A DNA stretch of 32,601 nucleotides from the NCBI GenBank assembly GCA_003171035.1, contig PMXR01000072.1:1-32601 (forward strand), written 5' to 3'. The stretch comes from Chloroflexota bacterium (lineage in GTDB: Bacteria > Chloroflexota > Limnocylindria > Limnocylindrales > CSP1-4). The notes under the pieces are model-generated. The model was not told the origin of the DNA and made no database searches. It was given only the letters and a program-made list of their open reading frames with translations. Made by a program: the position numbers and the translations under genes. Below, in pieces: positions 1-32,601 of the stretch; position 1 is the first letter of the stretch; every line of letters starts with the position of its first letter.

Positions 1-77
1 ACCTGGAACTTTCCGGTGTCGTATACACGGCTGACTTCTTCAAGCTTGATGATTGGTTCGCCGGCCGCGAGGGTCAT
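1..77 (-). CDS. ABC transporter ATP-binding protein, N-terminal fragment (MacB/LolD-type), continues off the left edge
   Basis: Reverse strand from 77 reads MTLAAGEPIIKLEEVSRVYDTGKFQV, a typical start of a MacB-type ATPase (IxLxxVsrvY.tG). Its ATG overlaps the TGA of the MacA-like gene (ATGA, 74-77). Confidence 0.75.
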   Translation of the reverse strand, partial: MTLAAGEPIIKLEEVSRVYDTGKFQ

Positions 78-1573
78 CGCTGGAACCCGGCGCCGCCGAA
101 GCCGCCGCCGCCGGTCAGAGAGTTGACGTTGACGCCGCCGCCGGTGGTGGTGGTGTTGCTCACGGTTGAGACCGTTCCGGTCACAACCGTCTGGCCGGCA
201 GTGAGGCCGCTCGTGATCTGGGCCATGGATGTGGTGACGAGACCAACCTGCACATTCTGGCTCGTGACGTTTCCGTTAGCGTCCATGACCAGCACGGAAT
301 AGCCGTTCGAGGCCGAGCCCTGCAGAGTAGTGGCCGGCACTCGCAGCACGTTGTCGACGGAGGCCGTGGTCACGGTCACGGTCGCGCTCATGCCGGAGAG
401 AACCGTGACGGGTGGGCTGGTAAGGGTGACGGTGACGGCGTACGTCGCCACGCTGCTGCCGCCGCCCGTCGAGGATGCCGCCGCCGGCACGATCTGGGTC
501 ACGGTGCCGGGCACCGAGGCGCTGGCTCCCGTGATGGAGACCGTCGCGCTCTGCCCGACCTTGAGGTTGCTGATTGCCGACTCGGCGAAGCTGGAGGAGG
601 CAACCATCGGTCCGACGGCTTCCTCGATCGCCTCACCGCTCGGGGCGTTCACGCCGGGCAAGACATTGACGGCGATGATCAGGCCGTCTGCCGGAGCCAC
701 GAGGGTTGCGTCGGTCACGGCTGCCTGACTTGCGTTGACTACCGACTGGGCAGCCGCGACGGCGGCCTGGTCGGCCTGGATGGTGGCCGTCGGGGCCGGA
801 GCCACCTTGCCCTGGTAGGCGAGCTTGGCCGCCTGGTAGCTCAACGAGGCGTTGGTCACCTGCTGGGCCGCCTGCTGGTTCGACTGGCTGACGCTCAGCT
901 GGACCGAGGTCAGGTTCGTTTCGTCGGCGCTGAGGGTCTGCTGATTCTGCGCGTCCGGGGTGGCGTTATAGGCGCTCTGCGCCGCAGCAACCGCGGCCTG
1001 CGCCTGAGACAGCTTCAGGGCGTTCTGTGCATCCGTGCTCGACTTGCTGGACTTGGCCTGGCTATAGCTGTTCGAGGCCTGGGAGAGGCTGTTCTTGGCT
1101 TCCGCCAGGGTCAGCGCCGCGGGGCCGCCTGAATCGGTCGTCAGCTTGGACTGGGCCGAGGCGAGCGTGGCCTGAGCCGATGCGAGCTGGAGTTGCGCGG
1201 CGGTCGTGTCGGCCGTCGCCAGGGCCTGGCCCTTGGTGACCGCCTCGCCGACGGTGGCCGTCACGGTTTGGACCGGCCAGCTCAAGGCCGTCGTACTGGA
1301 GTTGCCCGTGGAGTTGCTCGTCGATCCGCCCGCGCCCGACGTGGTGTCGGCCGAGCTTACGACGTCCGGCGTGACGCCGAACCGGAGCCCGTACACGGTG
1401 GTCGCGGCGATGGTGCCGGTCGCCACCGACTGAGAGCTGACGGTCCCGGTAGTAACCGTCGACGTGAGGTACTTGGAACTAGCGGTACCGCCGAAGGTGG
1501 GCGAGACCACGACCAAAGCGACGGCGCCGATGCCTACCAGTATCAGCGCGATCGCTGCCAACCTTACTTTCAT
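74..1573 (-). CDS. HlyD/MacA-family periplasmic adaptor subunit of efflux transporter
   Basis: N-terminal TM, lipoyl-like halves around a long Ala/Gln/Ser coiled coil, then beta-barrel region (VPATTLQG...VQVGLVTTSMAQITSGLTAGQTVVTG). SD GAGGAAG before ATG. Coupled to the ABC ATPase. Confidence 0.88.
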   Translation of the reverse strand: MKVRLAAIALILVGIGAVALVVVSPTFGGTASSKYLTSTVTTGTVSSQSVATGTIAATTVYGLRFGVTPDVVSSADTTSGAGGSTSNSTGNSSTTALSWPVQTVTATVGEAVTKGQALATADTTAAQLQLASAQATLASAQSKLTTDSGGPAALTLAEAKNSLSQASNSYSQAKSSKSSTDAQNALKLSQAQAAVAAAQSAYNATPDAQNQQTLSADETNLTSVQLSVSQSNQQAAQQVTNASLSYQAAKLAYQGKVAPAPTATIQADQAAVAAAQSVVNASQAAVTDATLVAPADGLIIAVNVLPGVNAPSGEAIEEAVGPMVASSSFAESAISNLKVGQSATVSITGASASVPGTVTQIVPAAASSTGGGSSVATYAVTVTLTSPPVTVLSGMSATVTVTTASVDNVLRVPATTLQGSASNGYSVLVMDANGNVTSQNVQVGLVTTSMAQITSGLTAGQTVVTGTVSTVSNTTTTGGGVNVNSLTGGGGFGGAGFQR

Positions 1574-1839
1574 GTGAGCTTCCTCAAGGCTCTAACCCGT
1601 CTTTGCTCCGAGCTCAACGGTGAGCGAGAGCCGGGACCCTGGGTCAGAGCGCGGGGGCCCGAGGGCGCAGTTATGGCCCCACGTCCTGAACTGTTCCTGA
1701 ACGCCACCAAACCTGAAGAATGGCCCCGATCTGGCGCGTGGCATGCACCAAAGCCAGCGTCGGATCGGCCGCTCAGCCGGCCGGCGACCCGTCGTCGGGA
1801 CTGTCGAAGGGGGTGAATTCGGCCCTCTTGGCGTCCCGG

Positions 1840-2826
1840 CTACACGATGCCGATCGGCCTCTCGATGGCGGCGTCGGTGCGGAAGCGGATGTCGATCAGC
1901 ACGCGAATGATGTAGTCGATCTCGAGGCCCGCGCCGTCGAACGAGGGCGCCGAGCCGTCGGGCACTAGCAGTTTCGCGATGGTGGAGCCGCTGTGGAGAC
2001 CGGCAGGATCCACGCCGACGGAGGCGATGATGCCCTCGACCCCGTTGGGGGCGTTGGTCCGGCGGTGGAGTTCGACTCGTGCGCCCTGCCCCGCCGGCGC
2101 CGAAGGCCAGCCGACATGGACCTCGATCTCCTGCCCGGCCGGGGCAGGCAGTGGAGAGACGACGCTGATCGACCCATCTTTGACCGAGACATCGGCCATC
2201 AGGCTGGCGCCGCCCTGCTTGCCGACTCCGGCGCGCAACAGGTCGGGATGCTGGGACAGCGGCAGGAAGAACGCGACGAAGTGGTCGGCGCTCATGGCCA
2301 CGTCCCAGCGAACTTCGATGGCCCAGGCCACGATCGATTCGCCGAGGTGCGCGGACGGCGGACCGAGTGGCGGCGCCGGCACCGCAAAGGCGGACTCCCA
2401 CGTTTCGCCCGCCTGGAGGGTCGTCGGAACGGGAGGTTCGAGGAACGAGTCGGCGGAGAAGAGCTTGCCCTGGGTCTCGACCCAATGCTCAGTCCATTCG
2501 ACCTCACCCTTGGAATTGGTGTGCTCTAGGTCGCGCCGGACCTCGTCGAGTCGCAGCCCCACCAGCCGGAGGTAGGCCTTGCGCGCGGTGAACGCCTGCC
2601 CGGCCACCAGCCTGATCTTGCCGGTAATCCCGTCGCCGACTCGGGCGGGTTGGTCGAGCGCGATCTGGCCGGTCACGGCGCCGTCGGTCGGGCGGAGCAG
2701 CTCCTCGGCCGTGACCTCATGCAGCGGGTGGCTGCCCTCCGGTCCGGCGAGACGCGGGCCATTCAGAGCGTCGAACGGCGACGGCGCAGATCCGGTGTGA
2801 GAGCCGGGGAAACCTAACGACAGCAT
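1840..2826 (-). CDS. Hypothetical protein with arrestin-like (Spo0M-like) N-terminal fold
   Basis: 328 aa; G(Q)IALDQPARVGDGITGKIRLVAGQAFTARKAYLRLVGLRLDE resembles the arrestin/Spo0M N-domain pattern; GGAGG-type SD upstream of ATG 2826. Confidence 0.6.
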   Translation of the reverse strand: MLSLGFPGSHTGSAPSPFDALNGPRLAGPEGSHPLHEVTAEELLRPTDGAVTGQIALDQPARVGDGITGKIRLVAGQAFTARKAYLRLVGLRLDEVRRDLEHTNSKGEVEWTEHWVETQGKLFSADSFLEPPVPTTLQAGETWESAFAVPAPPLGPPSAHLGESIVAWAIEVRWDVAMSADHFVAFFLPLSQHPDLLRAGVGKQGGASLMADVSVKDGSISVVSPLPAPAGQEIEVHVGWPSAPAGQGARVELHRRTNAPNGVEGIIASVGVDPAGLHSGSTIAKLLVPDGSAPSFDGAGLEIDYIIRVLIDIRFRTDAAIERPIGIV

Positions 2827-2932
2827 CGGGGGCCTCCGCAGTGGCGAGTCCGGTCAAGGTTACGACTCGCCGGTGGGTGGCCGCGCGCCTCGCTCGCGAC
2901 GCCAGGCTTACCGGAGCGTCCAGGCCATGGCC

Positions 2933-3565
2933 TCAACTGGCCGGCGATTCGCCCGGCTCCAGCCCCGCAGGATCGGCGAGTCGAGAGATGGTCACGCCGG
3001 ACGAGTCTCGCGCGCTTATCTCCACGACGTTGTCGCCGGGCCCGGTTAGCGTCGCCCAGGCCGCGTACCAACCATTCCCGATTGCCGCGCTGTGATGTTC
3101 GCCGTCGGTCGTGACGATATCAACCGCAGCGGTCCCAGTCGGCACCTGGCCGAAGACCATCGCGGCCGGATACGGGTCGGCAGGAGTAGCAGAGGCGTCG
3201 CCGTCAAAGGTGAGCACCGTTCCCGGCCCCGGCCGGAAACCGCCGCCGCCGGCTGTCACGGTTGAATCGAACGCGCCGTCCGACGCTCGATAGGCCCAGC
3301 ACTCGAGCATGCTGGATCCCGAGACGAAGACGATGGCAGTCTCTTGCGGCGAGTCGAGGCGAACGGCCATCTGCCACTGGTAGGCGCCCCCGCTCTTCAG
3401 GTCCGAACCTGGAAGATGGCATGCCTCCACTGCTGAGACCGGACCCTGCGCCGGCGCCGGCTGCGATGGCTGCATAGCCAGACCGACCACGAGAATGACG
3501 ACCAGCACGCACAGCACCAGCACCGGCCGAATGGTGCTGCGGCTACGCAACGAGAAACCTTCCAC
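2933..3565 (-). CDS. Hypothetical membrane-anchored/secreted protein
   Basis: C-terminal part of ORF 2933..3946. A GTG at 3565 gives VEGFSLRSRSTIRPVLVLCVLVVILVVGLAMQPSQPAPA (signal anchor). The longer upstream ORF overlaps the aminotransferase antiframe and is unlikely. Confidence 0.6.
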   Translation of the reverse strand: MEGFSLRSRSTIRPVLVLCVLVVILVVGLAMQPSQPAPAQGPVSAVEACHLPGSDLKSGGAYQWQMAVRLDSPQETAIVFVSGSSMLECWAYRASDGAFDSTVTAGGGGFRPGPGTVLTFDGDASATPADPYPAAMVFGQVPTGTAAVDIVTTDGEHHSAAIGNGWYAAWATLTGPGDNVVEISARDSSGVTISRLADPAGLEPGESPAS

Positions 3566-3723
3566 GCCCCGCCTCCGAAGGTTGCGGTCCTGCTGTGTCG
3601 ATCTCGGCACAGGATCCGTTCCGGCAGCATAACAACCACCGGCCCGGCCGAAATCGGACCATCTGCCTATCGGCGGCACTCGCCGCGGCCGTCGGGCCGT
3701 GCCGGCCTGAGCCGGCGGCGAAG

Positions 3724-4845
3724 TCAGCGCAGCGTCCGAGCCGCGTACGACTCCAGCCGTTCCAGCGCCTGGGGCATGTTCGTCCGGCCGAAGCCGAGCC
3801 GGAAATGGTTGCCCGTGTCGTCGAAAAGCGTGCCGGGCAGGATCAGCACGCCGGTGTCTCGGACTAGGTCTTCGGTGAAGCGGTCGACCGGAACGTCGGC
3901 GAGGAGGCGGGCGAAGCCGATGCTGCCGCCCAACGGCCGGACCCACTCGAACGTTCCCGCCCAGCGGGCGAAGAAGCCGTCGAGGAGTGGCATGTTCGCT
4001 GCCACGATGGCCGTGTTGCGGGCCATGACCCGGTCGCGAGCCTTCAAAGCCACGAGCGCCAGCAGTTCCGACGGAGCCGAGGCGCAGATCGTCGTGTAGT
4101 CCTTGAACGCGGCCAGCCTCGAGAGCAGTTCGCGATCTCGTGTCGCGACCCAGCCGATCCGCAAGCCGGCCATGCCGAACGACTTCGACATGACCCCGAT
4201 GCTCACCCCGTTCGGCAGCGCGTCGGCGCCGGCCGGGAGCCGCTTGTCGGGATCGAATTCGAGGAAGCGGTACACCTCGTCGACCACGAGGCGCGCCCCC
4301 GACTCCGCGGCCATTTCGACCAGCCGGTCGAACGTTGGCCTGTCGCTCAATCCGCCCGTCGGATTCTGGGGCTCATTGATCTGGATAAGGCGCGTATTGG
4401 GCCTCAGCGCCGCGCGAACCGCCTCGGTGTCGAGCTTCCAGGAATCGGCCTCGTGCAGTTCAACCCGGCTTACCTGCGCTCCCGCGGCGATTCCCACCTC
4501 GGCCAGCGACTGATATGCCGGCCTCACTGCCACGGAGTGATCACTCGGCCCGAGGAGGACGTTGTGCAGGCCGAAAATCGCCTCCTGGGCTCCGGAGAAG
4601 ACCAGGATGTCGTCCGCGGAGATCGACTCGTACAGCCCTGCGATCGCGGCCCGGAGCTGTGGATCCCCGTGCGAATCGGTGTATCCGAGCCGGAGGTCCT
4701 GCCAGGCGCGGCGATCCTCCTCGTCGGCGAGGTCGAGTACCTCCGACATGGCCCAGCCTTCGACGTCCGAGGCGCACAGAAGCATCTCGGCCTCGAACTC
4801 CCAGCGGGCAAAGAACCTTTCCAGGGCGAAATCGCGCGGGCGCAT
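3724..4845 (-). CDS. PLP-dependent class I/II aminotransferase
   Basis: From ATG 4845: MRPRDFALERFFARWEF...NEPQNPTGG...VVDEVYRFLEF...SKSFGMAGLRIGW, i.e. the class I/II signature with Schiff-base Lys in SKSFG. The ORF track start (5472) is over-extended. Confidence 0.93.
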   Translation of the reverse strand: MRPRDFALERFFARWEFEAEMLLCASDVEGWAMSEVLDLADEEDRRAWQDLRLGYTDSHGDPQLRAAIAGLYESISADDILVFSGAQEAIFGLHNVLLGPSDHSVAVRPAYQSLAEVGIAAGAQVSRVELHEADSWKLDTEAVRAALRPNTRLIQINEPQNPTGGLSDRPTFDRLVEMAAESGARLVVDEVYRFLEFDPDKRLPAGADALPNGVSIGVMSKSFGMAGLRIGWVATRDRELLSRLAAFKDYTTICASAPSELLALVALKARDRVMARNTAIVAANMPLLDGFFARWAGTFEWVRPLGGSIGFARLLADVPVDRFTEDLVRDTGVLILPGTLFDDTGNHFRLGFGRTNMPQALERLESYAARTLR

Positions 4846-5106
4846 CTGACCTCCGTATCGGGGTCCTACGGTACCGAATCCGGCGCCGATATGGGTATTC
4901 CTGGGCTTGCCGGCGCTTCCACTCCGACCGATACCTAGACAGCAGGTCGGCCGCACTGTGCCGGCCGACTGCGCACAGTGGAAGCCGCGCGTCCGGCACC
5001 GAGAGCCTGCGTGCGGTTGAGAGTCCCCGTAGCGAGTCGACATGCATCGAGCCGACGACGCCATCGCAATCAGTAACGGCCGCCCAGGGCGTGCAGGAGC
5101 GGCCGC

Positions 5107-7485
5107 ATGAATCTGCGAGCCGCGGGCCGGTTGACGACCAGTCGGCGCAACCCGACCATCCCGCGCCCAATGAACGGGGTGATTTCCGCGCTCGTCTCCA
5201 GCTACTACCGCCGGCCCGGTCTCGCGACGCTGACGATCGGTTTTGTGGTCACCGCCGTGGCGGCGATTCTGGAAGCTGTCAACGTCGGCAACTACTGGCT
5301 CCTGTTCGAGGACATCTCCTGCGGCGTCGCTCCGACCGTAGCCGCCATCGCGATCGCCATGGCAGCGGTGCGCGGCCCTCACGAGAGCCGGACGCTGCGT
5401 TGGACACTGGCCGTCTCCATGGGACTGACCGCCATGGGCCAGCTGATCGCCGACATCCCGGACCTGCTCCACAGGTCGCTGGGACCGTTGGGAGCCCTTT
5501 CCGACATCGGCTACGTGCTCGGAGCGTCACTGGGAGTGATCACCTTGATGGTGGTTCTCTACCGCCATCTCGAGGGTGAGTCCAGGGGCACGGTTGTTCT
5601 CGACGGCCTGCTGATCATGGCCGCCGCCGTGACGTTCGTGATGGCCAACTGGCTCCATCAGAGTTTCCTGTCCGGCGGCCAGGTTGCCTCGCTGTTCGTG
5701 GACCCGACCGCCAACCTGATCGTTCCGCTGGCGTCGGCGTTCTTCTTCGCCAGCTCGGCAGCCGCAGTTGTAGCCGCGCTGTCGCTGAGAGTCGAGCCGT
5801 CCCGTCGCGGGGTCTGGGCGGTGGCTGCCGGCATCGTGCTGCTCGCGCTGGCCTGGCAAGGCTGGATCGGGCGGTTCCTGGCCGGCAGCCCGGACGGTAT
5901 CGAGGCGATGGATTTCATCTTCCCGGCCGGCTCGCTGGCCGTCGCATACGGCGCCGTGACCTGGTCACTGGCTCGCGGTGGTGGTGCGCGCTATGAGAGC
6001 GTCGCTCGAGCGACCTCGGACTGGCTCCCGATCGCGGCCATCGTCGGTTGCGTGATCCTCGATGTGATGCCGCGGTCCAGGCCGCTGGAAGTCGACCCGA
6101 TCGCCGTGGGAACGTGCGTCGTCGTGCTGCTGGCAGTGGTCCGGCTACGGGTTCTGCAGGGCCGCGAGCATGTGGCCTCGGAACGTCTGACTACCGAAAT
6201 GAGCGAGCGGGCCGCAACTACCGTCTCGTTGGCCCGCCTGGAGGCCGCGCCCACGATCGAAGAGACGGCCCAGCGAGTCTGCGCCGAGGCGCTGCATATC
6301 GACGGCATCGATACCGTGGTCCTGTACGGCTTCAGCCCGAGCGGCGTCGTGCCGATGGCCCACGGCGGGTCCGTCTGCCATCCGGTCACCGTCGGGGAGC
6401 CTATACCCGACAGTTACAGCCGGGAGCTCAAGGAACACGCCGAGTTCGGGTTGTGGCTCGACATGTGGACGGGCAAGGTGCCGCGCGACGACTTCGACCG
6501 GGCCACGATCGAGTCCGGTCTGAGGGCCGAGGCGCTGGCCCCCATCTTCTGGAACGATGCCCCGATCGGGCTAGTGTCGATGGGGGCCACTTCGGAGGGC
6601 CACGCCCGGCGCCTATCCGACCGGCTCGCCACGTTGACCGAGTTCAGCGTCATGTCGGCCGCCGTGCTCGGGCCGATGCTCGCGGAGCGCTGGCAGCGCG
6701 ACACGCTGCGGGCCGAAGTCAGAAACGTGATCACGACCCGGGCCTTCACTCCGGTCTTCCAGCCGATCGTCCACCTGGCCACGCGCGAGTTCGTAGGTTT
6801 CGAGGCCCTGACCCGCTTCGATGACGGCACTCGCCCGGATCTGCGCTTCCTCGCGGCCGACAAGGTGGGGATGATGATCGGGCTCGAAACGGCGTGCCTC
6901 AATGCTCAGGTCGAGCAGGCCCGGCGATTGCCGGCGGGCTCCTTCGTGAGTCTCAACGTCTCGCCCTCGCTGGCGATCGGACTGATGCCGCTGCTAGATG
7001 TGGTCGCCGGGGCCGATCGGCCGGTTGTTCTCGAGATCACCGAGCACGCCGAGATCGAGGACTACTCCAAGCTCATGGCCGCCCTCGCGCAGGTTCGGTC
7101 GCACGCCATGCTGGCCGTCGACGACGCCGGCGCGGGCTATGCGGGGCTGCACCACATCCTCGAGTTGCAGCCGCAGTACGTGAAGCTCGACATCTCGCTG
7201 GTCAGGAACGTCGACACCGATCCGGCTCGGCAGGCCATGGTCACGGGCATGGCCCACTTTGCCGAAAGTGTGGGCTGCGCACTCATCGCCGAGGGTATCG
7301 AGACCGAGAACGAGTTGACCGCGCTCAAGCTCCTCAACGTCGAATACGGGCAGGGGTTCTATCTCGCCAGGCCCGCGCCGATCGAGGCCTGGGCCGATGT
7401 CGCGGAGAAGCGCCGTGCCGGGTCCAGGCCCGACCGGATCGGCCGCGCTGCACCAAAGGCGAGGCGGCCCCGGAAGGCGGCTTAG
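5107..7485 (+). CDS. Membrane protein with GAF-like region and EAL-domain c-di-GMP phosphodiesterase
   Basis: N-terminal multi-TM region, GAF-like middle, C-terminal EAL: GFEALTRF, SLNVSP, LEITEH, VDDAGAGYAGL, VKLDISLV, AEGIETENE, YGQGFYLARP. No GGDEF motif. SD GCAGGAGC upstream. Confidence 0.93.
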   Translation: MNLRAAGRLTTSRRNPTIPRPMNGVISALVSSYYRRPGLATLTIGFVVTAVAAILEAVNVGNYWLLFEDISCGVAPTVAAIAIAMAAVRGPHESRTLRWTLAVSMGLTAMGQLIADIPDLLHRSLGPLGALSDIGYVLGASLGVITLMVVLYRHLEGESRGTVVLDGLLIMAAAVTFVMANWLHQSFLSGGQVASLFVDPTANLIVPLASAFFFASSAAAVVAALSLRVEPSRRGVWAVAAGIVLLALAWQGWIGRFLAGSPDGIEAMDFIFPAGSLAVAYGAVTWSLARGGGARYESVARATSDWLPIAAIVGCVILDVMPRSRPLEVDPIAVGTCVVVLLAVVRLRVLQGREHVASERLTTEMSERAATTVSLARLEAAPTIEETAQRVCAEALHIDGIDTVVLYGFSPSGVVPMAHGGSVCHPVTVGEPIPDSYSRELKEHAEFGLWLDMWTGKVPRDDFDRATIESGLRAEALAPIFWNDAPIGLVSMGATSEGHARRLSDRLATLTEFSVMSAAVLGPMLAERWQRDTLRAEVRNVITTRAFTPVFQPIVHLATREFVGFEALTRFDDGTRPDLRFLAADKVGMMIGLETACLNAQVEQARRLPAGSFVSLNVSPSLAIGLMPLLDVVAGADRPVVLEITEHAEIEDYSKLMAALAQVRSHAMLAVDDAGAGYAGLHHILELQPQYVKLDISLVRNVDTDPARQAMVTGMAHFAESVGCALIAEGIETENELTALKLLNVEYGQGFYLARPAPIEAWADVAEKRRAGSRPDRIGRAAPKARRPRKAA

Positions 7486-7602
7486 GTCTGATGGCTCTTG
7501 ACCCCCGATCTGCCCCGATCGGACGATCCGGCCGTGGCCGAGCCCGCGTTCGGGCGGCCTCGACTACCCACCCAAGCCGGTCGAATCAGGAGCCACGTGT
7601 CG

Positions 7603-8058
7603 ATGTCAACCGCCTCGATCCCCCAACCAACGATGAACCGCGCCGGGCGCTCGACGGTCGGCTTGCTCGTTACGTTGGGCCTGATGGCCATAGCCGGCGG
7701 CGCAGCGCTCGTCTCCCGACCAGACGGCAGCGTCATGCAGATGCCGTTGAGTCTGTTGGCGGGCAGTCCCTTCTCCGACTTCCTCATTCCGGGGCTGATC
7801 CTTGGCGGGCTGTTTGGGCTGGGCTCTCTTGCGGTCGCCGGGCTGGGCGTCCGAGCCTGGCGGATCGCCCCGTTTCTGGCCTTCGCCATCGGCTGCGGTC
7901 AGATGATCTGGATCGTCGTCGAACTGGCGATCATCAAGGGCCTTTCGATACTTCACCCCATCTGCTTCGGCATCGGGCTGGCGATTGCCATCGCTTCGGT
8001 GAGGTGGGGATGGCCCACTTTCCAGGGCTGGCGCAAGCGACGATCGCAGCGACTGTGA
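7603..8058 (+). CDS. Small hypothetical membrane protein (about 4 TM)
   Basis: ATG 7603 in frame with ORF 7498..8058; MSTASIPQPTMNRAGRSTVGLLVTLGLMAIAGG... with four hydrophobic stretches; lies between EAL and PilZ genes. Confidence 0.7.
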   Translation: MSTASIPQPTMNRAGRSTVGLLVTLGLMAIAGGAALVSRPDGSVMQMPLSLLAGSPFSDFLIPGLILGGLFGLGSLAVAGLGVRAWRIAPFLAFAIGCGQMIWIVVELAIIKGLSILHPICFGIGLAIAIASVRWGWPTFQGWRKRRSQRL

Positions 8059-8066
8059 GCCGCTAG

Positions 8067-8849
8067 ATGGCAATCGATCCAACCGACCTGTCGATACATG
8101 ATGAGCTGGTCATCGAGACCGAGATCGACGGCGCCTCCGTTGCGCTCCCGGCTTTCATTACGAACATCCTGGCCGAAGAGCTGTGGCTGGCCACGCGTCT
8201 GCCTGAGCCGAGGCTGGCCGAACTGTCGGCAGGTCAGGCGATCCATCTGACGTTCGATCGCGGCGGGGCCCTGATCGTGGAGAGCACGTTCCTGCGGCGG
8301 CTCGGCGGGGGCGGCAAGCTCGGTATGGAGAAGTCCCGGGTCTTCGCGGTGAAACGTCCGCAAGGGATCCAGGCGGTTCAGCGCCGTGCCCACGTGCGCG
8401 TCGACCTCGAGCGCAACGTCCGCATCCGGGCCATGGGCAGCCTCGGAAGCGACAAGATGGGCAACGGCCGGACCATCAACATCGGAGCCGGCGGCGTCCA
8501 ATTCCTGACCGAAATGCCGATGCTCTTCGGCGAGCAACTCCGGCTGGCGCTGGTCCTCACTTCTCGCGACATCGTGGTCGTGGGCGGGACGATCGTTCGC
8601 ATCGAGGACGGCGACGAGCCCAAGCCGGCCACGGCGTTGGATGCGGCCGCCGAGTCGTCGCCGGCCACGCCGGTCGCGCATTCCAAAGTGGCGGTGCGCT
8701 TCGACAAGATCAGCGAGATAGACCAGGAGCGGATCACCTGCCACATCCTGTCGGCACATCGGCAGCGGTCCATAGCGGCGGCGCCTGAAGCGCTGAAGGT
8801 CCAGGTTTCCGCCGCCGGGCCACCGTCCGAGCCGGATCCCGCGCCGTAG
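8067..8849 (+). CDS. PilZ-domain (YcgR-like two-domain) c-di-GMP receptor protein
   Basis: Flagellar-brake-like N-domain followed by RRAHVRVDLERNVRIRA...GRTINIGAGGVQF, i.e. RxxxR followed by (D/N)xSxxG-like NIGAGG. Confidence 0.82.
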   Translation: MAIDPTDLSIHDELVIETEIDGASVALPAFITNILAEELWLATRLPEPRLAELSAGQAIHLTFDRGGALIVESTFLRRLGGGGKLGMEKSRVFAVKRPQGIQAVQRRAHVRVDLERNVRIRAMGSLGSDKMGNGRTINIGAGGVQFLTEMPMLFGEQLRLALVLTSRDIVVVGGTIVRIEDGDEPKPATALDAAAESSPATPVAHSKVAVRFDKISEIDQERITCHILSAHRQRSIAAAPEALKVQVSAAGPPSEPDPAP

Positions 8850-8851
8850 CC

Positions 8852-8865
8852 GGCCGCGCGCGGCC
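8852..8865. repeat. Perfect 14-bp palindrome GGCCGCGCGCGGCC just after the PilZ stop; possible transcript-end hairpin
   Basis: Sequence is its own reverse complement; starts 3 nt after the TAG at 8847-8849. No U-tract follows. Confidence 0.5.
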
Positions 8866-8976
8866 CCATAGGCCGTGCCGTACTGCCGCGCCACCTGGTA
8901 CGCGGTCCGCCGCTCGCGACGGCAGCGGCCGGGAGTGCTAGCTTCGGCAGATACAGAACCTAGGAGTTCGTGAACG

Positions 8977-9930
8977 ATGCGACCCTTCTTCGGCTACCAC
9001 ATGCCCAGCTTCACGTTCGCGGGCGTCGCCGACGCCGACCTCTTCGGCCGTGTTGTCGAAATGGCCCAATCGGCCGAAGCAGCCGGTTTCGACCTCGTGA
9101 CGGTCATGGACCACTTCTATCAGATCGGGGCGGTGGGCTCGGAGGACGAGCCGATGCTCGAGGCCTACACGACGCTCGGCGCCCTGGCAATGAAGACCGA
9201 CCGCGTCCTGCTCGGGACGATGGTCACTGGCGTCACTTATCGAAACCCCGCGATGCTCGCCAAGATCGCCACCACGCTCGACGTCATTTCGAAGGGCCGT
9301 GCCGTTCTGGGCATCGGGGCCGCCTGGAACGAATCGGAACATGACGGCTACGGCTTCGAATTCCCGCCCATCGGCCAGCGCGAGGATCGCCTCGAGGAAG
9401 CCCTCACCATCGCCCGAGCCATGTTCAGCGAGGAGCGACCGAGCTTCAACGGCGCGTACTACCGGATCGCCGGGGCCCGCAACAACCCGCGGCCGATCCA
9501 GAGCCGCGGCCCCAGGATCCTGGTCGGCGGCGGCGGCGAAAAGCGGACGCTCAAGCTGGCCGCGAAGTTCGCAGACATCACCAACTGGTTCGGCGGGCTC
9601 GAAGAGGCCGCTCCCAAGCTCGAGGTCCTGAACCGACACTGCGAAACCGTCGGTCGCGACCCGTCCGAGATTCTACGGACCGTGTCGGTGCCGGTGGTCC
9701 TGGCCGGCTCCGAACGGGACAAGAGCGCCGTGCTGGCTGCCATCCCCGAGGAGCGGCGCGCGGCGCTGATCGCGGCCACGGTCCCCGAGGCCGCCGACAT
9801 CCTGGGCCGCTACCTCGACGCGGGCTTCGGTGGCTTCATCTTCCGAAACGTGACGACACGCACGCCCGACGCGGTGGCTCGGGTGGGTGAGCTGATCAAG
9901 CTGATGCGCTCGCAGGGAATCCCTGCATGA
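8977..9930 (+). CDS. LLM-class (luciferase-like) F420/FMN-dependent oxidoreductase
   Basis: [14 protein letters not shown]...[14 protein letters not shown]...[41 protein letters not shown] is a strong LLM F420-dependent family pattern; SD TAGGAG upstream. Confidence 0.93.
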
Positions 9931-10322
9931 AGGCTGTGGATGTCGAAGCGCTCCGTAGCCGCCTGACTCCACTCCAGTTCGAGGTCACCCAGAACGCGGC
10001 CACGGAGCGGCCGTTCACCGGCGCCTACTGGGACAAGCGCGACGCCGGCTCATACCGGTGCGTGGTCTGCGGTGAGGTCCTGTTCACCTCGACCGAGAAG
10101 TTCGATGCCCACTGCGGCTGGCCGAGCTTCTACGACGTCGTCGACAAGTCGAAGGTCATCTCCCGGCCGGACAGCACCCTGGGCATGCGTCGCACCGAGG
10201 TGGTCTGTGCCAACTGCGGGGCGCACCTGGGGCATGTCTTCGATGACGGGCCCAAACCGACCGGCTTGCGGTACTGCATCAACTCCGCCTCCATCGACTT
10301 CCTGGAGGGATCCGCCGAGTAG
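9927..10322 (+). CDS. msrB: Peptide-methionine (R)-S-oxide reductase
   Basis: [31 protein letters not shown], catalytic [11 protein letters not shown]; zinc CxxC pair; ATGA overlap with the LLM gene. Confidence 0.97.
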
Positions 10323-10396
10323 GGACGTTCGTGGCGTAGGCGCGGCCTGCGGTAGACTCCGTTGGTCTGGACCACCCGCCACTCCGAGGCTGCCCA

Positions 10397-11344
10397 ATGA
10401 CTCGTCGAACCTTGAGGTTCCTGTCCCTGCCGCTCGTCGCCGTCATGCTGTCGGCGTGCTCGAGCGCGGCCACTCCCACGCCTGCCCCGACCGCTGCCGC
10501 CACGCCCGTAGCGTCGACCGCGGTGGTCGCGGCCACCCCCACGGCTAACCCCTGCGACAAGTCCAAGCTGGCCACTCTGCACGACGGCAAGCTGACCGTC
10601 GGAACGGACAACCCGGCCTATCCACCGTATTTCCAGCCGCCCGCCAGCGGTAACGCCACCAGCCCGTGGGAGTTGGGCGACCCGACCAACGGCCAGGGCT
10701 TCGAGTCCGCGGTGGCGTACGCCGTCGCCGCCAAGCTCGGCTACTCGCCGTCGGATGTGATCTGGACCGTCGTTTCGTTCGACAACTCGTACACCCCCGG
10801 CGCCAAGCCGTTCGACATCTACCTCGCCCAGGTTTCGTACACGTCGGACCGCGCCCAGCAGGTCGACATGTCCGACGGCTACTACTTCGTGAACCAGGCC
10901 GTCGTCTCGCTCAAGACCAACGCAATCGCGAGCGCAAAAACGATCGCCGACCTCAAGCAGTACAAGCTCGGCGCCCAGCAGGGCACCACTGCCTACGACA
11001 CGATCCAGAACACGATTGCGCCGACGAATGCCGCCGCCGTCTACAACAGCAACGATGCGGCCATCCAGGCGCTCAAGGCCAAGCAGATCGACGGTCTCGT
11101 GGTCGACCTGCCGACGGCGTTCTACATCACCTCGGCACAGCTCGACGGCAGCGTCATCGTCGGCCAGTTCCCGGCCGCGACCGGCGCCTCGGCCGAGCAC
11201 TTCAGCATCGTCCTGCCCAAGGGCAGCGGAGTGACGACGTGCGTCAACTCCGCCCTGGCTTCGATGAAGGCCGACGGTTCGCTCGACCAGATCACCAAGG
11301 AGTGGCTGTCCGACAAGGCCAGCGCGCCGATCATCAGCCAGTAG
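10397..11344 (+). CDS. Amino-acid ABC transporter substrate-binding lipoprotein (SBP family 3)
   Basis: Signal peptide and LSAC lipobox, Thr/Pro/Ala linker, then LTVGTDNPAYPPYF and QQGTTAYDTIQ; followed by permease and ATPase. Confidence 0.93.
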   Translation: MTRRTLRFLSLPLVAVMLSACSSAATPTPAPTAAATPVASTAVVAATPTANPCDKSKLATLHDGKLTVGTDNPAYPPYFQPPASGNATSPWELGDPTNGQGFESAVAYAVAAKLGYSPSDVIWTVVSFDNSYTPGAKPFDIYLAQVSYTSDRAQQVDMSDGYYFVNQAVVSLKTNAIASAKTIADLKQYKLGAQQGTTAYDTIQNTIAPTNAAAVYNSNDAAIQALKAKQIDGLVVDLPTAFYITSAQLDGSVIVGQFPAATGASAEHFSIVLPKGSGVTTCVNSALASMKADGSLDQITKEWLSDKASAPIISQ

Positions 11345-11366
11345 CGTCTCGTCGCAACCAATCCAG

Positions 11367-12260
11367 GTGAGCGGACTTCTCGGTCTGCCGACCGGCCCGC
11401 GCGATTCCGGGGAGCTCCTGCGCCTCGAGTCGAGCGGGCCGCCTGCCGCCCGGCCGCGGCTGAACCGAGCCGCCGTCAAGTCGAGTTCCATCGCCCTCGT
11501 CAGCAGCGTGATCTTCTTCACATTGCTGGCGATGGTGATCGTCAACGCCCCCGGCTGGCCGGCGGTCCAGGCGTACTTCCTGGACTCGCACTGGTTCTTC
11601 TATGCCCTGCCAAAAGTCGTCGACGCCTTCTGGGTGAACGTCAGGCTCTTCATGATCGCCGAGGTGCTGATCCTGATCCTGGCCCTGGTGCTGGCGGTCC
11701 TTCGAAGTCTGCCCGGACCGGTCTTCTTCCCGGTCCGGCTACTGGCCACGATCTACGCCGACGTCTTTCGGGCCATACCCGGCCTGCTGATCATCGTGCT
11801 GCTCTGCTTCGGCATCCCCGGCCTGGGGATCGCCGGAGTGCCCACCGATCCGTTCCTGTATGCCGTGATCGCGCTGACCCTGGTCTACTCGGCCTACGTG
11901 TCGGAGGTGTATCGGGCCGGCATCGAATCGATCCACCCCAGCCAGGAGGCGGCCGCCCGATCGCTCGGGCTCACCCGGATACAGGCCCTCCGCTACGTGA
12001 TCCTGCCCCAGGCAGTGCGACGGGTCATGCCGCCGCTGCTCAACGACTTCATCGGCCTGCAGAAGGACACGGTGCTGGTCTCGGTGGTCGGAGTGGTGGA
12101 GGCGTTTCGAGAGGCCTCGATCATTCAGGCCGCTCACTTCAACGCCACTCCGTTGGTGGCCCTGACCCTCGTATTCCTGTTGGTGACGATACCGATGGCT
12201 CGCTTCACGGACTGGCTCGTGGCCCGCGACCGGCGACGCTATCTGGCGAGCGCCCGATGA
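11367..12260 (+). CDS. Amino-acid ABC transporter permease (HisM/GlnP type)
   Basis: GTG start; TM segments and EAA loop ...YRAGIESIHPSQEAAARSLGLTRIQALRYVILPQAVRRVMPPLLNDFIGLQKDTVL. Confidence 0.96.
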   Translation: MSGLLGLPTGPRDSGELLRLESSGPPAARPRLNRAAVKSSSIALVSSVIFFTLLAMVIVNAPGWPAVQAYFLDSHWFFYALPKVVDAFWVNVRLFMIAEVLILILALVLAVLRSLPGPVFFPVRLLATIYADVFRAIPGLLIIVLLCFGIPGLGIAGVPTDPFLYAVIALTLVYSAYVSEVYRAGIESIHPSQEAAARSLGLTRIQALRYVILPQAVRRVMPPLLNDFIGLQKDTVLVSVVGVVEAFREASIIQAAHFNATPLVALTLVFLLVTIPMARFTDWLVARDRRRYLASAR

Positions 12261-13033
12261 GCGGCACGGCTTCGGTCGCCGCGCCCGGGCGGCCGGCCCT
12301 CGAGATCTCCGGGCTGTGGAAGTCGTTCGGCGATCTGCGCGTTCTGCGCGGCATCGACATGAGCGTCGCCGAGCACGAGGTCGTCTGCCTGATCGGGTCG
12401 TCGGGCTGCGGCAAGTCGACGCTCTTGCGTTGCGTGAACCTGCTGGAGCCGATCGACGGCGGCCGCATCACCGTCGAGGGCGAGGAGATCACGGCCCCCG
12501 GCGTCAACGTAAACCGGATCCGCCGCCGCATCGGGATCGTGTTCCAATCGTTCAACCTGTTCCCGCACATGTCGGTACTCCACAACGTGACTCTGGCGCC
12601 GCAGAAGGCCGCCGGCAAGTCGAAGAGCCAGGCCGAGGCGGAAGCGACCGAACTGCTCGAACGCTTCGGTCTGGCCGACAAGCGCAACGAGTTCCCGGAC
12701 CGGCTATCGGGCGGACAGCAGCAGCGCGTGGCAATTGTTCGGGCCCTGGCAATGCAGCCCGACTTGCTGCTTCTCGACGAGATCACCAGCGCCCTCGACC
12801 CGGAACTGGTGGCGGAGGTTCTCAACGTCATTCGAGAGCTGGCCCGCGGCGGTATGACGATGGTCATCGCCACGCACGAGATGGGCTTTGCCCGCGACAT
12901 CGCCAACCGGGTCTGCTTCCTCGACGGGGGAGGGATCCTCGAGCAAGGACCGCCCTCGGAGATCTTCAGCCACCCGGCCGAGACCCGGACGCAGCAATTC
13001 TTGGAACGGATCATCGAGGCGGGCAGGCTCTAG
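12257..13033 (+). CDS. Amino-acid ABC transporter ATP-binding protein (GlnQ/HisP type)
   Basis: Walker A GSSGCGKST, signature LSGGQQQRVAIVRAL, Walker B LLLLDEITSALDPE; ATGA overlap with the permease. Confidence 0.97.
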   Translation: MSGTASVAAPGRPALEISGLWKSFGDLRVLRGIDMSVAEHEVVCLIGSSGCGKSTLLRCVNLLEPIDGGRITVEGEEITAPGVNVNRIRRRIGIVFQSFNLFPHMSVLHNVTLAPQKAAGKSKSQAEAEATELLERFGLADKRNEFPDRLSGGQQQRVAIVRALAMQPDLLLLDEITSALDPELVAEVLNVIRELARGGMTMVIATHEMGFARDIANRVCFLDGGGILEQGPPSEIFSHPAETRTQQFLERIIEAGRL

Positions 13034-13157
13034 AAGCCAGCCACGGGTCAGAAGCGTGACGATCGCGCGGCCCCGTTCGGATTCGCCGAGCCGGTCCGGG
13101 CTGGGTCTAAGATGAGCGCTGCGGCGTACGTCGGTGCGCGGCGAAGGAGGCGGGACG

Positions 13158-14027
13158 ATGGCGATGGGGATGGACGCGGGAGCCGGATCCGCGGATCAGA
13201 CCGCGGCTGCGCCCAGATCGAAGTGGCCCGGCGCGGACGGTACGCCACTCCACGTCCGCCACTGGGAGCCGGCGGGCGAGCCGTGGGCGCGCGTCCTGAT
13301 TCTCCACGGCATCGGCGAGCACAGCGGCCGCTACCAACGCACGGGCAGGCTGCTGTCGGAGGCCGGTCTGGACGTTGAGGCCTTCGACCTTCGAGGCCAC
13401 GGGCTCTCCGGCGGGCGGCGGGTCTATGTTCGGGCGTGGGACGACTTCCTCGACGACGTCGAGATCCGGCTTGGGGCCTTGCGCCGGCAGGGTGGACCGG
13501 TGGTGCTGTTCGGTCACTCGATGGGCGCGCTGATCGCCCTGACCTACAGCTGCTCGGACCGGCCGGCGCCCGATCTGCTGGTCCTGAGCGCACCGGCGCT
13601 CTCGGCCACGGTGCCGGGCTGGCAACGGGCCCTGGCCCCGATCCTGAGCCGCGTTGCGCCGACCATGGTCCTGTCCAACCCGATCAGCGGCGATCAGCTG
13701 GCGCGCGATCCGGCCGTCGCGGTCGCCTACTTCGACGATCCGCTGGTCCAGCCACGGTCCACGGCAAGGCTTGGGGCGCAGTTCTTCTCGGCCATGAAGC
13801 GTGCCCGCGCCCAGCTGGCCCGGCTCAACGTCCCGACACTCGTGATCCACGGCGGTGCGGACACTCTCGTTCCGACGGCCGTCAGCGAGCCCCTGGCCGG
13901 CCTGCCCGGCGTCGAGCGGCGCGTGATGCCGGATCTCCGGCACGAGACCCTCAACGAACCTGAAGGACCCGAGGTCGTGGCACAGATCGTGGCCTGGCTG
14001 CGGGCCCATGTGCCGGAGCCCTCGTAG
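13158..14027 (+). CDS. Alpha/beta hydrolase, monoacylglycerol-lipase-like (serine aminopeptidase S33)
   Basis: LILHGIGEHSGRY, DLRGHGLSGG, nucleophile elbow GHSMG, Asp in GGADTLV, His in DLRHE; SD AAGGAGG before ATG 13158. Confidence 0.92.
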   Translation: MAMGMDAGAGSADQTAAAPRSKWPGADGTPLHVRHWEPAGEPWARVLILHGIGEHSGRYQRTGRLLSEAGLDVEAFDLRGHGLSGGRRVYVRAWDDFLDDVEIRLGALRRQGGPVVLFGHSMGALIALTYSCSDRPAPDLLVLSAPALSATVPGWQRALAPILSRVAPTMVLSNPISGDQLARDPAVAVAYFDDPLVQPRSTARLGAQFFSAMKRARAQLARLNVPTLVIHGGADTLVPTAVSEPLAGLPGVERRVMPDLRHETLNEPEGPEVVAQIVAWLRAHVPEPS

Positions 14028-14072
14028 GGCAACCACTAGGCGCGATCCGCGGCCTCTGTCACCATGTGCGCC

Positions 14073-15305
14073 ATGAGTGTCGAGATTCTGCCCTGCCCAC
14101 CCGAGAGATTCGGGGAGTTGCTCCGTACCGCCGAGATCGGCTTCAGCGAGGACGCTCCGGACGACCTGATCGAGCGCGTTCGCAAGATCTCCGACCCGGA
14201 GCGCTTTGTCGCCGCACTCGACGCGGGCCAAATCGTCGGCACGTCGGGTGTCTTCTCGGTGAGCCTGAGCGTTCCCGGCGGAGAGCTGCCGACCGGCGGC
14301 GTGACCTGGGTAACCGTGCTGCCGTCACACCGCAGACGCGGGATTCTGCGCGGCATGATGCGGCAGATGATCGACGACTGCCACGCCCGCAACGAACCGC
14401 TGGCGATGCTGTGGGCGTCGGAAGCCTCGATATACCAGCGCTTCGGGTACGGTCTGGGGACATGGTCGATGAACCTCGAGGCCGAAACGATGCAGGTCAG
14501 GTTCGCCGGCGATCCGGCCGGCACAGGCTCGTTCCGCATGATCCCGGCCGGTGAAGGCATGGATCTGGTGGCGCCCGTATACGACGCCGCGAGATCTCAA
14601 CGGGCCGGCTTCCTGGGCCGGACCCCGGACTGGTGGGTGGGGCAGCTGCCTCGAACCGACAAAGATGCCCACGGGGGCGAGGCCAGACGCCTCGTGGTCT
14701 ACGAAACCGAGTCGGGCGTCGAGGGCTACGCCGTCTACAAGACCAAGCCCGACTGGGGCGTTCGCGGTCCGAACGGCACGCTCACCGTAGATGAGGCGGT
14801 AGGATCGACGACCCGCGGGACTCGGGAGATCTGGCGGTTCCTGTTCGGCGTGGATCTGGTTCGGACGCTCAAGACGTGGCGCCTGCCGACGGATCACCCG
14901 CTGCTGGGTCTGGTTGCCGAGCCGCGCCGCCTCGGCATCACCCTGGGAGACGGGGTTTGGCTGCGGATCGTCGACGTCAAGACCGCGCTGGAGGGACGGA
15001 CCTACGGTCTGGCCGGAAATGCGACCGGCGGCCTCAATTTCGAGCTGCAGGACGAGTATTGCCCCTGGAATGCGGGCCGCTGGCGGCTCGATGTATCGGA
15101 CGGGCACGGCGTTGCGCAGCGAACGGACAAACCGGCCGATCTGGCCCTCGATGCCAACGCCCTGGCTTCGCTCTTCTTGGGAGGCTTCAAGGCCACCGCT
15201 CTCGCCGCGGCCGGCAGAGTGGGGGAGTTGCGGCCGGGATCCCTTGCCGCCGCGGACGCGCTCTTCCCGACGGTACTTCAGCCCTGGTGCCCTCAGGAGT
15301 TCTAG
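14073..15305 (+). CDS. Eis-like GNAT N-acetyltransferase with C-terminal SCP2-like domain
   Basis: GGVTWVTVLPSHRRRGILRGMMRQMIDDCHARNEPLAMLWASEASIYQRFGYG is the Eis-type GNAT pattern; about 410 aa. Alternative ATG at 14064. Confidence 0.9.
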   Translation: MSVEILPCPPERFGELLRTAEIGFSEDAPDDLIERVRKISDPERFVAALDAGQIVGTSGVFSVSLSVPGGELPTGGVTWVTVLPSHRRRGILRGMMRQMIDDCHARNEPLAMLWASEASIYQRFGYGLGTWSMNLEAETMQVRFAGDPAGTGSFRMIPAGEGMDLVAPVYDAARSQRAGFLGRTPDWWVGQLPRTDKDAHGGEARRLVVYETESGVEGYAVYKTKPDWGVRGPNGTLTVDEAVGSTTRGTREIWRFLFGVDLVRTLKTWRLPTDHPLLGLVAEPRRLGITLGDGVWLRIVDVKTALEGRTYGLAGNATGGLNFELQDEYCPWNAGRWRLDVSDGHGVAQRTDKPADLALDANALASLFLGGFKATALAAAGRVGELRPGSLAAADALFPTVLQPWCPQEF

Positions 15306-15339
15306 CGGTTCCGACTCGTGCGAGCTCGAGCCGTCGACA

Positions 15340-16875
15340 TCAGGAGATAGTCCGGAGCTCAGGCCAGAGCGTGGTCCAGGGCGCGCGCAGTCCGGTGCAC
15401 ACTGAGACGGCGGTACCCTGCTCGCCATTGCTGATGCCGAGCCCGTTGTCGATGTGAGCGACGACGTGGCAGCCGACGAAGAGCCGGCTCCAGTCGGCGG
15501 GTCTCCAGTCACCCACGTGCACCACGATCGTGCGGTCGGCCGGCGGCGGTCCCCAGTACCAGAACGAGTTGTGGCCCGAGTAGACGGGTGGAAGCCCGGT
15601 GCCGAGCAACACCAGCGGGCCGGCCTCGCTGTAGTCGTTGGTCAGGATCACCGCGTGGTCTCGTTCGTCCGCTGGCAGTGAGGCCACCACGTCCTCCACC
15701 GTCGCGACGAACTGCGGCCAGCCGACTTCGTTCGCCGTGTCGGGGACCGTGGCGGGAAGCGTGCTCTTGGCGTATGTGGCGAGCGGCAGGATCGGCAGGG
15801 TCAGGTAGGCGATGAGGGCGCCGGACAACACCGCGGCCGACGCGAAGCTCGTGGCCTTGATACGGCGATGGCCACGGGCCAGCCAGCGGTCGAGGAGGAT
15901 CGCCCCGGCGGCCATGAAGATGGGTATGGTGCCGATCACGTAGTAGGCCTTTCCCCCGCTGATAACGACGAGGAGTAGTGCGATCAAGGAGGCGAGCCCG
16001 ATCGCACGCCACCGAGCCGCCGACTTTGACCTCAGGACCCAGATCAAACCCGCGGCGGTCACCGGGAAGAGAAATGGGCCGGAGAAAAGCCAGAGCAGGG
16101 GCACGATCTGGCCGCGGTTGTCGTCGGCATATTGGGAGATGGCGCGGGCCATCGTGATCTGCGGCCAGCCGTTCAGTGCCTCCCATACGAGGTTCGGAGC
16201 CCAGAGCAGGAGGGCGATCCCGACGGCCGCCCACGCCCACGGCGAACGCACGACGTCCCACCGTCTGGCGAGGCAGAGTCCGGCCGCCAGCCCCGCTCCC
16301 AGGAATAGGATCGTGTCCTTGTTCTCGAGCGCGATTCCGGCCACGATGCCAACCGCCAGCCAGAGGCGCCGGTCACCGCCGGCGAGCAACTTCACGAGCA
16401 GCCAGAGGACGATGGCCCAGGCGAGCAGGTCGGGCTCGGTCGTGGTGTCCAGATGGCCGGCGCCCAGATAGCCGGAAAGAGCGGCCGTGATCGCCGCCAG
16501 GACCTGTGCCCGTCGCGATCCGCCCAGATCACGTGCGATGAGCGCGATCAGGATCACGATGAGCGCCATCTCGATGGCGGGCAGCAGCCGGATGGCCGTC
16601 GGCGAAACCCCGAAGATAGCCACGGACGCGGCGGAAAGCAGCGGAGTAAGGGGCGGCTGGTCGACGTAGCCGAAGGCCGGGTGCTGGCCTGCCACGATGA
16701 AATACATCTCGTCGCCGTGGAAGCCGTAGGCGCCCGATACCGCCATCAGCCCCATGAACATGAGGCCGGCGACCACGAACACCGGCCAGGGAACGGCCGG
16801 GAATGGGAAACGGTGGTGGGCTGCGTCTGCGGTCGGGGCGCTCAGGGCGGTCACGGTCGTGTCCCGGTGGGGCAT
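15340..16875 (-). CDS. GT39-like membrane glycosyltransferase (ArnT/PMT family)
   Basis: From ATG 16875: ...SGAYGFHGDEMYFIVAGQHPAFGYVDQPPLTPLLS...GAGHLDTTTEPDLLAWA, multi-TM. The ORF track start (17121) is over-extended into intergenic DNA. Confidence 0.9.
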   Translation of the reverse strand: MPHRDTTVTALSAPTADAAHHRFPFPAVPWPVFVVAGLMFMGLMAVSGAYGFHGDEMYFIVAGQHPAFGYVDQPPLTPLLSAASVAIFGVSPTAIRLLPAIEMALIVILIALIARDLGGSRRAQVLAAITAALSGYLGAGHLDTTTEPDLLAWAIVLWLLVKLLAGGDRRLWLAVGIVAGIALENKDTILFLGAGLAAGLCLARRWDVVRSPWAWAAVGIALLLWAPNLVWEALNGWPQITMARAISQYADDNRGQIVPLLWLFSGPFLFPVTAAGLIWVLRSKSAARWRAIGLASLIALLLVVISGGKAYYVIGTIPIFMAAGAILLDRWLARGHRRIKATSFASAAVLSGALIAYLTLPILPLATYAKSTLPATVPDTANEVGWPQFVATVEDVVASLPADERDHAVILTNDYSEAGPLVLLGTGLPPVYSGHNSFWYWGPPPADRTIVVHVGDWRPADWSRLFVGCHVVAHIDNGLGISNGEQGTAVSVCTGLRAPWTTLWPELRTIS

Positions 16876-16956
16876 TGATAGGACCCGACTATAGGCGCCG
16901 GAGCCAGGCGCTGGGGAGCGATACCCGCGAGCGCCACGCGCCGCGCCGCCCGCAGA

Positions 16957-16984
16957 CGGCAACAACGGCCTGAGCCGTCCGACC
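16957..16984. repeat. Direct repeat copy 1 (28 bp, CGGCAACAACGGCCTGAGCCGTCCGACC)
   Basis: 25/28 identical to 17107-17134, 150 bp away. Confidence 0.75.
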
Positions 16985-17080
16985 CAAGTGGGGAGTGTTC
17001 GTTCGCTCGGTCCGACGAGTGCAGGGCTAGGCGCCGTCCAGTACCGGAGCGAGCGCACCTGAGGGTGCGTGAGCGAGGAG

Positions 17081-17106
17081 CGCGAGCCAAGCAAGCTTGG
17101 CTCGCG
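17081..17106. terminator. Strong hairpin, 12-bp perfect arms CGCGAGCCAAGC-AA-GCTTGGCTCGCG; possible terminator of the small CxxC gene
   Basis: Arms 17081-17092 and 17095-17106 are exact reverse complements. Lies 3' of the minus-strand ORF ending at 17143. No clear U-tract. Confidence 0.5.
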
Positions 17107-17134
17107 CGGCAACAACGCCATGCGCCGTCCGACC
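17107..17134. repeat. Direct repeat copy 2 (28 bp, CGGCAACAACGCCATGCGCCGTCCGACC)
   Basis: See 16957-16984. Confidence 0.75.
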
Positions 17135-17142
17135 GAGCGAAC

Positions 17143-17301
17143 TTAACGTTCGAAGCGGACTGGCTGGTGGTTGCCCGACGGCGCGCACACGTCGCAGAGA
17201 GTCAGGCCATCTTCGATTAGGGCGGCCCGTCGGCGGCCCTGGCCGCCGTGCAATGCGACTACGTGCTTGCAGACCGAGCAGCGAAGCTGTTTCGCGTCCA
17301 T
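17143..17301 (-). CDS. Small CxxC...CxxC putative zinc-ribbon protein
   Basis: MDAKQLRCSVCKHVVALHGGQGRRRAALIEDGLTLCDVCAPSGNHQPVRFER; AGAGG SD upstream of ATG 17301 (ORF could begin at 17334). Confidence 0.55.
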   Translation of the reverse strand: MDAKQLRCSVCKHVVALHGGQGRRRAALIEDGLTLCDVCAPSGNHQPVRFER

Positions 17302-17785
17302 GCGATCGCCTCTGATTGACATGCTGTCACCCATAGACGCGCCTCGGGCAACTCAGCGTTGCCTGGTGGCCGGGGCGTCGGGGGTGGAAGCGCGCAACCG
17401 CTCCTACATAAAGGATCGGCTGACAACCCGCGGCCGAACATGCTACGTGTGCACCAATCAAGGGGGTGACGTTCCTCCACCACCGCCCCAACATGAACGG
17501 ACTAGCCTCGACTGCACTAATGGGGCCTGAGCCTCAACAGCGCCGCCTACGTCAGTTGCCGTACCCGTTGATTGTAACTTTCGCAAACTCGTGTTGCTGA
17601 TCTCGCAAGCAATACCGGGTCACATTTCGGTATTCGCGTCGGGAATTGCAGCTGGCGAACCGAATTGCAACGCTGGGCGCTGCCACGTGCCCCGAGGGAA
17701 CTCGGCCGTAGCCGGCAGCGTCTAGCCCACGTTCGGCAATTCGACCCGCTATTCAGTCGAAGTGCGCCCGATCAAGGAGTGTCCC

Positions 17786-18457
17786 GTGAACCTCAACCCG
17801 ATTGTTGCCCGGCCGCCCAAGCTCGTCGCCGGATTCATTCTCGTCGCGATCGTCGCTCTGGCAGTCGGCTGGACCGCCGGTTCCGTCGCAGCGTCGGGCG
17901 GCACCCAAGCCGCTTCGCCCACAACCGCATCCGGCGGTGCCGCAGGCGGGTACGTTCCCATCACCGGCAACGCCACCACGGGCGCCGACCTGGGCGCTCC
18001 GACCACGTTGAACGGCACGGCAGCGTCGATCGCGTACCCGGTGCCGGGATACAACCAGCTCGGCGTCGCTCCCGAGGGCACCATACTCGCCCAGGGCTCT
18101 GGGACGGCCGACCTCAAGACCGATGGATCCGACAAGGCGGCCGCTCTCAAGAAGGCCACCGACGCGGCGCTGGCCGACGCGCATACCCAGGCGGCCGCAG
18201 TCGCGGCATCGATGGGCGTGCAACTCGCGGCCGTCTATTCGATCAGCACCCAGACAAGCACGACCTACACGTACCCGACGCCGGATTGCGTCATTCCACC
18301 CCTCACCCCCAACAACGGGAGTGGCGTCTCGTCCTCCGGCGGAACGGGCGCCGCGCCGGCCAGCTCGGCGGCGATCTGCTACCCGTACCCGAGCACCACG
18401 ACGCCGACGTCCGGTCAACTGGTCGTCACCCTGGTCGTTGCCTACAGATTCGCCTAG
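17786..18457 (+). CDS. Secreted/anchored SIMPL (DUF541)-like protein
   Basis: GTG start with SD AGGAG; N-terminal TM, then GTILAQGSGTADLKTDGSDKAAALKKATDAALADAHTQAAAVAASMGVQLAAVYSIS...LVVTLVVAYRF, SIMPL-like architecture. Confidence 0.65.
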   Translation: MNLNPIVARPPKLVAGFILVAIVALAVGWTAGSVAASGGTQAASPTTASGGAAGGYVPITGNATTGADLGAPTTLNGTAASIAYPVPGYNQLGVAPEGTILAQGSGTADLKTDGSDKAAALKKATDAALADAHTQAAAVAASMGVQLAAVYSISTQTSTTYTYPTPDCVIPPLTPNNGSGVSSSGGTGAAPASSAAICYPYPSTTTPTSGQLVVTLVVAYRFA

Positions 18458-18539
18458 TGTGAATGCGGGCGATCGCGATCGCGGCCGGTGGAGTCGGTCA
18501 GAATGGCTCCACCCGTGAAGGTTCGCCATTGGAGTTGGG

Positions 18540-19475
18540 TTGATCGCGATCGTCCGACGCTACGTCGTGCATGTCCTGGATGACGATGTCGCCGGGATAG
18601 CCGCCGAGCTTGCATATCGGTTCATGTTCGCCACGTTCCCGTTCGCCATCTTCCTGGTGGCGTTGAGTGGTTTCGTGGCCAGCTGGCTGGGGGTCGCCGA
18701 CCCGGGCAACCGGATCATCGGCGCCATCGGCAACGAATTGCCGGCAAACGTCATCGGGCCGGTGAAGGATCAGCTCCAGGTCGTATTGCATGAGACGCAG
18801 CCGGGTTTGCTGTCGGCCGGCGCGCTGGTGACTTTCTACGCCGCGACCGCGGGAACCGGTTCGTTGATGAAGGCCATGAACCGCGCCTACAACGTCCGGG
18901 AGACCCGGCCGCTCTGGCTGCGCATCCTGCTCGCGGCGTTCCTGACCATGGTCGGCGGCGTGGCGATCGTGATCTCGTTCGTGGCGATCGTGGGCGGCAC
19001 GCTGGCGACCCACCGCCTCGTCGACCAGGTTGGGCTGCATGACATCTGGCCGTGGCTGGCGCTGCTGCGCTGGCCGGTGTCGTTCGGGTTGCTGGTGCTG
19101 GCGGTAGCGGCATTGCTGCGCTTCGCGCCCGACTTCCGCACTCCGTGGCGGTGGGTCACGCTCGCGGCAATGGTGTTTGCCGTGGTCTGGCTGTGCGTGA
19201 CCTACGCGTTCGGGCTTTTCGTGGCCCAATTCACCAGGTACGACGCCACCTACGGCGCTCTGGCCGGGGTCATCGTGCTGATGCTGTGGTTCTACCTGAC
19301 GGCATTCGTGCTGGTCTGCGCCGCCGAGCTGGCCGCCCTGCCGGTGAGAATCCGTGCCCCTGATTTGCCGGATGGGTCACCGGCGCCGGTCCCGTCCGCG
19401 GATGCCGTCCGAGACGAGCCTGAGACCAAGCCCAAGCCCGAGTCGGAGCCCGAGTCGGCAGGCGAGGCCGTCTAG
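18540..19475 (+). CDS. YihY/BrkB-family inner-membrane protein (copy 1)
   Basis: AAELAYRFMFATFPFAIFLVALSGF...FYAATAGTGSLMKAMNRAYNVRETRPLW...YGALAGVIVLMLWFYLTAFVLVCAAELAA; TTG start with GGAG SD. Confidence 0.92.
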   Translation: MIAIVRRYVVHVLDDDVAGIAAELAYRFMFATFPFAIFLVALSGFVASWLGVADPGNRIIGAIGNELPANVIGPVKDQLQVVLHETQPGLLSAGALVTFYAATAGTGSLMKAMNRAYNVRETRPLWLRILLAAFLTMVGGVAIVISFVAIVGGTLATHRLVDQVGLHDIWPWLALLRWPVSFGLLVLAVAALLRFAPDFRTPWRWVTLAAMVFAVVWLCVTYAFGLFVAQFTRYDATYGALAGVIVLMLWFYLTAFVLVCAAELAALPVRIRAPDLPDGSPAPVPSADAVRDEPETKPKPESEPESAGEAV

Positions 19476-19786
19476 TTGTCGGCTGCGACCCGCTCCAGGT
19501 CCACGGTTCGGACACGGCGGGTCTTGCCCGCCTCGGTGCGAACCACGGCGGCGGGGATGATGCCGCTGGACAGAGACTCCACCACGGCGAACTCGCCCGA
19601 GTAGAGACCTTCGCCACCGATGCGGACGCGGTGACCGACCTTGAGGTCGTCACGAACGTCGAGGGCCGCCAGGTTGATGGTGGCGACGGTCGATCGGACG
19701 TAGGTCGGATCGCCCGGCAGGCCGGCTGTTCGAGGCTGCTTGGTGGCCGTTCGGGCCACCGGATAGGTCACCTTTCGTTTTCGCAT
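19472..19786 (-). CDS. Small basic protein with KOW/SH3-like sequence, downstream of the DEAD-box helicase
   Basis: MRKRKVTYPVARTATK...LKVGHRVRIGGEGLYSGEFAVVESLSSGIIPAAVVRTEAGKTRRVRTVDLERVAADN; starts 6 nt after the helicase stop, same strand. Confidence 0.65.
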   Translation of the reverse strand: MRKRKVTYPVARTATKQPRTAGLPGDPTYVRSTVATINLAALDVRDDLKVGHRVRIGGEGLYSGEFAVVESLSSGIIPAAVVRTEAGKTRRVRTVDLERVAADN

Positions 19787-19791
19787 CGCTA

Positions 19792-21060
19792 TCAGCGGCT
19801 CCCTGCTGCGGTTGGTAGTTGGCTGCGGTTTCCGTATGAGGGCCCGGCGCTCCGGCCGGAATGCGACCACGATCGCCCGCCCCGGGATCGCTCGGCCGCT
19901 ACCGGCTCGCGACTCGGATCGGGCAGGTATTCCTCGACGACTTCGCATGGGATCGACTTGCGAAGCAGGCGCTGGACCGCGCGCAGCTCCTCGACTTCCT
20001 CGGGCGAGACCAATGAGATCGCGGTTCCACTCAGACCGGCGCGAGCGGTTCGGCCGATACGGTGGATGTAGTCCTGCGGCTCGTACGGCAGTTCGAAGTT
20101 GACGACGTAGGGCAGGTCGGCGATGTCCAGACCGCGCGACGCCACGTCGGTTGCGACCAGGACCTTGACGAAATGGCCTCGGAAAGCCTCGAGGGCTCGA
20201 GTCCGCTCCGCCTGGCTGCGGTCACCGTGGATGGCCGAGCAGCTCACACCGCGCCGGTCCAGGTACGAGGCCAGACGGCTCGCCCCGAGCTTGCTGCGGG
20301 TGAAGACCAGGACCTGGTCCATGGAGTCGCGCCTGATCAAGTGGATCAGCAGATCGGCCTTGCGATCCTGGTCGACCGGGTAGAGGACCTGGGTCAGGTT
20401 GTCGGCGATGCTGTTCCGGGCGGCAACCTCGACGGTCTCGGGGTTGCGCAGGAACTCACCGGCGAGGCGCCGGATCTCGTCCGAGAACGTGGCCGAGAAG
20501 AGAAGGGTCTGGCGTTGTGCCGGCATGAGGGCCACGATCTTGCGGACGTCGGGAATGAAACCCATGTCCAGCATCCGATCGCCCTCGTCCAGGACGAGGA
20601 TCTCGACCTGCGAGAGGTTCACGGTGCGCTGACCGATATGGTCGAGCAGGCGGCCGGGAGTGGCGACGAGGATCTCGACGCCGCGCCAGAGGATCTTGAT
20701 CTCGGGGTCGATCCGTGTGCCGCCGTAGACGACGGTGGATCGGAGCGGGATGCCCCGGCTGTATGTCTTGACGGCCTCGCTGACCTGGACCGCGAGCTCG
20801 CGGGTGGGGGTCAGGATGAGAAACCGCACGGGGTGACGGGCCGGCGAGAAGCCGTTGTTGGCCTGGCCTCGAAGCCGTTCCAACGCCGGGAGAACGAATG
20901 CGGCCGTCTTGCCGGTGCCCGTCTGGGCTGCGGCCAGGACATCGCGTCCGGCCAGGATCAGTGGGATAGCCGAGCTCTGAACCGGCGTCGGCTCCGTATA
21001 TCCCTCTCGCGCCACTGTGGCGAGAAGGTCGGCCGATAGGCCGAGTTCGTCGAAAGTCAA
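19792..21060 (-). CDS. DEAD-box ATP-dependent RNA helicase
   Basis: Q-motif (LTFDELGL...YTEPTPVQ), AAQTGTGKT, PTRELA, VLDEGDRMLD (DEGD variant), SATF, HRIGRTAR; AGGAG SD 7 nt before TTG at 21060. Confidence 0.95.
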   Translation of the reverse strand: MTFDELGLSADLLATVAREGYTEPTPVQSSAIPLILAGRDVLAAAQTGTGKTAAFVLPALERLRGQANNGFSPARHPVRFLILTPTRELAVQVSEAVKTYSRGIPLRSTVVYGGTRIDPEIKILWRGVEILVATPGRLLDHIGQRTVNLSQVEILVLDEGDRMLDMGFIPDVRKIVALMPAQRQTLLFSATFSDEIRRLAGEFLRNPETVEVAARNSIADNLTQVLYPVDQDRKADLLIHLIRRDSMDQVLVFTRSKLGASRLASYLDRRGVSCSAIHGDRSQAERTRALEAFRGHFVKVLVATDVASRGLDIADLPYVVNFELPYEPQDYIHRIGRTARAGLSGTAISLVSPEEVEELRAVQRLLRKSIPCEVVEEYLPDPSREPVAAERSRGGRSWSHSGRSAGPSYGNRSQLPTAAGSR

Positions 21061-21268
21061 ACCATTACTCCTGAGGGCGCCAACTTGGCGCGGAACCGGT
21101 CGGGTCGGGCGGGACGGTTTGGGTCCTGCGCGCACGAAGCGATCGGTGATGTGGTGCCGGCACCCGCGTGGCGTGCCGACTGCAGACGCCGCTGCATTAC
21201 GAAATTGCGATTGACCGAATCATGGTACCACCCGTCCGACCTTGCCCAGAGGGCTTGGCGGGGGCGGT

Positions 21269-22441
21269 TCATGCAGTGACGGCCGCGAACCTGCGAGGTG
21301 AACGGGCGGCTAACGCTGCGGCTTGGCTCGTGGCGCGCTCGAATATGGTCCTGTACTTGCTGCCGACTTCCCACCACACCATGCCCCGGCTGCGCTCGTA
21401 GGTCTTGAGACCCATCGAGGCCCGGAGCTCCGGGTCGTTCAGTAGCTCGATCAGCTGGGTGGCAAACGCACTCGAGGACCCGGGCTGGACGATGCGGCCG
21501 CACTCGACGGTCAGCATCTCCCGGGCGTACGCGTACGGGGTCGAAACAATCGGCTTGCCGGCCGCCATCGCGAACGAGAGCGTCGCGGCCTGGGTCCGAT
21601 CGAGGTCCGGATAGGGAGTTGTGATCACGTCCGCGGCCTCGAGCCAGTTGCCCAATTCCACTCGGCCGACGAAGCGGTCCACGAACTTGACGTTCTGAGT
21701 CATCCCGAGCGCTGCCACGCGCGCCTCGAGGCGAGCCCGGTAGGCCTCGCCGTCGCGAGTCTTGAGATTCGGTTCGGTGGCGCCGAGGATCACGTAGCAC
21801 GCCGTTGGTACGGCGGCGACGACCGCGGGCATGGCGTCGATGATTATTTCGCAACCCTTGCCCGGGCTGAGCAGCCCGAAACTGAGGATCACCGCGCGAC
21901 CCTGAAGGCCGAGGCGCGGCTTGATCGTGTCGGCCGCGACCTGGGGAAGGTGCGGCACGCCGTGCGGCACGATGTCGAGTCGATCGGCGGGGATCCCGTA
22001 CGACCGCGCCATTTCCTCGGCGGCGGAGCGCGACATGACTATCGTCGCCGCTGCGCTGTCGACCAGTTCCATCATGTTGGAACGCTGGATTTCGGTCGGC
22101 TTGGCCGGTACCTCGTGAAGCGTCACGACCATCGGGACCCGCAGGGTCCTGGCGAAGTCCAGAACGTAAGCCCCGTCGTCGCCGCCCCAGACGCCGGACC
22201 CGCTCTGAACGCTGACCACATCCACGCCGCAGTCGTTGAGGGCCTGCGCAACGTAGGGATAGTCGGCCTGGACGTCGCGCCGGATTCGATGGCGCACTTC
22301 TGCCGGATAGGGCCCGATCTCACCGGCTGGATGGACGGCCACGATCTCCCGCTCACCGACCGTCGTGGCCAGATCGTACGTGAATGTGGCAATCCCGCAC
22401 TGTCGTGGGGAGTAGGTTGAGACGAAGGCCGTCCTCGAGAT
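21269..22441 (-). CDS. GT4-family glycosyltransferase; start codon uncertain (first ATG/GTG/TTG-type start is GTG 22342, homology-like frame continues to about 22441)
   Basis: IVPHGVP, LSFGLLSPGKGCEIIIDAMP, VKFVDRFV, ADVITTPYPD. Same frame upstream reads ISRTAFVSTYSPRQCGIATFTYDLATTVGEREIVAVHPAGEIG, typical N-terminus of this family. Confidence 0.88.
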   Translation of the reverse strand: MSRTAFVSTYSPRQCGIATFTYDLATTVGEREIVAVHPAGEIGPYPAEVRHRIRRDVQADYPYVAQALNDCGVDVVSVQSGSGVWGGDDGAYVLDFARTLRVPMVVTLHEVPAKPTEIQRSNMMELVDSAAATIVMSRSAAEEMARSYGIPADRLDIVPHGVPHLPQVAADTIKPRLGLQGRAVILSFGLLSPGKGCEIIIDAMPAVVAAVPTACYVILGATEPNLKTRDGEAYRARLEARVAALGMTQNVKFVDRFVGRVELGNWLEAADVITTPYPDLDRTQAATLSFAMAAGKPIVSTPYAYAREMLTVECGRIVQPGSSSAFATQLIELLNDPELRASMGLKTYERSRGMVWWEVGSKYRTIFERATSQAAALAARSPRRFAAVTA

Positions 22442-22540
22442 GAGGTAACTCCTGTCAGATTGCGAAGCACGCCGCGCAATGTGCGTGACGGCGATGCGCG
22501 GCCCGAGGCGCGAACGCTCCGGGCCGCGATGGCCTTTGGA

Positions 22541-22744
22541 CTACGCCGCGGACACCTGCACGGCGCGAGGGCCCTTGGGGCTGGTCTCGACTTCGAACGA
22601 AACGCGCTCGCCGCCGGCGAGGCGATCGAAATCGAGGGGAGCGACGAGGCCGCCGCGGTGGAAGAAGTATTCCTTGCCGTCTTCGGCGGCAATGAATCCG
22701 AAGCCGCGATCGGCTACGACCTTCTTGATGGTTCCTGTGGTCAT
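22541..22744 (-). CDS. Cold-shock protein (CspA family)
   Basis: MTTGTIKKVVADRGFGFIAAEDGKEYFFHRGGL (RNP1 GFGFI, RNP2 YFFHRG). Confidence 0.96.
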   Translation of the reverse strand: MTTGTIKKVVADRGFGFIAAEDGKEYFFHRGGLVAPLDFDRLAGGERVSFEVETSPKGPRAVQVSAA

Positions 22745-22888
22745 GACTGACCCCTGTATTCTCTTCCCGAACAGATGGCAGACGCACGGCCCGTTCGAGA
22801 AGAAGGGTGACCACGCGGAGCGTCACCGCAAGTTGCAGCGACGCACTCAGGATACTCGCTCTGGGGGCTTAGCACAACGGCCGGACCG

Positions 22889-23314
22889 TTGCACGCCGTT
22901 CGCGCGAGCGTCCGGGGCGTGTCAGAAAGCCTGGCTCGGCTTGACCAAACGCCGGTACTGGCGCACCGTGGGGTTAGCCTACTGCGCCGGGTCCCGATTC
23001 CGTCTCCCGCAGCGCTGGCAGATTGGATCCCCGTGTCCCGCAGAAGCTTCAGGACCGCGGACGCGCTCATCGTGGTGAGCACCGACGGTTATTTCGACGT
23101 ATTTCCACCAATAGATCGCTCTGCGAACGACAAGCCGAACTACCGGGGAGTCCTGGCCGAACTTGGTCCGACCGTGCGCGGCTCGGACGACAGGCTTTCG
23201 GTCCGGCCCGAGTCGGTCATGCTCGATGCCGCGGTAGCAACGTGGTCTCGCAGCCACGGCGCAGCCGCCGTGCGCGGTGACATGGGCTTCGGCCGAGACG
23301 AGCACAAGGTCTAG
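22889..23314 (+). CDS. Possible hypothetical protein (weak)
   Basis: Codons over the 3' two-thirds show GC-rich third positions, but there is no recognisable domain and an opposite-strand ORF competes. Confidence 0.25.
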   Translation: MHAVRASVRGVSESLARLDQTPVLAHRGVSLLRRVPIPSPAALADWIPVSRRSFRTADALIVVSTDGYFDVFPPIDRSANDKPNYRGVLAELGPTVRGSDDRLSVRPESVMLDAAVATWSRSHGAAAVRGDMGFGRDEHKV

Positions 23315-23422
23315 GTCCGGGTCTGATTCCTATTGGGCCGTTGGCCCGACCAGGCGCGCCGCTCGAATTCGTGCGCCTCGCGCCCCGCTCGACGACAAGA
23401 TCAACGCTGAAAGGAAAGCCAC

Positions 23423-23686
23423 ATGACCGACGAAATCACGCCCGCGGCGGCACCCACGCCCGCGGCCGGCAAGAACGAACCGGATCGAAGTAAGTCGTCG
23501 TATCGTGCGGCTCCCGCCGCCAGCGTCGACAGCCGGCTGACCGGCGGAGCCGGCGTCCAGCGCAGCCACCTGCGCGACCGCAAGAGATGGCTCAAGAGCC
23601 GCAGCCGGGCCGGCCAGACGTGGGCCCAGCGCAAGAACGCGAGCGTCACCTACTGCCCGGCCAAGACAACGCGGACGGGCCAGTAG
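23423..23686 (+). CDS. Small basic hypothetical protein
   Basis: GAAAGGAAA SD before ATG; 87 aa, Arg/Lys-rich (RSHLRDRKRWLKSRSRAGQTWAQRKN). Confidence 0.55.
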   Translation: MTDEITPAAAPTPAAGKNEPDRSKSSYRAAPAASVDSRLTGGAGVQRSHLRDRKRWLKSRSRAGQTWAQRKNASVTYCPAKTTRTGQ

Positions 23687-23691
23687 CGGCC

Positions 23692-23934
23692 GTGGCTGCG
23701 CGAAGCGCGACGGCAAAGTCCGGCTCCGCCTTTCCGGCGGCCCGCGCCCTGCCGCCCGACGCCGCTGCGGAGAAGCTCACCGAGGACATCCACACGCTGA
23801 TGCGGAACGCTGCCGAGCACCGCGAGGCTCGGACGCGGGACGCCAAGGCCGAAGATCTCGCTTCAGCCGGCCGCCAGTACGACGCCGTGATTGCGCTGGC
23901 TAGGGCCGAAGCCCGCAAGACGTCTCGCGTCTGA
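23692..23934 (+). CDS. Small hypothetical protein, helical and charged
   Basis: GTG 23692, 5 nt after the previous stop: VAARSATAKSGSAFPAARALPPDAAAEKLTEDIHTLMRNAAEHREARTRDAKAEDLASAGRQYDAVIALARAEARKTSRV. Confidence 0.45.
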   Translation: MAARSATAKSGSAFPAARALPPDAAAEKLTEDIHTLMRNAAEHREARTRDAKAEDLASAGRQYDAVIALARAEARKTSRV

Positions 23935-23941
23935 GGGTCGG

Positions 23942-24364
23942 CTACCGGCCGTGAGATTCGCGGGCGAGTTCCTCGAGCCGCGCATCGGAGATGCCGAAGT
24001 GGTGGGCGACCTCATGGCGGACCGTTTCGGCTACCCCCAGCCTGAGTGACTCCGGCGTTCGAAACTGCCGGAGGTGCGGCAGCCGGAAGATCGTGATCTT
24101 GCTCGGCGCGGCCGCGCCGTCCGCGCCCCACGCCGTCCTCGGTATGCCCGTGTAGAGCCCCAACAGGCCCTGGGCTCCGACAGAGGCCAGCTGATACGGC
24201 GTCGCCTCGTCCTCGACGACTATAGCCACGGTCCCGAGCTGATCTCGAAACCCCGCCGGAAGAGCCTCGACCGCGGCCAGCACCAGGCCATCGAACGTGT
24301 CTACCTCGTCGGACGCAGCGCCGGGCGTGGCCGGATCGGCGGTGTGCTCGGTGTCATCGGGCAT
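23942..24364 (-). CDS. Minimal zincin-like metallopeptidase family protein (HExxH)
   Basis: ATG 24364; ...GLLGLYTGIPRT...KITIFRLPHLR...ETVRHEVAHHFGISDARLEEL, the zincin-like pattern with HEVAH. Confidence 0.92.
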   Translation of the reverse strand: MPDDTEHTADPATPGAASDEVDTFDGLVLAAVEALPAGFRDQLGTVAIVVEDEATPYQLASVGAQGLLGLYTGIPRTAWGADGAAAPSKITIFRLPHLRQFRTPESLRLGVAETVRHEVAHHFGISDARLEELARESHGR

Positions 24365-24440
24365 GGCAGCATTATCGCTGCCGCGATCGGCGTGCAACGG
24401 CCGCAGTACGGTGGCCCCGCCGGACGGATATGCTCGACAC

Positions 24441-25262
24441 ATGGACCAGTTCGTCGAAGTCCCGGGCGGCAGGCTCTTCACCACGAGCGAGGGCGAGGGG
24501 CCGCCACTGGTGCTGATCCACGCCGCAATCGCCGATCGCCGGGCCTGGGATGCAATGGTGCCCGGACTCGTGGCCGCCGGTTTCCGCACCGTCCGCTACG
24601 ACTATCGAGGGTTCGGGCAGTCGATCACCAAAGACGTCGAGTTCAGCAATCGCGCCGATCTTGTCGCCGTGCTGGATGCGCTGGGCATCGACCGCGCGGC
24701 ACTCGTCGGCAACAGCCGCGGCGGGTCGATCGCCTTCGACACCGCCGTCGAGTTTCCCGATCGCGTGGTTGCGGCGATCGGTGTTGGGGCGAGTCTGGGC
24801 GGTTACGACGGATCCCCCACACCACAGGAGATGGCCATCTTCGAGCGAGCGGCGTTGATCATGGCCGCCGCCACGCCGGACCTCGACGCCATCGCCGACC
24901 TGTCGGTTTCGCTATGGGTCGACGGCCCGGGTCAGCCGCCCGACCGAGTGGATCCGGCGATACGCGATGCCGTCAGGGCGATGTGCCGGCCTCTCGGCGC
25001 CGCCGACCGCGTCACCGGGCGAACGATCCCGCTGGTTCCGCGAGCGGCCGAGCGGCTGGGCGATCTCCGATGCCCCGTGATGGCGGTGGTCGGCGAACTG
25101 GACGTCTCGGACGTGGTCCAGACGGCCCGGTATCTGGAGAAGAACGCGCCCAACGCACGCGCCGTGGTCTGGCCCGACGTGGCCCACATGATCGGCATGG
25201 AAGTGCCGACGCGTCTCAACGAGCTGATCATCGATTTCCTGGCGCCGCTCCGGCCCTGGTAG
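24441..25262 (+). CDS. Alpha/beta hydrolase
   Basis: MDQFVEVPGGRLFTTSEGEGPPLVLIHAAIADRRAWD...YDYRGFGQS...nucleophile elbow GNSRGG...VVGELDVSD...VAHMIGMEVP. ATG 24441 avoids overlap with the metallopeptidase gene. Confidence 0.92.
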   Translation: MDQFVEVPGGRLFTTSEGEGPPLVLIHAAIADRRAWDAMVPGLVAAGFRTVRYDYRGFGQSITKDVEFSNRADLVAVLDALGIDRAALVGNSRGGSIAFDTAVEFPDRVVAAIGVGASLGGYDGSPTPQEMAIFERAALIMAAATPDLDAIADLSVSLWVDGPGQPPDRVDPAIRDAVRAMCRPLGAADRVTGRTIPLVPRAAERLGDLRCPVMAVVGELDVSDVVQTARYLEKNAPNARAVVWPDVAHMIGMEVPTRLNELIIDFLAPLRPW

Positions 25263-25267
25263 CGGCG
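25252..25267. repeat. 16-bp direct repeat GGCCCTGGTAGCGGCG, copy 1 (spans the hydrolase stop); copy 2 at 25306-25321
   Basis: Exact match to 25306-25321, 54 bp apart. Confidence 0.7.
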
Positions 25268-25346
25268 CAGCCCCGGCGTAGCGGCGGCGTCGCGGCGGCG
25301 CGGGAGGCCCTGGTAGCGGCGAGGTCGGCCGTGTCAGTGGCCGGGC

Positions 25347-26228
25347 TCAGTGGCTCGCGGTGGCGTCGTCGAGGCGGAGGCGTGTCCAGGCGGCGCCCAG
25401 CATCATCACCTGGAAGGCCAGGTGCAGCCACGCCAGGGCCACGAAGACCGCCGCGACGCCCCCGAAAACGGACAGCGCTCCGGCGAGCAGCGGCGCGAGG
25501 TAGACGAGCAATTCCGTCAGGGCGGTCAGCACGAGCCCGGTGATGAGCGCCGGCAGTCGTAGCACGGATAGCGGGACGTTCGTGTTGGGGACTATGCGGA
25601 ACACAATTCCGACGGCGGCTATGACCACGATTGCCGTCGCGACCGGAAACGCCACGGCAGCTGCAGTCCTGACCGCGTCGCCGTTTGGGCCGGCGGTAGC
25701 GCTGCCGGTGGCCAGGTCCTGGACCGCGGCCAGACCGATGCCCGACAGCAGCCCGCCCACGAGGAGAAACACCGACACGAAGCCGCGAAGGATCCGGTCG
25801 AACGCGCCGCGTGCCGGAGTTCGGGCAAAGATGCGCGCGATGGCCTCGTCGAGCGAGGCGTAGAAGTGGCTTGCGCCCCAGGCCAGACCGGCCAGACCGG
25901 CCAGCGAGAACGCGGTGGCATGTGTGGCGACGCTCTCGAGTCCGGCTTTGGCGATCGGCTCGAGTGGAGCGAGCTGGCCGGTGAAGAATCCGAGCAGCTG
26001 CTGCCGGTCGGTCTCCGACGGGACCAAGTAGCCCAGGAGGCCGAAACAGAACAGCAGCCCGGTCAGGCCGGCGAACAGCGCGCTGTAGGCCAGGCCTTCA
26101 GCCACCAGACCGCCGCCGGCGGCGTTGTAGACACTCACGATCGAGCGTGGTCGCCGAACCGGCGCCAGGTCGAGAATTCGGGCGGATACGCCGCGCGTGG
26201 TGGCCGCTCTCGGTTCGAGGGTCGTCAA
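25347..26228 (-). CDS. YihY/BrkB-family membrane protein (copy 2)
   Basis: VSVYNAAGGGLVAEGLAYSALFAGLTGLLFCFGLLGYL...WGASHFYASLDEAIARIF...FRIVPNTNVPLSVL...LAPLLAGALSVFGGVAAVFVALAWLHLAFQVMMLGAAWT. Confidence 0.85.
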   Translation of the reverse strand: MTTLEPRAATTRGVSARILDLAPVRRPRSIVSVYNAAGGGLVAEGLAYSALFAGLTGLLFCFGLLGYLVPSETDRQQLLGFFTGQLAPLEPIAKAGLESVATHATAFSLAGLAGLAWGASHFYASLDEAIARIFARTPARGAFDRILRGFVSVFLLVGGLLSGIGLAAVQDLATGSATAGPNGDAVRTAAAVAFPVATAIVVIAAVGIVFRIVPNTNVPLSVLRLPALITGLVLTALTELLVYLAPLLAGALSVFGGVAAVFVALAWLHLAFQVMMLGAAWTRLRLDDATASH

Positions 26229-26260
26229 CGGAGCCCGGCCATGGTCTTTGTCTCCTCCAC

Positions 26261-27304
26261 TCAGGCGGCTTCTTCCGGCGCGCGCGACCGCAACACGATG
26301 TGCGTAAACGGAACCCTGATCTCCCGGAAGACTTCAATCGAGACCAGGAATCCCGCGAACAGGAAGATTACGCCCAGCAGCTCGCCCACGAAGAACCCAC
26401 TCGTATCTCCGAATCGATTGAGGCCGCTGGTGATCGCCGGGATCAGGCCCCCCACTGCGATAAGCAGCGTGGCCGGAACGCGGCTGTGCAGCCGGCCGGT
26501 CACTAGCGCCGCGACGGTTCCGGGAATGGACACCGCCAGATTCAGGCAGATCGCGATCGGCGCCAGCAGCAGGTTGGCCGCGTATCGGATGGGCGAGAGG
26601 CTGCGGTCGAGCGAGTAACGGATCAACCGCTTCTTGGGCATGAAGATGTAGGTGCTGTAGATACCGCCCAGGACCAGCGCGAAGGCTCCGGTGATGTTGA
26701 AGAACGGCGTCAGCAGCCGCAAGTACCCGGGAAAGAGTTCTCCGGTGGGGATGTGAGTGACCGGGTCGACGACCCAGCCGGGTGCGGGCAGCCATACCAC
26801 GGCCATCATCACGGCCGAGGCAACGGTCCCGGCGATCATCGCCCCGGCTGCCAGACGCGGCCAGGTCGAGCCGCCGCGGAAGGTGTCGACGACGATGGCT
26901 GCGGCCAGCACCGCGGCGATCGCGAAGTACAGGACCGGGGCGATGCCGCTGTCAGCGTAGTGGTACTTGGACTGGGTAAGCGCGGTGAAGAGACCGGCCA
27001 GGAATAGCGAGCCGGCGAAGGCGTAGCCGAAGCGGGTCTTGCCGAGCAGCAGCACGGTGCCGAGGCCGAGCCAGCCGGCGACCCATATCGCGCCGATCAG
27101 ATACCACGCCCGATACAGGGGCTCGGACCAGCCGAAGGCGCCGCCCAGGAATTCGGTGCCGGCCGACAGGCCGTACCACAGCATGCCGATCGCCCAGACG
27201 GCCTGGTACGACCGCCGCTTCTCGAGCCACTGGTCGAAGAGCAGCGCAAAGAAGACGAAGCTCAACAACGACGAGCAGAACGGCAGAGCGGCGTTGAGGT
27301 TCAA
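26261..27304 (-). CDS. Hypothetical multi-TM membrane protein
   Basis: 347 aa, about 9 hydrophobic segments; TTG start with GGAGG SD at 6-nt spacing; 32 nt upstream of BrkB copy 2, same strand. Confidence 0.75.
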   Translation of the reverse strand: MNLNAALPFCSSLLSFVFFALLFDQWLEKRRSYQAVWAIGMLWYGLSAGTEFLGGAFGWSEPLYRAWYLIGAIWVAGWLGLGTVLLLGKTRFGYAFAGSLFLAGLFTALTQSKYHYADSGIAPVLYFAIAAVLAAAIVVDTFRGGSTWPRLAAGAMIAGTVASAVMMAVVWLPAPGWVVDPVTHIPTGELFPGYLRLLTPFFNITGAFALVLGGIYSTYIFMPKKRLIRYSLDRSLSPIRYAANLLLAPIAICLNLAVSIPGTVAALVTGRLHSRVPATLLIAVGGLIPAITSGLNRFGDTSGFFVGELLGVIFLFAGFLVSIEVFREIRVPFTHIVLRSRAPEEAA

Positions 27305-27528
27305 GGCAATCCTCCGGGACGACGGCGGTGGCCGGATGGCGGGCGAGTCTGATTATGGGCGAAAGGCTCGGGCGGCGCGATCGCGGCGCGATGCCGGGGG
27401 CTCCAAGCGAAATCGGCCGGTGTCGTGGAGCCGACAACAACCGGTTACCGGCGTGCCTAAGATTGCGGTCGGGGTAGCGCTCGGCCGGGGTTGTGGGATC
27501 CGGCACGGCAACAGGGGAGCGATCAGAC

Positions 27529-30500
27529 ATGGCAGACGGGGAACCCGATTCTGACGAGCTGGCGCGGCGGCTCGCGGAGCTGACTCAACGAATCTCGGAA
27601 CTCGAGACACGGATCTCCGAGTTGGAGTCGCGGCCGGCCGATCCGTCCGCTCGCACGCAGGACGCGGGTCAGCCGCCGGCCCAACCGTACCCGTGGCAAG
27701 GCGGCTGGCAGGCCCAAGGCCCATGGCAACAGCCGTGGCCGCCGGCGCCACCGCAGCAACCGTGGTGGCAACACCCCGTGGGCCAGCCCACTGCCCCGCC
27801 CGTCCCGCCGCAGCAACCCGCACCGGCCCCACAGCGCCCGGTTGCGCCACCGTACCCGGTTGCGCCGCAGCCGCAGCCGCCTGCGCCCTGGCCCGTGCCC
27901 GCGACCCCGGCCGCCCCGGTTCGGGCCGCGGCAGCAGCGCCGGCCCGACAGCCGGCCGCCTACGCCCCGAGCCAATCGACGGCAGATGAGTTGCGGGTCT
28001 CGCTCGCGTCGTTGCGCGACCTGGAGTCGCGGCTGACCGGCCGGCTTCTCGCCTGGGTCGGGTCGGCCGCCGTCGTCCTCGGATCGGTCTTCTTCCTGAG
28101 CCTGGCATTCAGCCGCGGCTGGATCGGACCGGAAGGCCGGGTGGCGCTGGGGCTCGCCGGCGGGGCAGCGTTCGTCGCCGCCGGAGCGTGGTTGTTCGGG
28201 CGCCGCCAGGCATCGCTGGGCCACGTACTCGTTGCCGTCGGACTCGGCGTCGTGTCGCTGTCTCTGTTCGCAGGAACGCGCTATTACTCGCTCTACCCGC
28301 CTGAGACCGCCCTCGCCGGATCGTTCGTGGCCGCTGTTGTGGCCGCGGCGGTGGCGATTCGGGTCAAGTCCGAGACGGTCGCTATCTTCGGGTTGCTCGC
28401 TATCGCCGCCGCGCCGCCGATCATGGGAGCCGGAGCCAACGCCGTCACGATCGCCTTCCTGGCAGTGACCGTCGTGGGTACCACCGTGGTGTCTCTGGCC
28501 AGGTCATGGCGCTGGCTGCCGCCGACGGCGTTCCTGATCACCGCGCCGCAACTCGTCTTCTGGCTGAGTGTCAAACCCGACGCCCCGACGGCGGTCGTCG
28601 CTCTCGCCGCCTACTGGCTGCTTCACGCCGTTGCCGCCTCGGCCGACGAGCTGCGTAGCCGGCACGGCGAGGACGACGCGGAGGTCCGCGCGGAAGCGCT
28701 CTTCCTGATCAACTCGATCCTCGCGATCGGCGGTGGGTTGTGGGTTCTGTCCGGCAATCTGGCCGCGTGGCAGGGGGCCTACGTGGCCGCCGCGTCCGTG
28801 GCGCACTTCGCCTTCGGCGCTTACTTCGTGTGGCGCCGTGGCGACAAATACCCGTTCGGGCTGCTGATCAACGCCATAGGTGTCACGGCCGTAGCCCTCG
28901 CCGTCGAGCGCCAGTTCGACGGTCCGGCGGTTGCGGTGGGCTGGGCGATCGAAGGCGCTGTATTGGCGGCGATCTTCGGCTTCCGCAAAAACGACTATGC
29001 CGGCGGAGCGGCCGCTATCCTCGGAACGCTGGCCGTCGCCCACCTTGGTGAGTACGAATTCCCCTGGCTCCACTGGACACTGCAGGGGACAACCGGTTCC
29101 GGCACCTTCCCGTTCGCAGACCAGGCCGGGCTGGCCCTCGCCGGTCTGCTGCTCTCCGGACTCGCGGCTGGGTGGCTGTGCCGGAGGGCCGACGTCCGAG
29201 TTGCACTGCTGATCGCCGGCTCGTTGCTCGTGGCTTACGCGCTGCCCTTCGAAGTCTCCGGTACCGCTCTTGTGGCCGCCTGGGCGGCCGAAGGAGTGGC
29301 GCTCGCCGCCGTCTGGGGTTTCCGGCGCGACGACTACCTGGGCCTGACGGCGATGCTGCTCGGAACCGGCGCCCTCGTCCACTTCTGCTCGTACGAATAC
29401 GCGCTGGCCGACTGGACGCTGAACGGCGCCACTCGCGCCGGGGCGTTCCCCTTTGCCAACTCGGCGGGTTTGGCCCTCGCCTGCCTGCTGGCCGCCGGAT
29501 TCGCCGCCGCCATCCTGGCCAGGAGCCGCGAAGTTCGAACCGGCCTGCTGGTCGCGGGTTCGCTGGTCGTCGCCTATGCTCTGCCGTTCGAACTGTCGGG
29601 AACTGCGCTCGTGGCCGCCTGGTCGGCCGAGGTCGTGGCCCTGGTCGCGATCTGCGGCTTCCGCCCCAACGCGTACGTCGGCGTCGCCGCGGCCGTCGCC
29701 GGCGCGCTGGCCGTCGCCCATCTCGGCGCCTACGAATTCCCGTGGCTCCAATGGACGTTGCGCGGCGTCGCCGGTCCCGGACCCTTTGCGTTCGCCGATG
29801 CCGCGGGTCTGGCCCTTGCATGTGTGCTGCTCGCCGCCGTTCTGAGCGGCCTGCTATCACGCAACCACAGCGCTCGCTGCGGGCTGACTGCCGGCGGACT
29901 GCTGCTGGTCGCCTATTCGCTGCCGTTCGAACTCTCGGGCGTGGCACTCGTCGCCGGCTGGTCGGCCCTGCTGCCGGTCGCGATGGCGGCCGAAGGCCTC
30001 CTGGACATGCTGCCCGGAGTGCCTGCGTCGCGAGCGACCCTGCGCAAGGTGCCCATGCTGCTGATGAACCAGGTTCACTGGCCTGATTCGCCGCTCCTGG
30101 CCGCGATGGCTTCGGCCGTTCTTGCAGTGGCCCACATGGGCGCGTACGAGATGCCGATTTCGTCGACAAGCGCGATCGTGATCCCGGCAGTCCCGTTCGC
30201 GGATCTCGCGGCGGCGTCGGCGGCGATCGGCATCGCGTCCTTCCTGGCCGCGTCCCGGATTACCGCCCGGCCCGACCTTCGCGTCGGTGGGATCGTGGTT
30301 GCCGCCGCGCTGGCCGCCTACACGAGCTACTTCGAACTGGCCCTGCCGTTTGCGGTCGTGGCCTGGTGTGCGCTCGCGATCGCGATCGGCAGCCTGCCCT
30401 TCTGGATGAAGTACGCGTGGCAGACATACCCGCTGGCGGGTTCGATCTTCGTAGCTGCCTCGATCTTCGCCGTCATGGGGCAAATCGACCCGGTCGAACG

Positions 30501-31047
30501 ACTCGGGGTTCGGGCCGGCGTGGCTCTGACCGGGACGTGGTTCGCCATCGACGCGGTCCTGGCGATCGGGGCGACCGCGCTGGCCGTCGCCGCGGCCGCG
30601 GCATACCTGCCCCTGCCCAAGGCCACCAGAGCCACTCTGGCGACCGCGGTCGGCGTGGCGCTGGTCTACCTGGCCTCGACTCTGCTGGTTGACTTCTTCC
30701 AGCGCCAGGTCGGCGGCCACGTCGCCCTCGAGGAACTGCAGAAGCAGGCTCAGGTCTCCGTCTCGATCCTGTGGGGGTTGATCGGGATGGGCGTCTTCCT
30801 GGCGGGGTTGATCGGCTGGCGCCAGGGCGTGCGCGAGGCCGGGCTCGGTTTGCTCGCGCTCGCCACGGGCAAGGTGTTCCTATTCGATTTGAGCTACCTG
30901 GATGTCGCCTACCGCGTTCTGTCGTTGATCGGCCTCGGACTGCTGCTCCTCGTCGGCGCCTTCGCCTATCAGTCGTTGAAGCCGCGACGCCCCACCCAGG
31001 CGGGTGAGGCGCCGGAGAAGCCGACCGGAGAAGTGCCGGCCCCATAG
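27529..31047 (+). CDS. Giant DUF2339-like polytopic membrane protein with N-terminal coiled coil and Pro/Gln/Trp-rich linker
   Basis: ATG 27529 with AGGGGAG SD; heptad-like LAELTQRISELETRISELESR, PPAQPYPWQGGWQAQGPWQQPWPP linker, LRDLESRLTGRLLAWVGSAAVVLGSVFFLSLAFSRGWIGPEGRVALG (DUF2339 hallmark), then many TMs. Confidence 0.88.
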   Translation: MADGEPDSDELARRLAELTQRISELETRISELESRPADPSARTQDAGQPPAQPYPWQGGWQAQGPWQQPWPPAPPQQPWWQHPVGQPTAPPVPPQQPAPAPQRPVAPPYPVAPQPQPPAPWPVPATPAAPVRAAAAAPARQPAAYAPSQSTADELRVSLASLRDLESRLTGRLLAWVGSAAVVLGSVFFLSLAFSRGWIGPEGRVALGLAGGAAFVAAGAWLFGRRQASLGHVLVAVGLGVVSLSLFAGTRYYSLYPPETALAGSFVAAVVAAAVAIRVKSETVAIFGLLAIAAAPPIMGAGANAVTIAFLAVTVVGTTVVSLARSWRWLPPTAFLITAPQLVFWLSVKPDAPTAVVALAAYWLLHAVAASADELRSRHGEDDAEVRAEALFLINSILAIGGGLWVLSGNLAAWQGAYVAAASVAHFAFGAYFVWRRGDKYPFGLLINAIGVTAVALAVERQFDGPAVAVGWAIEGAVLAAIFGFRKNDYAGGAAAILGTLAVAHLGEYEFPWLHWTLQGTTGSGTFPFADQAGLALAGLLLSGLAAGWLCRRADVRVALLIAGSLLVAYALPFEVSGTALVAAWAAEGVALAAVWGFRRDDYLGLTAMLLGTGALVHFCSYEYALADWTLNGATRAGAFPFANSAGLALACLLAAGFAAAILARSREVRTGLLVAGSLVVAYALPFELSGTALVAAWSAEVVALVAICGFRPNAYVGVAAAVAGALAVAHLGAYEFPWLQWTLRGVAGPGPFAFADAAGLALACVLLAAVLSGLLSRNHSARCGLTAGGLLLVAYSLPFELSGVALVAGWSALLPVAMAAEGLLDMLPGVPASRATLRKVPMLLMNQVHWPDSPLLAAMASAVLAVAHMGAYEMPISSTSAIVIPAVPFADLAAASAAIGIASFLAASRITARPDLRVGGIVVAAALAAYTSYFELALPFAVVAWCALAIAIGSLPFWMKYAWQTYPLAGSIFVAASIFAVMGQIDPVERLGVRAGVALTGTWFAIDAVLAIGATALAVAAAAAYLPLPKATRATLATAVGVALVYLASTLLVDFFQRQVGGHVALEELQKQAQVSVSILWGLIGMGVFLAGLIGWRQGVREAGLGLLALATGKVFLFDLSYLDVAYRVLSLIGLGLLLLVGAFAYQSLKPRRPTQAGEAPEKPTGEVPAP

Positions 31048-31129
31048 TCGAGGCGAATGGCGATCGATTGGCGCCGCCGCATATTCGGCCGTCGCGCATC
31101 AGGCCGTCGATCCACGTAGAGTTGGCTCC

Positions 31130-31801
31130 ATGACTATCGATTCGACGGCTCGGATTTCCACGATCGCTTTCGACCTGGGCGGCGTGATGATCGACTGGAA
31201 CCCGCGATACCTGTATCGGAAGCTCTTCGGCGCCGACGAAGCCGCCATGGAGCGGTTTCTGGCCGAAATTTGCACGCCGGAGTGGAACGGCCGTTTCGAC
31301 GCCGGCCGCCCATTCGCCGAAGGAATCGCGGAGCTGGCGGCGGACCATCCGGACCAGGCTGAGTTGATCAATGCCTACTGGGATCGCTGGCCCGAGATGC
31401 TGGGCGGCACGCTCGAGGACACGGTTCAGATCATGCGTGAGCTGAAGGCGGCCGGCTATCGAACCTACGCCCTGAGCAATTGGTCGGCCGAGACATTCCG
31501 GACCACGCGCCGGATGTTCCCGTTCCTGGACGAGATGGACGGCGTCGTGATCTCGGGTGAAGTCGGCGTCGGCAAGCCCGACCCGAGGATGTTCCGCGAG
31601 CTGCTTTCGCGCTTCAGCCTGAAGGCCGAGGAGACGGCGTTCATCGACGACTGGGATCTGAACATCGCCGCCGCCGCATCGCTCGGCATCGTCGCCGTCC
31701 CGTTCGTCGATGCCGCCACTTTGCGTGGGGACCTGCGCCGGCTGGGGCTGCCGATCGCCGCGGCGTCCGAGTCCGAGTCCGAGTCGGTGGCGGCGGAGTA
31801 G
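31130..31801 (+). CDS. HAD-superfamily hydrolase (HAD-IA, YihX/DehII-like)
   Basis: FDLGGVMIDWNPRYLYRKLF...ALSNWSAETF...SGEVGVGKPDPRMF...FIDDWDLNIAAAASLGI. Confidence 0.92.
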   Translation: MTIDSTARISTIAFDLGGVMIDWNPRYLYRKLFGADEAAMERFLAEICTPEWNGRFDAGRPFAEGIAELAADHPDQAELINAYWDRWPEMLGGTLEDTVQIMRELKAAGYRTYALSNWSAETFRTTRRMFPFLDEMDGVVISGEVGVGKPDPRMFRELLSRFSLKAEETAFIDDWDLNIAAAASLGIVAVPFVDAATLRGDLRRLGLPIAAASESESESVAAE

Positions 31802-31807
31802 CCCCGA

Positions 31808-32506
31808 GTGACCAACGCCGCGCGAACGCTCGCGAATCTCCCTGATCCTGAGGCGCTGCTTTTCGATCTCGACGGCACGCTCGTCGACACCGTCCCTGTC
31901 AGGGCGGAGGCGTGGCGACGGGCGTTCGCCGGGATCGGCCTGGCGATCGATCCGGCAATTCTGCCGCGGTACATGGGCTCGGACGGCCGCTGGCTGGCCG
32001 GCGAAATCGGCCGGGCCGCCGGGCGCGAGCTGGATTGGGCGGCGCGCGACGAACTCGACCGCTCATCCGGCGCGATCTTCGATGAACTCAACGCGTCGCC
32101 GGCGGTCCTTCCCGGCGCGACCGAACTGCTGACCCTGCTCGAGGCCGGCAGCCTGACGTTCGCGATCGCGACCGCGAGCCAGCCCGGCCAGGTGGCGGTT
32201 TCCGTGGCTGCGTTGCGGCTGCCCGCGCCGCCACGAATCATCGACGGCGGGCACGTCGAACACGCCAAACCTGCCCCGGACCTGCTGCTGGTCGCGGCCG
32301 AGCAGGTGGGCGTGGTGCCGGCAGGTTGTTGGTACGTCGGCGACTCGGCCTGGGACATGATGGCCGGCGCCGCGGCCGGGATGACCGCCGTCGGAGTCAC
32401 GACCGGAGCCACGGACGCGGCCGGCTTGCGGGCGGCCGGTGCCGCGGTGGTTATGGCGGGACTACCGCCACTACTCGACGAACTCCGGCGGCGTGGGTTG
32501 GTCTAG
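31808..32506 (+). CDS. HAD-superfamily hydrolase (HAD-IA, beta-phosphoglucomutase/Gph-like)
   Basis: FDLDGTLVDTVPVRAEAWRRAF...ATASQPGQ...HAKPAPDLLLVAAEQVGV...YVGDSAWDMMAGAAAGM; GTG start 6 nt after the previous stop. Confidence 0.94.
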   Translation: MTNAARTLANLPDPEALLFDLDGTLVDTVPVRAEAWRRAFAGIGLAIDPAILPRYMGSDGRWLAGEIGRAAGRELDWAARDELDRSSGAIFDELNASPAVLPGATELLTLLEAGSLTFAIATASQPGQVAVSVAALRLPAPPRIIDGGHVEHAKPAPDLLLVAAEQVGVVPAGCWYVGDSAWDMMAGAAAGMTAVGVTTGATDAAGLRAAGAAVVMAGLPPLLDELRRRGLV

Positions 32507-32601
32507 CTCTTCGCCGATGGATCGTCGATGCGGCCCATGAAGAGAACGGCCCCGGTCGTGTTCTCCTGAATGAGATATAGGAACGGCTTGTCGATGTGGA
32601 A
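32503..32601 (-). CDS. Serpin (serine protease inhibitor), C-terminal fragment, continues off the right edge
   Basis: Reverse strand from 32601: FHIDKPFLYLIQENTTGAVLFMGRIDDPSAKS-stop, matching the conserved serpin C-terminus (F..(D/N)(H/K)PFLFLIr...tgaiLFmGrv..P). Confidence 0.9.
   Translation of the reverse strand, partial: FHIDKPFLYLIQENTTGAVLFMGRIDDPSAKS

Follow-up and report, generated by a model that had tools for sequence, protein, structure and literature searches.

Where does translation of a gene begin when its conserved N-terminal region contains no ATG, GTG or TTG codon? This question is raised by a glycosyltransferase gene of the GT4 group that lies in the window, that is, in the whole stretch of 32,601 nucleotides analyzed here. 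The window belongs to a Chloroflexota genome of 2.9 Mb (145 contigs, 79% complete), whose nearest named relatives are fen-derived genomes of uncultured 'Chloroflexi bacterium'. Apart from infC, not many bacterial genes are known in which selection maintains a near-cognate start codon. Near-cognate starts are misplaced by gene finders, and GT4 enzymes of the kind described here are likely to be annotated without an essential N-terminus.

The GT4 start region in the window

The first-pass annotation had pointed out that no ATG, GTG or TTG lies in frame upstream of the GTG at 22342, and that an AGGAG at 22453-22449 is followed, after 7 nt, by an ATC codon at 22441-22439. A codon-by-codon check of the GT4 frame, which is open from the stop codon of the upstream cold-shock gene (TAG, 22543-22541) onward, bore out the first statement from this TAG down; the second was exact to the base. 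The elements of the start region are the following.

21269..22441, minus strand: gene of the GT4 glycosyltransferase, 390 codons and a stop (Pfam, AlphaFold2 and PDB fold matches)
22439..22441, minus strand: ATC, proposed start codon of GT4, where coding-type conservation sets in (46 related loci have AUH, none ATG)
22449..22453, minus strand: Shine-Dalgarno sequence AGGAG, 7 nt 5' of ATC (equivalent motif in 43 of the 46 AUH loci)
22340..22342, minus strand: GTG that a gene finder would pick as start, rejected (residue 34, in predicted beta-2; preceding codons under strong purifying selection)

The product is a predicted GT4 glycosyltransferase of GT-B fold. It contains the Pfam domains Glyco_trans_1_4, Glycos_transf_1 and Glyco_transf_4, and its AlphaFold2 model (mean pLDDT 89) had PimB', MshA, HepE and similar proteins as nearest solved structures in a Foldseek search of the PDB, so that both the fold and the sequence domains of the group are present. 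In a search of the NCBIfam equivalogs, none reached its cut-off.

A non-ATG start codon conserved among relatives

Relatives were collected within the genus, across the family and among named genomes, and the start region could be read in 85 distinct GT4 genes. An alignment of orthologues at the start, which had been proposed along with the annotation, showed ATC in 19 and ATT in 1 of the 20 same-genus orthologues. All 20 thus had an AUH codon (AUC, AUU or AUA), in a set that was not selected on this property. At the same codon, 41 loci of one Chloroflexota family, a set partly chosen by AUH state, had ATC (35 loci), ATT (5) or ATA (1), and in 5 additional loci of the family the ATC or ATT lay a codon farther into the gene. 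Altogether, 46 AUH loci were found, from 12 genera of this family and one named genome, and ATG occurred in none of them. A motif of AGGAG, GGAG or AGGA type preceded the AUH codon in 43 of the 46, at a spacing of 6 to 8 nt.

When the genes were placed on a tree, two exceptions only were found outside a clade of ATG paralogues: L128 (ATG) and L146 (ACG), the codons in brackets standing at the start position or beside it. ATG starts were encountered in nested sister paralogues, carried by the same genomes as the AUH GT4 genes, which shows that genes closely akin to GT4 are routinely started from ATG in these bacteria. Two characters of infC-type near-cognate start genes were found at GT4, namely an AUH codon behind a Shine-Dalgarno sequence with no usable canonical start, and a non-AUG state kept across relatives (46 loci, none with ATG).

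Where coding begins

In the codon columns of the genus alignment, the differences are nearly all synonymous from the AUH codon onward, whereas upstream of it the amino acids are scattered and few differences are synonymous. When the window was compared with nine orthologues, pN was 0 to 0.043 and pS 0.38 to 0.65 over codons -3 to 28; over the 20 codons upstream, pN rose to 0.41 to 0.67, approximately equal to pS. From this comparison we conclude that translation of GT4 almost certainly starts at AUC 22441-22439, in which case the expected N-terminal peptide would be (M)SRTAFVSTYSPR. The rare ATC start that had been offered as one option is thus supported by a conserved AUH codon, a Shine-Dalgarno sequence and a coding boundary in dozens of genomes.

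Four other accounts of the start were considered. A longer protein could be made from an upstream start, or by a prfB-like programmed frameshift from an upstream frame; the +1 frame of the window is indeed open upstream and contains a canonical start, and an in-frame canonical codon is present farther upstream in 19 of the 46 AUH loci, presumably by chance. We nevertheless hold this to be very improbable. The length and frame of the leader vary, the changes in spacing between the Shine-Dalgarno sequence and the AUH codon (6 to 8 nt among loci) shift the upstream frame, and locus L010 has an in-frame TAA two codons 5' of its ATC. In 27 of the 46 loci no in-frame canonical start exists upstream, and in 12 there is none in any frame open to the AUH codon. 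For those 12 loci, both the upstream start and the frameshift are removed, and a conserved upstream frame entering GT4, as in prfB, was not found. A terminator-like hairpin between the cold-shock gene and GT4 (see below) also argues against such a leader.

Initiation at the codon just before ATC (CTC, CTG, TTC or others), for which the CTG found there in L010 and L023 could be cited, has an equally slight chance of being correct, as this codon varies freely (CTC, TTC, CCC, GCC, GAG, GGA) and the AUH codon does not. Initiation at GTG 22342, the first canonical codon in frame, would imply that the frame upstream is open by chance, but the codons preceding GTG are under the strong purifying selection documented above. 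In the AlphaFold2 model, GTG corresponds to residue 34, within beta-2 (residues 31-37). A protein starting there would be predicted to lose its first beta-alpha unit, made of beta-1 (residues 4-9), the conserved loop and alpha-1 (residues 20-28), along with the invariant residues P12, R13, C15, G16 and A18-T21, and this start is excluded in practice. Finally, loss of an ATG by a recent substitution or by a sequencing or assembly error, the other option of the first-pass annotation, might be suspected in a window taken from a single genome that is 79% complete and in 145 contigs, but it is excluded because 46 loci, for the most part from separate assemblies, share the non-ATG start.

Is ATG avoided or is AUC tolerated?

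If the third base of the start codon were free to vary, ATG should be found in many loci. In the same 46 sequences, G was present in 141 of 142 four-fold degenerate columns, with a mean fraction of 0.37, and the absence of ATG is therefore unlikely to result from drift. The avoidance is specific to GT4, since the csp cold-shock genes found at AUH loci have canonical starts (ATG 24, GTG 10, TTG 1). Some caution is called for, as the sequences are related and as their internal isoleucine codons are mostly ATC too (706 of 777), although at the initiator position the codon does not specify isoleucine. By this comparison, the GT4 start codon has probably been selected against ATG.

Alternatively, the AUC start could be real but just tolerated, a weak start being sufficient, with no regulation involved, for an enzyme in low demand. 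The cold-shock gene is missing at some AUH loci, and ATG has arisen in nested paralogue clades, as this alternative would allow. However, a single mutation separates ATC from ATG, and with G so frequent at free third positions ATG should not be missing from all 46 loci. We consider mere tolerance rather unlikely.

The csp gene, the hairpin and the helicase gene

Three neighboring elements were examined in connection with the AUC start.

22541..22744, minus strand: csp, upstream cold-shock protein gene, ATG start (Pfam CSD)
22498..22527, minus strand: terminator-like hairpin between csp and GT4 (folds in the window; compensated pairs across loci)
19792..21060, minus strand: downstream DEAD-box RNA helicase gene (Pfam DEAD and Helicase_C)

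A csp gene lies directly upstream of GT4 on the same strand in the window and in 34 of the 45 evaluable AUH loci, compared to 1 of 22 ATG paralogues; the two labels are phylogenetically clustered, and the Fisher value for this contrast therefore has descriptive meaning only. As csp is absent upstream in 11 of the 45 loci, its linkage cannot wholly explain the codon. The intervening hairpin is backed by 6 compensated pairs across 14 loci, and a T-rich stretch follows on its 3' side in L029, L144 and L157, hence our designation of it as terminator-like. In L157, just 69 nt separate the csp stop from the GT4 start. No match to the csp-GT4 region was found in Rfam. Another hairpin, which holds the AUC in its loop (CCUC-AUCUC-GAGG), is part of the centroid structure of the window but is not kept across the genus, and was discarded.

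The arrangement of the genes suggests that GT4 may depend in part on read-through from csp. Csp proteins are known to alter terminator read-through in Escherichia coli and Bacillus subtilis, in opposite directions (PMC8307031). Downstream, a DEAD-box helicase gene is found within 2.7 kb of GT4 in 18 of the 20 same-genus loci. On its 5' side in the window (21057-21065, minus strand), an AGGAG precedes ATG GTT TGA, a frame of two codons that overlaps the presumed TTG start of the helicase at 21060.

A proposed weak, IF3-sensitive initiation

The explanation that we consider probable as a whole combines an AUC start, an ordinary tRNA, and a codon kept for weak, IF3-sensitive output. The AGGAG would position the ribosome at AUC, where the ordinary initiator tRNA (anticodon CAU) would mispair at the third codon base only. 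AUC, AUU and AUA would be retained by selection because near-cognate codons start weakly and IF3 discriminates against them. The enzyme would then be made at a low, IF3-sensitive rate despite its position directly behind csp, a gene that is probably strongly expressed.

The initiator tRNA gene found in the source genome is normal, with a C1-A72 mismatch and a GGG/CCC anticodon stem, which speaks against an altered initiator tRNA, though a genome 79% complete may have an additional one. The simplest reading is therefore that fMet-tRNA would pair with two of the three bases of AUC, assisted by the Shine-Dalgarno sequence. The infC genes of the source genome (L197) and of its genus (L198-L212) start with ATT or ATC, which is the known pattern of IF3 autoregulation.

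Work in other bacteria gives an idea of the expected effect. IF3 excludes weak third-base pairs (PMC10158994); the AUU and AUC starts of infC are autoregulated, being repressed by IF3, and the GTC start of sigR is IF3-repressed in Streptomyces (PMC5472188). In Staphylococcus aureus, AUU and AUA starts yield about 10% of the output of AUG, and ccpN up to 30% in rich medium (PMC13009471). By analogy, a low initiation rate and a sensitivity to IF3 would be expected for GT4, and throttling may be of some benefit. We give about even credence to an IF3-sensitive throttling of GT4 as such.

Other near-cognate starts in the lineage

The start codons of a congener, G002, were screened over 1.14 Mb (about 850 genes) by counting codons at Shine-Dalgarno distance near the onset of coding. 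This screen misses genes with a chance canonical codon upstream, the GT4 of G002 itself among them. ATG was enriched 18-fold, TTG 7.7-fold and GTG 3.8-fold, and no enrichment was seen in G002 for CTG (0.62-fold), ATC (0.50-fold) or ATT (0.57-fold). This rules out a generally relaxed use of start codons, and near-cognate starts are therefore rare exceptions. The screen also caught what is apparently the known prfB recoding site. It led to two further conserved cases and a third, probable one.

L267:17178-17846 (G002), with L306-L326 (G000 copy, L313): lspA, CTG start by orthologue comparison
L180:5640-6665 (G002), with L244-L263: ROK-family kinase (Pfam ROK), CTG start by orthologue comparison
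L302:18458-19639 (G002), with L327-L347 (G000 copy, L338): recF-like gene, following the dnaN stop

The lspA-like gene, named from its sequence as a signal peptidase II gene, has the CTG start in 21 of 21 genus genomes, and a TAA immediately precedes the CTG in L307, L308, L317 and L318. For the ROK kinase, CTG was found in 20 of 20 orthologues, behind an SD-like GAGG, and in six loci a stop closes the frame a few codons before the CTG. The recF-like gene probably uses an AUH start, judging from the TAGGAG-6 nt-AUH arrangement present in 17 of 20 genus genomes; the exact codon is uncertain, a second candidate lying nearer the conserved core, and across the wider family the motif used left most recF starts unplaced.

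Two more observations were made. For a gene resembling UbiA-type prenyltransferases (L296:6185-7033, minus strand, in G002; L348-L368), many genomes of the genus show no clear canonical start; it may use a near-cognate codon, a frameshift or some other device. At L226:1501-1576 (G000), a tRNA-Ile is encoded whose anticodon is UAU; such a tRNA is unusual in bacteria, where AUA is normally read by a modified CAU anticodon.

It is tempting, if speculative, to view infC, the csp-linked GT4, recF, lspA and the ROK sugar kinase as an IF3-controlled regulon that this lineage keeps on near-cognate starts; we regard this as doubtful. If such were the case, the level or fidelity of IF3 would tune envelope, sugar and repair functions jointly, and more genes might be included.

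Comparison with known near-cognate start systems

What the GT4 case offers is family-wide conservation, an in-genome ATG paralogue as a control, and two to three extra conserved cases. Whether weak start codons form a regulatory class in bacteria thereby becomes directly testable by comparison.

The closest parallel is infC, whose AUU, AUC or AUA start, autoregulated by IF3, shares with GT4 a conserved AUH codon behind an SD-like sequence. The product of GT4, however, is a glycosyltransferase, and there can hence be no feedback loop through IF3 itself. In ccpN (AUA) of Staphylococcus and Bacillus, and in staphylococcal cvfC1 (AUU), a near-cognate start and a strong Shine-Dalgarno sequence are conserved among species, as in GT4 (PMC13009471); these starts were demonstrated by Ribo-Ret and reporters, whereas that of GT4 is proposed from sequence comparison. 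Streptomyces sigR is another case, outside infC, of a conserved non-canonical start, for which gene finders took a nearby canonical codon instead (PMC5472188). It differs from GT4 in its codon (GTC), in its product (a sigma factor) and in that repression by IF3 was demonstrated experimentally.

Two further parallels are enzyme genes, according to the parts of the sources drawn on here. Borrelia pncA (AUU; PMC13398362) was annotated without its essential N-terminus, as is likely for GT4, and the output of E. coli pcnB (AUU; cited in PMC13009471) is limited by its inefficient start. Those parts describe for pncA and pcnB neither a family-wide comparison nor a linkage to csp, in which they differ from GT4. 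GT4 thus joins the small known class of near-cognate start genes (infC, pcnB, ccpN, sigR), within which its conservation is unusually deep.
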